DNA of 64,000 bases from Candidatus Polarisedimenticolia bacterium (GTDB lineage: Bacteria; Acidobacteriota; Polarisedimenticolia; Gp22-AA2; AA152): assembly GCA_036004685.1 (NCBI GenBank), contig DASYRE010000031.1, positions 186,001 to 250,000 on the forward strand, written 5' to 3'. The notes below the pieces were generated by a model. The model did not search any database and was not told the origin of the DNA. It was given only the letters and a program-made list of their open reading frames with translations. How positions within the stretch are numbered: the stretch's first letter is position 1; each line of letters begins with the position of its first letter. The position numbers and the translations under genes are program-made. Below are positions 1 to 64,000 of the stretch, one piece after another.

Positions 1-1
1 C

Positions 2-226
2 CTCGTCATGGTGAGCGGCGTCGGACCACGCGATCCCATGCCGGCGTTTCTATACCTCTACATCGAGGACACCGACACGGTCTATCGGCGTGCCCTTGAG
101 GCGGGCGCCTTATCAATCAAGGAGCCGACCGAGACGCCTTACGGCGATCGCCGCGCCACGATCAAGGATCCGTGCGGGAACATCTGGCAACTCGCCACGT
201 ACCGGGAGGAGCCGAAGACATCCTAG
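2..226 (+). CDS. VOC-family (glyoxalase/bleomycin-resistance fold) protein, 5' end outside window
   Basis: The frame is open from the left edge, so the N-terminal half lies outside the window. The visible ~74 residues carry the end of a VOC module: a strand (FLYLYIEDTD), a helix (VYRRALEAGA), then TPYGDRRATIKDPCGNIWQLAT, where the D-P-x-G-N-x-W/I-x-L pattern is the usual C-terminal strand pair of PhnB/glyoxalase-like proteins. Substrate cannot be told from this fragment; members include metalloenzymes, resistance proteins and non-catalytic binders. It is the first of three VOC genes within 1.6 kb. Confidence 0.7.
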   Translation, partial: LVMVSGVGPRDPMPAFLYLYIEDTDTVYRRALEAGALSIKEPTETPYGDRRATIKDPCGNIWQLATYREEPKTS

Positions 227-336
227 CGCGTCAGGCCGCTTGAACGGCCAGTCCGCCGGATGTGGCTGCGGTGCAACTGAGTGAAGACTTCCCAACACGT
301 TGTACCGGCGCAACGATTCGAGATCGGAGGAAGCGG

Positions 337-750
337 ATGGCGGATAATGTCGTCGCGGCTCGGCCGCGCTGGAACATCGCTCCCTATTTCGTAGTGGATG
401 ACGTCGTCGCGACCGCCAACTATTACCGGGACAAGCTGGGCTTCGCTTACGACCGTTTCTGGAATGAACCGCCGTCCTTCTGCATGGTTTATCGCAACGG
501 CATCGTCATCATGTTGGCCCAGCTCGAGCGTCCAGGCGTGATGCGCCCCAACCGACTCGTCGATCCCGAGGAAGGGGCATGGGATGCCTATGTCTGGGTC
601 GACGACGCCGACGCGCTCTACGCGGAATTCAAGTCCAATGGCGTGAGGATCGCGCGAGAAATCTGCAACCAGCCTTACGGTTGCCGTGACTTCGACGTGG
701 AGGATTGCAACGGTTACCGTCTTTGCTTTGGGCAGGACACCGAAACCTAG
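337..750 (+). CDS. VOC-family protein
   Basis: A 137-residue protein, the normal size for one VOC unit made of two beta-alpha-beta-beta-beta modules. Module one runs from about residue 12 (IAPYFVVDDV, then YYRDKLGF) and module two from about residue 70 (WDAYVWVDDADALYAEF), ending in DVEDCNGYRLCFG. The ATG at 337 is chosen because GGAGG lies 6 bases upstream; an upstream in-frame ATG at 262 has no such site. Several acidic residues could bind metal but no catalytic assignment is possible. It may belong to a small detoxification or resistance locus with the neighbouring VOC genes, which is inference only. Confidence 0.85.
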   Translation: MADNVVAARPRWNIAPYFVVDDVVATANYYRDKLGFAYDRFWNEPPSFCMVYRNGIVIMLAQLERPGVMRPNRLVDPEEGAWDAYVWVDDADALYAEFKSNGVRIAREICNQPYGCRDFDVEDCNGYRLCFGQDTET

Positions 751-795
751 GACCGGGCGGCTTCATCCTGAAACGGGCGGCGAGGCGGAGTCCCG

Positions 796-1230
796 ATGAG
801 ACAGAGAACGCTGAACAGCGCGATGCGGGGTATCGTGTGGGCGATCGCCGGCCTGGTGATGGCATGCAACGCACACCATCAAGGCGGCGAGGTGACGGCG
901 CCCTCGGAATCGACCTTCGACTGGAAACCCTTTGTGGAGATGGCCAGGCAGAGTCCGTGCGCGCAGACTCGCAACCGGCTTTCCCTAATCGACGGTGCGC
1001 TCGTGTTCTGGGACCGCCGAGGCACGTGTCCGGACAACAGTTACGCTGAGACCCTGTATGGAAAGACCGTGGACGACGTACTCTGCCGGTTGCACGACTC
1101 GATCGCGGGGCCGTTCAGGAACTGTCCGGTTCCCGAGTACAAGGATATCTTCGACATCATGACCGATCATCTGGATGATCCGGCTCTCGGACTCGGCGCC
1201 GGCCACACGGTGCGGGGAATCCCACTTTGA
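796..1230 (+). CDS. Small predicted lipoprotein of unknown function
   Basis: A 144-residue protein not assigned to any family I recognise. The N-terminus has a basic start (MRQRTLNSAMRG), a hydrophobic stretch and LVMAC, a plausible lipobox with Cys24 as the lipidated residue, so it is probably anchored on the outer side of a membrane. The mature part contains four more cysteines (near CAQTR, GTCPD, LCRLH and NCPVP), which could form disulfides in the periplasm. GGAG sits 5 bases before the ATG. Its stop codon overlaps the TTG start of the next gene (TTGA), so the two are probably translated together. Confidence 0.7.
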   Translation: MRQRTLNSAMRGIVWAIAGLVMACNAHHQGGEVTAPSESTFDWKPFVEMARQSPCAQTRNRLSLIDGALVFWDRRGTCPDNSYAETLYGKTVDDVLCRLHDSIAGPFRNCPVPEYKDIFDIMTDHLDDPALGLGAGHTVRGIPL

Positions 1231-1616
1231 CCTTCAATCCATTCAATCACATCGATCTTCGCGTCTCGAACCTTGACGAGGCGGCGCGCTTCTACGGAGC
1301 GCTGCTCCCCCACCTGGGATTCACGCGAACGCGTCACGACGATCAATGGAAAGTTTTCTCCGCGGAAGGCGAGTTTCCTTCGGCGCCCTACTTCGCCTTC
1401 ACCGAGGAGCCTGAGCATCGCCCCAATGCGACGCGGATCGCCTTCTGGGTCGGCAGCGCGCAGGAGGTGGACAGACTCGCGGAGATCGCCCAGGCAGCCG
1501 GCGCGCGGAGCGTGAGCGGACCGAGAGTGTGCCCGGAATACAGCTCGACCTACTACGCCGTCTTCTTCGAGGATCCGAGCGGCAACAAGCTGGAGATTTG
1601 TTTTCGCACGAACTGA
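1227..1616 (+). CDS. VOC-family protein
   Basis: A 129-residue single VOC unit. Residues 5-30 (FNHIDLRVSNLDEAARFY) form the classic first strand and helix with a metal-ligand-type His. The C-terminus has VFFEDPSGNKLEICF, the strand that usually carries the glutamate ligand of glyoxalase-like enzymes. It starts at a TTG that overlaps the stop of the preceding lipoprotein gene, and no better start keeps the first strand. The substrate is unknown. Third VOC protein in a row. Confidence 0.85.
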   Translation: MTFNPFNHIDLRVSNLDEAARFYGALLPHLGFTRTRHDDQWKVFSAEGEFPSAPYFAFTEEPEHRPNATRIAFWVGSAQEVDRLAEIAQAAGARSVSGPRVCPEYSSTYYAVFFEDPSGNKLEICFRTN

Positions 1617-1633
1617 CCCGGAGGCGAAGGCTC

Positions 1634-1858
1634 GTGTTCGACACTCCCGAAGCCATCGTGGCGGGCCTTTCGAGCCGGGAATCGGAGACGGTTTGGCGCT
1701 ACCTGGCGGAGTCGAATCCCGATCTCGACCTCGCCTCCGCCGCCTATTCCCTCGCGAACACGGAGGTACGGACGCTCCTCCTCCAGGTGCTGAGGGAATG
1801 GCGCACTCCGGAGTGCCTGCCGCTCGCTCGTCGCGCCCTGGACTCCCGCGAGGCGAGT
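1634..1858 (+). pseudogene. HEAT-repeat-like protein, N-terminal fragment
   Basis: A GTG at 1634 with a cggagg site about 9 bases upstream opens a frame whose first ~75 residues look like helical HEAT-type repeats (for example LASAAYSLANTEVRTLLLQVL then PECLPLARRALDSREAS). After about 1858 the frame loses this character and becomes arginine- and serine-rich out-of-frame sequence up to a stop at 1999. At the same point the neighbouring +1 frame begins to encode a GST C-terminus. I read this as the 5' stump of a HEAT-repeat gene joined to a different gene. The exact joint is uncertain by a few codons. Confidence 0.5.
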
Positions 1859-2271
1859 CGACGGCCATCCTCGAGTACCTCGAAGCGACGCGGCCGTCGT
1901 CGCCCTTGCTTCCGGCCGACGTCCGGCTCCGGGCGGTGGTTTCGATGCACGTCAAGCTCTGCGATCTGGAGTTCGCCGGGCTGTCACGGGCGATCCTGAT
2001 CCCCAAGCGCTTCCTCCCGAAGGAGCGCTGGATGGCCGACAAGATGGAGGAGGCCAAGAGACGCATCCAGAAGCACCTCGACATCCTGGAAACGCAGATC
2101 CAAGGCCGAGAGTATCTGGTCGACGGCCGCTTCAGCCTGGCGGAAGTCTGTTACGCGCCCTTCTTGCAGTTCCTTCCCCTCATGGAAGTGACGCCGGGAC
2201 CGTCGACCGCCTCGTGGACCGCGCGCGTCCTCGAACGGCCGAGCGTGAGGGACACGAAGCCGCCGAAGTGA
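1852..2271 (+). pseudogene. Glutathione S-transferase, C-terminal fragment lacking most of the thioredoxin fold
   Basis: From 1852 the frame reads GESTAILEYLEATRP, the glutathione-contacting E-S turn and helix that end the N-terminal GST domain. It continues through an all-helical GST C-terminal domain (IQKHLDILETQIQGREYLVDGRFSLAEVCYAPFL) to a stop at 2271. The first ~60 residues of a normal GST, including its catalytic Ser/Tyr/Cys, are absent; upstream in this frame there is only shadow sequence. The remnant resembles the intact GST at 10326-10985 (shared IPK segment, helix pattern, FSLA motif). It is a real deletion fusion or an assembly joint. Confidence 0.6.
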
Positions 2272-2291
2272 AGAAATTCAGCGTCATCGGT

Positions 2292-2297
2292 TATAAT
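2292..2297 (+). promoter_or_regulatory. Candidate -10 element for the ABC exporter genes
   Basis: A perfect TATAAT lies 37 bases before the ABC ATPase start, in the short gap after the broken GST. No convincing -35 hexamer is seen at 16-18 bases upstream (only TGAAGA/GAAGAA), so the assignment rests on the -10 alone. Confidence 0.4.
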
Positions 2298-2334
2298 CCC
2301 CCCTCTCTCAATTCATCCGGGCTCGGGGAGCTCC

Positions 2335-3246
2335 ATGGAAGCCGCCGTATCGGTTCGCGAGGCCGTCAAGACGTTCGGGCATCATCGGGCCGTCGATGGG
2401 GTCTCTCTCGACGTGCCGCGGGGAATCATCTTCGGGCTCATCGGCCCCAACGGGGCCGGCAAGACGACCACGATTCGGATGATCCTGGACATCATCCGCC
2501 CCGACGCCGGCGAAGTCCGGGTCCTGGGCATGCCGGCGGGCGAGTCGGCCCGGGACCGCATCGGCTACCTTCCCGAGGAGCGCGGGCTCTACCGGAAGAT
2601 GAAAGTCGTGGAGATGGTCGAATACCAGGGAACGCTGAAAGGGGCGCGTCCGGCCGAGGCGCGGCGCGAGGCGGCCGCCTGGCTGGATCGGCTGGCGCTG
2701 GGCGAATGGAAGGAGCGCAAGGTCGAGGATCTCTCGAAAGGGATGCAGCAGAAGGTCCAGTTCATCGGGGCCTTGATGCGCAAGCCGGAGCTGCTGATCC
2801 TGGACGAGCCGTTCTCCGGCCTGGACCCGGTCAACCAGAACCTGTTCAAGGACGTCATGCTGGAGCAGAGCCGGGAAGGGGCCACCATCATCTTCTCGAC
2901 GCACCAGATGGACACCGCCGAGCGGCTGTGCCGCGAGATCGCCTTGATCGATCGCGGGCGGATCGTCCTGGGCGGCTCCCTGGCTTCGGTGAAGTCGCGG
3001 TTCGGGAAGAACTCGGTCCTGGTGGAATACGACGGCGACGGCCTCTCCCTGCAGGAACTGCCCGGCGTGGCCCGGGTCGACGACTACGGCCATTACCGCG
3101 AGATCCGGCTGCGGAACGGGGCCGATCCCCAGGCGCTGCTGCGGGCGCTGGTCGACAAAGTGACGATCCGGCGCTTCGAGATCGTCGAGCCGACCCTGCA
3201 CAACATCTTCATCGAGCAGGTCGGGGAGAGGCCGGCCGATGCATAA
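2335..3246 (+). CDS. ABC transporter ATP-binding protein (NatA-like)
   Basis: A 303-residue ATPase of the ABC-2 exporter class that would power the permease encoded next. Visible motifs are Walker A GPNGAGKTT (residues 37-45), signature LSKGMQQK (133-140), Walker B LLILDEP (153-159), D-loop SGLDP and switch His190 in FSTHQ. The ~80-residue tail after the nucleotide-binding domain is typical of NatA/CcmA-like proteins. GGGGAG precedes the ATG. The last eight bases overlap the permease start (ATGCATAA), implying translational coupling. The exported substrate is unknown; NatA-type systems have been tied to Na+ or drug efflux. Confidence 0.93.
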   Translation: MEAAVSVREAVKTFGHHRAVDGVSLDVPRGIIFGLIGPNGAGKTTTIRMILDIIRPDAGEVRVLGMPAGESARDRIGYLPEERGLYRKMKVVEMVEYQGTLKGARPAEARREAAAWLDRLALGEWKERKVEDLSKGMQQKVQFIGALMRKPELLILDEPFSGLDPVNQNLFKDVMLEQSREGATIIFSTHQMDTAERLCREIALIDRGRIVLGGSLASVKSRFGKNSVLVEYDGDGLSLQELPGVARVDDYGHYREIRLRNGADPQALLRALVDKVTIRRFEIVEPTLHNIFIEQVGERPADA

Positions 3247-4516
3247 GCTCCTGATGGTGATCCGCCGCGAATACCTCGAGAGAATCCGCAAGAAGTCGTT
3301 CTGGCTGGGGACGCTCCTCTTCCCGATTCTGATGGTGGGACTGATCTTCGTCCAGATCCTGCTCGCCGACGTCGAGACGGGGAACCAGCGCAAGATCGCC
3401 CTGATCGACGCGACCGGGCGCCTGGAGCAGCGATTCCGGGAGAAGCTGGCCGAGGAGAAGCTCAAGGACGGACGGCCCGCGTTCGTCGTGGAGTCGCACC
3501 CGGCGGGGGAGGATCTGGGCGCGGCGGCGCGGCGTCTCGTGCCGCGCGTCGTCTCGGGAGATCTCTTCGGGATCATCACCGCCGGGAACGATCTCGACGC
3601 CGAGAAGAACTTCCGCCTCTACGCTAAGAGCGTCGGCAACCTCGACGTCCAGAGGACCCTCCAGGGCGCGCTCCGGCAGGCCGTCCTGGGCGTGCGGCTG
3701 GAGCAGAGCAACATGAAGCTCGAGCAGAAGGAGCTGGAGGCGCTGCTGGCGCCGATCGAGCTGGAGAGCTTCCAGGTGGCCGCCGCCGGAGAGGCCAAGA
3801 AGAAGGGGTTCCGTGAGGCCTATTTCGGCACGTTCACCTTCGTGTTCATCCTGTACATGTCCCTGCTGCTCTACGGCATCGCCGTGATGCGCGGCATCCT
3901 GGAGGAGAAGTCCAACCGGATCATGGAGGTGCTCCTCGGCTCGCTGAGCCCCGACCAGCTGATGACCGGGAAGATCCTCGGGATCGGGCTGGTCGGCTTG
4001 ACTCAGATGGCGATCTACACCGCCACGGCGGCCATCGTCCGCCTCTACGTCGCGGCCAGCCCGCTGGCGGTCGAATGGTCGGGGACTCTCGACGCCGTCT
4101 CCCCCGTCCGGATGATCTACTTCCTGCTCTTCTTCGTTCTCGGATACTTCCTCTACACCTCCCTCTTCGCCGCGGTCGGAGCGGTCTGCAACTCGGAGCA
4201 GGAAGCCCAGAACATGCAGACGCCGCTGGTGATGTGCCTGGTCATCCCGATGGTCGCCACCTTCTTCTTCGTGGCGAATCCCGATTCGACCGCCGCGGTC
4301 GTGGTCTCGATGATTCCGCTGTTCGCGCCGATGGTGATGTTCATGCGGATCTCCGTCCTGACTCCGCCGTTCTGGCAGATCGCGCTTTCGATTCTGCTGC
4401 TCGCCGGCACGATCTGGCTGTTCTTCAAGGCGGTGGGCCGGATCTTCCGGATCGGCGTCCTGATGTACGGGAAGCGCCCCACGGTTCCGGAAATCCTCCG
4501 GTGGGCGCGCGGCTAG
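3239..4516 (+). CDS. ABC-2 type permease (NatB-like)
   Basis: A 425-residue membrane protein forming the channel of the exporter with the ATPase at 2335. It has one transmembrane helix near residues 20-42 (LGTLLFPILMVGLIF), a ~150-residue extracytoplasmic domain, then five or six helices from about residue 195 to 410. The segment EEKSNRIMEVLLGSLSP just after the second helix is the hallmark of ABC-2 permeases of the NatB/YhaP group. Its start overlaps the ATPase gene by eight bases. Confidence 0.92.
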   Translation: MHKLLMVIRREYLERIRKKSFWLGTLLFPILMVGLIFVQILLADVETGNQRKIALIDATGRLEQRFREKLAEEKLKDGRPAFVVESHPAGEDLGAAARRLVPRVVSGDLFGIITAGNDLDAEKNFRLYAKSVGNLDVQRTLQGALRQAVLGVRLEQSNMKLEQKELEALLAPIELESFQVAAAGEAKKKGFREAYFGTFTFVFILYMSLLLYGIAVMRGILEEKSNRIMEVLLGSLSPDQLMTGKILGIGLVGLTQMAIYTATAAIVRLYVAASPLAVEWSGTLDAVSPVRMIYFLLFFVLGYFLYTSLFAAVGAVCNSEQEAQNMQTPLVMCLVIPMVATFFFVANPDSTAAVVVSMIPLFAPMVMFMRISVLTPPFWQIALSILLLAGTIWLFFKAVGRIFRIGVLMYGKRPTVPEILRWARG

Positions 4517-4596
4517 AGCCGCCTAAAGGAATCGACGGCGGCGGGTAATCATTGGATCGAGAGTTCCCCCTCAACCCTTCTCAATGGAGTTCTTGC

Positions 4597-5235
4597 ATGC
4601 GTCGGAAAGTCTGGAACGGACGCCGGTTCATCGCCTTCACCCTGTGCGCGGGCCTGCTGGCCCTGCCCGCGGCTTTCGCCGGCGAAAAGCCGGCCGCGGT
4701 CAAGGAGAAGGCCAAGACCGCCGGCGCGGAGATGTCGCCCGAGCAGATGATGGAGGCCTATGCGAAGTACGCGCAGCCGGGCCCGCAGCACGCAATCCTC
4801 GGCTCGATGGCCGGAAACTGGAAGACCGTCGTGAAGACCTGGATGGCGCCCGGCGAACCCCAGGTCAGCGAGGGGCGGTGCACCACGTCCGCCATCCTGG
4901 GCGGCCGGTACATCAAGGAGGAGGTCACCGGGTCGTTCATGAACCAGCCCTTCGAAGGGTTCGGGATCACCGGCTACGATCTCTACAAGAAGGAGTTCGT
5001 GGGCGCCTGGACCGACACTATGGGCACCGGCATCATGTTCTCCCGGGGCAGCATCGATCCCACCGGCAAAGTCCTGACGATGATCGGCACTTTCGACGAT
5101 CCGGTCAGCGGCAAGAAGCAGACGATGAAGGAAGTCACCCGGATCGTCGACGCGAACAAGCGCATCTTCGAGATTTGGGAGAACCGGGAAGGCAAGGAAG
5201 TGAAGTCGATGGAGATCACCTACACCCGGGAATAG
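4597..5235 (+). CDS. Secreted DUF1579 family protein
   Basis: A 212-residue protein with a Sec signal peptide (MRRKVWNG, hydrophobic core to about residue 27, cleavage after AFA). The mature part starts with a helical region (SPEQMMEAYAKYA) and then a beta-rich DUF1579 domain recognised by GNWKTVVKTWMAPG, GGRYIKEEVTG, FEGFGITGYDLYKKEFVGAWTD and a closing MEITYTR. The molecular role of DUF1579 is not established. The ATG at 4597 is preferred over the one at 4552 because it gives a clean signal peptide and has GGAG 7 bases upstream. It appears monocistronic. Confidence 0.85.
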   Translation: MRRKVWNGRRFIAFTLCAGLLALPAAFAGEKPAAVKEKAKTAGAEMSPEQMMEAYAKYAQPGPQHAILGSMAGNWKTVVKTWMAPGEPQVSEGRCTTSAILGGRYIKEEVTGSFMNQPFEGFGITGYDLYKKEFVGAWTDTMGTGIMFSRGSIDPTGKVLTMIGTFDDPVSGKKQTMKEVTRIVDANKRIFEIWENREGKEVKSMEITYTRE

Positions 5236-5265
5236 CTCCCGGGAAAAGGTGAGCGTCCCGCGGCG

Positions 5266-5943
5266 ATGCCCGAATCGCGCCCCTTCGAGATCGTCACCTT
5301 CGATTGCTACGGAACCCTGATCGACTGGGAGACCGGCATCTCGGAGGCGTTTCTCGGTGCCGCGGCGCAGGACGGGGTCCGGCTGGACCCCCGCGCCGTC
5401 CTGGAAGCCTACGCCGCGATCGAGCCGGAATTCGAGGCCGGGAGATTCCGGAGCTACCGCGAGGTGCTCACGGAAACCGCCCGGCGGGTCGCCGAACGGC
5501 TCGGCTGGTCGATGCCGCCGGAGCGGGCGGGCTTTCTCCCCGAGAGCCTGCCCGCCTGGCCTCCTTTCAGCGACACCAACCCCGCTTTCGAGCGCCTGGC
5601 GCGAGGCGGACTCGCGCTCGGCATCCTGTCGAACGTCGACGACGATCTCCTCGAAAGGACCTGCCGTCACCTGCGCGCCGAGTTCGATCTGAAAATCACG
5701 GCGCAGCAGGTCCGCTCCTACAAGCCGGGCCACGCCCATTTTCTGGAGGCGAGGAGGCGAATCGGAGGGCGGCGCTGGCTGCACGCCGCGCAGAGCCACT
5801 TCCACGACGTCGTTCCGGCGCTCGCGCTGGGGATCCCCGTCGTCTGGGTCAACCGGAAAGCGACCCCCTTGCCGGCCGGCGCGCCGGCCCCGCTGGCGAT
5901 CGTTCCGCACCTCTCCGCCCTCGCCGATTTCCTGGAGCGCTGA
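5266..5943 (+). CDS. HAD-superfamily hydrolase (haloacid dehalogenase type II-like)
   Basis: A 225-residue subfamily IA HAD protein. Motif I is TFDCYGTLID with nucleophile Asp13, motif II LSNVDD with Ser122, motif III lysine Lys153 in SYKPGH, and motif IV HFHD near 178-181. Residues 20-95 form the helical cap. The Tyr in place of the second Asp of the phosphatase signature DxDxT is a feature of L-2-haloacid dehalogenase-like members, so dehalogenation is as likely as phosphatase action. It lies 30 bases after the DUF1579 gene, separated by a small CCCGGGA hairpin (5225-5243), and ends convergently against the lipase-like gene. Confidence 0.88.
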   Translation: MPESRPFEIVTFDCYGTLIDWETGISEAFLGAAAQDGVRLDPRAVLEAYAAIEPEFEAGRFRSYREVLTETARRVAERLGWSMPPERAGFLPESLPAWPPFSDTNPAFERLARGGLALGILSNVDDDLLERTCRHLRAEFDLKITAQQVRSYKPGHAHFLEARRRIGGRRWLHAAQSHFHDVVPALALGIPVVWVNRKATPLPAGAPAPLAIVPHLSALADFLER

Positions 5944-5976
5944 AACCTCTCCCCGCCACCTCTCGACGCTGGTCCG

Positions 5977-7461
5977 TCAATCGACGGCGCGGACGAGCCG
6001 GAAGATCTCCGGGGACGGGACGCGCAGCAGCTCCACGTCGACGATTGTCGTCCGATCCCACTGGATCCAGGTCTGGAGGGCTTTCGCGCCGATCTCGAGG
6101 CGCAGGGGCAGGTAGAGGATCTCCTCCGTCCTCGGCTCCAGGGCGCTGATCTCCAGGTAGCACCCCTGCACCTCGGGAACCCGGTCGACCCAGTCCCCCG
6201 CCTCCTTCGAGAAGGCGCCGACGCGCAGGTAGAACGTGATGATGTTGGGAGAGACGCCGTTGACGTGCTTGTCCTCCATCAGCTTCCGCATCGGCAGGGA
6301 AGTATCCTGGGGGCCTTTGACGGAATCGAAGAAGATGTCGAAGCCGGTGACGGGCCTGCCGTCCTGATCGCGCAGCCGGAAGATGATCTGGGAGTGATGA
6401 TCGTATTGGGCCCGCGGCTCGTCGATCCATTTCCTCCACCAGGGAGGAGGCTTTTCGGCGAGCAGGTCGCGATACGTCTGCGCCGTCTGCTGGCGGAACG
6501 CGGCGACGCGCTCCAGAGACCGCCCGCCGCGGGTTTCCAGAGCCATCCGGAGAAGGCCGAGAACCTGCTGGCGCGGCTTCGCGCCGGTCATGATCCCCAT
6601 GTCGGGGCCGGAATGGGCGCAGCGATACGGAATCGCCAGGGGCACCTCGGGCCGGCCGGCGATCCCCGGCCGCGATTGCCGCCGGATCTCGTAGAAGGCG
6701 CGCCGCGGACCGCGGCGCGCCTCGTGACGATCCCGCTGCGCGAGAGCTTGCGCCCAGCTCAGCCGGCGCGCCTCCGCCGTCGGACAGAGGCTCAGGTAGC
6801 TGTAGTTCAAGTCGCTGGCCGAAACCCGGACCACGCCGTCGGAGCCGTCTTCCTTGGCGTAGCGGATGGGAACGACGAACCAGTCGACGTGGGCCTGGGA
6901 GCCGACGATGACGAACTCGCGAACTTTGTAGTCGCTCGTCATGGAGCAGCCCGCCTGGAGAAAATGCAGATGGAGATCGATCGTCTCGTCGGATCCCAGC
7001 TCCAGCGCCTCCAGCACTTGAACCCCGCGCTCGGCCCCTCCCTGGAAGACCTTGCGGGCCCACTTGGCGAGCTGTCCCCGGCCGATGTGCGCCCAGCCGC
7101 TGCCGAAGCTCGCGCCGGCCAGGTAGACGGCGTTCTGGATCGGTGAGGGCTTCGGGCTGAAACGGCGGATCCAGTTGCGCAGGACCAGCGCGCCGGTGCT
7201 GTGGACCACCGCGTGGAAGCGCCCCCGGAGGAGGTGGGGAAAATCCTCCGTCAACGCCCGGTCCAGCGCCCTCGAGATGTCGTCGAGCGTCACGCCGTCC
7301 TCCAGACTGACGTAGCGGCCGAGATCGATCTCGACCACCGCCTTGCCGCCGTAGATCTCCGCCAGGCTGCGCGGCAGCCATCCATAGATCGACTCGATCG
7401 CGCCGGCGGTCTTCTGCGCGCTTTCCGCGCTGTACCCATGGATCAGGACGATGGGCTCCAC
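5977..7461 (-). CDS. Lipase-like alpha/beta-hydrolase with unknown C-terminal domain
   Basis: A 494-residue protein. It begins VEPIVLIHGYSAES, the oxyanion-hole HG of lipases, and has a nucleophile elbow FHAVVHSTGAL (Ser88). The elbow reads V-H-S-T-G, so the first glycine of G-x-S-x-G is replaced. Residues ~330-494 (HHSQIIFRLRDQDGRPVTGFDIFF onward) form a beta-rich C-terminal region I do not recognise. No signal peptide is seen with the chosen GTG at 7461, which follows a strong GGAGGG site and clears the divergent dehydrogenase gene; longer in-frame starts up to 7644 would overlap it. Confidence 0.7.
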   Translation of the reverse strand: MEPIVLIHGYSAESAQKTAGAIESIYGWLPRSLAEIYGGKAVVEIDLGRYVSLEDGVTLDDISRALDRALTEDFPHLLRGRFHAVVHSTGALVLRNWIRRFSPKPSPIQNAVYLAGASFGSGWAHIGRGQLAKWARKVFQGGAERGVQVLEALELGSDETIDLHLHFLQAGCSMTSDYKVREFVIVGSQAHVDWFVVPIRYAKEDGSDGVVRVSASDLNYSYLSLCPTAEARRLSWAQALAQRDRHEARRGPRRAFYEIRRQSRPGIAGRPEVPLAIPYRCAHSGPDMGIMTGAKPRQQVLGLLRMALETRGGRSLERVAAFRQQTAQTYRDLLAEKPPPWWRKWIDEPRAQYDHHSQIIFRLRDQDGRPVTGFDIFFDSVKGPQDTSLPMRKLMEDKHVNGVSPNIITFYLRVGAFSKEAGDWVDRVPEVQGCYLEISALEPRTEEILYLPLRLEIGAKALQTWIQWDRTTIVDVELLRVPSPEIFRLVRAVD

Positions 7462-7525
7462 GGCTCCCTCCCCCCCCTCTGGAATTGGTATTGTAATATG
7501 CGCTTCGATCCGCCGGAGGCCGTCG

Positions 7526-8803
7526 ATGTCCGCGCCGCGCATCGTGATCCTGGGAGGAGGCTTCGCCGGGGCGTATTGCGCCCAGGCGCTAGAGAAGGCG
7601 GCGCGCCGCGGCCGGGCGCGCGTCCTGCTGATCGACCGGAACAATTACTTCATTTTCTATCCGCTGCTCGTGGAAGCCGGAACGGGAAGCCTCGAGCCGC
7701 GGCACGCCGTCGTGCCGCTGCGCTCCTTCCTGAAGCGCACCTCCTTCAGGATGACCGAGGCGGTCGAGGTCGACTTCGGCCGGCGCGAGATCCGGTGCAG
7801 GGCGCCCGGAGGGGCGGCGGAGACGATCCCGTACGACCACCTCGTGCTCTGCCCCGGAAGCGTCACCCGTCTTCCGAACGTCCCCGGCCTCGAGCAGCAC
7901 GCGTTCGAGATGAAGAGCCTCGCCGACGCCGTCGCGCTTCGCGATCGAGCCGTCGGGATGCTCGAGCTGGCCGACGCCGAGCCCGATCCGGAGCGCCGCC
8001 AGGCGCTGCTCCACTTCGTCGTGGTCGGGGCGAACTTCACCGGCGTGGAGGTGGCGGGAGAGCTGGAGGTCTTTCTCCGGCACGGGCGCCGGCTCTACCA
8101 TAACGTCCGGCGCGAGGACTGCCGTATCACGCTCGTCGAGATCACCGATCGGATTCTTCCGGCCCTGGATCGGAAGCTGGCCGATTACGCCGCCTCCCGG
8201 TTGACGCGGCGGCGCGTCCGCTTGCTGCTGCACGCCTCGGTCGCCCGGATCGACGCCGACAAGGCGCTGCTCTCCGGAGGGGAGAGCCTCGCGGCGCACA
8301 CCGTGATCTGGTGCGCCGGGATCCAGCCTCCGCCGCTGGTCAAGCGCCTGCACGTGCCGGTCGACGCGCGCGGCTACGTCTTGTGCGAGCGGGACATGCG
8401 GGTGCGGGGGTACGAGAACGTCTGGTGCATCGGCGATTGCGCCGTGATCCCCGACGCGTCGGGCCGCCCCTACCCGCCCACGGCCCAGCACGCGGTTCGG
8501 GAAGGAACGCGCCTGGCCCGCAACCTGGCTCGGGCCCTCGTTGGCAAGCCGACCCGGCCTTTCGACTTCTCGGCGCTCGGCTCGCTCGCCCCGCTCGGAT
8601 GCCGCACCGCCGTCGCCAACGTGTTCGGGATCAATCTCTCCGGATTCCCCGCCTACGTCCTCTGGCGCAGCTATTACTGGCTGCGGATGCCGGGGCTCGC
8701 CCGGAAGATCCGCGTGGCGATGGACTGGACGGCCGATCTCCTCTTCACGCGCGATTTCGTCCAGCTCGGACTGCATCGGGGCCGCCGGCACACCGCCGAC
8801 TGA
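7526..8803 (+). CDS. ndh: Type II NADH dehydrogenase / NAD(P)/FAD-dependent oxidoreductase
   Basis: A 425-residue flavoprotein that would pass electrons from NADH to quinone at the inner membrane without pumping protons. The FAD-binding Rossmann motif GGGFAG is at residues 10-15, the NAD-binding loop VVGANFTGVEVAGE at 166-179, then IWCAGIQPPP and the second FAD motif NVWCIGDCAVI followed by YPPTAQHAVREG. The C-terminal amphipathic tail (YYWLRMPGLARKIR, LFTRDFVQLG) is the usual membrane anchor of NDH-2. GGAGG lies 8 bases before the ATG. Transcribed divergently from the lipase-like gene. Confidence 0.88.
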   Translation: MSAPRIVILGGGFAGAYCAQALEKAARRGRARVLLIDRNNYFIFYPLLVEAGTGSLEPRHAVVPLRSFLKRTSFRMTEAVEVDFGRREIRCRAPGGAAETIPYDHLVLCPGSVTRLPNVPGLEQHAFEMKSLADAVALRDRAVGMLELADAEPDPERRQALLHFVVVGANFTGVEVAGELEVFLRHGRRLYHNVRREDCRITLVEITDRILPALDRKLADYAASRLTRRRVRLLLHASVARIDADKALLSGGESLAAHTVIWCAGIQPPPLVKRLHVPVDARGYVLCERDMRVRGYENVWCIGDCAVIPDASGRPYPPTAQHAVREGTRLARNLARALVGKPTRPFDFSALGSLAPLGCRTAVANVFGINLSGFPAYVLWRSYYWLRMPGLARKIRVAMDWTADLLFTRDFVQLGLHRGRRHTAD

Positions 8804-9083
8804 GCCCCGACCCCCCGCCCGCCCTCAAGGACGCACCTTTCGCGTCGCCGGAATCGCCAGGGTAACCGCCGACAGGCCTACCCGGCCACGAATGCGGACC
8901 GTGCTCTCGGCAGAAAAATACCAGGACGGGCCAGTCGTTCGTTGATGATGACCACTGGGCTGTCGCCTTGCGCGAGGAATGAGAGAGCGGATTTGCCCTG
9001 TGCGCGAGCCGGCACCGCCGCCCTGTCGGGAAAGCCACCGATAATCCCGGCGAGAAGGCAGGAACGAGGCATCTGCTCGAGAA
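8804..9083 (+). other. Intergenic stretch without a supported gene
   Basis: This 280-base gap lies between the convergent ndh and MFS transporter genes. A 64-codon minus-strand frame (about 8878-9072) is open but has no clear ribosome site and no recognisable family. I see no strong hairpin-plus-T-run terminator. Confidence 0.4.
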
Positions 9084-10307
9084 TCAGGCCTGTTCCGCCT
9101 CCATCCTTCTGCCAACCGTTCCCGGAGACAGCCAGGAGAACCCCGCCCAGAGGAGGAGTCCCAGCACGCCGCAGCCGGCCCACAGGACGCTGCCGCCGTA
9201 GCGCGCGTAAATCCAGGTCCCGACCGGCGGCCCCAGGACGAGGGCGATGGAGAAGGAGAGGTTGAACAGGCCCATGGTGGCGCCGAGAGTCCCCTGCTGC
9301 GCCCGGCTCCCGACCCAGCCGGAGAGGATCGGAAGCGACAGCATCTCCCCGACCGTCCAGACGAGGACGGTGGCGGAAGCGAAGGCGAAGCTGGAGCCGA
9401 AGGGCAGCATGGCGAATCCGGCGCAGAAGAGAAAGCTTCCGAAGCCCGCCACGCGCAGCGCGTCGTGCCGCCTCAGCCGGTGGACCAGGACCATCTCGAA
9501 CAGCGAGATGACCAGCGTGTTGATGGCGAAGACGAGGCCGATCTGCGCTTCGGAGAAGCCGTACTGCCCGCGCAGCGTGAGAGGGTAGCTGCCGAAGAGC
9601 TGGAAGAGGACCATCGCCAGCAGCGTCATCAGGACGAGGACCCCGAGAAACACCCGATCGCCCCAGGGGGAGCGCCCGCCCGCCGCCGCGGGGGGGGCCG
9701 GCGCGCCGCGCCGGGAGAGGATCTCGCCGCGCGACACGGCCAGGAGGAACGCCGAGGCGAGCAGGCAGGTGCCGCCGTCGGCCAGGAACAGCCACGCGTA
9801 GCCGGCGGCGGCGAGGAACCCTCCGACCGCCGGCCCGAACATCATCCCGAGATTGACCGCCAGGCGGTTCAGCGAGAAGCTCCTCGCCTGATCGCCCGGC
9901 TTCGATTCGCGCACCAGCGCCGACGCCGAGGCCGGCCGGAAGGCTTCTCCCACCAGGCTGATGCCGAGCATCAAGGAGAGGATCGCGAGGCGCGACCGCG
10001 CCCCGGAAAGGATCAGGAAGCCGATCCCCTGTCCCAGCAGGCTCAGGATCATCACCTTTCGGGGGGCGATGCGATCGCAGAGCCAGCCGCCGAGGTAGAC
10101 GCCCGCCAGCGATCCCAAGCCGTAGGCGCCGAGGGCGCGGCCCGCCGCGGCGGCGCTGAAGCCTCGCTGCTCCGTCAGATAGAGGATCAGGAACGGCAGG
10201 ACCATGGTGCCGCTGCGGTTGATGAAAGTCACGAGCGCCAGGAGCCAGACGGGCCGGGGAAGGCCGGAGAACGCCTCCCGGTACGCGTCGGCGATGGCGC
10301 GCAGCAA
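9084..10307 (-). CDS. MFS transporter (drug-efflux-like)
   Basis: A 407-residue major facilitator protein with about 12 hydrophobic helices. The loop after helix two (GGWLCDRIAPRKVMILS) matches the MFS signature G-x-x-x-D-R-x-x-R-K. A central charged loop (SRGEILSRRGAPAPPAAAGG, residues ~195-220) separates the two six-helix halves. The overall pattern suits an exporter of small organic compounds, but the substrate is unknown. It is the last gene of a minus-strand cluster, 18 bases after the GST gene. Confidence 0.88.
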   Translation of the reverse strand: MLRAIADAYREAFSGLPRPVWLLALVTFINRSGTMVLPFLILYLTEQRGFSAAAAGRALGAYGLGSLAGVYLGGWLCDRIAPRKVMILSLLGQGIGFLILSGARSRLAILSLMLGISLVGEAFRPASASALVRESKPGDQARSFSLNRLAVNLGMMFGPAVGGFLAAAGYAWLFLADGGTCLLASAFLLAVSRGEILSRRGAPAPPAAAGGRSPWGDRVFLGVLVLMTLLAMVLFQLFGSYPLTLRGQYGFSEAQIGLVFAINTLVISLFEMVLVHRLRRHDALRVAGFGSFLFCAGFAMLPFGSSFAFASATVLVWTVGEMLSLPILSGWVGSRAQQGTLGATMGLFNLSFSIALVLGPPVGTWIYARYGGSVLWAGCGVLGLLLWAGFSWLSPGTVGRRMEAEQA

Positions 10308-10325
10308 GCTCCAGGTCCTCCCGGC

Positions 10326-10985
10326 TCAGGCCTTCTTGATCTTCATCGGCTCTTGGGGCGCCGACTTCGCGTAGGAAGGACGCTCGGTGATCCGGCGCGA
10401 CCAGGCGGCGATGCGCGCATAGCGCGCGTCGGGAAGGATCTCCAAGAGGACCAAGCTGCCCGTCAAGGGCGGCGCCAGCGCCGCGTCCGCGAGCGAGAAG
10501 ACGTCGCCGCCGAACCAGTTGCGGCCGTCGAGCTCCTTGTCGAGACGGGAGAGGTGCTGGTGGACCTTCCCCTTCGCCTCTTCGAGGAGCTTCTGGTCCA
10601 CCTGGTCCGGGCTCTTCGGGATCAAGAACGGCGGAGCGTACTCGAAGCGCGCCGAACGGAGATCCCGGAGCACCGGATAGAGATACTGATCGGTCGTGTC
10701 CTCCAGCATCCGGACCCGGGCGCGCTCGTAGGGATCCTTCGGCAGCATCGGCGGCTCGGGACGGATCTCCTCGAGATACTCGTTGATGACCGAGGATTCG
10801 TAGATCGTCGTGCCGTCCTCCAGCTCCAGGACGGGGGTGAGGCGGAACGGATTCAGCTTGCCGAACGCGGGATTCTCGGCCTTGTTCTCGGGGACGACCA
10901 CCTCGTAGTCGATCTTCTTCTCGGCCAGGACGATGCGGGTTTTCCAACCGAACGGGGACCGGTCGAAATGATGCAGCTTCAGCAT
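10326..10985 (-). CDS. Glutathione S-transferase family protein
   Basis: A 219-residue GST. The N-terminal thioredoxin-like domain (residues 1-80) begins LHHFDRSPFGWKTRIVLAEK, with Ser10 in the usual catalytic position, followed by cis-Pro in RLTPVL and the glutathione-contacting E-S in TIYESSVINEYL. Residues 90-210 form the helical domain (FGGDVFSLADAALAP). It would conjugate glutathione or act as a related thiol-dependent isomerase or dehalogenase in the cytoplasm. It sits between the FKBP and MFS genes with gaps of 22 and 18 bases, so conjugation plus export is a reasonable but unproven theme. Confidence 0.9.
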   Translation of the reverse strand: MLKLHHFDRSPFGWKTRIVLAEKKIDYEVVVPENKAENPAFGKLNPFRLTPVLELEDGTTIYESSVINEYLEEIRPEPPMLPKDPYERARVRMLEDTTDQYLYPVLRDLRSARFEYAPPFLIPKSPDQVDQKLLEEAKGKVHQHLSRLDKELDGRNWFGGDVFSLADAALAPPLTGSLVLLEILPDARYARIAAWSRRITERPSYAKSAPQEPMKIKKA

Positions 10986-11007
10986 GGGGGGACTCCCTGG
11001 AAATGGT

Positions 11008-11463
11008 TCATTTCACGATTTCGAGCAACTCCACGTCGAAGACGAGCGTCGCTCCGGGGGGGACCTGCGGGGGGTGGCCCCGATCGCCGTAGGCGATCCC
11101 GGCGGGACAGACGAGGCGCGCCTTCTCCCCCACCTTCATCTTCTGGAGCCCCTCCGTCCAGCACCGGATGACCGCGTTGAGCGGGAACTCCGTCGGCTCG
11201 CCGCGCTTGATGGAGCTGTCGAACACGGTCCCGTCGATGAGGCTCCCCTCGTAATGGACCCGCACCTTGTCGGTCGCCTTGGGGGTGTCGCCGGTCCCCG
11301 GCTTGAGGGTGCGGAAGATGAGGCCGGTCGGCGACTTCACGGCGCCCGGCTCCTTCGCTGCCGCCGCGAGGTAAGCGTCCGACTTCCTCTTCTCCTCGAG
11401 GACTCCCGCCTGCAGGGAGCCGAAAAACGCCAACGCTAAGAACGATGCCGCCAATCTCCGCAT
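11008..11463 (-). CDS. FKBP-type peptidyl-prolyl cis-trans isomerase, exported
   Basis: A 151-residue protein with a signal peptide (MRRLAASFLALAFFGSLQAG) and one FKBP domain (residues ~45-151). Active-site positions of the family are present: Tyr71, Phe81-Asp82 in GTVFDSS, Val98-Ile99, Trp102, Tyr125 in GIAYGDRG and Phe142. It should speed proline isomerisation during folding in the periplasm. The ATG at 11463 is chosen because AGGAGGA lies 4 bases upstream and a signal peptide begins there. It is the first gene of the FKBP-GST-MFS cluster and is read away from the palindromic repeat at 11563-11726. Confidence 0.92.
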   Translation of the reverse strand: MRRLAASFLALAFFGSLQAGVLEEKRKSDAYLAAAAKEPGAVKSPTGLIFRTLKPGTGDTPKATDKVRVHYEGSLIDGTVFDSSIKRGEPTEFPLNAVIRCWTEGLQKMKVGEKARLVCPAGIAYGDRGHPPQVPPGATLVFDVELLEIVK

Positions 11464-11562
11464 GAATCCTCCTGCTCGCCGCGGGCCTCCCCGCGGGTGA
11501 TCGCGTGATGGGAAGACCGTCATGGTAGCACATCCATTTTCGCCGGAACTCTTGATAGTCTG

Positions 11563-11726
11563 GTGTCGCGTCTCAAAAATCATGTTACATTCGGCCCCCG
11601 ATCCATCCCGGCTCGCCGTGTTGCGCCTCGCTTGCGTACCGCCTTGGGTACGTGACGCTCTGGCGCGCCTTGCGATCCGGGCGCCTCGGCGACCTCGGTG
11701 TTAACATGATTTCCGAAACGCAACAC
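11563..11726. repeat. Palindromic element with 25-bp inverted terminal arms
   Basis: The 25-base arm at 11563-11587 (core AAATCATGTTA) matches the reverse complement of 11702-11726 at 21 of 25 positions; all four differences are transitions. Between them the sequence continues as an imperfect palindrome centred on a perfect CGTACC/GGTACG hairpin (11635-11640 / 11647-11652, loop GCCTTG). The 164-base unit fits the gap between the FKBP and propeller genes and has no coding frame. It looks like a REP- or MITE-type mobile or regulatory repeat. It might also act as a bidirectional structure between two divergent genes. Confidence 0.65.
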
Positions 11727-11798
11727 TGAATCACCGGCACTTCAATGCTCCGCGCCGCAGCTGCGCCGGCCGGGAAGCGCCATCTGGGGGGAAAAGCG

Positions 11799-14564
11799 GT
11801 GCCGACACATCGGATTCGGTTCATTCTTCTGGTTCTGATCGCCCTGGCTCCTGGCAGCCTGCTGGTCGCGGCTCCGCGCGAGAAGAAACCGGCGGCCGGC
11901 CCCGCGGGAGTCCGGCGCGACCTCTCTCCGGACGATCTCAAGGCGGTCTCCTGGAGGAGCATCGGCCCGGCCAACATGGGAGGCAGGGTCTCGGCCCTGG
12001 CGTTCGTCCCCGGCAGCGCCAAGAGCTTCTACGTCGGATTCGGCACCGGCGGGGTTTTCAAGACCGACAACATGGGCGTGACCTTCCGCCCCGTCTTCGA
12101 CAAGTATCCGGTCCTCTCCATCGGCGCCATCGCGGTCGCCGACGCTCCGCCCGACTGGCCCGGCTGGGCCTCCGAGAAGGCCGCCGATACGCCGCCCGCC
12201 GCGGCCGCGGACAAGACCGGCAAGGACAAGGGGAAGGGAAAGATCATCTGGGTGGGAACCGGCGAGGGGAACAACCGGAACTCCTCCTCGTGGGGCAACG
12301 GCGTGTACCGCTCCGTCGACGCCGGCGCAACTTTCACGCATGTCGGGCTGGAAGAGACTCATGACATCCCGCGGCTGGCCGTCGATCCCCGCAATCCCGA
12401 CGTCTGCTACGTGGCGGCCCTCGGACACCTCTGGGGCGCCAACGCCCAGCGCGGCGTCTTCAAGACGGCCGACGGCGGCAAGAGCTGGCAGCACGTTCTG
12501 AAGATCGACGAAAAGACCGGCGCCTCGGACGTGCTGATCGATCCGAAGAAGCCGGAAACGGTCTACGCGGCCCTGTACGCCCGGCGGCGCACTCCCTGGT
12601 CCTTCACTGGAAACAGCGAAACGGGAGGAATATTCCGTTCCGACGACGCGGGCCGCACCTGGAAGAAGCTCACGCGGGGCCTGCCGGCCCGGACGGGACG
12701 CATCGGACTCACTCTGTTTCCCGCCAACCCGCGCCTCCTCTACGCGGTCGTCGAAAGCGACGCCGGCGGCACGGGACGGGATCCCTTCGAGGATCGCTCC
12801 GCCAGCGGCGGGCTCTTCCGCTCGGAGGATCGCGGCGAGAGCTGGGTCCGGGTCAGCGACTACAACTTCAGGCCGTTCTATTTCTCCCGGGTGGCGGTGG
12901 ATCCCGTCGACGACCAGCGAGTCTACCTGCCGGGCTGGGACCTGGCCGTCTCGGACGACGGCGGCCGCACCTTCCGCCGCTCGGGCAGCGAGAAGGTGCA
13001 CGTCGACTTCCACGCCATCGCGGTCAACCCCGACGATCCCAGCCAGATCCTGGTGGGGAACGACGGAGGCGTCTACCTCTCGCACGACCGGGCCGCCACC
13101 TGGGACTTCCTGGACAACATGGCCGCCGGCCAGTTCTACAGGATCGCCGTGGACGGCGAGGATCCCTACCGGGTGGCGGGCGGCCTCCAGGACAACGGCT
13201 CCTGGATGGGGCCTTCGGAGACCTTCTTCCAGACCGACGACGAGGACAAGGACGGCATCGAGAACAGCGATTGGCGCGCCGTGGGAGGCAGCGACGGCTT
13301 CACCGTGGCGTTCGATCCGACCGACCGGAATCTGATCTACGTGACCGGGCAAGGCGGAGAGCTGATCCGCAGCCGTCTGGACAACAACGTCCTCAAGCTC
13401 ATACGGCCCGCGCCGCGCGAGGGCCAGGAGCGGTTTCGCTTCAACTGGAACGCCCCCTACCTGATCTCGCGGCACGACCCCGCGGTTCTCTACATGGGCG
13501 GCAACCGGGTCTTCAAGCTGATCGAGCGCGGCGATCGATGGTCCGCCATCAGCCCCGACCTCTCCCGCCGGGAGACGGACAAGATCCAGACGGTCGGCTC
13601 GGACGCGGAGACCTACGGCACGGTCGTCTCGCTCGCCGAATCCCCGCTCCTGCCGGGAACGCTCTGGGCCGGGACGGACGACGGCCTGATTCACGTGACC
13701 ACCGACGACGGGAAGCATTGGGCCGACGTGACGCCCAAGGAAGTCGGCGGTCTCTACGTATCGCGCATCGCCGCCTCGGCGCACGACGCGAAGACCGCCT
13801 ACGTCGCGGTGGACGGTCACCGCAGCGACGTGTTCAAGCCGATCCTCCTGATGACGCGGGACCTCGGCCGGACCTGGACCGGCATCGCCGCGAGCCTGCC
13901 GCCGCGGGAGCCGGTGAGGGTGGTCGCCGAGGACCCGGTGAATCCGGAGCTGCTGTACGCCGGGACGGAGTTCGGGATCTACGCGGCGCTCGACCGCGGA
14001 CGCTCCTGGCTGAAGCTCAACGGCAAGTCACTGCCTCCGGTGCCGGTCGACGACATCGTCGTGCATCCCCGGGAGAGAGACCTGATCATCGGGACGCACG
14101 GCCGGAGCATCTGGATCCTCGACGACGCCTCGTTCCTGGCCCAGCTCGGCCCGGAGGTCCGGGCCCGCGCCCTGACGCTCCTCGACGTTCTTCCGGCCAA
14201 GCCCCGGCTCTATTTCTCCCGGGGCTACGGAGGGGGCCACCGCGGCTTCCGCGCGAAGAACCCTCCGATGGGCGCAATCCTGAACTATTGGGTCCGCGAG
14301 GACACCGGCGAGAGCGCCGAGATCACCGTCGCCGATCGGTCGGGCCTCGTGATCCGCAAGCTCGACGGGCCGGCGCGCGCGGGATTGAACCGCGTCGTGT
14401 GGGATCTCCAGGCCGACAAGAAGCACCTTTTCTCGAGCGTCGATCAGGGTCTGGGACAGACGCAGTTCGTCCCCGCGGGAGACTACCGGGTCACCGTCAC
14501 GGTCGGCGAGGAGAAATCGATCAAGACGGTGAAGGTGCTGCCGGCGCCCAACGCCGGCTCCTGA
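11799..14564 (+). CDS. Large secreted Asp-box (BNR/sortilin-like) beta-propeller protein
   Basis: A 921-residue exported protein. A signal peptide (HRIRFILLVLIALAPGSLLVAA) is followed by two or more propellers built from repeats containing Asp-box motifs S/T-x-D-x-G-x-T/S-W: YRSVDAGATF, KTADGGKSW, RSDDAGRTW, RSEDRGESW, VSDDGGRTF, MTRDLGRTW and ALDRGRSW. The family is often annotated as glycosyl hydrolase or VPS10/sortilin-like, but no sialidase active site is evident, so no enzymatic role is assigned. Residues ~800-921 form a beta-sandwich-like tail. The GTG at 11799 is preferred over the ATG at 11745 because GGGGGGA precedes it at normal spacing. Confidence 0.85.
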   Translation: MPTHRIRFILLVLIALAPGSLLVAAPREKKPAAGPAGVRRDLSPDDLKAVSWRSIGPANMGGRVSALAFVPGSAKSFYVGFGTGGVFKTDNMGVTFRPVFDKYPVLSIGAIAVADAPPDWPGWASEKAADTPPAAAADKTGKDKGKGKIIWVGTGEGNNRNSSSWGNGVYRSVDAGATFTHVGLEETHDIPRLAVDPRNPDVCYVAALGHLWGANAQRGVFKTADGGKSWQHVLKIDEKTGASDVLIDPKKPETVYAALYARRRTPWSFTGNSETGGIFRSDDAGRTWKKLTRGLPARTGRIGLTLFPANPRLLYAVVESDAGGTGRDPFEDRSASGGLFRSEDRGESWVRVSDYNFRPFYFSRVAVDPVDDQRVYLPGWDLAVSDDGGRTFRRSGSEKVHVDFHAIAVNPDDPSQILVGNDGGVYLSHDRAATWDFLDNMAAGQFYRIAVDGEDPYRVAGGLQDNGSWMGPSETFFQTDDEDKDGIENSDWRAVGGSDGFTVAFDPTDRNLIYVTGQGGELIRSRLDNNVLKLIRPAPREGQERFRFNWNAPYLISRHDPAVLYMGGNRVFKLIERGDRWSAISPDLSRRETDKIQTVGSDAETYGTVVSLAESPLLPGTLWAGTDDGLIHVTTDDGKHWADVTPKEVGGLYVSRIAASAHDAKTAYVAVDGHRSDVFKPILLMTRDLGRTWTGIAASLPPREPVRVVAEDPVNPELLYAGTEFGIYAALDRGRSWLKLNGKSLPPVPVDDIVVHPRERDLIIGTHGRSIWILDDASFLAQLGPEVRARALTLLDVLPAKPRLYFSRGYGGGHRGFRAKNPPMGAILNYWVREDTGESAEITVADRSGLVIRKLDGPARAGLNRVVWDLQADKKHLFSSVDQGLGQTQFVPAGDYRVTVTVGEEKSIKTVKVLPAPNAGS

Positions 14565-14576
14565 AGGCCCGGCGCG

Positions 14577-15260
14577 TCAGCCGGTGAACTTGTAGCCCAT
14601 GCGGTGGATGGTGACGAGATAGCGGGGCTCGGGGGCGCCGGGGTCCTCGATCTTCTTGCGGAGCTTGGCGACGTGCATGTCGACGGTGCGCGTCATCGGC
14701 GCGGTGTCGTAGCCCCAGACCGCGTCGAGCAGCGCCTCGCGCGCCACGATCTCTCCCCGGTGCTCGATGAAATATTCGAGGAGACGCATCTCCCGGGGCG
14801 ACAGGCCGAGCGGCTTGCCGGCCTTGCGCGCCTCCCCTTTCTTGAAGTCCACCTCCAGGTCGCCGAAGCGATACGATTCGAGGGCCGCGCGGCGGATCGT
14901 GCCGCGCCGCAGGACCGCCTCGACGCGGGCCATCAGCTCGAGGAACCCGAAAGGCTTCGTGATGTAGTCGTCGGCTCCGAGCTTCAGCCCCAGCACCTTG
15001 TCGATCTCCTGGCCGCGGGCGGTGAGCATAATGATCGGCACGGAGCTCCCCTCCTTGCGGAGCTGGCGGCAGATGTCGAGACCGCTCATCCGGGGGAGCA
15101 TCACGTCCAGGATGACGATGTCGGGCCGCTCGTCGCCCGCCATCCTGAGTCCCGCCGCCCCGTCGCGCGCCAGCGCCACGGCGTAGCCTTCGTACTGGAA
15201 GCCGTCCCGCAGCGCCGTCGCCATCGAATCGTCGTCTTCGACGATCAGGACCTTCGGCAT
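14577..15260 (-). CDS. OmpR/PhoB-family response regulator
   Basis: A 227-residue DNA-binding regulator. The receiver domain (1-118) has the acidic pocket Glu8-Asp9-Asp10, phospho-acceptor Asp52 in VILDVMLP, Thr80 and Lys102 in ITKPF. The winged-helix domain (130-227) shows [24 protein letters not shown], the recognition-helix segment [14 protein letters not shown] and the wing IHRMGYKF. It lies 22 bases after the histidine kinase gene and is surely its partner. Members bind direct repeats with an 11-base period, and such a site is present upstream of the operon at 17070-17087. The gene ends convergently with the propeller gene. Confidence 0.95.
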
Positions 15261-15282
15261 CGTCTCGATCCCTTCCTCCCTT

Positions 15283-16992
15283 TCAAGCGACCGGCCTGAC
15301 CGGCAGGCCGGTTTCCTCCGCGGCCCCCGGGGAAGCGCCAGGAGACGGCGAAGCGCCCGGTGCGGCAGTCTCCGGACGCCCGGCGATCGGTTGCTTCAGG
15401 GGAAGGTGGATGGAGAAGGTGCTTCCCCTTCCCGGCTCGCTCTCGACGGTGACCCGGCCCTGATGGGCCTCGACGATGTGACGCACGATCGAAAGCCCCA
15501 GGCCGCTTCCCTTCACGTCGTGGACGAGCCCGGCGCTCACCCGGTGGAACCTCTCGAAGATTTTCGCCTGCTCGGCCGGGGCGATGCCGATGCCGCGATC
15601 GGTCACCGAGATCACCAGCATGTCGCCGCGGCGCGCCAAGGCGACGGCTATCTCCCGGGAGCTCCCCGAGTACTTCACGGCGTTGTCCAGGAGGTTGTGC
15701 AGCGCCTGGGCGACCGCGTCGGCGTCCATGGCCGCGGGCGGGAGCGGCTCCACCGGCTTCTGGAACGAAAGGCGGAAGCCGGCCGAGGCGAGCCGGATCT
15801 CGAAGCTCTTGAGGACGGCGGCGAGGACCTCCCCGGGATCGGCGGGCGCGAACCGGTAGCTCTTGCGGCCCGACTCGATCCGGGCGAAGTCGAGGATGTT
15901 GTTGATCAGTCCGGTGAGCCGCCGGCTCTCCACCTCGATGTACTCCCCATATTCCCGCACTTTGTCGGGCGACTGGACCCGGCCCAGGCGAAGGAGCTCC
16001 GCGAACACCCGGATGGAGGCGAGCGGGGTCCTGAGCTCGTGCGACACATTGGAGACGAAATCGGATTTCATCTCGGAGAGCGTGATGGCCCGGCTCGCCG
16101 CGCGAAGCGAGAAGAGCACTCCTCCGAGGAGCGCGACGGCCAGCAGCGCGGCGAGCGTGAGATTGAAGGCGAAGCTGCGCCGGGCCAGCTTCTCCGGCGT
16201 GTTGCCCGCGCTGCTCAGGACCATCGTCCAGTCGGTGAACACGAACGGAATTCGGACGCTGACCGCCACGTCCTTCGCCTCCTGGCCGCCCGCCTTGAAG
16301 ACGGGCGCTCCGCGGAGGTTCTTCACCGTGACGGTCACGTACTCTGGGGAGGCCTGCGGGAAGAACGCCGGGAGGGCCTTGTGGACGAGCGACGGCAGCA
16401 GCTTCTTCCGGAAGAACTCCTCATCGAGGATCATCCCGGCCACTCCGACCACGTCGGAAGCCTCGTTTAGGATCGGATTGACGATGATCCGGTAGTTCGG
16501 GTCGCGCTCGTCCACCATCAGCGACGACGGCTGCGAGCCGGCCCACTTGAACCGCAACACCTGCCACGGGGTCGCCGCCAGGATGATCGCCATCGATTCA
16601 TCGGACGCCGGAGGAGTCTTCAGCGACTGGGTCGCGGGATCGAACACGAGGAAGTTCCCGAAGCGCTCCCGGGTGAAATCGACGAGGAAGAGGCGCTTGG
16701 CGCATTCGGGAGGCTTCATCTTCCACTGATGGGCGATCCGGTCGAGGCGCCCCTGCGTGAGGAGCGCGGCGGGTACGTCGAGGGCGCGCTCGGCGGCCGA
16801 GCGGTAGTAGTACTGGATGTCGGTGGCGATCGATTCGACGAAGGTGTGAAGGGCCGCCTGATGGGCGAGCGCGGTGGTCCGGCGCAGATGGCCGAGCCAG
16901 ACGAGCTGCAGACCGAGAAGGACCAGCAGCGGCAGGAGGACTGCCAGAAAACCCAGGACGAGGGTGTGCTTTCTGGCCAGGTCCCTGAGCAT
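15283..16992 (-). CDS. Membrane sensor histidine kinase
   Basis: A 569-residue kinase. Transmembrane helices at about 11-32 and 276-297 enclose a ~240-residue periplasmic sensor region. The HisKA domain carries His318 in [16 protein letters not shown]. The HATPase domain shows the N box [12 protein letters not shown], the G1 box [12 protein letters not shown] and the G2 box [16 protein letters not shown]. The C-terminal ~40 residues are Pro/Ala/Gly-rich. It is the first gene of the kinase-regulator operon. The signal is unknown; the Pho-box-like site upstream hints at phosphate or envelope control but proves neither. Confidence 0.94.
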
Positions 16993-17069
16993 GCGGCGCT
17001 CGTCTCCAGGATGGAATTCACGAAAAGTATACTGTGGAAAGAGGCGCCGCCCGCGGGCCGCGGCTCCTT

Positions 17070-17087
17070 TTTACAGGTTTTTGACAA
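17070..17087 (-). promoter_or_regulatory. Pho-box-like direct repeat upstream of the kinase-regulator operon
   Basis: Read on the minus strand the site is TTGTCAA-AAAC-CTGTAAA, a 7-4-7 arrangement matching the form of PhoB-type operators (CTGTCAT, 4 A/T-rich bases, CTGTCAT). A further CTGTAAA lies at 17121-17127. A TATACT suitable as a minus-strand -10 lies near 17029-17034 without a good -35. The site is in the 230-base divergent gap between the kinase gene and the PDZ gene, so it could control either or both. Assignment is by motif only. Confidence 0.45.
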
Positions 17088-17222
17088 CTCCGACATCTTT
17101 TTACCCGGGCGCGTGGGACATTTACAGCCCTTCCCCGTACACTCCCGCAGAGTCGATCAACAACCGGTGCGCGCCTCGCGGCAGGATGCCCGGGGCGTCC
17201 CCCCTCTGGAAGGAGATCCCCC

Positions 17223-17777
17223 ATGCGGCGTCAAACGTGGCTGGCGATGCTCGCGCTGCTCGTCGTCGCGGCCTTGCCCGCTCTGGCGGGCCATGAAGGC
17301 CACCAGAAATGCACCCACACCACCCAGGAATGCCTGGATGCGATGGCGTCGAAGATGAAGAACAGCGGCTGGGTGGGCGTCGAGCTGGAGATCAACGAGG
17401 AGAATTACCTGATGACGGTGAAGAAGGTCGTGCCCAACAGCCCGGCCGAGGCCGCCGGCATCGAGGTCGGGGACGTCCTCTTCGCGCTTAACGGCGTGAA
17501 GTTCGCGAAGGAGAACGAGGAAGCGATCAAGCAGGTGAAGAAGGACTGGCAGCCCGGCCAGACGGTGACCTACACCCTGAAGCGCAACGGCCTGGACAAG
17601 CAGGTGGACGTGACGCTCGCTCCGATGCCGGCCGACGTTCTGGCGGCCTGGATCGGGAACCACATGATGGAGCACGTCTCGACGGACATCGCCGAGAAGG
17701 GCGACAAGACCGATCTCAAAGCGGCCGAGAAGGCCGATCTCAAGGACAAGGCCGCGCTGGGCAAGAAGACGAAGTAA
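17223..17777 (+). CDS. Periplasmic PDZ-domain protein
   Basis: A 184-residue exported protein with signal peptide MRRQTWLAMLALLVVAALPALAG and a His-rich mature start (GHEGHQKCTH). Residues ~48-125 are a PDZ domain (WVGVELEI, VVPNSPAEAAGIEVGDVLFALNGV) of the kind that binds C-terminal tails in HtrA and RseP-like proteins, but no protease domain is attached. The C-terminal third is Lys/Asp-rich and looks unstructured. GGAAGGAGAT precedes the ATG. It is divergent from the kinase-regulator operon and followed by a strong terminator, so it is its own transcription unit. Confidence 0.82.
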   Translation: MRRQTWLAMLALLVVAALPALAGHEGHQKCTHTTQECLDAMASKMKNSGWVGVELEINEENYLMTVKKVVPNSPAEAAGIEVGDVLFALNGVKFAKENEEAIKQVKKDWQPGQTVTYTLKRNGLDKQVDVTLAPMPADVLAAWIGNHMMEHVSTDIAEKGDKTDLKAAEKADLKDKAALGKKTK

Positions 17778-17794
17778 CGAGAAGCCGTACCGAC

Positions 17795-17866
17795 CCGGCG
17801 GGCGCCCCCCGACCTCACCCACTCACCCCCCCAGGCCCACCCGGGGGAAGGCGCCCGCCGGTTTTT
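17795..17866 (+). terminator. Rho-independent terminator after the PDZ gene
   Basis: A perfect 12-bp stem CCGGCGGGCGCC (17795-17806) pairs with 17850-17861 and is followed directly by TTTTT. The 43-base loop holds a run of C and a run of G that can pair internally. Confidence 0.85.
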
Positions 17867-18153
17867 CTTGTCGAGCGCCTCCCGGCGCCGAAAGTTACGA
17901 TCCGCCCGAGAGCCTGCCTCGACCCAGACCGTCACGCAGCCCGCGACTCGAGGATCTCAGGAGCCCCCCCTCTGGCCCCTTCACTATTGCCTCGACATGA
18001 CCCAGTTCGCCCGGATCACCGGCCTGGGATCGCCGTAGGGTTGGATTGACTCACGCGGCGGAATGCCGATAATGACGCCAGGCCGGCTCGGCGGGCCGGT
18101 CGTCACCTTCCGGCACCAAGCGCGCGCCGCCCGTTCCCAAGGAGCAGGCTTTC
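17867..18153 (+). promoter_or_regulatory. metK upstream region with sigma-70-type promoter at 18046-18073
   Basis: The promoter is TTGACT (18046-18051), a 16-base spacer, then GATAAT (18068-18073). The ~75-base leader that follows contains the GC-rich hairpin-forming CCGGCTCGGCGGGCCGG and ends with AAGGAG before metK. I looked for SAM riboswitch features and found none. The part from 17867 to about 18040 holds nothing I can name. Confidence 0.7.
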
Positions 18154-19308
18154 ATGGCTACCCGGCTCGTCGTCAAGCCCAAAGGCTCGCGGGAGGCCTC
18201 GAACTCGGTTCATTACCGTTTCACCTCCGAGTCGGTCACGGAGGGGCATCCCGACAAGGTCTGCGACTACGTGGCCGATTCGATCCTGGACGCGTGTCTC
18301 GCCCAGGACCGGCTCAGCCGCGTCGCCTGCGAGGTCCTCTGCAAGGAAGGGAACGTCGTGCTCGCCGGAGAGATCACCACGCGGGCGCGGGTCGATTACG
18401 AGGCGGCGGCCCGTCAGGCGATCCGGGAGATCGGCTACACGGATCCGGCGGAGCCCTTTCACGCCGACGGGGTCCGGATCACCCGCTTCCTCACCGAGCA
18501 GTCCCCGGAGATCTCCCAGGGAGTCCTGGGGACCGATCCGAAGGTCGATCAGGGAGCGGGCGACCAGGGAATCATGTTCGGCTACGCGACGGACGAGACT
18601 CCGGAGCTGATGCCGCTTCCCATCTTCCTCGCCCACCGGCTGTCGCTCACGCTGTCCCGCGATCGCCACGAGGGCCGCCAGCCGTGGCTCCGCCCCGACG
18701 GAAAGACGCAAGTCTCGGTGATCTACGAGGGCGGGTCGCCGCGGGAGGTGTGCGACGTCCTCGTCTCCACGCAGCACGCGGCTTCCGCCGTCCGGGACGA
18801 GATCCGGGCCTACGTGGCGGGCGATCTCGCGTCGCGCGCCCTGGGCTCCTGGCACCACGCGGGGATCCGGTTCGAGGCGAACCCGACCGGCAGCTTCGTC
18901 CATGGCGGGCCGTCCGCCGACTGCGGGGTGACGGGAAGGAAGATCATCGTCGACTCCTACGGCGGCGCGGCGCGTCACGGCGGCGGCGCGTTCAGTGGAA
19001 AGGATCCCTCCAAGGTCGACCGCAGCGGAGCCTACTTCGCCCGCTTCGTGGCGCGGCAGGTGGTGCAGGAAGGGCTCGCGCGGGCGGCCGAGGTGCAGGT
19101 CGCCTACGCGATCGGAGTGGCGAAGCCGATGGCGGTGAAAGTGGAGACGTTCGGCACGGGCGATCCGCGGGCGGCGGCGCGCTTCGTCGAGAATTTCGAT
19201 TTCCGCCCCGCCGCGATCATCGAGCGGCTGGATCTCCTCCGCCCGATCTACCGCCAGACCACGAACTACGGCCATTTCGGCCGGCCGGGCCTTCCCTGGG
19301 AGATCTGA
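18154..19308 (+). CDS. metK: S-adenosylmethionine synthetase
   Basis: A 384-residue cytoplasmic enzyme that makes S-adenosylmethionine from methionine and ATP. Signature elements are FTSESVTEGHPDK (ATP-binding, residues 23-35), GAGDQGIMFG (134-143) and the P-loop-like GGGAFSGKDPSKVDRS in the C-terminal half. The length matches the family. It has its own promoter and an AAGGAG ribosome site. The product feeds, among others, the methyltransferase RsmH encoded in this window. It ends convergently against the helicase gene. Confidence 0.98.
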   Translation: MATRLVVKPKGSREASNSVHYRFTSESVTEGHPDKVCDYVADSILDACLAQDRLSRVACEVLCKEGNVVLAGEITTRARVDYEAAARQAIREIGYTDPAEPFHADGVRITRFLTEQSPEISQGVLGTDPKVDQGAGDQGIMFGYATDETPELMPLPIFLAHRLSLTLSRDRHEGRQPWLRPDGKTQVSVIYEGGSPREVCDVLVSTQHAASAVRDEIRAYVAGDLASRALGSWHHAGIRFEANPTGSFVHGGPSADCGVTGRKIIVDSYGGAARHGGGAFSGKDPSKVDRSGAYFARFVARQVVQEGLARAAEVQVAYAIGVAKPMAVKVETFGTGDPRAAARFVENFDFRPAAIIERLDLLRPIYRQTTNYGHFGRPGLPWEI

Positions 19309-19329
19309 CCGGCGCTGGTGGTGTGGTGT

Positions 19330-20616
19330 CTAGCGGCTTCGCTGGCTCCGGGAATGCCGCGTGGCGCCCCAGGATCGCCGCGCCGAGGGCCCGGCGGGAC
19401 GCCCGGGCGAGCGGACCGATTGCCGGCCTCGCTGGGCGCGCATCGCCGCCAGGCGATCGCGCAGAGGAATCTCCAGCTGCTCCGCGGCCTTCCGGGAATA
19501 ATCGAAGCCGGGAAGCGTGACCCGGGGGAGCTGCTTGCCGACGGCCCGCTCGATGGCCCGCAGCTCGGGCTCCTCTTCCTGCGAGACAAAGGTGTAGGCT
19601 TCGCCCACCGCCTCGGCCCGCGCCGTGCGCCCGACGCGGTGAATGTAATCCTCCGGCTGGCCAGGCACGTCGAAATTCACCACGTGACTGAGAGCCTCGA
19701 CGTCGATCCCCCGCGCCGCGATGTCGGTCGCGACCAGCAGCCGGTACTTCCCGTCCTTGAATCCGGCCAGCGCTTCCCGGCGTTGCGACTGGGAGCGGTT
19801 GCCGTGGATTCTCGCCGCCGAGACCCCCTGCCGGACGAGAAAGTCGGCCAGGCGGTTCGCCCGGTGCTTGGTGCGGGTGAAGGCGATCACGCTGCGGATC
19901 TCGCCGCGCTTGAGAAGCTCCAGCAGCAACGAGGACTTGAGATGCTGCGGCACGGGATAGACGGCGTGGGTGATCCCCACCGCGGGCGCCGACTTGCGTT
20001 CCAGGTTGATCATGACCGGGTTCTTGAGCATCTCCCGCGACAGCCCCACGATCGGAGCCGGAAGCGTCGCCGAGAAGAACAGCGTCTGACTCCTCGGTGG
20101 AAGGTGGCGCAGGACGCGCCGGATGTCCGGCAGAAAACCCATGTCGAGCATCCGATCGGCTTCGTCCAGAACCAGGACCTCGAGGCCCGCCAGCTTCGCG
20201 TAGGGAAACCGGAAGTGATCGAGCAGCCGGCCCGGGGTCGCGACAATCACGTCGACGCCGCTGCGAAACGCGTGCTCCTGGGGCCCCATGCCCACTCCCC
20301 CGTACACCGCCGCGCCGGTGAGCGGCGTGTGCACCGCCAGCTCGTCGAGGTGCTCCCCGATCTGCGCCGCCAGCTCGCGCGTCGGCGTGAGGATCAGGGC
20401 GCGGGTGGTCCGGCGCGGCTTCGCCATGAGACGGTTGAGGATCGGGAGCAGAAACGCCGCGGTCTTGCCGCTTCCCGTCATGGCGCACGCCAGGACGTCG
20501 CGCCCCTCCATGGCCGGAGGGATCGCGTCTTTCTGAATGGGGGTGGGGCGGGTGAAGCCGAGCTCCTTGATTCCCCGCTGGAGATCGTGGTGCAGACCGA
20601 ATTCTGTGAAGGGCAT
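19330..20616 (-). CDS. DEAD-box ATP-dependent RNA helicase (RhlE-like)
   Basis: A 428-residue helicase. The Q motif (FTRPTPIQ, ending Gln28), Walker A AMTGSGKT (45-52), PTREL, DEAD (151-154) and SAT (182-184) are all present, followed by the second RecA domain with HRVGRTARA. The ~70-residue basic tail (Arg/Ser/Pro-rich) probably binds RNA, as in RhlE-type proteins involved in ribosome assembly or RNA turnover. The ATG at 20616 with AAGGAAAG just upstream is preferred; the frame extends to 20670 without a ribosome site. Confidence 0.94.
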   Translation of the reverse strand: MPFTEFGLHHDLQRGIKELGFTRPTPIQKDAIPPAMEGRDVLACAMTGSGKTAAFLLPILNRLMAKPRRTTRALILTPTRELAAQIGEHLDELAVHTPLTGAAVYGGVGMGPQEHAFRSGVDVIVATPGRLLDHFRFPYAKLAGLEVLVLDEADRMLDMGFLPDIRRVLRHLPPRSQTLFFSATLPAPIVGLSREMLKNPVMINLERKSAPAVGITHAVYPVPQHLKSSLLLELLKRGEIRSVIAFTRTKHRANRLADFLVRQGVSAARIHGNRSQSQRREALAGFKDGKYRLLVATDIAARGIDVEALSHVVNFDVPGQPEDYIHRVGRTARAEAVGEAYTFVSQEEEPELRAIERAVGKQLPRVTLPGFDYSRKAAEQLEIPLRDRLAAMRAQRGRQSVRSPGRPAGPSARRSWGATRHSRSQRSR

Positions 20617-20940
20617 CTTTCCTTTCGTGAAGCGGCGCTCACGCTCGAACGCGATCGAACCGCTCTTCAATCCGACGTTTTGATTTAGGGAACGGAGGAG
20701 TCGCCGGAGGTGCCGCCGTTCAGGCTCGTTGAGCCGTCGTATCAGTTCCGCGCAGCGTGGAAATCAACCTTGGAGGAGAGGCTTTCCTTGATGCGAGGCG
20801 GATAGCATGGCAGATCTCGCCTCATTTTGCAAGCCTTCTTGCGCCGGCGGCGCGGCGCCGGTCCTCCGGGGGGCGTTTCGGCGGGAGGGCGCCGCCCCCG
20901 CGATCCGCTGGAAAAAGGGCGGTCCGCGGGGTCGGGAAGG
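20617..20940 (-). other. Non-coding gap between gatB and the helicase gene
   Basis: This 324-base stretch separates two minus-strand genes. It holds GC-rich inverted sequence near 20838-20860 (GCGCCGGCGGCGCGGCGCCGG) that could fold after gatB, but no T-run follows. No gene or promoter stands out. Confidence 0.4.
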
Positions 20941-22371
20941 CTAGGCTCCCCGCAGCTTCTCCTTGAGCAGCTTCTGGACGACCACGGGGTTCCCCTTGCC
21001 CTGGGTCGCCTTCATCACCTGCCCCATGAAGAAGCCGAACGTGGCCTCCTTGCCGGAGCGGTATTGGGCGAGAGGACCGGGATGGGCGGCGATCACTTTC
21101 TCGATGATCGCGAGCAGTTCCGGCTCGTCGCTCACCTGCGTCAGGCCCCTTGCCCGGACGATTTCCTCCGGCGATCGCCGGCTGCGCCACATCTCCTCGA
21201 ACACCTCCTTGGCGAGCGTCCCGCTGAGCGTGCCGGCGCTCACCAGGCCGATCAGCGCCGCCAGGCGCTCGGCGGGAACGGGGCAGTCTGCGATCTCCGC
21301 CTTCTCCTCCTTCAGCCTCCGCAGGACCTCACCCATCACCCAGTTGCTCGCTCCCTTCGGGTTTCCGGAGGCCCGCGCGGCCGTCTCGAAATAGTCGCAG
21401 AGGCCCGAGCTGGAAGTGAGCACGTCGGCGTCGTAGGCGGGAAGGCCGTATTCCCGCACCAGGCGGTCCTTCCGGGCCAAAGGCAATTCAGGCAGAGCGC
21501 GGCGGATCTCCTCGATCCAGGGGTCGGAGACGATCAGGGGAAGCAGATCGGGCTCCGGAAAGTAGCGGTAGTCGTGCGCCTCCTCCTTGCTGCGCATCGA
21601 GGAGGTGACGCCGGTGTCGGGGCTGTAGAGGCGGCTCTCCTGGGTCAGTTTCCCGCCCGTCCGCAGGATTTCGCCCTGCCGCTCGATCTCGTACTGCAGG
21701 GCCCGCTGGATGAACTTGAACGAGTTGAGGTTCTTCAGCTCGATCTTGGTGCCCAGCTCCTTGCGGCCGGCCGGCCGTACCGAGACGTTGGCGTCGCAAC
21801 GCAGCGAGCCTTCCTCCATATTGCCGTCGCAGACGCCGAGGTAGAGCAGGAGGGTCCGCAGCGCCGAGAGGTAGGCGTGCGCCTCCTCGGGCGAGGCGAT
21901 GTCGGGCTCGCTGACGATCTCGATGAGAGGCACCCCGGCCCGGTTCAAGTCGACGTAGGTCCGATCGTCGGCGTGGTGGATCGACTTCCCGGCGTCCTCC
22001 TCGAGATGGATCCGGGTCAGGCCGATGCGCTTGCGGGCGCCGGACGTCTCGATGGTGATCGCGCCTCCCGTGCACAGCGGCCGGTCGTACATCGAGATCT
22101 GGTATCCCTTGGGAAGGTCGGGATAGAAATAGTTCTTCCGGGCGAAAAGGCTGCGCGGCTGAATCTCGCAGCCCACGGCGAGGCCGACCTTCACGGCGTA
22201 CTCGACCGCCTTCTTGTTCAGGACCGGCAGGACCCCGGGCATTCCCAGGCAGACCGGGCAGGTATTGTGGTTCGGAGGGTTTCCGAATTGGGTCGTGCAC
22301 CCGCAGAAGATCTTGCTCTGGGTCAGGAGCTGGGCGTGCACTTCGAGCCCGATGACCGGCTCAAATTCCAT
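20941..22371 (-). CDS. gatB: Aspartyl/glutamyl-tRNA(Asn/Gln) amidotransferase subunit B
   Basis: A 476-residue subunit that activates Glu-tRNA(Gln) or Asp-tRNA(Asn) for amidation by GatA. The start [12 protein letters not shown] is diagnostic, followed by the zinc-type CGC/CPVC pair ([21 protein letters not shown]), [28 protein letters not shown] and CDANVSVRP. The C-terminal YqeY-like helical domain ends [16 protein letters not shown]. gatA and gatC are not adjacent, so the GatCAB genes are dispersed. A minus-strand TGCTATAAT (22419-22427) is a good extended -10 about 50 bases upstream. Confidence 0.97.
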
Positions 22372-22418
22372 CGTCGCTCCGGGGGTGGCGCGCGCTCGCA
22401 GGCGGCGGAAACCGCGGC

Positions 22419-22427
22419 ATTATAGCA
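22419..22427 (-). promoter_or_regulatory. Extended -10 promoter element for gatB
   Basis: The minus strand reads TGCTATAAT, a perfect -10 with the TG extension. No recognisable -35 is present, which is common for extended -10 promoters. Confidence 0.5.
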
Positions 22428-22625
22428 CCCGCCCGCGCGCTTCCGGGGCGGACGGAGCCGGCGCGCCTCCTTGCGAGCCCACGGAATTCGGCCGCCGGCG
22501 CGGCGGTGGGTGAGCTCGAGGCGCCGGCCTCGGGGAGCTTGGCGCGGCGCGGCACACCCGCGAGGCGTTGCGGGGCGGCCGCTCCAGGAGTACGATCCGG
22601 CGGTCGCCCCATCCCGGGAGAACTC

Positions 22626-25019
22626 ATGCGAAGGCTCGCTTTCGTCCCCATCGTCCTGTCTCTCTCGCTCCCCGCCGCCGGCACGGCGGCCCTCGCCGGC
22701 TTCGACGATCTCGAGAAATCGTTCGACGCCTATTACCGGACCGGCCTCGACACGGCGAACGTCGTCGCCGTGGAGAACCTGACTCTCCAGAAGGACGCCA
22801 TGACCCTGCTGCTCAAGAAAGGGGTCCTGGTGCCGATGCTGCCGATCGAAGGCGAGGTGACAGGGGCGATCTTCGTGGGCGAAGGAACCGCCTCGCTGAC
22901 GCCGCCGACGCCGATGGACGCCTGGTTCCTCAAGAAGAACTACGGCGCGCCGCAATTCTCGGAGAAGTTCACCGCTCTTTTCATGCGCTTCTCGGACGGG
23001 ACCGAGAAGAGCTTTCCCAAAGCTGCCCCGGGCACCGACACCACCACCGTTACGACCGGTCTGGACGCCATCGTGAAGGCTTTCAAGGAGCGCCAGGGGG
23101 TCGCCGACGGATGGCTCGGGACGTTCGACATGGACATGCACTATCTCGACAACCGCATCGGCGGAATCAAGGGCCAGGAGTTCTTCTACGCGCAGCTCCA
23201 GACGCAGAAATGGGGCTGGGTCACGTTCTCCTTCGATCTCGGCAAGGTCCTTGAGGTCAATCTGGGCCACGACCGGACCGTCGGAGCGTATCGGGACTAC
23301 CTGGCTTGGGCGGAGTTCCACCGCAAGGAGGACTATCAGCAGGGCCGCTACGTGATGATGCCGGCGGCGGACAGCAAGGACCTCATCGATGTCCTGCAGA
23401 CCGACATGGCGGTGTCGATCCCTACCACCAAGACCGTTGAGATCGACGCGAAGATCAGATTCAAGGCTCTGGCGCAGCCTGTCTCAGCCGTTCGGTTCGA
23501 TCTCGTGAACCAGTACGGCAATGTCTCCTGGAGGGACGCGTCCCGTCCCGTGAAAGTCGAGTCGGTCGAGGACGCGCAGGGCAACGTCCTTCCCCATCTG
23601 CACAAGCGCGACGAGCTTCTGATTCGTCTGAGCAAGCCGATCCAGGCCGGCGAGGAGTTCGTCGTCAGGGTTCGGGCGAAAGAGGACACCATCATCCAGG
23701 CGACCGCCGAATCCTACCTCCTTTACAACATCTACCCGTGGTACCCGCAATATCATTTCCCGTACGGAAGGACCTCCTTCGACTTCAACATCGAGATTCA
23801 AAAACCGCTGATCGCCGCCGGCTCGGGTCACGTGGTCCGGAGGTGGGAAAACAAGGAAACGAAGATGGATGGAGTGGAATTGAGGATGGACGAGCAGGTC
23901 GCCTCGCCCAGCATCCTCTTCGGACGTTTTCAAAACGAGACTGGGGTTCTCAACAGCGAGGTGTCCGGGCAACCCGTGAACGTCGGCGTTTACGCATTCC
24001 CCGTGCAGACCTACACCATCACGGATCCACAGGAACTCGAGGACATGGGACTCAAGACGCCCGTCAGCGGCACGATCACCATTCCTCAAGGAAAGATGAA
24101 GGGGATTCTCGAAGAAACCCAGAACGTCATCAAGCTGTACGAGAAGCTCTATGGCCCCTTCCCCTATCACGACCTCCAGGTTGCCCAGGCCTATCCAGGC
24201 TTCGGATATGGCCAGGGCCCTCCAGGCCTGGTCCAGCTGGACGGCTTCGCGTTCCAATCCCAAGCCGAGCTGGAAACGGATTTCCTTCACGAGTTCCTTT
24301 CTCACGAGGTGGGCCATCAATACTGGGGGAATTGCCTGGGAGAGGCCAACGATCGGGAGACGTGGCTTTCGGAAAGCTTTGCAGAGTACTCCGCCGGGCT
24401 GTACGTCCAGGCGCTCCTGGGTAACAGGCGATTCCAACAGAAAATGAATGATTGGAAGAAAAACGCCCGGCAGGCCGATCCGGTGGCCCCGATTGCGCTG
24501 GCGACCGCGGTGAGCGGGGACAACGCGGGAAAATACTACACGCAGCTGGTCTACGACAAAGGCCCGCTGGTGGTCCACATGATCCGGATGCAGATGGGGA
24601 ACGACAATTACGTCAAGGCGATGACCGGGCTCATGACGAAATACAGGCATCAGAACATCACGACCGAGATCCTCTCGAAGGAGCTGGGCCTCGTGACCAG
24701 GTACAACTGGGACTATTTCTTCGACCAGTGGTTCCGGGGGGTGGGGATTCCCGAGATTCACTGCAAATGGAAGGCGACGCCCAAGGACGGGAAATACCTG
24801 TTCGAGATGACCTTGAGCCAGAAGGACTCCGAGAATTTCAAGAAGATCCTGGCGCTGCCGGTCGTGTGGCACGGCGCGTCCAAGGAGCAGGTGGCCCAGA
24901 AGGACCTGCCGTTCGCCAAGCAGGGGCAGGTCGTGCAGGTGATGCTCCCGTTCGAGCCGAAGGGCGTGGAAGTGGATCCCAACCACAACCTCCTGGCCGA
25001 CATCGTCATGGACAAATGA
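22626..25019 (+). CDS. Secreted M1-type zinc metallopeptidase
   Basis: A 797-residue exported protein with a signal peptide (MRRLAFVPIVLSLSLPAAGTAALAG). The zinc site is complete: HEVGH at 560-564 and a third-ligand Glu583 in WLSESFAEY, giving HExxH-x18-E as in M1 aminopeptidases. The usual substrate-binding GxMEN motif is missing; the corresponding stretch reads GFGYGQGPPGLVQLDGF. The first ~260 residues are an extra N-terminal region of unknown function. It probably cleaves peptides in the periplasm or outside the cell, but aminopeptidase action is uncertain without GxMEN. The ATG at 22626 gives the signal peptide and follows GGGAGA. A longer frame from 22506 is less likely. Confidence 0.82.
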   Translation: MRRLAFVPIVLSLSLPAAGTAALAGFDDLEKSFDAYYRTGLDTANVVAVENLTLQKDAMTLLLKKGVLVPMLPIEGEVTGAIFVGEGTASLTPPTPMDAWFLKKNYGAPQFSEKFTALFMRFSDGTEKSFPKAAPGTDTTTVTTGLDAIVKAFKERQGVADGWLGTFDMDMHYLDNRIGGIKGQEFFYAQLQTQKWGWVTFSFDLGKVLEVNLGHDRTVGAYRDYLAWAEFHRKEDYQQGRYVMMPAADSKDLIDVLQTDMAVSIPTTKTVEIDAKIRFKALAQPVSAVRFDLVNQYGNVSWRDASRPVKVESVEDAQGNVLPHLHKRDELLIRLSKPIQAGEEFVVRVRAKEDTIIQATAESYLLYNIYPWYPQYHFPYGRTSFDFNIEIQKPLIAAGSGHVVRRWENKETKMDGVELRMDEQVASPSILFGRFQNETGVLNSEVSGQPVNVGVYAFPVQTYTITDPQELEDMGLKTPVSGTITIPQGKMKGILEETQNVIKLYEKLYGPFPYHDLQVAQAYPGFGYGQGPPGLVQLDGFAFQSQAELETDFLHEFLSHEVGHQYWGNCLGEANDRETWLSESFAEYSAGLYVQALLGNRRFQQKMNDWKKNARQADPVAPIALATAVSGDNAGKYYTQLVYDKGPLVVHMIRMQMGNDNYVKAMTGLMTKYRHQNITTEILSKELGLVTRYNWDYFFDQWFRGVGIPEIHCKWKATPKDGKYLFEMTLSQKDSENFKKILALPVVWHGASKEQVAQKDLPFAKQGQVVQVMLPFEPKGVEVDPNHNLLADIVMDK

Positions 25020-25021
25020 GT

Positions 25022-26494
25022 TTAGCCTGGCAAGGCCGCCCGCTGGCTCGCCAGCAGGTAGGCGCCGTTGACTCCCAGCAGCAGCAACGCCATAAGCAAA
25101 AGAGCGATCTCCGCGACCCGCACCGACCACCCTGACTGATTCGCTTTTCCCAGCAGGCCGGCGCCCACCAGGAGCCACAGGGCCATGATACTGGGCGGCG
25201 CAAAGAGGATGCAGCCCCGCCAGGCATAGAAAGTGACCATCGTCTGCCGGATCACGAGGATGGAGCCGAGCGTCGCCACCCGGAACAGGGTTTCGAAATC
25301 TCCGTCCTTCAGCCTCTGAATCAGGCCCCGACCCGAAACCACCAGAAGAACCAGCAGAAGACACTCATAGGCGAGGTTCGCAGGAGCCAAGGGCCGGAGG
25401 TTCTTCAGATCCCACATGTAGGCGGTGACCGGTCTCCAGGGCTGGGCGAGGATCGACATGACGAAGAACCGGTAGATCCCCGCCAGGTACGCGCGCGGGT
25501 CGAGCAGGCGGCTGAAATCGGAGTGGAAGACGAGGAAGTGATCCATGTGCGTCGCGAGGTTTGCCGAGGCGCTCGGGAAGAGCTTGTCCTCCCAGGTGGG
25601 ATAAAACGCCGGCCCCATGGACCCGCGCGCCGTGATCACCAGCAGGCAGAAGCCGACCAGAAGAGTCGCCGCGTAGACCGCGGCCTCCCGGAGGATCCCC
25701 GTGCCGCCTCGGCGGGTCGCTCGCAGGACGGCCGTCACTACGAACACCGGCGCGAGGTAGACGTTCTCGAGGCTCATGGATAGAGCGAGCAGGGTGAGCA
25801 ACGCCAGGATCGCGCCTTCGAAGACTCCGCCCGTCCGCGCATAGCGTCCGGCGCTTTCCAGGAAGAGCAGCAGGAACATCAGCGAGGCGAGGAAAGTCTC
25901 GAACAGGCTGGAGAAGGCCAGAATCGCCAGGGAAAAGGCGAAGACGCAGGTAAGCAGGAAAGCGATCCTCCGCAATCCCGCCGCGGCGACGGCGCCGAGC
26001 GCCCGGTGGAAAAGGACCACGGCAATCCAACCAATCAGGGCGGATTGCAGATAGAGGTATTCATGACCGAGGCGAGGCACGCCGAGCGCTTCCCCGAGGC
26101 GCTCCAGGTCCTTGAACGGAAAGGTGAGAATCGATACTCCGATGTGCCGCGGGCCCGTAGTGAAGCTCAGAGCGTCCTTCAGGTACCGGGCCATGTCGGA
26201 GCCGAAGAGATAGTCCATCCTCTCGGTCGTTTCCCGGTGAAAAAAGGAGAGCAAGTAGAAGAGGGGAAGGAAGAAGAGAAAAGGCGGAAATCCGCGCCCG
26301 AACGTCCCGCGACGCCTGAGGAAGGCCAGGAAAAAGGCCCAGAAGCAGAGATTGCACCCCAGCGAGGCGCCCTGGACTCTCGGCCCCAGCGCCAGGCTTC
26401 CGAGGATCGCGAGGAGCATCCCCGCCGGCAGAATCATTTCGAGAAGCTCGGGGCGGCGCGATGGTAGCGGCCGATCGCTCCCGCCGCCGCTCAT
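25022..26494 (-). CDS. Polytopic membrane protein of unknown function
   Basis: A 490-residue protein with about ten to twelve hydrophobic helices and an extracytoplasmic loop near residues 270-330 (RGSMGPAFYPTWEDKLFPSASANLATHMDHF). The layout recalls integral-membrane glycosyltransferase-like proteins, but no catalytic signature is clear, so no function is given. Its ATG overlaps the fadJ stop (ATGA, 26491-26494), making it the last gene of the regulator-thiolase-fadJ chain. It ends 2 bases from the convergent M1 peptidase gene. Confidence 0.75.
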   Translation of the reverse strand: MSGGGSDRPLPSRRPELLEMILPAGMLLAILGSLALGPRVQGASLGCNLCFWAFFLAFLRRRGTFGRGFPPFLFFLPLFYLLSFFHRETTERMDYLFGSDMARYLKDALSFTTGPRHIGVSILTFPFKDLERLGEALGVPRLGHEYLYLQSALIGWIAVVLFHRALGAVAAAGLRRIAFLLTCVFAFSLAILAFSSLFETFLASLMFLLLFLESAGRYARTGGVFEGAILALLTLLALSMSLENVYLAPVFVVTAVLRATRRGGTGILREAAVYAATLLVGFCLLVITARGSMGPAFYPTWEDKLFPSASANLATHMDHFLVFHSDFSRLLDPRAYLAGIYRFFVMSILAQPWRPVTAYMWDLKNLRPLAPANLAYECLLLVLLVVSGRGLIQRLKDGDFETLFRVATLGSILVIRQTMVTFYAWRGCILFAPPSIMALWLLVGAGLLGKANQSGWSVRVAEIALLLMALLLLGVNGAYLLASQRAALPG

Positions 26495-28653
26495 GCGGGA
26501 AGAAAGGTCCTTCCCGAGCGCGCCAGGTCCCTCACCAGGGGGACCGGCCGGAAGCGCGGCCCGTGGATCGACGCGAGCCGATCCATGCGGGTGACGGCTT
26601 CCGTCAGAGGGAGGGAGTCGGCGTACCGCAGCAGCCCGCCGCGGAAGGGAGGGAAGCCGGTTCCCATGACCATCGCGAGATCGACGTCGGCGGGGGTCCT
26701 GGCGATCCCCTCGACCAGGCACAGCGCGGCTTCATTGATCATCGGCAGGATCATCCGGTCCACCGCCTCGGCTTCGGGGGCGATTCGCCCGCCCCGATCG
26801 GTCACGAGGGCGTAGACGGTGGGATCGGGACGCCCCCGCTTCTCCCCCTGCCAGCAATAGAATCCGCGCCCGGCTTTTTTCCCCAGACGCTTCTCGGCGG
26901 CGGCCGCCTCCAGCACGCGCGGCGGACGGATGCGATCCCCGAACGCCTCCCCGAGGATTCCGGAGACCTTGGTGGCGACGTCGATCCCGACCTGATCGAG
27001 CAGCTCGAAAGGGCCCACCGGCATGCCGAAATGCCTCATCGCCCGGTCGGCGACCTCGATAGGGGTCCCTTCCTTGAGCAGGGCGAGCGCCTCGTTCAAG
27101 TACGCCATCAGGATGCGATTCACCAGGAAGCCGGGGCCGTCGTTCACCACCACCGGCGTCTTCTTCAAGCGACGCGTGAGATCGACGAGGGTCGCGACCG
27201 CTTCGTCCGAGGTGGCGGTGCCGCGGATGATCTCCACGAGAGGCATCCGGTCGACGGGATTGAAGAAGTGCATTCCGGCGACGTTTTCGGGGAACCGGCT
27301 GCCGGCGGCGATGAGATCGATCCGGAGGGAGGAGGTGTTCGAGGCGAAGAGGCATCCTCCCTGAGTCGTCTGCTCGACTTCCGAGAGGACTTTCCGCTTC
27401 ACTTCGAGATTCTCGACCACCGCCTCGATCACCACGGGAAGCCGCGCGAACCCGGCGTAGGTGGTGGTCGGGAGGATCCGCGTCATCGGACCGATCACTT
27501 CCCGGAGTCCCTGCTTCCGCCGCCGCGCCTCGGCCTCGAAGACCTGCCGGGCATGGCGCAGCCCCAATCCCAGCGGCTTGAGGTCGACGTCTTTCATCCT
27601 CACGGTGATGCCGGCGGCGGCCGCCACCTGGGCGATCCCTCCCCCCATCACTCCGGCGCCGAGGAGCCCGAGGCGCTCGGCGCGCCGCGGCCGGGCCTCG
27701 AGCGTGGAAAGGACCTTGCGGCTGTCGCGCTGGAGGAAGAAGAGGCGGGTGAGATTCTTCCTCGTGTCGGTCATGGCCAGCTCGCCCAGGATCTCCGCTT
27801 CGCGGGCCAGGCCGGCCGCGAAGGAGACGCCGAGGCCGTGCTCGATCGCCGCAAGCGCGCCGAACGGCGCGGGATACTGATCGGGGCGGACGCGGGCGGC
27901 GGTCTGCTTCCGGGCGAGCGCGAAGTAGGCCTTGCGAAACGGAGGCAGCAGCCGCGCGAGGCGGAAAGCGGCGCCCCCTCCGCCGCGCCGCCGTCCCCGG
28001 CGGCTTTCCTGCGCGGCGCGCCGGACCCAGGCCGACGCTTCCGACACGACGTATTCCCGCGGCACGGCGCGCTTCGCGAGCCCGATCGCCTCGGCCGCCC
28101 TCCCGCGGCGCGACTTGCCGGCGACGATCATCTCGATGGCCGCCGGGAGGGGAACGCGGCGGGGCAGCCGTTGCGTGCCGCCCCAGCCGGGGATGATTCC
28201 GAGCCTCACCTCCGGCAGGCCGATCTCGCTGCGCGGATCGTCGCCGATGATGATGCAGTGGCAGGCGAGCGCCAGCTCCGTCCCGCCGCCCAGGCACGTT
28301 CCCCGCACCGCCGCGACGACCGGGAAAGGGAGCGCCTCGAGGCGCCCGAAAAGGGACTGTCCGTAGCGCGACTTCTCGGCAGCCTCCTGCGCCGAGCTCA
28401 AGAGCGCGATCTCCTCCACGTCGGCTCCCGCGATGAACAGATCGTCGCGGGCCGAGCGCACCACCAGGCCCCTCGGCGGATCCTTCCGCTTCTCCAGATC
28501 GGAGAGAATCGCGTCCAGCCGCGCCATGACCGCGGAGCTGAGGAGGTTCGGCCCTTCTCCCTTGCGGTCGAAGACCAGGTGGCAGATCTCGTCCCCCTCC
28601 ACGACGAGGTCGAGCCCGCTGTTCTCCTGCTTCATGATCGCGCCGCTTTCCAT
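26491..28653 (-). CDS. fadJ: Fatty-acid oxidation complex alpha subunit (enoyl-CoA hydratase / 3-hydroxyacyl-CoA dehydrogenase)
   Basis: A 720-residue bifunctional beta-oxidation enzyme. The N-terminal crotonase domain has the oxyanion segments FIAGADVEEI and RGTCLGGGTELALAC plus the catalytic-Glu region GLPEVRLGIIPGWGGTQRLPR. The dehydrogenase half has the NAD-binding LGLLGAGVMGGGIAQ and the catalytic His in MHFFNPVDRMPLVEI, then two C-terminal helical domains (GPGFLVNRIL; GTGFPPFRGG). It hydrates enoyl-CoA and oxidises 3-hydroxyacyl-CoA, handing product to the thiolase encoded just upstream. The ATG at 28653 sits one base past the thiolase stop; 28635 is an alternative start. Choice between fadJ and fadB is by resemblance. 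Confidence 0.94.
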   Translation of the reverse strand: MESGAIMKQENSGLDLVVEGDEICHLVFDRKGEGPNLLSSAVMARLDAILSDLEKRKDPPRGLVVRSARDDLFIAGADVEEIALLSSAQEAAEKSRYGQSLFGRLEALPFPVVAAVRGTCLGGGTELALACHCIIIGDDPRSEIGLPEVRLGIIPGWGGTQRLPRRVPLPAAIEMIVAGKSRRGRAAEAIGLAKRAVPREYVVSEASAWVRRAAQESRRGRRRGGGGAAFRLARLLPPFRKAYFALARKQTAARVRPDQYPAPFGALAAIEHGLGVSFAAGLAREAEILGELAMTDTRKNLTRLFFLQRDSRKVLSTLEARPRRAERLGLLGAGVMGGGIAQVAAAAGITVRMKDVDLKPLGLGLRHARQVFEAEARRRKQGLREVIGPMTRILPTTTYAGFARLPVVIEAVVENLEVKRKVLSEVEQTTQGGCLFASNTSSLRIDLIAAGSRFPENVAGMHFFNPVDRMPLVEIIRGTATSDEAVATLVDLTRRLKKTPVVVNDGPGFLVNRILMAYLNEALALLKEGTPIEVADRAMRHFGMPVGPFELLDQVGIDVATKVSGILGEAFGDRIRPPRVLEAAAAEKRLGKKAGRGFYCWQGEKRGRPDPTVYALVTDRGGRIAPEAEAVDRMILPMINEAALCLVEGIARTPADVDLAMVMGTGFPPFRGGLLRYADSLPLTEAVTRMDRLASIHGPRFRPVPLVRDLARSGRTFLPA

Positions 28654-28654
28654 G

Positions 28655-29959
28655 TCAAACCCGCTCGATGAGAATCGCCGCGCCCTGGCCGCCCCCCACA
28701 CAGAGCGTCGCGAGCCCGAGATCCTTGCCGCGGCGCGCCAGCTCGTGGCAGAGCGTGAGGACGAGCCGCGCGCCGGTACAGCCGACCGGATGCCCGAGCG
28801 CGATCGCCCCGCCGTTGACGTTCGTCACGCTCCGATCGATCTCCCCGATCGGGGAAGCGAGCCCGAGCTCCTTCTCCGCGAACTCCTGGGAGGCGAACGC
28901 CCGCTCGCAGGCGATGACCTGGGCGGCGAAGGCCTCGTTGATTTCGATGAGCTTCACGTCCCGGAACGCCGCTCCGCCCCGCCGCAGGGCGATCGGGGTG
29001 GCGTAGGCGGGGCCGAGCCCCATCGTCGCCGGATCGCAGCCGGCAAAACCCCAGGAGCGGATGCGCCCCAGGATCGCCACGCCCGCCTCGCGGGCGCGCT
29101 CCTCCGACGCCAGGACGAGGGCGGCGGCTCCGTCGGTGATCTGGCTGCTGTTCCCCGCCGTCACCGTGCCGAAGCGGCGGTCGAAGACGGGACGCAGCTT
29201 CGCCAGCGCCTCGAGGCTCTGATTCGGCCGAAACCCGATGTCGTCGGCCACCGCGTCGCCGTAGGCCGGCGGCAGGAAGACCGGCGCGATCTCCTCCCGG
29301 AACCGCCCCGACTCGGTGGCCCGCGCGACGCGCCGGTGGCTCTCCAGGGCGAAACGGTCCTGCTCCTCCCGGGGGATGTGGAAGCGCTTCGCCAGGACTT
29401 CGGCCGTCTCGCCCATGTTGAGCCCCGCGACGGGATCGGTGAGCCCGACCTCCAGCGCCACCACCGGCTTGAAGTGCCGCGGCCGGAGCTTCATGAAGAT
29501 CGACATCCGCCGCCAGAAGGAGCGGGCGCGGCCCGCCTCGAGGAAGAGGTCCTGGGTCTCCGGGCGGTAGAAAAAGGGGATCTGCGACATCGACTCGGTC
29601 CCTCCCGCCACGACGACGTCGGCGAGGCCCGATTCGATCCGCAGCGCGGCCTCGACGATCGCCTGGATCCCGGAGGCGCAGTTCCGGTTCACGGTGTAGG
29701 CGGGAGTCGACCGGGGGAGCGCGGAGCGCAGCGCGATCACCCGCGCGACGTTCGTGGCGTCGGCCGGCTGGGCGATGTTCCCGAAGATGACTTCATCGAC
29801 CTCTCCGGGATCCAGGGTCGAGCGGGCGATCGCCTCGGAGGCGGCGATCCGCCCGAGATCCCAGGCCGGAATCCGCCGGAGCGCCCCCCACGCCTTCGCG
29901 AACGGAGTGCGGGCCCCCCCCACGATGACGGCGCGGCGCGACGCGCTCACGGCTGCCAC
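28655..29959 (-). CDS. fadI: Acetyl-CoA acyltransferase (thiolase), beta-oxidation
   Basis: A 434-residue thiolase. The acyl-accepting Cys94 lies in NRNCASGIQA, the catalytic His in ALGHPVGCTGAR and the second Cys in LCVGGGQGAA. It splits 3-ketoacyl-CoA to acetyl-CoA and a shortened acyl-CoA, completing the cycle with FadJ. It starts at a GTG that shares its first G with the TAG stop of the NtrC-type regulator gene, and it ends one base before the fadJ start. The order thiolase then FadJ matches fadIJ-type operons. Confidence 0.93.
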   Translation of the reverse strand: MAAVSASRRAVIVGGARTPFAKAWGALRRIPAWDLGRIAASEAIARSTLDPGEVDEVIFGNIAQPADATNVARVIALRSALPRSTPAYTVNRNCASGIQAIVEAALRIESGLADVVVAGGTESMSQIPFFYRPETQDLFLEAGRARSFWRRMSIFMKLRPRHFKPVVALEVGLTDPVAGLNMGETAEVLAKRFHIPREEQDRFALESHRRVARATESGRFREEIAPVFLPPAYGDAVADDIGFRPNQSLEALAKLRPVFDRRFGTVTAGNSSQITDGAAALVLASEERAREAGVAILGRIRSWGFAGCDPATMGLGPAYATPIALRRGGAAFRDVKLIEINEAFAAQVIACERAFASQEFAEKELGLASPIGEIDRSVTNVNGGAIALGHPVGCTGARLVLTLCHELARRGKDLGLATLCVGGGQGAAILIERV

Positions 29960-31362
29960 TACTCGCCCGATCCGCCTTCAGGTCGCGGCGGCGGCGCGGC
30001 GTCGCGACCGTGCTTCTCCAGACCGTATTGCTCCAGCTTCTTATAGAGGTTGCTGCGGGGGGTGTCGATCGCCTTGGCGGTGGCGGAGATGTTCCAGTCG
30101 TTCTCCTTGAGCTTGTCCTGAAGGAACTGGCGCTCCGTCGCCTCCTTGAACTCCTGCAGCGTGCGGAACTGGGAGAGGGAGGGCGCCGGCCCGGCCGTGA
30201 TGGGGCTGCGGATCGCCGCAAGATCGGAGAGCGTGATCTCGTCCTCGTCGGCCAGGATGAGGAGGCGCTCCACCGCCCCCTTCAGCTCCCGCACGTTCCC
30301 CCGCCAGGGAAGGGAGGCGAGCTCACGGAGCGCTTCCGCGGAGAAGCGCTTGGGGCGGCGGTTGTTCTCGGAGCAGAACCGCCGCGTAAAATGCTCGATC
30401 AGCAGAGGGATGTCGCCCTTCCTTTCCCGCAAGGGAGGAACCGCGATGAGCAGCGTATTGATCCGGAAGTAGAGGTCCTCGCGAAACCGGCCCTCGCGGA
30501 TTTCGGCTTCGAGGATCTTGTTGGTCGCGGCCAGGACGCGGACGTCGACGTGGAGCGTCTTCGGCATCCCGACCGGCTCCACCTCGCCGTCCTGCAGCAC
30601 GCGCAGGACCTTGGCCTGGGTCCGCGGGCTCATGTCCGCCACCTCGTCCAGGAATATGGTCCCGCCGTCCGCCTGGACGAACTTCCCCGTCTGCCGGGCG
30701 ACGGCGCCGGTGAAAGCCCCTTTCTCGTGCCCGAACAGCTCACTCTCGATGAGCTCCTCGGGAATCGCCGCGCAGTTCACCTTGACGAAGGGGCGATCGC
30801 GCCGCTGGCTCAGCCGGTAGATCTCCCAGGCGACGAGCTCCTTGCCGGTTCCGCTTTCGCCGGTGAGCAGCACGGTGGCGTTGGTGGGCGCGATCTTGCC
30901 CACCGAGGCGCGGACCTTCTGGATGGCGGGAGAGTCGCCGACCAGCTCGTACCGCGACCCTTTCTCCGCCTTGAGCGATCGGTTCTCCTCCGACAGGCGC
31001 CGGTGCTGCAGCGCGTTGCGGATGGACGTCAGCACCCGGCCTTCCTCCAGCGGCTTCTCCAGGAAGTCGAACGCCCCCTTCTTGGTGGCCTCCACGGCGG
31101 TCGCGACGGTGCCGTGCCCCGAGATCATGACGATCTCGGCGCTCTCCTCGCGCTCCTTCAGCCGGGACAGGACCTCGATCCCATCCATTTGCGGCATCTT
31201 GATGTCGAGCAGAATCACGTCGGGCTCTTCCTTCCGGGCCAGCTCCAGCCCTTCCTGCGGGCTGGCGGCGACGCTGCAGAGATATCCTTCGTACTCCAGG
31301 ATCATCCGGAGCGATTTGCGGATGTCTTCTTCATCGTCGATGACGAGGATGCGCGGTTTCAT
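29959..31362 (-). CDS. NtrC-family sigma-54-dependent response regulator
   Basis: A 467-residue activator. The receiver domain has Asp9-Asp10 and phospho-acceptor Asp53 in VILLDIKMP. The AAA+ domain has Walker A GESGTGKE (168-175) and the sigma-54 contact loop GAFTGA (215-220), then the Walker B segment GTIFLDEV. A Fis-type helix-turn-helix closes the protein (ISATAKAIDTPRSNLYKKLEQYGL). No kinase gene adjoins it. It heads an overlapping chain with thiolase, fadJ and a membrane protein, suggesting that it controls or responds to fatty-acid use. No convincing ribosome site precedes the ATG, and a TAGAAT lies only about 10 bases upstream, so a leaderless start is possible. Confidence 0.94.
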   Translation of the reverse strand: MKPRILVIDDEEDIRKSLRMILEYEGYLCSVAASPQEGLELARKEEPDVILLDIKMPQMDGIEVLSRLKEREESAEIVMISGHGTVATAVEATKKGAFDFLEKPLEEGRVLTSIRNALQHRRLSEENRSLKAEKGSRYELVGDSPAIQKVRASVGKIAPTNATVLLTGESGTGKELVAWEIYRLSQRRDRPFVKVNCAAIPEELIESELFGHEKGAFTGAVARQTGKFVQADGGTIFLDEVADMSPRTQAKVLRVLQDGEVEPVGMPKTLHVDVRVLAATNKILEAEIREGRFREDLYFRINTLLIAVPPLRERKGDIPLLIEHFTRRFCSENNRRPKRFSAEALRELASLPWRGNVRELKGAVERLLILADEDEITLSDLAAIRSPITAGPAPSLSQFRTLQEFKEATERQFLQDKLKENDWNISATAKAIDTPRSNLYKKLEQYGLEKHGRDAAPPPRPEGGSGE

Positions 31363-31381
31363 GGCAGGGGAATTCTAGCGT

Positions 31382-31437
31382 AAAAACACGACGGGGGCGG
31401 GAGAGGCTTCCATCGCACCCCTCCCGCCCCCGCGTCG
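31382..31437 (-). terminator. Rho-independent terminator after htrA
   Basis: On the minus strand a long GC stem (CGACGCGGGGGCGGGAGGGG pairing with CCTCTCCCGCCCCCGTCG, roughly 31389-31437) is followed by GTGTTTTTA. It separates htrA from the downstream regulator gene. Confidence 0.85.
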
Positions 31438-31461
31438 TTGCCGGGCGGCTCTCCCGATTCC

Positions 31462-33015
31462 TTATTCTTCCGTGGCGCGGATCACCACGAACCGCCAGGT
31501 GTCCCGGTTGGCGTCGTAGACCCGGAACAGCACTTTCGAGCCGGCCCGGACCTTGGCCATCTCGCGCCGGTACTCCGCCACGCTGGACACCGGCGTCCGG
31601 TTCACCGAAGTGATGATGTTGCCGCGGCCGATCCCCTGCTCGAAGGCTTCGCTCGCCTGCGAGACGTCGGTCACGACCACGCCGGTCACGTCGTCTCCCA
31701 CGTCCATCTGCCGGCGGATCTCGGTGCTGAGGTTGTCGACCGTGATCCCCAGGCGCTTCTCGCCCTGGCCTTCCTGGTCCTCCCCGCCCTGGGATCGCGC
31801 CTGCTTGGTCGCGTTCATGTGCTCGCCCCGGTCCTCCAGCCGCGCCGTAACGACCACGGGGCGGCCGTCGCGGATCAGGTTCAGGCGGACCCGGCTGCCG
31901 GGCTCGCGGGCGGAGATGATCTTCACCAGCTCGTCCGTGGTGGCGACCGGCTTGCCCTCGACTCCCACGATGACGTCGCCGGGGCGGATGCCGGCCTTGT
32001 CGCCGGGCAGGCCCTTGTCGACGTCCTGGACCAGCGCTCCGCGGCCGTCCTTCAGGCCGAACGCGTCCCGCAGATCGGCGCTGACGTTCTGGAGCTTGAT
32101 GCCGAGGTAGCCTCGCGAAACGTGCCCCGAGGCCTTGAGCTGGGGCAGGATCTCCTTCGCGGTGTTGATCGGGACCGCGAATCCGATCCCCTGGCCGACG
32201 CTCGAGATGGCGCTGTTGACGCCGACCACCTCGCCGGCGACGTTCAGGAGCGGGCCTCCGCTGTTGCCGAAATTGATGGCGGCGTCGGTCTGGATGAATT
32301 CATCCAGCGAAGGATCCTTGGAAAGCTCGCTGAGCTTCCTCTTCTTCGCCGACACCACGCCGACCGTCACCGTATGCTCGTAGTAATACGGATTGCCGAC
32401 CGCAATCACCCACTCCCCCACGCGCAGCGTGTCGGAATCCCCCAGCGGCACCGTGGGAAGCTTGTGTTCGGAGGTGATCTTGATGAGCGCCAAGTCGGTG
32501 CTGGGATCGGTGCCCACCACGTCGGCCCGGTACTCCGTGTCATCGTCGGTCAGGTTGACCCGGATCTTGTCGGCCCCTTCGATGACGTGGTAGTTGGTGA
32601 TGATGTAGCCGTCTTCGGTGATGATGAAGCCCGACCCGCCGGAGTCCTCGCGGCGAGGCTCCTCACGGCCCGGCCGGCGGCGGTTGTCGGGTCCGAAGAA
32701 GAACTCGAACGGACTATGAAACGGGGTGCCGCCGCCCCCCTTGTTGGAGTCGACCATCTCCGTCGAAATGATGCTGACCACCGCCGGGTTGACCTTTTCG
32801 ACGATGTCGGCGAACGACGGATAACCGGGCCGGCTGGTGGCGCCCCCCAGCTGGGCGGGCACCGGCGCGGGCGCCAGCTTCAGCGAGGCGGGCCGCATCT
32901 CCGGCTCGGCGAGCGAGACGGGAGAGAGCCGGACGCCGCCCGCCAGGACCATTCCGAACAGAATGGAGGCGGCGGCGACGAGTGAAAATGTCACGAGTTG
33001 GGCCTTCTTTTTCAT
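31462..33015 (-). CDS. htrA: HtrA/DegP-family periplasmic serine protease
   Basis: A 517-residue membrane-anchored or exported protease-chaperone that degrades misfolded envelope proteins. An N-terminal hydrophobic segment (residues 6-27) is followed by a trypsin-like domain with triad His143 (TNYHVIEG), Asp174 (STDLALIKI) and Ser252 (FGNSGGPLL), then two PDZ domains (~285-375 and ~405-510). The linker after the first 90 residues is Gly/Arg-rich, as in DegP Q-loops. The ATG at 33015 begins the signal-like sequence with AAGGAG upstream; GTG/ATG at 33051/33048 are alternatives. A strong promoter and a strong terminator bracket it as a single-gene unit. Confidence 0.95.
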   Translation of the reverse strand: MKKKAQLVTFSLVAAASILFGMVLAGGVRLSPVSLAEPEMRPASLKLAPAPVPAQLGGATSRPGYPSFADIVEKVNPAVVSIISTEMVDSNKGGGGTPFHSPFEFFFGPDNRRRPGREEPRREDSGGSGFIITEDGYIITNYHVIEGADKIRVNLTDDDTEYRADVVGTDPSTDLALIKITSEHKLPTVPLGDSDTLRVGEWVIAVGNPYYYEHTVTVGVVSAKKRKLSELSKDPSLDEFIQTDAAINFGNSGGPLLNVAGEVVGVNSAISSVGQGIGFAVPINTAKEILPQLKASGHVSRGYLGIKLQNVSADLRDAFGLKDGRGALVQDVDKGLPGDKAGIRPGDVIVGVEGKPVATTDELVKIISAREPGSRVRLNLIRDGRPVVVTARLEDRGEHMNATKQARSQGGEDQEGQGEKRLGITVDNLSTEIRRQMDVGDDVTGVVVTDVSQASEAFEQGIGRGNIITSVNRTPVSSVAEYRREMAKVRAGSKVLFRVYDANRDTWRFVVIRATEE

Positions 33016-33066
33016 GGAAGAGCTTGCTCCTTCGGTTTTTATTCGCATCACGAGGCGTGCGGTTTA

Positions 33067-33095
33067 AGTATAGGTCGCAAGGGCGCTTACTTCAA
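33067..33095 (-). promoter_or_regulatory. Sigma-70-type promoter of htrA
   Basis: On the minus strand TTGAAG (33090-33095), a 17-base spacer and TATACT (33067-33072) lie about 50 bases before the htrA start. Confidence 0.75.
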
Positions 33096-33147
33096 GGCAC
33101 TTTTGCAAGGGAACTCCTTGAAATGCTTGCGGGACGGGGGCTAGGCG

Positions 33148-33555
33148 TCAGGAGCCCGCCGGACGTCCGCCGCCGTTCTCCCGGGAGGCTCCCGGGAGAA
33201 GAATGGCCGCCACCTCCTTGAGCAGCTTCGAGATGTCGACCGGCTTCGAAAAGACCCGCCGAATCCCCAGCCGGCGGGCCTCCTCCAGAATCTCCGGAGT
33301 GGCGAAAGCGGTCACCAGAAGGCAGGCAGCGTCGAAATCCCGTTTCCTGAGACTCCTGAGGACTTCCAGGCCGTTCGGCCCGGGCATTCGATAGTCCAGA
33401 ATCACGACGCGGGCGTCGCGATGGTTCTCGAGGTTCTTCTCGGCCGCGGCGCCGCTCGGCTCGAGCCACGGAGCGTAACCAGCGCGCTGGAACAGGCGCT
33501 CGTAGCAGCGCCGTACTGCCGGATCGTCCTCGATGATCAGGATCTTGCCCTGCAT
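33148..33555 (-). CDS. Single-domain response regulator (receiver only)
   Basis: A 135-residue CheY-like protein. The acidic pocket is Glu9-Asp10-Asp11, the phospho-acceptor is Asp54 in VVILDYRMPG, with Thr82 in LLVTAFA and Lys104 in VFSKPVD. There is no output domain, only a short Gly/Arg-rich tail, so it works by binding partners or as a phosphate sink or relay. The ATG at 33555 is preceded by a perfect sigma-54 promoter (33591-33606). The gene lies directly downstream of the sigma-54 activator gene 33714-35093. Receptor or effector partners are unknown. Confidence 0.9.
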   Translation of the reverse strand: MQGKILIIEDDPAVRRCYERLFQRAGYAPWLEPSGAAAEKNLENHRDARVVILDYRMPGPNGLEVLRSLRKRDFDAACLLVTAFATPEILEEARRLGIRRVFSKPVDISKLLKEVAAILLPGASRENGGGRPAGS

Positions 33556-33590
33556 CGCCGCGTTGCGCTCCCGGGGTCCTCTGGAAGGAC

Positions 33591-33606
33591 AGCAACCGTC
33601 GTGCCA
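33591..33606 (-). promoter_or_regulatory. Sigma-54 (RpoN) promoter of the receiver gene
   Basis: The minus strand reads TGGCACG-ACGG-TTGCT, an exact match to the -24/-12 consensus TGGCACG-N4-TTGCW. Predicted transcription start is near 33580, giving a 25-base leader before the receiver ATG. Confidence 0.85.
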
Positions 33607-33636
33607 GACAGCGGCGGCTGGGCCGGCCGCGCAACT

Positions 33637-33662
33637 GCCTGCTGAAAATAGGCTTGCTGAAA
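33637..33662 (-). promoter_or_regulatory. Tandem repeat, candidate enhancer for the sigma-54 activator
   Basis: GC-Y-TGCTGAAA occurs twice, at 33637-33647 and 33652-33662, with a 15-base period. The copies lie about 57-82 bases upstream of the predicted sigma-54 start, close to where NtrC-type activators bind. The activator gene itself ends 50 bases further upstream. Confidence 0.5.
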
Positions 33663-33713
33663 GGGGCTGGAATCCGGAGCGCGGAGCAGCGTCAAAATGG
33701 CTTCGTTCGGGCG

Positions 33714-39562
<5,849 letters not shown>

Positions 39563-39614
39563 CCGACTGATACCCGATGGGAGGTTTGGAGGAACGACTC
39601 ACCGTTGGTGCATG

Positions 39615-39643
39615 ATGATAGCAGACGCCCCCGCCGCCGTCAA
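39615..39643 (-). promoter_or_regulatory. Sigma-70-type promoter of the kinase-ligA-transporter-regulator chain
   Basis: On the minus strand TTGACG (39638-39643), a 17-base spacer and TATCAT (39615-39620) precede the kinase ATG by about 52 bases. The -10 carries a TGC extension. Confidence 0.75.
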
Positions 39644-39735
39644 AAAGTCCCGATCCGGAGAAAGCCTTGAGTTACACGGAGATAGATTGGCTTTTGACGG
39701 TCGCGAAGAGGCCTTTGCTCGCACGCCGACGGCTG

Positions 39736-39744
39736 TGCTAAGGT
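39736..39744 (+). promoter_or_regulatory. Weak candidate extended -10 for the M24 peptidase gene
   Basis: TGC followed by TAAGGT lies 45 bases before the start, with TTGCTC 18 bases upstream of it. Both hexamers are poor matches. Confidence 0.3.
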
Positions 39745-39788
39745 AGCGGCCTTTGTCGCTTCGATTCCAATCCAGCGCGGAAGGGCCC

Positions 39789-41234
39789 ATGGAGCTCCGC
39801 CTTCGGAAGAACCTGATCCTGCCGGCGCTGATCGTCGGGTGCCTCTCGGGCGCGGCCTGGACGCTCCCGCAGCGTCCGGACGGGAACGCCCCCCAAGAGT
39901 ATCGCGCGCGCCGGGAGGCGCTGGCCGAGGCCCTGCGCCAAGAGCTTGCCCCGGGCGATTCCGGAGCTCTGGTGCTCGATGCGGCGCCCGAGAGCGAGTC
40001 CTCCTATCGTCAGGAGAGCAACCTCTACTACCTGACGGGGACGGAGATCCCCGACAGCTCCCTGGTCCTTCTCTTCGATCGGCCGGCTTCCGGCGCCGCG
40101 AAGAAAGGACCCGCCGCGCCCGGCCGCTACGCGGAGTTCTTCTACCTGCCGGGGAGGGACTTCCGGCAGGAGCGCTGGACCGGCCCGCGGCCGGGGGCGG
40201 GAGGACTTGTCAAAGAGACGCTTCAACCCGATGACGAGCGCCGCGAGGCGATGCGACGGACCGGGTTCGAGCGGATCCCGGAAGGGGATTTTCCGCCCCG
40301 CCGCTATCCGCGCGGGCCCGTGGAGAGCCGGGCCGACTTTGCCTCCCATCTGGCCCGGTTCCTGGCGGACGCCCAGGTTTTTTTCCATCTGGTCGCGCCG
40401 GGAAGGCCGGGGGCCCCGCTGACGGCGGATCTCGCGTTCGTGAAGGAGATTCGGGAGGAGTTCCCGCTCCTGACCCTCAAGGATCCCGCTCCGGCGCTCG
40501 CCCGGATGCGGGCGGTCAAATCCCCCGCCGAGCTGCAGCTCCTGCGGCGGGCCATCGAGATCACCTGCCAGGCGCAGCGCGACGCGCTGAAGCAGGCCCG
40601 ATCGGGGATGGCCGAGTTCGAGGTCCAGGCCCTCGTCGAGTATCGCTTCACCTCCGAGGGCGCCCGCCGGCCGGGATATCCCTCGATCGTCGGGTCCGGC
40701 CCGAACTCCTGCATCCTGCACTACGACGCCAGCGCGGGAACTCTCCGCGAAGGGGACCTCCTCCTGATGGACGTGGGGGCCGAATACGGCAGGTACACGG
40801 CCGACGTGACCCGGACGATCCCCGTGAGCGGCCGGTTCAGCGAGGAGCAGCGGAAGATCTACGACATCGTCCTGAAGGCCCAGAAGGCGGCGATCGCCGC
40901 CATCCGGCCCGGCGTCCCCTTTTCCGACATCGACAAGACGGCGCGCCGGGTCATCGAGGAGGCGGGATACGGGCCGTACTTCATCCACGGCACGAGCCAT
41001 TTTCTCGGCCTGGACGTGCACGACGCAGGCGACACGTCGGCGGCGCTGCAGGCGGGGATGGTCCTCACCGTCGAGCCGGGGATCTATCTCCCGGAGAAGC
41101 AGATCGGGATCCGGATCGAGGACGACGTGCTGGTCACGCGGCGGGGCGCCGAGGTTCTCAGCGACTGCGCTCCGCGCGAGCCGGGCGCGGTGGAAATGCA
41201 GAGGCTGGAAGGGTTAAAGTCCGCGACTCGTTGA
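39789..41234 (+). CDS. Exported M24 metallopeptidase (Xaa-Pro aminopeptidase-like)
   Basis: A 481-residue protein with an N-terminal hydrophobic segment (NLILPALIVGCLSGAAW) that should direct export. Residues ~40-220 are the creatinase-like N-terminal domain. The pita-bread catalytic domain shows the five metal ligands: Asp in LLLMDVGAEY, Asp in TADVTRT, His in GTSHFLGLDVH, Glu in TVEPGIYLP and Glu in IRIEDDV. It should remove N-terminal residues ahead of proline. The ATG at 39789 has GGAAGGG upstream and begins the signal; 39753 is an alternative. Confidence 0.93.
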   Translation: MELRLRKNLILPALIVGCLSGAAWTLPQRPDGNAPQEYRARREALAEALRQELAPGDSGALVLDAAPESESSYRQESNLYYLTGTEIPDSSLVLLFDRPASGAAKKGPAAPGRYAEFFYLPGRDFRQERWTGPRPGAGGLVKETLQPDDERREAMRRTGFERIPEGDFPPRRYPRGPVESRADFASHLARFLADAQVFFHLVAPGRPGAPLTADLAFVKEIREEFPLLTLKDPAPALARMRAVKSPAELQLLRRAIEITCQAQRDALKQARSGMAEFEVQALVEYRFTSEGARRPGYPSIVGSGPNSCILHYDASAGTLREGDLLLMDVGAEYGRYTADVTRTIPVSGRFSEEQRKIYDIVLKAQKAAIAAIRPGVPFSDIDKTARRVIEEAGYGPYFIHGTSHFLGLDVHDAGDTSAALQAGMVLTVEPGIYLPEKQIGIRIEDDVLVTRRGAEVLSDCAPREPGAVEMQRLEGLKSATR

Positions 41235-41259
41235 CTTGAAGTTTTCCGTGTGCTAGATT
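41231..41259 (+). promoter_or_regulatory. Sigma-70-type promoter of the OmpA-family gene
   Basis: TTGACT (41231-41236), a 17-base spacer and TAGATT (41254-41259) with a TGTGC extension. The -35 overlaps the stop codon of the M24 gene. The ~105-base leader contains GC-rich sequence followed by seven T (41332-41338), which could attenuate transcription. Confidence 0.75.
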
Positions 41260-41372
41260 TCGCGCGCTCCTAAACAACCAGCAAGCTGAACGGATGGTCC
41301 AGGGCCTTTGTGGCCGGCGCAGCGCCTTCGGGTTTTTTTGCGTCCGGCGGGAAATCAGATGAGGAGCGCGTG

Positions 41373-42998
41373 ATGATCCGGAAGGCGGTGTGGGGCGCGG
41401 TCATCCTCCTGGTCGCGGTCGCCGCGGCGCCGGCCGCGTTCGCGCAGGCGCGGGACAATTCCTGGGAGGTCGGTTACTTCGCCGGAGCGAACTTCTACGC
41501 GAACGAGCTGAAGATCGAGAACGCCTTCACCTACGGCGTTCGGGTCGGCTACAACCTCACGCCGGGCCTCGAATTCGAGGTGACCTACGCCCTCTCCGAC
41601 GCGAGCCACCTCCAGCAACCGACCAGCACGCTGCTCGCCGAGCACCCTCCCTCGAGCTTCACCTTCACGCCCGACTTCACCGCCAAGGTCACCTCCTACA
41701 ACCTGCGGGTCGTGGGAAATTTCTCCAACGACTGGCGGCACTGGAAGCCGCTGGTCTTCATCGGCGCCGGGCATCACGACCTCAAGCTCCGTGACTCCTG
41801 GGTCCCGGCCGGGGCCAAGGGAGGCACGACGCTCGATCTGGGCGCCGGGGTCCGCTTCTTCTTCACCGACTATCTCGCCGCCCGGATGGAAGGCTCGATC
41901 GAGTACGCCATCAACGAAATCTACTGGAACAAGGTGGTGACCGCCGGACTCGTCGGGATCTTCGGCGGGGCCGCGCCCTCCGACAAGGACGGAGACGGGA
42001 TCAGCGACATCCACGACCGGTGCGTCGACACACCCAAGGGCGCGATCGTCGATCGACACGGCTGTCCCCACGATCAGGACAAGGACGGAGTGTACGACGG
42101 CATCGATCAATGCGCGGACACTCCCGAGAAGTGGCCGGTGGACGAGAAGGGTTGCCCGACCGACGTCGACGCCGACGGCGTCCCCGACGGCAGCGACAAG
42201 TGCGCTGACACGCCGAAGGGCGCCAAGGTGGACGCGGCCGGCTGCCCGTTGGACGGCGACGGCGACGGGATCTTCGACGGGCTGGACGATTGCCCCGACA
42301 CGCCGTTCGGGGCCAAGGTCGACGCCAAGGGATGCCCCCTCGACGAGGACAAGGATCTCGTTCCCGACGGTATCGACCAGTGCCCGAAGTCTCCCAAGGG
42401 GGTGGTCGTCGACAAGCAAGGGTGCCCGCTCGACTCCGACGGCGACAAGGTGTTCGATGGACTCGACGAGTGCCCCGATACGCCCGGCTGGTGGACCCTG
42501 GACGACAAGGGCTGCCCCACCCCGCGCCTGGACAAGCTCACGCTCGTCATCCTGGAGAGAGTGACGTTCAAGTCCGGCAGGGCCGTCCTCGAGCCCGAGG
42601 CGTCGAAGTCGCTCGATCAGGCCGCGGAAGCGCTGCTATACTGGTCTGACGTCCGGGTGGAGATCGGCGGCTACACCGACAATCGCGGCCCCGACGCCGT
42701 GAACAAGGCGCTGTCGCTCGACCGGGCGAAAGCCGTGAGAACCTACCTCGTCGGCAAGGGGATCAACGCGTCGAGGCTCGACGTCAAAGGCTACGGTTCG
42801 TCGAACCCGGTGGCTGACAACAACACCCCCGAAGGGCAGGCCTTGAACCGGCGCGTGGAGCTGAAGAAGCTGGGCGGCGACGAGACGATTCATCCGCCGC
42901 TCTCTTCCTACCCGCCGCCCGCCGCGGCCCTCCCCGCTCCGGAGAAGCCGGCGGAGGAGAATCCTCTGCAACCCAAACCGGCTCCCGAAAAGCCCTGA
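41373..42998 (+). CDS. OmpA-family outer-membrane protein with six thrombospondin type 3 repeats
   Basis: A 541-residue protein: signal peptide (1-24, ending AFAQA), an eight-strand-type beta-barrel (~28-195), six 30-residue calcium-binding repeats (204-383, each D-x-D-x-D-G-x-x-D-x-x-D-x-C then P-x-G-A-x-V-D-x-x-G-C-P) and a C-terminal OmpA peptidoglycan-binding domain (~395-500: VTFKSGRAVL, IGGYTDNRG, LSLDRAKAVRTYL, NRRVEL). The tail is Pro/Glu/Lys-rich. It should tie the outer membrane to the cell wall through a rigid Ca2+-loaded spacer of up to two cysteines per repeat. The ATG at 41373 follows GAGGAG. It stands alone between a promoter and a terminator. Confidence 0.94.
   Translation: MIRKAVWGAVILLVAVAAAPAAFAQARDNSWEVGYFAGANFYANELKIENAFTYGVRVGYNLTPGLEFEVTYALSDASHLQQPTSTLLAEHPPSSFTFTPDFTAKVTSYNLRVVGNFSNDWRHWKPLVFIGAGHHDLKLRDSWVPAGAKGGTTLDLGAGVRFFFTDYLAARMEGSIEYAINEIYWNKVVTAGLVGIFGGAAPSDKDGDGISDIHDRCVDTPKGAIVDRHGCPHDQDKDGVYDGIDQCADTPEKWPVDEKGCPTDVDADGVPDGSDKCADTPKGAKVDAAGCPLDGDGDGIFDGLDDCPDTPFGAKVDAKGCPLDEDKDLVPDGIDQCPKSPKGVVVDKQGCPLDSDGDKVFDGLDECPDTPGWWTLDDKGCPTPRLDKLTLVILERVTFKSGRAVLEPEASKSLDQAAEALLYWSDVRVEIGGYTDNRGPDAVNKALSLDRAKAVRTYLVGKGINASRLDVKGYGSSNPVADNNTPEGQALNRRVELKKLGGDETIHPPLSSYPPPAAALPAPEKPAEENPLQPKPAPEKP
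41982..42521 (+). repeat. Six tandem 90-base units coding thrombospondin type 3 repeats
   Basis: Six in-frame 30-codon units inside the OmpA-family gene, each with Asp-rich calcium loops and two cysteines. The copies are diverged in DNA sequence, so they are old rather than freshly duplicated; unit 6 differs most in its second half (WWTLDD in place of GAxVDx). Confidence 0.85.
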
Positions 42999-43018
42999 CC
43001 AAGTCGATCCGAGTCGCG

Positions 43019-43055
43019 AAGCACGGCCGGCGTTTCGCCGGCCGTGCTTTCTTGT
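43019..43055. terminator. Bidirectional terminator between the OmpA-family and CoA-binding genes
   Basis: A perfect 14-bp stem AAGCACGGCCGGCG (43019-43032) pairs with 43036-43049 over a TTT loop and is followed by TCTTGT on the plus strand. It lies between convergent genes and could serve both. Confidence 0.85.
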
Positions 43056-43072
43056 GACGGAAGGATCGTGCC

Positions 43073-43492
43073 CTATCGCGGACGCGAGGCGGTTCCGAAG
43101 TGCTTTCGGTACTCGATGACGGGGCAGCGATCCATGATGACGGTCAGGCCGGCCTGCCGCGCCTTCTCGGCCGCGGCTTCGTGGCGGACTCCGAGCTGCA
43201 TCCAGACGACGCGGGCGCCGATCGTGATGGCTTCGTCCACGAACGGCGGCACCGCCTCGCTTCGCCGGAAGAGGTCCACGACGTCGACCTTCTCGGGAAT
43301 CTCGAGCAGGGAGGAGTAGCAGCGCTCGCCGAGGATCCGGTCCGCTCCAGGATACACGGGAATCACCCGGTAACCGTGCTCCTGGAGGAATCGGGCGACG
43401 AGGTGGGAGTCGCGGTGCGGCTTGGGCGAGAGACCCACGACGGCGAAGGTGCGGAAGCCGAGAAGAACCTCGCGAGGCCCGGGGGGTTCCAT
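43073..43492 (-). CDS. CoA-binding domain protein (YccU-like)
   Basis: A 139-residue single-domain Rossmann protein with the CoA-binding pattern FAVVGLSPKPHRDSHLVARFLQEHGYRVIPVYPG, DVVDLFRR, VWMQLGVRHEAA and a final MDRCPVIEYRK. The role of YccU-like proteins is not settled. The ATG shares a base with the TGA of the M16 peptidase gene (TGATG), so the two are coupled. A longer frame reaching 43978 is an out-of-frame shadow of the peptidase. Confidence 0.88.
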   Translation of the reverse strand: MEPPGPREVLLGFRTFAVVGLSPKPHRDSHLVARFLQEHGYRVIPVYPGADRILGERCYSSLLEIPEKVDVVDLFRRSEAVPPFVDEAITIGARVVWMQLGVRHEAAAEKARQAGLTVIMDRCPVIEYRKHFGTASRPR

Positions 43493-46125
43493 CACACGCC
43501 TCGGAGGATCCCCAGCGCGTAGCGATCGGGCGTCAGGAATCGGCGGGCGGCTTCGGTCACCGCCTCGTCCGTGACGGCGCGGATGCGCGACGGATAGGCG
43601 GCCACCTCCTCCATCCCCTTTTCCTGCAGCTCGGCGGCCGCATACGAGAGGGCGCGGGCGAGATTGGTCTGGAGAAGCATCGGGTAGGTGCCCAGCGTGA
43701 ACGCCCGCGCTCTGGCGATCTCCTCGGGCTTCAGCCCCTCTGAACGGATCCGGTTCACCTCCTCGAGCAGGATCTCCCGCGCCTCGTCTTCTTTGTCCGG
43801 CGACGTTCCCAGGTAGACGACGAAGGATCCGCCGAGCCTTTTGGCGAAGTTCATCGCCGCCACGACGTACGCCAGGCCGCGCTTTCCGCGAATGGCCTCG
43901 AAGAAGACTCCCCCGAGCCCCGACACGACGTTCTGGAGGAGGTCGAGAGGATACTTCTCTTCGGATCGCAGGTCGCACGCGGGGAATCCGAGGATCTGGA
44001 AAGTCTGGGTGCGCTTCCGCGTCTCAATCCGCCGGACGATCCCGGCCGGCGGCGCCACGAATTCCCGATCTCCGGGCGCGTCCCCGTCGGCGCGCCAGCC
44101 CGCCATTTTCTCGGCGACCATCTCCCGAACCGATTCGGCCGCCAGATCTCCGGCCACCGCCACCACCATCTGATCCGGCCGGAAAGTCCGGCGATGCCAG
44201 CGCAGCAGATCCTCCCGGCTCAACCCGGCCAGCACGCCGGCGGCGCCGTAGGCGGGGAGGGCGTACGGATGCCCGGCGTAGGCCGCCTCACGGAAGAGGT
44301 TCAGGGCGTAACCCATCGATTGATCCTGCAGCGCCTCGATCGCCGCCAATTGGACTTTGCGCTCCCGCTCCAGCTCCGTGACCGGAAAGCCGGGATTGCG
44401 CATCACGTCGAGGAGAAGGTCGAGGCCGCCGGGAAGGAAACGGGAGAGGATTCCGATCGAGAAGCCGAGATAGTCGTCGTCGAACACCCGCTCCAGGCTG
44501 CAGCCGAAGGATTCGATCTCGATGGCGATTCGATGCGCGTCCCGGAGCGGCGTGCCCTTGGCCATCGTCGCGAGGGTCAGCCGGGAGATCCCGGTATTCT
44601 GCGGCGTCTCCTGCGATCGGCCTCCCCGGAACAGGACGACGACGTTCGCCACGGGCAGGCGGGGGTTCTCCTCGACCAGCAGGGTCGCGCCGCCCGGAAG
44701 CGAGAGGCGCACCGGCTCGCGCGCGGCGCGCGAGAAAGCCGACGGAGCGGGCGGGCGGCGGATCGCTTCCGGAAGCTGCGCCGGGCTCGGGAGCGCGACG
44801 TCTTGGGCCGGAGTCAGGAACCGCCTGCGGATTTCCGCTTCGTCGAGGGCGTAGGAGGCATCGGTTTCGGGCACGTAGGCGAGGAAAGAGGCCCGGCCCG
44901 GGACGAGGTAGGAGCGCGCGGCTCTCAGGACGGCCTCCGGCGTCACCTCCTGCAGCTTCCGGACGAACTCGTCCGCCAGGTGATAATCCCCCAGCGATTC
45001 GTAATAGGCCAGATTCGAGGAGACGCCCGTGACGTCGCTCTGGGCCAGGTAGTACTGGCTCTCGACGGCGCTGCGCGCCTTGAGGATCTCCTCGGGGAAG
45101 GGCCCCTGCGAGCCGATGCCCGCCAGCACCCCCAGGATCGCCGTCGCGGCGTCCCGCACCTGCCCCGGCTCGAGCTCGGCGCTGACGGTGAGGGTCCCCA
45201 GATCGGCGAAAACCTCCGTGCCGGAGCCGATCCCCTCCACGAGCCCGCGATTCTCCTTCACCTCCTGGAACAGCCGGCTGCTCCTTCCCTTCCCCAGGAT
45301 GGTGGCCAGGATCCGCACCGGAAGATCGTCGGGATCGAAGAGGGGGACGGTTCGAAAGCCGATGAACAGATGGGCGCGCTTGATGTCGCCGCTGAGGACG
45401 CGGTGCCGGAAGTCCTCCTGCGGGGGCTCGGGGGGAGAGGACCGACGCGCTCCGGAACGGGCCGGCATCGATCCCAGCCGCCGGCGGGCCGCGTCCAGGA
45501 CGTCGCGCGTCTCCACGTCTCCGACCACGCACAGGATCACGTTCTCGGCGCAATAGTGGCGGCGGTAGAAGTCCATCAGCTTGTCGCGCGTGAAGTCGCG
45601 CAGCATCTCTTCGTGGCCGATCCGCCAGCGCCGGATCCGATGGACGCGGAACGCGAGTTCGTTGAGCTTCTCGGCGGCGAACGCCCCGGGATTGTCCATC
45701 TTCCGGCGGGCTTCCTGGATGATGGCTTCCAGCTCCCGGGACAGCTCCGCCGGATCGATCAACGGGTTCATCAAGGCATCCGACTGGATGTCGAGCCCCT
45801 GTGAGAAGGCGCCGGCGGGAAGCGTGAAGTAGTAGTGGGTGAAATCGTAGTAGGTCCCCGCGTTCAGCTCGCCTCCGAGGGACTTCACCTCGCGGGCGAT
45901 CTGATCGGGCGAGGGGCGGCTCGGCGTCCCCTTGAAGAACATGTGCTCGATGACGTGGGCAATCCCGACTTCGTCGTCTTCTTCGTTGAAATAGCCCGCT
46001 TTCACCCACACGTTCAAGGCGACCACGGGCGCGGCGTGGCTCTCCTTCACGAGGATCGTGAGCCCGTTGGGAAGCCTTTCCCGGGTGACGTCGTCGGTGA
46101 GACGGCGCCGGTTCGCGTCGATCAC
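43492..46125 (-). CDS. M16-family zinc metallopeptidase (pitrilysin/PqqL-like), two-lobed
   Basis: An 877-residue protein of two fused M16 lobes. The first lobe holds the inverted zinc site His57-x-x-Glu60-His61 (AHVIEHMFFKG) and third ligand Glu138 (IIQEARRK). The second lobe (~450-877) lacks the HxxEH motif, as usual. No signal peptide is seen, so it is probably cytoplasmic or uses another route. It likely degrades peptides or processes a small precursor. The GTG at 46125 follows GGAGATCCC. An extended -10 (TGCTAGACT, 46191-46199 minus) lies ~65 bases upstream. It is co-translated with the CoA-binding gene. Confidence 0.92.
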   Translation of the reverse strand: MIDANRRRLTDDVTRERLPNGLTILVKESHAAPVVALNVWVKAGYFNEEDDEVGIAHVIEHMFFKGTPSRPSPDQIAREVKSLGGELNAGTYYDFTHYYFTLPAGAFSQGLDIQSDALMNPLIDPAELSRELEAIIQEARRKMDNPGAFAAEKLNELAFRVHRIRRWRIGHEEMLRDFTRDKLMDFYRRHYCAENVILCVVGDVETRDVLDAARRRLGSMPARSGARRSSPPEPPQEDFRHRVLSGDIKRAHLFIGFRTVPLFDPDDLPVRILATILGKGRSSRLFQEVKENRGLVEGIGSGTEVFADLGTLTVSAELEPGQVRDAATAILGVLAGIGSQGPFPEEILKARSAVESQYYLAQSDVTGVSSNLAYYESLGDYHLADEFVRKLQEVTPEAVLRAARSYLVPGRASFLAYVPETDASYALDEAEIRRRFLTPAQDVALPSPAQLPEAIRRPPAPSAFSRAAREPVRLSLPGGATLLVEENPRLPVANVVVLFRGGRSQETPQNTGISRLTLATMAKGTPLRDAHRIAIEIESFGCSLERVFDDDYLGFSIGILSRFLPGGLDLLLDVMRNPGFPVTELERERKVQLAAIEALQDQSMGYALNLFREAAYAGHPYALPAYGAAGVLAGLSREDLLRWHRRTFRPDQMVVAVAGDLAAESVREMVAEKMAGWRADGDAPGDREFVAPPAGIVRRIETRKRTQTFQILGFPACDLRSEEKYPLDLLQNVVSGLGGVFFEAIRGKRGLAYVVAAMNFAKRLGGSFVVYLGTSPDKEDEAREILLEEVNRIRSEGLKPEEIARARAFTLGTYPMLLQTNLARALSYAAAELQEKGMEEVAAYPSRIRAVTDEAVTEAARRFLTPDRYALGILRGV

Positions 46126-46880
46126 GGGATCTCCATTCCTGTGGGTGCTCTGGAAATCGGGCTTTGCGGCGAGGCGCGGAAAACTCGATCAGTCTAGCAC
46201 AGTCGCTGAACGGCCGTTTCGAGATTGGCGATCCGATCGGCGAGACCCGACGATGTCGACGGCAGCCGGATTGGGTCGCGCCTCGCCCCGGCCCGACGTG
46301 CCACACCTCCGAGCCCGGCGTGGCAGGCGCAGACTGGCAACATGGCGCGCATCCCGCCGGGCGCCACGCAAACTCGGCCCGCCGATCGCCAGGGGTCGCG
46401 AGAGGCCTCGCGGCGCGGTGGATGACGGAATGGCTCCGAGCAGCGGAGGATTCCGATGGGAGGGAGGAGTCGCGAAAGCGTCCTCCGGGGGAAGCGGATC
46501 GGCGCGCGATTCGCGGCGGCCGGCGGCGCTGAAGAATCAGGAAACCGCGGGAAAACAGCCTACGACAAGAGGTATGACGGAGGCCTGTCGTGGATTATAT
46601 TTTTATACTTCACTTACATTGTCGAGCGTGAATACCGACGTTTGACCAATCGGGCGAAGGAGCGCCTGGATGATTTCTCGAGGAGACCCATCCCGCAGCC
46701 AGTGAATCGTCCGCTTATTTGGCCGGCGCCCGCCCGCTCGACCGCTTCTAAGCTATACACTATCTTGTGGGTTAGCGAGGCATCAACTCCAGGAATACGG
46801 TAAAACCGGCAATTCAGGCTTTGCGTTGCTGCTAGTTCTTCCATCCTCAAGACTTCCGGTCGGAGGTCTGTTATTTTTGC
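46126..46880 (+). other. Long non-coding stretch upstream of the dcw cluster
   Basis: This ~750-base gap between the divergent M16 and mraZ genes has visibly lower G+C from about 46560 on, with an AT block at 46588-46612. It contains the minus-strand extended -10 for the M16 gene at 46191-46199 and a second minus-strand TATAAT-like sequence near 46590-46600. Several short frames are open but none has a ribosome site or family. I looked for tRNA, RNase P RNA, tmRNA and SRP RNA signatures and saw none. An unrecognised small RNA is possible. Confidence 0.5.
46191..46199 (-). promoter_or_regulatory. Extended -10 promoter element for the M16 peptidase gene
   Basis: The minus strand reads TGCTAGACT. 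The spacing to the GTG start (about 66 bases) is normal; the -35 is weak. Confidence 0.45.
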
Positions 46881-46881
46881 C

Positions 46882-46910
46882 TTGACACCCCCCGCCCGAG
46901 TCAATATCAT
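46882..46910 (+). promoter_or_regulatory. Promoter of the dcw cluster (Pmra)
   Basis: Consensus TTGACA (46882-46887), a 17-base spacer and TATCAT (46905-46910). It is the strongest promoter match in the window and would start transcription near 46917, leaving a ~158-base leader that includes a CCCGGAA/TTCCGGG hairpin (47003-47024). Confidence 0.85.
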
Positions 46911-46918
46911 GCGCTCCC

Positions 46919-46943
46919 GTGGAACAAAGTGGAATTAAGTGGA
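46919..46943 (+). promoter_or_regulatory. MraZ operator: three GTGGA repeats at 10-base spacing
   Basis: GTGGA occurs at 46919-46923, 46929-46933 and 46939-46943, exactly one helical turn apart. Known MraZ proteins bind tandem TGGG/GTGG-type repeats separated by 5 bases just upstream of their own gene. Its place right after the -10 fits autorepression of the cluster. Confidence 0.85.
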
Positions 46944-47074
46944 GATCGTTCTCGCATTCCCTTTGCTTCCGGCGGAAAACACCCCGAGAGTAAAGAATAG
47001 ACCCCGGAAAGCAATCCTTCCGGGTCGCGACGGGAAACGGAAGCTTCGCTGGCTCTCCTATCGGGGACGGGCGC

Positions 47075-47515
47075 ATGCTCAGGGGCAACCACCCCGCGAA
47101 GATCGACGAGAAGGGACGCCTGAAGATCCCCACCTCCTTCCGCAATCTCATCGAGCAGCAATACGGCAAGGATCTCTTCATCACGAGCATCTCCGGAGAG
47201 TTCGTGCGCATCTATCCGATGCCGATATGGCTCGAGATCGAAAAGAAAATCGCCGCGGTCTCCTCGATGAATCCCACCATCCAGCGTTTCCTGAACCGCG
47301 TCAACTACTACGGCTCGGTCGGCACCCTCGACGCCCAGGGGCGGGTCGTCATCCAGCCGCTTCTCCGGCGGTCGGCCGACGTCACCGGAGACGTCGCCGT
47401 GCTCGGACACCAGCGGTACCTGGACGTCTGGAACCACGATCGAATCAAGACGAAGCTTGAAGCCGAGCCGGTCAGCGAAGAGGATCAAAACGTCCTCGCG
47501 TCGTTCGAAATCTGA
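47075..47515 (+). CDS. mraZ: Transcriptional regulator MraZ
   Basis: A 146-residue protein with two SpoVT-AbrB-type swapped-hairpin domains: GNHPAKIDEKGRLKIPTSFR (residues 4-23) and GSVGTLDAQGRVVIQPLLR (~80-98), each with the D-x-x-G-R-x-x-I/V-P pattern that binds DNA as a ring-shaped oligomer. It is the first gene of the dcw cluster and the expected repressor of its own promoter through the repeats at 46919-46943. The start ATG lies 158 bases after the predicted transcription start. Confidence 0.97.
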   Translation: MLRGNHPAKIDEKGRLKIPTSFRNLIEQQYGKDLFITSISGEFVRIYPMPIWLEIEKKIAAVSSMNPTIQRFLNRVNYYGSVGTLDAQGRVVIQPLLRRSADVTGDVAVLGHQRYLDVWNHDRIKTKLEAEPVSEEDQNVLASFEI

Positions 47516-47527
47516 TCCGGGAGCGCG

Positions 47528-48532
47528 ATGATCGCCGAGGTTGCCGCCGTGATGTCCGAGCCGCCCCCCGCAGGGATTTCGCACCGGCCGGTCCTGGTCG
47601 GGGAGACCGTGAGCCTTCTGGCGCCGCGGCTCGGGGCGATCGTCGTGGACTGCACGGTCGGGTTGGGAGGTCACGCGCGGGCGCTGCTCGCGGCGATCGG
47701 AGACCGCGGCCGCGTGCTGGGCCTGGATCGCGACGCCGAATCGCTCGAGATCGCCGCGCGGAATCTCGAGGAGTTCGGCGACCGGTTCGTGCCCGTGCAC
47801 GCCGACTACCGCGATCTCCGGCGAGTCCTGGCGGAGAAGAAAGTCGGCTCGGTGGACGCCCTTCTCGCCGATCTGGGCTTCTCTTCGTTCCAGATCGACT
47901 CCGCCGATCGGGGATTCTCGTTCCGGGTCGATGCGCCGCTCGACATGAGGATGGACCGATCCTCGGGCAAGACGGCGGCCGATCTCCTCGCCGAGCTCGG
48001 CGAGAACGAGATCGCGACGCTGCTGCGGACCTTCGGCGAGGAACGATCCGCCCGGCGAATCGCCCGGGCCCTCGTGGAGGAGCGGCGGCGCCGGAGGGTC
48101 CGCACGACGCTGGACCTGGCGCGCCTGGTCGAGCGGACGCTGGGAGCGAGGGGCGGCGCGCGGATCCATCCCGCGACGCGCACCTTCCAGGCCGTGAGAA
48201 TCGCCGTGAACCGCGAGCTGGAAGGGCTCGAGGAATTCGTGCGGGAAGCGTGCTCGATCCTGGCGGCCGGCGGGCGGGCGGCCTTCATCTCCTTCCACTC
48301 GCTGGAGGACCGGATCGTCAAGCAAACGCTCCGGTCGCTCTCGCCCCGCTGCGTCTGCCCGCCCGCTTTTCCTCGATGCACCTGCGGCCGCCCCGGCCTC
48401 GTCGAGTCGATCACCCGAAGGGCGGTGCGGCCCGGGACGGAGGAGATCCGCGCGAATCCGCGCTCCCGCAGCGCCCGGCTGCGGGCGGTGCGCCGGCTGC
48501 CGGATCCGGCGCCGGCGGGAGGGCGCTCGTGA
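47528..48532 (+). CDS. rsmH: 16S rRNA (cytosine-1402-N4)-methyltransferase
   Basis: A 334-residue SAM-dependent methyltransferase that modifies C1402 in the ribosomal decoding site. Start HRPVLVGETV, SAM-binding motif VVDCTVGLGGHA, DRDAES, ADLGFSSFQID and the closing segment SFHSLEDRIVKQ, RCVCPP and NPRSRSARLRAVRR are typical. GGGAG precedes the ATG. It ends overlapping the GTG of ftsL. Confidence 0.97.
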   Translation: MIAEVAAVMSEPPPAGISHRPVLVGETVSLLAPRLGAIVVDCTVGLGGHARALLAAIGDRGRVLGLDRDAESLEIAARNLEEFGDRFVPVHADYRDLRRVLAEKKVGSVDALLADLGFSSFQIDSADRGFSFRVDAPLDMRMDRSSGKTAADLLAELGENEIATLLRTFGEERSARRIARALVEERRRRRVRTTLDLARLVERTLGARGGARIHPATRTFQAVRIAVNRELEGLEEFVREACSILAAGGRAAFISFHSLEDRIVKQTLRSLSPRCVCPPAFPRCTCGRPGLVESITRRAVRPGTEEIRANPRSRSARLRAVRRLPDPAPAGGRS

Positions 48533-48939
48533 GATCCCAGGATTCGACCCGCCGCGTCGTCCTGAATCAACACCTGGTCAAGGAGCGGGACCAGGCGCGC
48601 GTCCGGGACCTGCGGCGGGTGGTGTGGATTTGCGCCGCCATCCTCGCGCCGGTCCTCTTCTACGTCTGGCAGCAGGTGGAGTACATCCGCTACGGCTACC
48701 AGGTGGAGCAGCTGCGGACGGAGAGAAGCCGCCTGACGGAATGGAACCGGAAGCTGAAGCTTGAACGGGCCACCCTGCTGAACCTGAAGCGGATCGAAAA
48801 GGTCGCCTCGGGACGGCTCGGCCTCGTGCCACCCTCGCCGGAAAACACCGTGAAGATTCGGCTCAGCGGCGACGGCTCACCCGCGAGCGTGGCGCGCCGC
48901 AAGGATCCGGTCGACGGGCTGGCCGCGGCGGAACGGTAA
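48529..48939 (+). CDS. ftsL: Cell-division protein FtsL-like
   Basis: A 136-residue bitopic protein: a basic cytoplasmic start, one transmembrane helix (~28-48, VVWICAAILAPVLFYVWQQV), then a periplasmic coiled coil (YQVEQLRTERSRLTEWNRKLKLERATLLNLKRIEKVA) and RLGLVPPSPENTV, the L/M-G-L/M-x-x-P ending typical of FtsL. It should form the FtsQLB scaffold that activates FtsWI. GTG start overlaps the rsmH stop (GTGA). Sequence identity of FtsL is low in general, so position in the cluster supports the call. Confidence 0.88.
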   Translation: MRSQDSTRRVVLNQHLVKERDQARVRDLRRVVWICAAILAPVLFYVWQQVEYIRYGYQVEQLRTERSRLTEWNRKLKLERATLLNLKRIEKVASGRLGLVPPSPENTVKIRLSGDGSPASVARRKDPVDGLAAAER

Positions 48940-48952
48940 GGGAGACACTTCC

Positions 48953-51010
48953 ATGTGGCAGCGTGGAAAGATGCCGGAGCGCGTGACGATCCTGATCGGC
49001 GCGCTGGGCCTCGCCTTCGCCGGCGTGCAGCTTCGCCTGATTCAGGTGCAGGTCCTCCAGGCCCCCCGCCTGCGGGCGGTGGCGCGCTCGCAGCAGGAGG
49101 CGGTGATCACGCTCGACCCGAAGCGCGGCCCCATCTACGACCGGAACGGGAAGGAGCTGGCTCTTTCGGTCGACGTCGACTCCGTGTACGCCGATCCTTC
49201 GCAGATCGCGAATCCCACGCTCGCCGCGCGAAACCTCTCGAGAGTCCTGGGCGTGCGGTTCGAAGATCTCCGGGCGAAGCTCAAGAGCGGCAAGCGATTC
49301 GCCTGGGTCCAGCGGAAGATCACGCCGGCGCAGCGCCGCGCCGTGGAAGCGCTGAAGATCAAGGGCATCGGCTTCGTCAAGGAGAGCAAGCGGTACTATC
49401 CGAACGGCCCGCTCGCGGCACACGTCCTCGGATACGCGGGAGTCGACAACCAGGGGCTCGACGGGATCGAGTACTCGCGCGACGCGGACGTGCGGGGAAA
49501 GCCGGGACGCCTCTCCACAATCCGCGACGGCCGGGGCGGAAGGGCGCTCACGACCAACGAGCATCCCCCCACGGCCGGGCGCTCAGTCGTCCTGTCGCTG
49601 GACCTGGTGGTCCAGCACCTGGCCGAGAAGGAGCTCGAGGCCGCGGTCGCCGAGCACCAGGCCCGCGGCGGAACCGCCATCGTGCTCCGCCCCGACACCG
49701 GCGAGATCCTGGCGCTCGCGAACCGTCCCACCTTCGACCCGAACGTCTATTCCGAATACTCGGACGAGTCGAGGCGCAACCGTGCGATCGGGGCGATCTA
49801 CGAGCCGGGGTCCACGTTCAAGGTCGTGACCGCGGGGGCGGCGCTGGAGGAGAAGAAGGTCACTCCGGCCACGGTCCTTTATTGCGAGCACGGCGCCATC
49901 CAGATCGGCAAGTTCACGATCAAGGAGGACCGCCTTCCCTTCGACTATCTCACGGTCGAGCAGATCGTCGAAAAATCGAGCAATGTCGGAGCGATCAAGC
50001 TGGCGCTGATGATGCCCCCCTCGGTCTTCTACCGCCATCTCACCGATTTCGGCTTCGGGGAATCGACCGGCATCGACCTTCCCGGAGAGACGCGGGGCCT
50101 GCTGCGCCCCCCCGAGAGCTGGTCGGGACTGTCGCAGGCGTCCCTCGCGATCGGCCAGGAAGTCGGGGTCACGCCGCTCCAATCGGTCACGGCGGTCTCG
50201 GCGGTGGCGAGCGGCGGGATTCTCCGCCGGCCGTGGATCGTCGCCGGCCTGGTGGGCGAGGACGGCGGGATCTCGCGGCCGGCGCGCTCCGCCGATCCGG
50301 GACGGCGCATCATCTCGCCCGCCACGGCGGCGGCCATGACCTCCATCCTGGAGAAGGTAGTCACCGACGGCACCGGCAAAGCCGCGGCGATTCCCGGCTA
50401 CGGCGTGGCGGGCAAGACAGGGACCGCGCAGAAGATCGACGAGACGGGACGTTACAGCCGGGGGAAGTACGTCGCCTCGTTCGTGGGCTTCGTTCCGTCG
50501 CGCGATCCGGCGCTCGCCATCATCGTCGTCGTGGACGAGCCGCACCACGGCTTCCACGGCGGCGAGATCGCCGCGCCCGTCTTCGCCCGGATCGCCCTCC
50601 CCGCCCTCCAATATCTCGGCGTGATGCCCGCCGAAGGAGGCGTGATCCTGAACCGCGGCGCGGAGATTCAAGCCTCGCTGCGGAGCCTGGAGGCGATGCC
50701 TTCCGTGGCCCGCGGGGGTCTCGCCAGGCGCCGCCCGAAGCGCGCCGAGCAGACGGCGCGCTTCCTGCCTCTCGCCGCGCCGGAGCTCGGGGGGCGTGCC
50801 GGCGGCGATTCCGGCAGCGACGAGGTGGCCGAAATGCCGGACCTCTCCGGCATGAGCTTGCGGGAAGCCACCATCCTGCTGGCCCAGATGGGGCTCACAC
50901 CCCATATCAACGGCCGCGGACCGCTGGTAGGAAGCCAGAGTCCCGAACCCGGCGCGGAAGTCCGTTCCGGAGAGGCATGCAGCCTGGCTCTGACGGAGGA
51001 GCGGCCTTGA
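48953..51010 (+). CDS. ftsI: Septal peptidoglycan transpeptidase FtsI (PBP3) with PASTA tail
   Basis: A 685-residue class B penicillin-binding protein. One membrane anchor (residues ~10-30), a pedestal domain with RGPIYDRNGKELA, then the transpeptidase: nucleophile Ser287 in EPGSTFKVVT, SSN at 342-344 and KTG at 488-490. Residues ~617-682 form a PASTA domain (AEMPDLSGMSLREATILLAQMGL) after a basic linker. It cross-links septal wall and partners FtsW. The stop overlaps the TTG start of murE. Confidence 0.96.
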   Translation: MWQRGKMPERVTILIGALGLAFAGVQLRLIQVQVLQAPRLRAVARSQQEAVITLDPKRGPIYDRNGKELALSVDVDSVYADPSQIANPTLAARNLSRVLGVRFEDLRAKLKSGKRFAWVQRKITPAQRRAVEALKIKGIGFVKESKRYYPNGPLAAHVLGYAGVDNQGLDGIEYSRDADVRGKPGRLSTIRDGRGGRALTTNEHPPTAGRSVVLSLDLVVQHLAEKELEAAVAEHQARGGTAIVLRPDTGEILALANRPTFDPNVYSEYSDESRRNRAIGAIYEPGSTFKVVTAGAALEEKKVTPATVLYCEHGAIQIGKFTIKEDRLPFDYLTVEQIVEKSSNVGAIKLALMMPPSVFYRHLTDFGFGESTGIDLPGETRGLLRPPESWSGLSQASLAIGQEVGVTPLQSVTAVSAVASGGILRRPWIVAGLVGEDGGISRPARSADPGRRIISPATAAAMTSILEKVVTDGTGKAAAIPGYGVAGKTGTAQKIDETGRYSRGKYVASFVGFVPSRDPALAIIVVVDEPHHGFHGGEIAAPVFARIALPALQYLGVMPAEGGVILNRGAEIQASLRSLEAMPSVARGGLARRRPKRAEQTARFLPLAAPELGGRAGGDSGSDEVAEMPDLSGMSLREATILLAQMGLTPHINGRGPLVGSQSPEPGAEVRSGEACSLALTEERP

Positions 51011-52500
51011 TTCTCTCCCGCATCCTGGAAGACGTGGCGGTGGACCGCATTACCGGCCCCGCCGACCCGACCGTCCTCGGACTCGCCTACGACTCGAGGA
51101 AAGTGGAGGAGGGGTATCTTTTCGCCGCCATCGCGGGGGAGGTCCGGGACGGCAGTCAGTTCATCCCCGAAGCGGTGCAGCGCGGCGCGTGCGCGATCCT
51201 CTCCAGCCGTCCCGCGCCGGATCCTCCCCCGGTCACCTGGGTGCGCGTCCCGGACGACCGCGAGGCGCTGGCGATCGCGGCGCGCAACTACTATTCGCGC
51301 CCCGACGAGCGAACGGGGGTGATCGGCGTCACCGGAACCAACGGGAAGACCACGGTGGTCCATCTGGTGGAGTCGATCCTCAAGGCCGCCGGAGAGAAAG
51401 TATGCGCGCTGGGGACGCTCGCCTATCGAATCGGGAGCGAGGAGATGCGCGCGGAGCGCACGACTCCCGAATCGGTCGACCTGTGCCGCATCCTGGATCG
51501 GGCCGCGAGCGAAGGATGCCGCCACGCCGTGATGGAAGTCTCCTCGCACTCCCTCGCGCTCAAGCGCGTCGCCGGCCTGCGCTTCGCCGCCGCGGTCTTC
51601 ACGAACCTGACCCGGGATCATCTCGACTTCCACGGCGACATGGAGCATTACCGGGAAGCCAAGTCGATGCTTTTCCGCGACCTGCCGGAAGGGCACCCCG
51701 CGGTGGTGAACGCCGACGATCCGGCCGCCTCGCACTTCCTGTCGCTCACGCGCGGCCGGCCGGTCACCTACGGATTCGGGGAAGGCGCCGACGTGCGGAT
51801 CGAATCCTTCCAGCCGGACTGGAAGGGGATCCAGATGACGCTGAGCGTGGCGGGCGCGGCGCTGCCGCTGAGAAGCCGTCTTTTCGGCCGCCCGAACGCG
51901 AGCAACATCGCGGCCGCCGTCGCCGCGACCACGGCGCTCGGCACAAAGCCGGAGCACGCCGCCGCCGGAGTCGCGGCGCTGGCCGGAGTCCCGGGCCGTC
52001 TGGAGAGCGTCGAGGCGGGGCAGCGGTTTTCCGTCTACGTCGACTACGCGCACACTGACGACGCCCTGACCAGCACGCTGAAGACCGTGCGCGAGCTCCG
52101 CCCCCGGCGGCTGATCGTGGTCTTCGGCTGCGGCGGCGATCGCGACCGGACGAAGCGGCCTCTCATGGGGGCGGCCGCGGCGCGGCTCGCCGATCTCGCG
52201 ATCCTCACTTCCGACAATCCGCGCACCGAGGACCCGCTCGCCATCGTGGCGGAGGTCGAGAAGGGAATCCTCAAGGTGACTTCCGATCGAAAGCGCTACC
52301 GGGTCATCCCCGATCGGCGGGAAGCGATTCGGGCGGCGCTCATGGAGGCGGACGGGGGGGACGCGGTCCTGATCGCGGGAAAGGGTCACGAGACGTATCA
52401 GATCCTCCGGGATCGGACCGTTCCCTTCGACGATCGGGAAGTGGCGCGCGAGATTCTCCGGACCCGGGTGCCGGCGAATTCCGGCCATGGCGCGCCTTAG
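51007..52500 (+). CDS. murE: UDP-MurNAc-L-Ala-D-Glu:meso-diaminopimelate ligase
   Basis: A 497-residue Mur ligase adding the third stem residue. The ATP loop is GVTGTNGKTTVV, the carbamylated-Lys region is REAKSMLF and the C-terminal DNPR motif (TSDNPRTEDP) indicates meso-diaminopimelate as substrate. TTG start at 51007, preceded by GGAGGAG and overlapping the ftsI stop (TTGA). It overlaps murF by 14 bases. Confidence 0.96.
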   Translation: MILSRILEDVAVDRITGPADPTVLGLAYDSRKVEEGYLFAAIAGEVRDGSQFIPEAVQRGACAILSSRPAPDPPPVTWVRVPDDREALAIAARNYYSRPDERTGVIGVTGTNGKTTVVHLVESILKAAGEKVCALGTLAYRIGSEEMRAERTTPESVDLCRILDRAASEGCRHAVMEVSSHSLALKRVAGLRFAAAVFTNLTRDHLDFHGDMEHYREAKSMLFRDLPEGHPAVVNADDPAASHFLSLTRGRPVTYGFGEGADVRIESFQPDWKGIQMTLSVAGAALPLRSRLFGRPNASNIAAAVAATTALGTKPEHAAAGVAALAGVPGRLESVEAGQRFSVYVDYAHTDDALTSTLKTVRELRPRRLIVVFGCGGDRDRTKRPLMGAAAARLADLAILTSDNPRTEDPLAIVAEVEKGILKVTSDRKRYRVIPDRREAIRAALMEADGGDAVLIAGKGHETYQILRDRTVPFDDREVAREILRTRVPANSGHGAP

Positions 52501-53881
52501 CCTGGCCGAGGCGGCGCGCGGGACGGAAGGCGTGCTCCTGCGCGGCGATCCGGAGGCGACGGTGGAGTCGTACTCCATCGACACGCGGACGCTGAAGCGC
52601 GGCGACCTGTTCTTCGCCCTGGCGGGGCCGAACCACGACGCCCACCGCTTCGTCCCGGAAGCGCTCGGCAAGGGGGCGGCCGGGGTGGTGATCGCGCGGG
52701 GCCGGGTGACGGACTTCCCCGGCGACGCGGCGATCATCCGGGTGCCGGACACGACCCGAGCCCTCCAGGATCTGGGGCGGTGGATCCGGCACCGCCAGGC
52801 GGTGAAGGTGCTCGGAATCACCGGATCGACGGGCAAGACGACGACCAAGGAAATGACCGCGGCGGTGATGGAAGAGGCGATGCCCACGCTCAAATCACGC
52901 GGGAACCTGAACAACACCTTCGGGCTGCCGCTCTGCCTGCTCGAGATGGAGCCCGGCCACCAGGCCGCGGTTCTCGAGATGGGGATGAGCTATCCGGGCG
53001 AGCTGAAGCTCCTGGCCTCCATCGCCGATCCCGACGTGGGGGTCCTGACGAACGTCTACCCCGTCCACCTCGAGCACTTTCCGTCCCTCGCCGCCATCGC
53101 CGACGCCAAGGGGGAGCTGTTCCGCGGCATGCGCGAGGACGCGACCGCCGTCTACAACGCGGACGACGCCGAGGCGACGCGGGTCGCGCTGCCGTTTCCC
53201 GGCCGGAAGATCGGCTTCGGCTTCACGGAGCGCGCCGAAGTCCGGGCCGCCGAGCTGCGCCACGAGACGCCCGGCTCCACGCGCTTCCGATTGATCGGCG
53301 CGGGCGCCGACCTGGACGTGGAGATCCCCTTTCCGGGGCGCCATCACGTGGCCAACTCGCTGGCCGCCGCGGCGGCGGCCCATGCCGCGGGCGCGGGGCC
53401 CGAGGCGATCCGCCGGGGCCTGGCGCGCACCCGGCCCCTGCCAATGCGCGGCGCGCTGCTGCGGCTTCGCGGGCCGGTGCAGATCCTGGACGAGACCTAC
53501 AACAGCAATCCGAGAGCGATGGAGCGGGCGCTCGAGACGCTCGCCGCCATGCCGGCCTCCCGGAAAATCGTGGCCGCCGGGGACATGCTCGAGCTGGGAA
53601 CCTCGGAGGCCGAGGCCCACCGCGCCCTGGGGGAAAACGTCGCGAAGAGCGGCGCCGCCCTGTTCGTCGCGGTCGGGCCGCTCTCGCGGCTCGCCGCCGA
53701 GAGCGCCCGCGCGGCCGGAGTGCCGGAAGTCCGCCATTTCCACGATTCCGCCGCGGCGGCGGCATGGACGGCCGGCGTCGTGCGGCCGGGGGACCTGATC
53801 CTGGTGAAGGGCTCCCGCGGCATCGCCATGGAGCGCGTCGTCGACGCGCTCCGCACTTCCCTCGGCGCGGAGGAGGACTGA
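52487..53881 (+). CDS. murF: UDP-MurNAc-tripeptide:D-Ala-D-Ala ligase
   Basis: A 464-residue Mur ligase that adds D-Ala-D-Ala to the tripeptide. N-terminal domain with [19 protein letters not shown] loop [34 protein letters not shown] and the C-terminal [13 protein letters not shown] and AGDMLELG. No ddl gene is found in this cluster, so its substrate must come from elsewhere. The stop shares a base with the mraY start (TGATG). Confidence 0.97.
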
Positions 53882-54966
53882 TGCTCTACCGGCTCCTCTA
53901 CCCGCTGCATGAATACTTCTCGGTCTTCAACGTGTTCCGCTACATCACGTTCCGGTCCGCGCTCGCGACGCTGACGGCTTTACTGATCTCTTTCGGCCTC
54001 GGATCGTGGCTGATCCGCAAGCTGAAGGATCTTCAGATAGGGCAGAACATCAGACCCGAGGGGCCTCAAACCCACCACACCAAGAAAGGCACCCCGACCA
54101 TGGGGGGGCTGCTGATCATTCTCGCGGCCGTGCTCCCCACCCTTCTCTGGGCTGACCTCACCAACCGATACGTGTGGATCGCCGTGGCGTCCACTCTCGC
54201 CTTCGGGGTCATCGGATTCCTCGATGACTACCTCAAGCTGCGAAAGGTGAGGTCCCTCGGGCTGAGCGTTCGAGGCAAGATGGCGGCGCAAATCCTGGTC
54301 GCCGCTCTCATCGGCGTGTACCTGATCCATCTCGCCGAGATCGACATGTTCACGACCCAGTTCTCCTTCCCGTTCTTCAAGCGCTGGATGCCGGATCTGG
54401 GATGGTTCTACGTCCCCTTCATCATGCTGGTCGTCGTCGGATCCGCCAACGCGGTGAACCTCACCGACGGCCTGGACGGGCTGGCGATCGGCAGCGTCCT
54501 GATCGCCTCGGCGACCTTCGCCATCCTGACCTACATCGCGGGCAACGCCGTCGCCGCGACCTATCTGGGCGTGATCAACGTCAAGGGAAGCGGCGAGCTG
54601 ACGGTCTTTTGCGGGGCGCTCGTCGGCGCCTCGCTCGGCTTCCTCTGGTTCAACTGCAACCCCGCGGAGATCTTCATGGGGGACGTCGGCTCGATGGCGC
54701 TCGGAGGCGCCATGGGAACCGTGGCGGTCCTCATCAAGCAGGAGATCCTCCTGGTGTTCGTCGGCGGGCTGTTCGTCCTCGAGGCGGTGTCGGTGATCCT
54801 GCAGGTGATCTCGTTCAAAGCGAGGGGACGCCGGATTTTCCGGATGGCCCCCCTTCACCATCATTTCGAGCTGGCCGGCTGGGCGGAGCCCAAGGTGATC
54901 ATCCGATTCTGGATCCTCGCCATCATCTTCGCCCTGGTCAGCCTTTCGACCCTCAAGCTGCGCTAG
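53881..54966 (+). CDS. mraY: Phospho-MurNAc-pentapeptide translocase
   Basis: A 361-residue membrane enzyme making lipid I from UDP-MurNAc-pentapeptide and undecaprenyl phosphate. About ten helices; signatures [13 protein letters not shown], the Asp pair [33 protein letters not shown] and [21 protein letters not shown]. Starts at the ATG sharing a base with the murF stop. Three hairpins follow before murD. Confidence 0.97.
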
Positions 54967-54970
54967 CGGA

Positions 54971-55018
54971 ACGGCCCCGCGCGGGCCGTCCGGGAGGGCT
55001 CCCGAGTCCCCGCCGGGG
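54971..55018 (+). promoter_or_regulatory. Three consecutive hairpins in the mraY-murD gap
   Basis: ACGGCCC/GGGCCGT (54971-54977 / 54983-54989), CGGGAG/CTCCCG (54991-55004) and CCCC/GGGG (55008-55018) follow in series without a T-run. They lie in one of the few gaps of the cluster and may modulate message stability or murD translation, whose own ribosome site is weak. Confidence 0.45.
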
Positions 55019-55038
55019 ATGAGAGTCGATGAACGAAG

Positions 55039-56418
55039 ATGGAGCGCATATCGGGTCGGCGGTTCGTCGTGGCGGGCGCGGGAGTCAGCGGGCTGGCTCT
55101 GACCCGCTTTCTGCTGGAGCGCGGAGGAGAAGTGACTCTCAGTGACAGCCGGTCGGAAGGGCTCGGCCCGGAGGTCGCGGAGGCCGGGCGGCGCGGGGCC
55201 CGCCTGGAGCTGGGAGGGCACGACGAAGCCCGGTTCGCCGAGGCGGATCAGGTCCTGGTCAGCCCCGGCGTTCCCCTCGGGCTTCCCGCCCTCCGGGCGG
55301 CGCGAGGCGCCGGCGTCCCCGTCTGGGGTGAGATCGAGTTCGCCTCGCGGTTCCTCACCGGGAAGATCCTCGGCATCACGGGAACGAACGGGAAGAGCAC
55401 CACGACGACCCTGACCGCCCGGCTGCTCGTTGAGGGCGGCGTCGACGCCGTGGCGTGCGGCAACCTGGGAACGCCGCTCATCGACCAGGTCGCGGCCGAC
55501 TCGCCCGCGCGCCACTACGTCCTGGAGCTCTCCTCGTTCCAGCTGGAGGGAATCGAGGCCTTCCGGCCCGACTTGGCGGTTCTCCTCAACGTCGCGCCCG
55601 ATCATCAGGACCGCTACGCGAGCCACGCCGACTACCTATCCGCCAAGGCGAGGATCTTCGAGAACCAGCGGGACGGGGACCAGGCCCTGCTGAACCGGGA
55701 CGATCCCGAAGCGAACGCGTTCACGGGAAGGATCGCGGCCCGCACCCGTCATTTCAGCCGCCTGGAGAGCGTCGAAGACGGAGCCTGCGTCGAGTCGGGG
55801 CGGATCGTGCTGCGCGCCGGCGGGCGCTCGCGCGAGGTGATGCCGGCCGGCGAAGTCCCCCTCGTCGGAATCCACAATCTGGAGAACGTGCTCGCTTCCG
55901 TCGCCGCGGCGGGTCTGTGCGGGGTCGAGCCCCGAACGATGGCGGCCACGCTCCGCGAGTTCCGCGGCCTGCCGCATCGCCTCGAGCTCGTCGCGGAGAT
56001 CGAGGGGGTGCGCTATTACAACGACTCCAAGGCGACGAACGTCGCCGCCACCGCCAAGTCGCTGGAGAGCTTCCCCTCCGGCGTCATCCTGATTCTGGGA
56101 GGGAAGGACAAGGGAGGGGACTTCGCCTCGCTCGTCCCCCTGATCCGCGAGCGCGCGGCGGGCGTCGTCTTCATGGGGAAGGCGCGCGACTCGATTCGGG
56201 CCCAAGTGGGAGAGCCGGTCCCTTCCCGCGTCGTGGTCTCCCTCGCGGAGGCGATCGCGGCGGCCCGGGAGATGGCCTCGGCCGGCCAGGTGGTTCTCCT
56301 GGCCCCCGGCTGCGCCTCCTTCGACGCCTACCGGAGCTTCGAGGAGCGGGGCGACGATTTCAAAGACCGGGTGCTCGCCCTCGCCGGGAAGCCGGGGACG
56401 CGGGGAGGGGGGCGCTGA
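55039..56418 (+). CDS. murD: UDP-MurNAc-L-alanine:D-glutamate ligase
   Basis: A 459-residue Mur ligase adding D-Glu. N-terminal Rossmann-like FVVAGAGVSGLALTRFLL, ATP loop GITGTNGKSTTTTL, CGNLGTPL, ELSSFQLEGIE, NVAPDHQDRYAS and the C-terminal YYNDSKATNVAATAKSL and LAPGCASFDAYRSFEERG. A better ribosome site (GGGGATGAGAG) precedes an out-of-frame ATG ten bases upstream (55029), so translation initiation may be tuned. Stop overlaps the ftsW start (TGATG). Confidence 0.97.
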   Translation: MERISGRRFVVAGAGVSGLALTRFLLERGGEVTLSDSRSEGLGPEVAEAGRRGARLELGGHDEARFAEADQVLVSPGVPLGLPALRAARGAGVPVWGEIEFASRFLTGKILGITGTNGKSTTTTLTARLLVEGGVDAVACGNLGTPLIDQVAADSPARHYVLELSSFQLEGIEAFRPDLAVLLNVAPDHQDRYASHADYLSAKARIFENQRDGDQALLNRDDPEANAFTGRIAARTRHFSRLESVEDGACVESGRIVLRAGGRSREVMPAGEVPLVGIHNLENVLASVAAAGLCGVEPRTMAATLREFRGLPHRLELVAEIEGVRYYNDSKATNVAATAKSLESFPSGVILILGGKDKGGDFASLVPLIRERAAGVVFMGKARDSIRAQVGEPVPSRVVVSLAEAIAAAREMASAGQVVLLAPGCASFDAYRSFEERGDDFKDRVLALAGKPGTRGGGR

Positions 56419-57506
56419 TGTCGCGCAAGCTGGCCTTCGATCGGCTCCTCTTCGCGATTCCCGTCGTCCTGTCGCTGCTCGGCATCGTCATGATCTACTC
56501 CGCCTCCGCGGTGCTCTCGATGGAGCGCTACGGGTCGCCCTATCATTATCTCGGCAAGCAGCTGGCGGCGCTCGGGGTGGGATTCGCCCTGATGCTCTGG
56601 GCGATGCACTTCGACTACCGCCGCTTGAAGACGCGGGGATTGATTCTGGGATCCCTGATCGCGGTTTCGGGCCTGCTGATGCTGGCGCTGGTCACTCCTT
56701 CCGGGCCGGTGCGCCGCTGGATCTCCCTGGGACTCTTCTCGTTCCAGCCCTCCGAGCTGGCGAAGCCGGTCCTCGTCCTGTTCCTGGCGGCCTTCCTCGA
56801 CCGGCGGGCCGAGGACATCAACGATTTGCGGCGGACGCTCCTGCCGTGCGCCGTGGTCGTCGGCGGGATCTCGTTCCTCATCTATATGCAGCCCGATCTC
56901 GGCACGGCCGCCTCGATCTGTCTCTGCGCGGCCCTCCTTCTCTATCTCGCCGGATTGAAGACGCGCTACCTGGCCGCGGGCGGCGCCCTGGGCTTCGTGG
57001 GGCTCGTGGTGATGATTTTCCAGGCGAACTACCGCGTCCAGCGGCTGATGACGTTCCTGCATCCTTCGGACGATCCGCTCGGCGCCGGATTCCAGATCCG
57101 CCAGTCGCTGCTCTCCTTCGGCAGCGGCGGGCTCCAGGGGGTCAACCTGGGCGAGGGGCGGCAGAAGCTCTTCTTCCTGCCGGAGCCGCACACCGACTTC
57201 ATCTACGCCGTCATCGGCGAGGAGGTCGGCCTGCTGGGGACTTCCCTGGTTCTCCTGGTGTTCGGCTTCCTGCTCTGGCGGGGAATCCGCGCCGCGCTGC
57301 GCGCGCCGGACCGGTTCGGCTACCTCCTGGGGATGGGGCTGACCCTTTTTTTGGTGGTGCAGGCGACGCTCAACATGGGGATGGTCCTCGGGCTGCTTCC
57401 GACCAAGGGGCTGCCGCTTCCCTTCATTTCGTACGGCGGCTCCTCGGTGATGATCGGACTGCTTTCGGTGGGAGTGATCTTGAACATCTCCCAGCATTCC
57501 AACTGA
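56418..57506 (+). CDS. ftsW: Septal peptidoglycan glycosyltransferase FtsW
   Basis: A 362-residue SEDS-family polymerase with about ten helices. Conserved segments: GIVMIYSASAV near the start, KPVLVLFLAAF, QPDLGTAASI, the extracellular loop FLPEPHTDFIYAVIGEEVG and the C-terminal GLPLPFISYGGSSVM. It polymerises lipid II at the septum with FtsI. Begins one base inside the murD stop; murG follows after one base. Confidence 0.96.
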   Translation: MSRKLAFDRLLFAIPVVLSLLGIVMIYSASAVLSMERYGSPYHYLGKQLAALGVGFALMLWAMHFDYRRLKTRGLILGSLIAVSGLLMLALVTPSGPVRRWISLGLFSFQPSELAKPVLVLFLAAFLDRRAEDINDLRRTLLPCAVVVGGISFLIYMQPDLGTAASICLCAALLLYLAGLKTRYLAAGGALGFVGLVVMIFQANYRVQRLMTFLHPSDDPLGAGFQIRQSLLSFGSGGLQGVNLGEGRQKLFFLPEPHTDFIYAVIGEEVGLLGTSLVLLVFGFLLWRGIRAALRAPDRFGYLLGMGLTLFLVVQATLNMGMVLGLLPTKGLPLPFISYGGSSVMIGLLSVGVILNISQHSN

Positions 57507-57507
57507 G

Positions 57508-58596
57508 GTGGCGGAGCCCGGAGCGCCGGAACGGGTGGTTTTCGCGGGGGGAGGCACGGGGGGCCACATCTATCCGGCGGTGGCGGTGGCCCAGGAGCTT
57601 TCTCGCCGCCGGCGAGGTCTCGTCGTGGTGTTCATCGGCACCGGATCGGCGTTCGAGAAGCGGGTCGTGGAAGGGCACGGCTTCCAGCTCCTGCGCGTGA
57701 GCTCCCGGGGACTTCTGGGACGGAGCCTGTCGGCCCAGATCGCGGCGCTCTTCCAGACCGCGGCGGGGCTGCTCCAATCGATGCGCATCCTCTGGGAGCT
57801 GAAGCCGCGCGTCGTGATCGGCGTGGGGGGATTCGCCTCGGCCCCGGCGGTGGGCGCCGCCATCCTGCAGCGCATCCCCACGATGGTGCAGGAGCAGAAC
57901 TACTCGCCGGGCCTGGCGAACCGTATCCTCGCCCGATGGGTGGATCGCATCGCCGTCTCCTTCGAGGAGACGAAGGAACAGCTGGGAGGCCGCGGCGAGG
58001 TCACGGGCAACCCGGTCCGCACCGAATTCTCGGCGGTGAAGCCCAAGTCGCGGGGAGCGATCTTCGCGCTGCTCGTCTTCGGGGGAAGCCAGGGGGCCCG
58101 GGCCATCAACGAGAAGATGGTGGAAGCGCTCCCGCATCTGGCGCAGCGGAGGCTGGGATTGAGGATCGTCCACATGACCGGCGAGAAGGACCGGCAGGCG
58201 GTGGAGGAGGCCTACCGGAAGCACCGGCTGGAGGCGGAAGTGACCCCCTACCTCGAGCGGATGGCGGACGAATACGCGCGCTGCGATCTGGTGATCTGCC
58301 GCGCGGGCGCGACCACGGTGGCGGAGCTGACCGCCTGCCAGAAGGCCTCGATCCTGATTCCCTTCCCCAGCGCGGCGGGCGACCACCAGCGGCTCAACGC
58401 GGAGAAGCTCGAGAAGGCGGGGGCGGCCGTGGTCCTGCGCGAGTCGGATCTCACGGGGGAGCGGCTGGCGCAGGCGATCGAGTCCCTCGCCGCAAGTCCG
58501 GAGAGGATCACGGCCATGGAGCGTGCGGCCGCGCGGCTGGCCCGCCCCGACGCGGCGGCCCGGGTCGCCGATCTGGTGGAAGAGCTGATGGCATGA
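57508..58596 (+). CDS. murG: UDP-GlcNAc:lipid I N-acetylglucosaminyltransferase
   Basis: A 362-residue GT-B glycosyltransferase that turns lipid I into lipid II at the inner face of the membrane. G-loop 1 [43 protein letters not shown]-loop [12 protein letters not shown] and the donor-binding [11 protein letters not shown] and [10 protein letters not shown] are present. GTG start just after the ftsW stop; overlaps murC by 4 bases (ATGA). Confidence 0.97.
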
Positions 58597-59966
58597 AGAA
58601 AGTCCGGCAAGTCCACTTCGTCGGGATCGGCGGAATCGGGATGAGCGGGATCGCGGAGGTGCTGCTGAACCTGGGATACGGGGTGTCGGGATCGGACCTC
58701 GCGGCGAGCTCCGTCACGCGAAGGCTGGAAGACCTGGGGGGGAAGGTGGCCATCGGGCACGAGGCGGGAAACGTGAAAGGCGCCGACGTCGTGGTGACGT
58801 CCTCCGCGGTGCGCCCCGGCAACGTCGAGGTGGCCGAGGCGCGGCGACTCCAGATTCCCGTGATTCCCAGGGCCGAGATGCTCGCGGAGCTGATGCGGAT
58901 GAAGTACGGCGTCGCCATCGCCGGAGCGCACGGCAAGACTTCCACCACCTCCATGGTCGCCCAGGTGCTCTCCGGCTCCAACCTGGATCCCACCATCGTC
59001 ATCGGCGGGCGTCTGGAAATCCTCGGAAGCAACGCCAAGCTCGGCAAGGGAGATCTCCTCGTGGCGGAGGCCGACGAGAGCGACGGCTCCTTCCTCCATC
59101 TTTCTCCGACGATCGCCGTCGTGACGAACCTGGACGCGGAGCACCTGGACCACTACGGCACCTTCGCGAAGCTTCAGGACGCCTTCGTCGACTTCCTGAA
59201 CAAGGTCCCGTTCTACGGCGTCGGGATCGTCTGCCTGGACGATCCGGCGATCCGCGAGATCCTGCCGAGGCTCGAGCGGAAGATCGTGACCTACGGACTG
59301 GAGGGACGGCCCGACCTGAGAGCCGAGGGGATGGCGATGAAGGAGTTCAGCTGCCGCTTCGAAGTTTCCTGGAAAGAGAAGCCCCTCGGCAGCGTGGAGC
59401 TGCGGGTGCCGGGACTCCACAACGTCAGCAACAGCCTGGCGGCCATCGCCGTCGGATTGGAGCTGGACCTGCCTTTCGACTGGATCGCCTCCCACCTCTC
59501 CCAGTTCCGGGGCGCCGACCGGCGCTTCCAGCTCAAGGGGGAAGCCAACGGGATTCTGGTGATCGACGACTACGGACACCATCCCTCGGAGATTCGGGCG
59601 ACGCTCCGGGCGGCCCGGCGGGGCTGGAGCCGCCGGACGGTCGTCGTCTTTCAGCCTCACCGCTTCTCGCGAGCAGCCGCTCTCCACGACGAGTTCGCGC
59701 GCAGCTTCGAGGACGCCGACGTCCTGGTGGTCACCGACATCTACCCGGCCGGCGAGAAGCCGCTCCCGGGCGTCTCCGGGGAGAGCCTCGCCGAGGCCAT
59801 CCGGCGCCAGGGCCACCGCGACGTGACCCTGGTGTGCGATCTGAAGGAGGTCCCCGACTTCCTCCTTTCCCGGGTCCGCCCCGAGGACATGGTGATCACG
59901 ATGGGAGCGGGCTCGGTCTGGAGGGCGGGAGAGGAGTTCCTGAAGAGGCTGGGGAAGAGTTCGTGA
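58593..59966 (+). CDS. murC: UDP-MurNAc:L-alanine ligase
   Basis: A 457-residue Mur ligase adding the first stem residue. N-terminal [20 protein letters not shown] loop [45 protein letters not shown] and FQPHRFSR are all family signatures. Starts inside the murG stop (ATGA). The end meets murB; a GTG at 59963 would overlap it by 4 bases. Confidence 0.97.
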
Positions 59967-60007
59967 AGAGCCGGGCGCAGGCGGCGAGGCGCCACGAGGA
60001 ACGGGAC

Positions 60008-60916
60008 ATGGCGGGAAGCTGGGCGGAAAAGGCGACGGAGATCCTGGAGGCCTCCGCGGTCCCCTACGAGCGGAGCTTCCCGCTCGCTCGGCTGACGACC
60101 CTGGGAGTGGGCGGGCCCGCCGATTTCCTGGCGCGCCCCGATTCGGTGCCGGCGATCGCCCAGGCTCTCGAGGCGCTGACCAACGAAGGGATCCCTCTGG
60201 CCGTCCTCGGGGCGGGATCCAACCTCCTGGTCTCCGAGGCCGGCTTCCGCGGCGTCGTCGTGTGTCTGGCCGATCTGCTGGACGAGCCGCGGATCGACGG
60301 GAACTTCGTCCGGGCGCCGGCCGGATGGAGGCTCCCCTCGCTCGTGAGCCGCCTCACGCCCCTCGGGCTGTCGGGCCTGGAGTGGGCGGAGGGGATCCCG
60401 GGGTCGGTGGGGGGATCGGTGCGGATGAACGCGGGGGCTTTCGGCGATTCGATGCAGTCGACCGTCCGGGAGGTGGCGGTGCTCGACCTTCAGGGACGGG
60501 TGGAGCGGCTTCGGGTCTCCCCCGCCGATTTCATCTACCGCGGCGCCCCGTTCCTGCGCGACTCGATCGTCGTGGAGGCTCTCTTCGAGACGACGCCCCG
60601 GCCGCCGAAGGAGATCGAGGAGATCGTCCGCCCCTTCCGGGAGCACCGGCGCCGCACGCAGCCCACCGGCGTGCGCAGCTCGGGCTGCATCTGGAAGAAC
60701 CCCCCCGGCAGCAACGCCGGCCGCCTGATCCAGGAGGCCGGGCTCAAAGGAACGGTCCACGGGGGGGCGAAGATCTCCGAAGTGCACGGCAATTTCATCG
60801 TGAACACCGGAGGCGCCACCTTCTCCGACGTGATGATCCTGGCCGAGCGAATTCGCGAGACGGTCCTCAAGCACGCGGGCGTCTCCCTGGAGATGGAGGT
60901 GGTGATCTGGCCGTGA
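60008..60916 (+). CDS. murB: UDP-N-acetylenolpyruvoylglucosamine reductase
   Basis: A 302-residue flavoenzyme reducing UDP-GlcNAc-enolpyruvate to UDP-MurNAc. FAD-binding GAGSNLLVS and GLEWAEGIPGSVGGSVRMNAG, Tyr in FIYRGAPF, the general-acid region SGCIWKNPPGSNAG and the final KISEVHGNFIVNTGGA fit type II MurB. The position normally held by the proton-donating Ser is Cys227. The ATG at 60008 has GAGGAA 6 bases upstream; a GTG at 59963 overlapping murC would add 15 residues and is also possible. The stop overlaps the ftsQ start. Confidence 0.95.
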   Translation: MAGSWAEKATEILEASAVPYERSFPLARLTTLGVGGPADFLARPDSVPAIAQALEALTNEGIPLAVLGAGSNLLVSEAGFRGVVVCLADLLDEPRIDGNFVRAPAGWRLPSLVSRLTPLGLSGLEWAEGIPGSVGGSVRMNAGAFGDSMQSTVREVAVLDLQGRVERLRVSPADFIYRGAPFLRDSIVVEALFETTPRPPKEIEEIVRPFREHRRRTQPTGVRSSGCIWKNPPGSNAGRLIQEAGLKGTVHGGAKISEVHGNFIVNTGGATFSDVMILAERIRETVLKHAGVSLEMEVVIWP

Positions 60917-61764
60917 TCCCTCCGATCGTTCCCAGCACGGACGAAAGGTTCCTGCGGCTGACGCGGAACGAGCAGGTGCGCAAGCGGCGGCGCGCCCGCT
61001 CGCTGATTCGCGCGGCGGCCTGGGCCGGCCTGCACCTGGCGGTCGCGGGCGTCGTCGGGCTGGCGGCGTGGGGGGCGTATCGCTACCTCACGCATTCCGA
61101 GCGGTTCCGGGTGACGCGCGTTCTGGTGGCCGGCGGCGGCTACGTCCCGGAACGGGAAATCAAGCGAGTCACCGCGCCGTTTTTGGGCAAGAACATCTTC
61201 GCCGCCGACCTCGGGGCGCTGCAGTCGCGGCTCGAGTCGCAGTCGTGGATCAAGACCGCCCGGGCGAAGCGGCGCATCCCCGACGTGCTCCTGATTCAGA
61301 TCGAGGAGCGGGTCCCGGAGGTTCTCGTGAAGGTGCGCGACGGGATCTACCTGGCCGACGGCGAAGGCACGCTGCTGGATCGCTTCGGACCCGAATACGC
61401 CGATTACGACTTCCCGATCCTCACCGGACTGGACTCCGCCGGACGGGACACCCTGAAGCGGAAAGTGGCGCGCGGCGCGACGTTCGTGAACTACCTCTAC
61501 CGCACCCACCCCCAGCTCGCGGATCAGGTCTCGGAAATCGACGTCGAGCGGGACGACGCCCTCGAAGTGAGGCTGAACGACGGCGGGCCGCCGCTGAAAG
61601 TGAGCCCGGACGCCTTCGAGCTGAACCTCGACAACTATCTGGCCATGAGGAACTACATCGCATCGAATTACGGCGACGTGAGATATGTCGATCTGAGATG
61701 GAAGGATCGCCTCAGCATCCTGCCGGCGGAGGGAAGGAGCAGCGAAGATGGCACGAAGCGCTAA
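60913..61764 (+). CDS. ftsQ: Cell-division protein FtsQ/DivIB
   Basis: A 283-residue bitopic protein: a basic cytoplasmic tail (RLTRNEQVRKRRRARSLIR), one transmembrane helix (~37-58), a POTRA domain (FRVTRVLVAGGGYVPEREIKRVT ... IKTARAKRRIPDVLLIQIEERVPEVLV) and an FtsQ beta-domain ending YVDLRWKDRLSIL. It links FtsL and its partners to the divisome. GTG start overlaps the murB stop (GTGA); its end overlaps ftsA by 17 bases. Confidence 0.94.
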   Translation: MIPPIVPSTDERFLRLTRNEQVRKRRRARSLIRAAAWAGLHLAVAGVVGLAAWGAYRYLTHSERFRVTRVLVAGGGYVPEREIKRVTAPFLGKNIFAADLGALQSRLESQSWIKTARAKRRIPDVLLIQIEERVPEVLVKVRDGIYLADGEGTLLDRFGPEYADYDFPILTGLDSAGRDTLKRKVARGATFVNYLYRTHPQLADQVSEIDVERDDALEVRLNDGGPPLKVSPDAFELNLDNYLAMRNYIASNYGDVRYVDLRWKDRLSILPAEGRSSEDGTKR

Positions 61765-62989
61765 GCACATCGTGGGTCTGGACATCGGCACGACCAAGGT
61801 CTGTGTCACCGTCGCCGAGCCTAACGAGAACGGTTCGCTCGACATCGTCGGGTTCGGCACGTGTCCTTCGAAAGGCCTCCGCAAGGGAGTGGTCATCAAT
61901 CTCGACGCCACGATCGACTCCATCAAGTCCGCGGTGGAAGAGGCGGAGCTGATGGCGGGGGTCAGCGTCGAAAAAGCCTTCGTGGGGATCGCCGGGGGGC
62001 ACGTCCGCGGCTTCAACAGCCGGGGCGTGGTCGCCATCTCGGGGAAGGATCACGAAGTCACCCGGGCCGACATCGCCCGGGTCCTGAATGCCGCCCGGGC
62101 GGTCTCCATCCCCCCCGACCGGGAGATCTTCCACGTGCTCCCCCAGGAGTTCATCGTGGACGACCAGGAAGGGATCGGGGATCCCGTGGGGATGACCGGG
62201 ACCCGCCTGGAAGCGAACGTCTACGTCGTGACCGGCTCGATCTCCGCGGTGCAGAACATCGTGAACTGCGTGAACCGCGCGGGCATCGAGGTCGAGGACA
62301 CGGTCCTGGAGCAGCTGGCCGCCTCCGAGGCGACGCTGACCACCGATGAAAAGGAGATGGGGGTGGCCATCATCGACGTCGGTGGCGGCACGACCGACCT
62401 GGCGCTTCTCGAGCGGGGAGCCATCCGCCACATCAGCATCCTTCCCACCGGCGGGGACCACTTCACGAACGACATCGCGGTGGGGCTCCGGACGCCCGTT
62501 CCGGAAGCGGAGCGGATCAAGAAGAAGTACGGCTGCGCCGTCCCCGGCCTGGTGGGCGAGGAGGACACGATCGAGGTGCCCAGCGTGGGCGGGCGGAAAT
62601 CGCGGGTCCTCTCCCGGCAGATTCTCTGCGAGATCATTCAGCCCCGGGCGGAGGAGATCTTCTCCCTCATCAACGAGGAGATCGTCCGCACGGGGTTCGA
62701 CAAGTCCATCAATGCCGGTGCGGTCCTTACCGGAGGCGGATCGATCATGGAAGGCATCCCGGAAATCGCCGAGGACGTCCTGGACATGCCGGTCCGCCGC
62801 GCCGCCCCCGTCAACGTGGGGGGGCTTTCGGACGGCGTCAACAGCCCGCTCTTCGCCACGCCGGTCGGCCTGATCCTCTTTGGCCACCGGCACCGGACGC
62901 GGCGCGTGGAGGTCCAGCCGCCCACCAACCCGTTTTTCTTCGTCCGTATGGGAGAGCGGATGAAGACCTGGATCCAGGAGCTGTTTTGA
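61748..62989 (+). CDS. ftsA: Cell-division protein FtsA
   Basis: A 413-residue actin-fold ATPase that tethers FtsZ to the membrane. Phosphate 1 motif [17 protein letters not shown], the SHS2 insertion ([18 protein letters not shown]), phosphate 2 [15 protein letters not shown], connect and adenosine motifs [16 protein letters not shown], and a C-terminal amphipathic helix ([17 protein letters not shown]) for membrane binding. It overlaps ftsQ by 17 bases and is followed by an 86-base gap with a perfect hairpin before ftsZ. Confidence 0.97.
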
Positions 62990-63030
62990 GCCAGAAGGGC
63001 GGCCGAAGCATAGGGCCGGGGCAGAGCTGC

Positions 63031-63052
63031 CTTCCCGGTTTCGACCGGGAAG
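63031..63052 (+). promoter_or_regulatory. Perfect 8-bp hairpin between ftsA and ftsZ
   Basis: CTTCCCGG (63031-63038) pairs with CCGGGAAG (63045-63052) over the loop TTTCGA, 11 bases before the ftsZ ribosome site (GGGGGA, 63064-63069). No T-run follows, so it is not a simple terminator; an RNase site or a stability element for ftsZ message is more likely. Confidence 0.55.
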
Positions 63053-63075
63053 CCAAACCGTCAGGGGGACAATCG

Positions 63076-64000
63076 ATGATCCGCATGGAAGACCCGGAGC
63101 CGGGCAAGGACAAGAAGGCCAGCGTGACGTTCGCCGAAACAAGGGACATCGGCGCCAACATCAAGGTCGTCGGAGTGGGCGGCGGGGGAGGCAACGCCGT
63201 CAACCGGATGATCGCGAACAATCTGCAGGGGGTGGAGTTCATCGCCGCAAACACCGACTGCCAAGCGCTGCGCTCGTCGAAGGCGGCGGTGCGCCTGCAG
63301 ATCGGATCCAAACTGACCAAGGGGCTCGGCGCCGGCGCCAATCCCGACGTCGGCCGGAACGCCGCGCTGGAGGACTCGGAGAAGATCCTCGAGCTGCTCA
63401 GCGGCGCCGACATGGTTTTCATCACCGCCGGGCTCGGCGGCGGGACGGGCACGGGGGCGACCCCCATCATCGCGAACCTGGCGCAGGAGCTCGGGGCGCT
63501 CGTGGTGGCGGTCGTGACCAAGCCCTTCTCGTTCGAAGGGAAGCGCCGCAAGGAGCAGTCGGAGCAGGGGCTGCGCGAGCTCCAGGAATGCGTCGACACC
63601 GTGATCGCCATCCCGAACGAGAAGCTCCTGTCCACCGTGGACAAGAAGATGGCGCTCGGCGCGGCGTTCCAGTACGCCGATGACATCCTGCGCCAGGCGG
63701 TGCAGGGCATCTCCGACCTGATCACGATCCCGGGGGAGATCAACCTCGATTTCGCCGACGTGAAGACGATCATGGCGGGCATGGGCATGGCGCTCATGGG
63801 CACCGGCATCGCCCGCGGCGAAAACCGCGCCATGGAAGCCGCCCAGAAGGCGATCTCCTCGCCGCTCCTCGAGGACGCCGCCATCGACGGCGCCAAGGGG
63901 ATCCTCATCAACATCACCGGCGGCACCGACATGACGCTGCACGAGGTGTCGGAAGCTTCGACGCTGGTCCAGAAGACCGCCGACGCGGAAGCCAACATCA
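63076..64000 (+). CDS. ftsZ: Cell-division GTPase FtsZ, 3' end outside window
   Basis: The frame from ATG 63076 stays open to the window end (about 308 codons). After a ~27-residue N-terminal peptide comes the tubulin-like GTPase: [25 protein letters not shown], the signature [13 protein letters not shown], the phosphate-contacting [16 protein letters not shown] and the T7 synergy loop [15 protein letters not shown], then [16 protein letters not shown]. It polymerises into the division ring. The C-terminal linker and the FtsA-binding tip are cut off. GGGGGA lies 6 bases before the ATG. Confidence 0.97.

Follow-up and report, generated by a model that had tools for sequence, protein, structure and literature searches.

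The sigma-54 promoter preceding the gene of a stand-alone receiver (REC) most probably (about 0.7, judged from the sequence) serves as the output promoter of a conserved two-component module, in which the signal would pass from a histidine kinase (HK) to an NtrC-type activator (EBP1) and from it to REC. The window, i.e., the whole analysed DNA stretch of 64 kb, contains all genes of this module (Table 1). A second predicted target of EBP1, the gene of a stand-alone sigma-70 region-4 protein (sigma-4), is located elsewhere in the genome.

Table 1. Features of the proposed sigma-54 module in the window and of its second predicted target
Feature	Position	Strand	Basis
EBP2, second NtrC-type response regulator, syntenic, with a different HTH	29959..31362	-	Pfam, synteny, HTH comparison
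HtrA/DegP-family serine protease, next gene downstream of REC	31462..33015	-	NCBIfam TIGR02037 over cut-off; syntenic class-wide
Sigma-70-like promoter TTGAAG-N17-TATACT before htrA	33067..33095	-	
REC, single-domain receiver, 135 aa	33151..33555	-	Pfam Response_reg, E 2.4e-20
Sigma-54 -24/-12 promoter TGGCACGACGGTTGCT	33591..33606	-	Exact match; orthologous position kept in relatives
Tandem repeat TTTCAGCARGC, two copies	33637..33662	-	Present, not conserved
Palindrome GCCATTTTGACGC, candidate EBP1 binding site	33689..33701	-	Kept in relatives, leave-one-out test
EBP1, NtrC-type response regulator (receiver, sigma-54 AAA+ domain, Fis-type HTH)	33714..35093	-	Pfam; GSFTGA loop
HK, histidine kinase (HisKA + HATPase_c), probable EBP1 partner	38090..39562	-	Pfam; synteny
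Sigma-4 gene of the source genome, 117 aa	G000:C35:14211-14561 (= L289:6209-6562)	- in L289	Behind sigma-54 promoter

The promoter element TGGCACGACGGTTGCT (TGGCACG-ACGG-TTGCT) ends 36 nt upstream of the REC start codon ATG at 33555 and matches TGGCACG-N4-TTGCW exactly, with GG and GC at fixed spacing, which confirms the central observation of the original prediction. No second exact match occurs in the window; the 3.84-Mb genome contains three such sites in all, as well as 36 sites with one mismatch. Gene rpoN is present in a single copy in the source genome and was detected in 38 of the 41 genomes of the class.

In nearly all of the 21 genomes scored, which represent one class of Acidobacteriota, a sigma-54 site recurs approximately 37-62 nt upstream of the matched receiver start, each time between the genes of EBP1 and the HtrA protease. 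Its scores range from 7.7 to 20.2 bits, which are relative rather than absolute values because the matrix was modelled on the published consensus; 19 of the 21 reach at least 10.5 bits, the 99th percentile of shuffles being 10.7, and the weakest receiver promoters belong to genomes G016 (7.7 bits) and G026 (9.5 bits). Eight neighbouring genes of the same loci, used as a control, yielded scores of -5.2 to 9.3 bits. A chance look-alike in a G+C-rich genome would be consistent with the genome-wide count of 39 sites carrying one mismatch or none, versus 26 in the backward control, but the conservation at the orthologous position, together with the gene order, in six families of the class, as well as the lack of such a site at the neighbouring genes, make this explanation highly improbable, and it was rejected. 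Judging by this conservation, the predicted -24/-12 promoter before REC is real.

The gene ending just upstream of the promoter encodes, as had been anticipated, an NtrC-type activator, namely, the complete receiver-AAA+-Fis protein EBP1, whose sigma-54 loop is GSFTGA here and GAFTGA or GSFTGA in relatives. Every one of the 21 relatives in which the locus was placed by tblastn shows the order EBP1-REC-HtrA, and the usual wider block is HK-ligA-EBP1-REC-HtrA-EBP2-thiolase-FadB. The gene of HK, a protein with two membrane segments (recognized by eye), is separated from EBP1 by ligA; in nearly all relatives it precedes ligA-EBP1, and EBP2 is present next in the block wherever the contig reaches. 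The pairing of HK with EBP1 is a probable one, based on synteny. The only terminator-like site nearby is located inside REC and is no better than those given by shuffles; therefore, sigma-54-dependent read-through into htrA is possible.

The original prediction placed the activator sites in a tandem repeat upstream of the promoter. Two copies of TTTCAGCA(A/G)GC, at 33637-33647 and 33652-33662, do occur at 15-base spacing; when the intergenic region is shuffled, comparable repeats arise in 3.6% of cases, and the window contains 33 of them (0.5 per kb). The proposed check of conservation in related genomes gave a negative result for the repeat: the motif TTTCAGCARGC is absent from all 20 relatives examined, those of the same family included, for which reason it was rejected as an activator site. 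As far as these genomes indicate, the repeat is private to the source genome. For the originally proposed cascade, leading from a kinase through an activator and sigma-54 to the receiver, the check gave a positive result with respect to the gene order and the promoter, but not to the activator sites.

The likely activator site, missed in the original prediction, is the palindrome GCCATTTTGACGC, located directly past the EBP1 stop codon, with its centre approximately 113 bp upstream of the predicted start. The consensus is GCGYCA-N3-TGRCGC, with the core G(C/T)CA-N3-TG(A/G)C usually enclosed in GCG...CGC and an A+T-rich centre. In leave-one-out tests, where the matrix was learned from the other genomes, the palindrome exceeded the 99th percentile of shuffles (11.0) in 18 of 21 cases; in the remaining three (G001, G011 and G038) the core palindrome is visible, the copy in G011 being located farther upstream. 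The distance between palindrome and promoter varies among relatives from approximately 48 to 231 bp.

The palindrome is conserved across the class, as are the DNA-binding helices of EBP1, the last of which (GNRTRAAEILGIGLRTLQRKLKEY) are near invariant, while the corresponding helix of EBP2 is quite different. Because of this and of the position of the palindrome right after the EBP1 stop codon, we infer with good reason that EBP1 binds it. Another activator, either EBP2 or a protein encoded elsewhere, could drive the promoter instead: EBP2 is syntenic too, EBP1 has 13 matches in the source genome at E<=1e-100, itself included, and similar GYCA-N3-TGRC sites precede unrelated genes. Such a replacement of EBP1 is nevertheless rather unlikely, given that the palindrome adjoins EBP1 and is kept together with its HTH, from which that of EBP2 differs.

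Searched for alone, the palindrome is too common genome-wide and is informative only when paired with a sigma-54 site. Sites of the GYCA-N3-TGRC type are also present at flgB, S24/S26-peptidase and MoxR-ATPase genes and may serve further activators of the class as well. A sigma-54 site with a palindrome of this type upstream was found at a flgB-like flagellar gene, L363 (G027:C69:6402-6468). Genes of S24/S26 signal-peptidase-like proteins in four genomes (L213, L214, L225 and L226) have in common a sigma-54 site together with a GYCA-N3-TGRC palindrome centred on GC, and this set may represent the regulon of another activator. In the source genome, two palindromes were found upstream of the gene of a MoxR-type AAA+ ATPase, L220/L031 (G000:C48:108808-108913), in addition to a sigma-54 site, and the related genes of Ser/Thr protein kinases L209 (G040) and L222 (G033) also have a sigma-54 site and a palindrome upstream.

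REC has orthologues in 21 further genomes out of the 41 of its class; in a sample of 199 genomes from the phylum, no match of the same level was detected outside the class. The protein contains the acidic pair, phospho-Asp, Ser/Thr and Lys of a receiver and has no output domain; residues D10, D11, D54, S/T82 and K104 are kept in all 22 sequences, that of the window included. Identity across families is approximately 35-40% for REC versus approximately 60% for EBP1. The description of REC as a 'CheY-like' regulator holds only with respect to the fold; REC is a single-domain receiver with a clade of its own, separate from those of the EBP1 and EBP2 receivers. Its origin as a duplicate of either of these receivers is not supported by this topology, in which the branches between clades are long, and the separate clade indicates an old component rather than a recent copy.

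The locus block persists without REC in families f3, f4 and f10. In f10 (G022 and G019), the palindrome and the sigma-54 site are located directly before htrA, and in G009 (L287:1080-1510) both are intact, while the receiver has decayed to the remnant SEAIRDEAAPLGVAGLIGKPVEAAR. Since REC is missing from about half of the class, the module appears to work without it; these absences carry some doubt because the genomes are mostly incomplete.

As for the function of REC, a phosphate-accepting sink or relay is the more likely role, as all phosphorylation residues are kept, unlike in FixT and Osp. FixT of Caulobacter and Sinorhizobium, induced by FixLJ, has no acidic pair and is not phosphorylated (PMC7078487); Osp of Rhodobacter sphaeroides, driven by CtrA, has lost the acidic pair and the lysine and is not phosphorylated either (PMC9430884). 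REC might be an inhibitor of this type, which would bind the kinase and block its autophosphorylation while itself unphosphorylated. The wiring is the same, these single-domain receivers being induced by the system they inhibit (PMC7078487, PMC9430884), and the sequence of REC changes faster than those of the neighbouring genes, which could be expected of an accessory modulator. The absence of the acidic pair, characteristic of these inhibitors, does not extend to REC, in which all five positions are conserved, and we consider inhibition without phosphorylation improbable, at roughly one chance in four.

Phosphorylated REC may alternatively act outside the loop, on an unrelated target such as a polysaccharide enzyme, a motility part or a protease adaptor, with sigma-54 timing its supply. 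Single-domain receivers often act in this way, known examples being an activator of a phosphoglycosyl transferase (PMC12802240) and EpsW (PMC4671073); the REC clade, not copied from the receiver of EBP1, fits this option as well. No target gene, however, travels with REC except the HK-EBP1-HtrA-EBP2 block, which is also found without REC, so that an external target seems somewhat unlikely, although less so than inhibition of the FixT/Osp type.

The regulon was probed by sequence patterns, namely, the palindrome combined with the sigma-54 site, across the class. The search returned the receiver promoters and further genes; at a spacing of 20-50 bp, 30 matches were obtained versus 6 for a control with the reversed pattern. 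Eleven of the 30 belong to two genes, namely, nine in family f4, located upstream of the sigma-4 gene, and two in f10, located upstream of htrA. The sigma-4 protein, 117-119 aa long, has orthologues in most genomes of the class and matches only regions 3.2-4 of RpoD/RpoS. Outside the class, its matches in the 199-genome phylum sample are parts of longer sigma factors, and the stand-alone form is, on this sampling, class-restricted. A sigma-54 site precedes the start of the gene in 29 of the 30 copies examined. The palindrome is present upstream in the f1 copies and nearly all f4 copies; in many other copies it is weaker or variant, and in several families it is imperfect or missing. In the source genome, the sigma-4 gene is followed by genes of a TPR protein and a TonB-like protein. 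EBP1 probably controls a small sigma-54 regulon comprising REC, perhaps with htrA, and the sigma-4 protein.

In the proposed circuit, HK would sense a signal, probably at the cell envelope, and phosphorylate EBP1. Phosphorylated EBP1 would bind the palindrome and open the RNA polymerase-sigma-54 complex at the -24/-12 site, resulting in the synthesis of REC. Read-through from the REC promoter could yield additional HtrA, besides that made from the sigma-70-like promoter of htrA itself, and the sigma-4 gene would probably be driven by EBP1 as well. REC would then take phosphoryl groups from HK and damp or relay the signal, acting as an inducible phosphate sink or branch. The presence of HtrA, judged by its protein family, suggests envelope protein stress as a possible signal.

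A broader reading, which we put forward tentatively and hold to be rather less than an even chance, is that of a class-wide circuit in which one NtrC-type activator would produce, via sigma-54, both a phosphorylatable lone receiver and a sigma-4 protein retooling RNA polymerase, the latter either by supplying one half of a split sigma factor or by competing at the beta flap. If true, this would represent a sigma-54-to-sigma-fragment cascade with built-in receiver feedback. The data point to an undescribed signalling circuit. Sigma-54 seems to be little known in Acidobacteriota, which are unmentioned in the main text of a 2025 survey of sigma-54 regulons (PMC12316311), and an activator, a candidate operator sequence and target genes can now be named for a whole class of this phylum. 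The analysis also leads to a conserved sigma-4-only protein, whose effect on RNA polymerase is a testable question.

Compared with known systems, HK and EBP1 resemble AtoSC and ZraSR, which likewise combine a histidine kinase with a receiver-AAA+-Fis activator of sigma-54. In NCBIfam, they match AtoC and AtoS best, and ZraR and ZraS also rank near the top, but all scores are below the curated cut-offs (AtoC 458.9 of 714 bits, ZraR 368.1 of 760, AtoS 197.8 of 646 and ZraS 157.9 of 479), and the predicted targets here differ, being a single-domain receiver, HtrA and the sigma-4 protein. For a sigma-4-only protein of this kind, SigO-RsoA was the only case found in the literature searched; there, too, the sigma-4 domain resides on a separate protein, whereas here no sigma-2 partner was identified and the Acidobacteriota protein resembles regions 3.2-4 of the RpoD/RpoS type. 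Similar to FixT, the gene of REC would be switched on by its own two-component system, but by a predicted sigma-54 activator instead of FixLJ, and its product retains the phosphorylation residues. Osp also has a receiver fold, and its induction depends on the very response regulator that it restrains, via an operator conserved across its clade; unlike CtrA-driven Osp, REC would depend on sigma-54 and has kept the acidic pair and the lysine. REC would thus represent the counterpart of FixT and Osp under sigma-54 control, with a receiver that can probably be phosphorylated.
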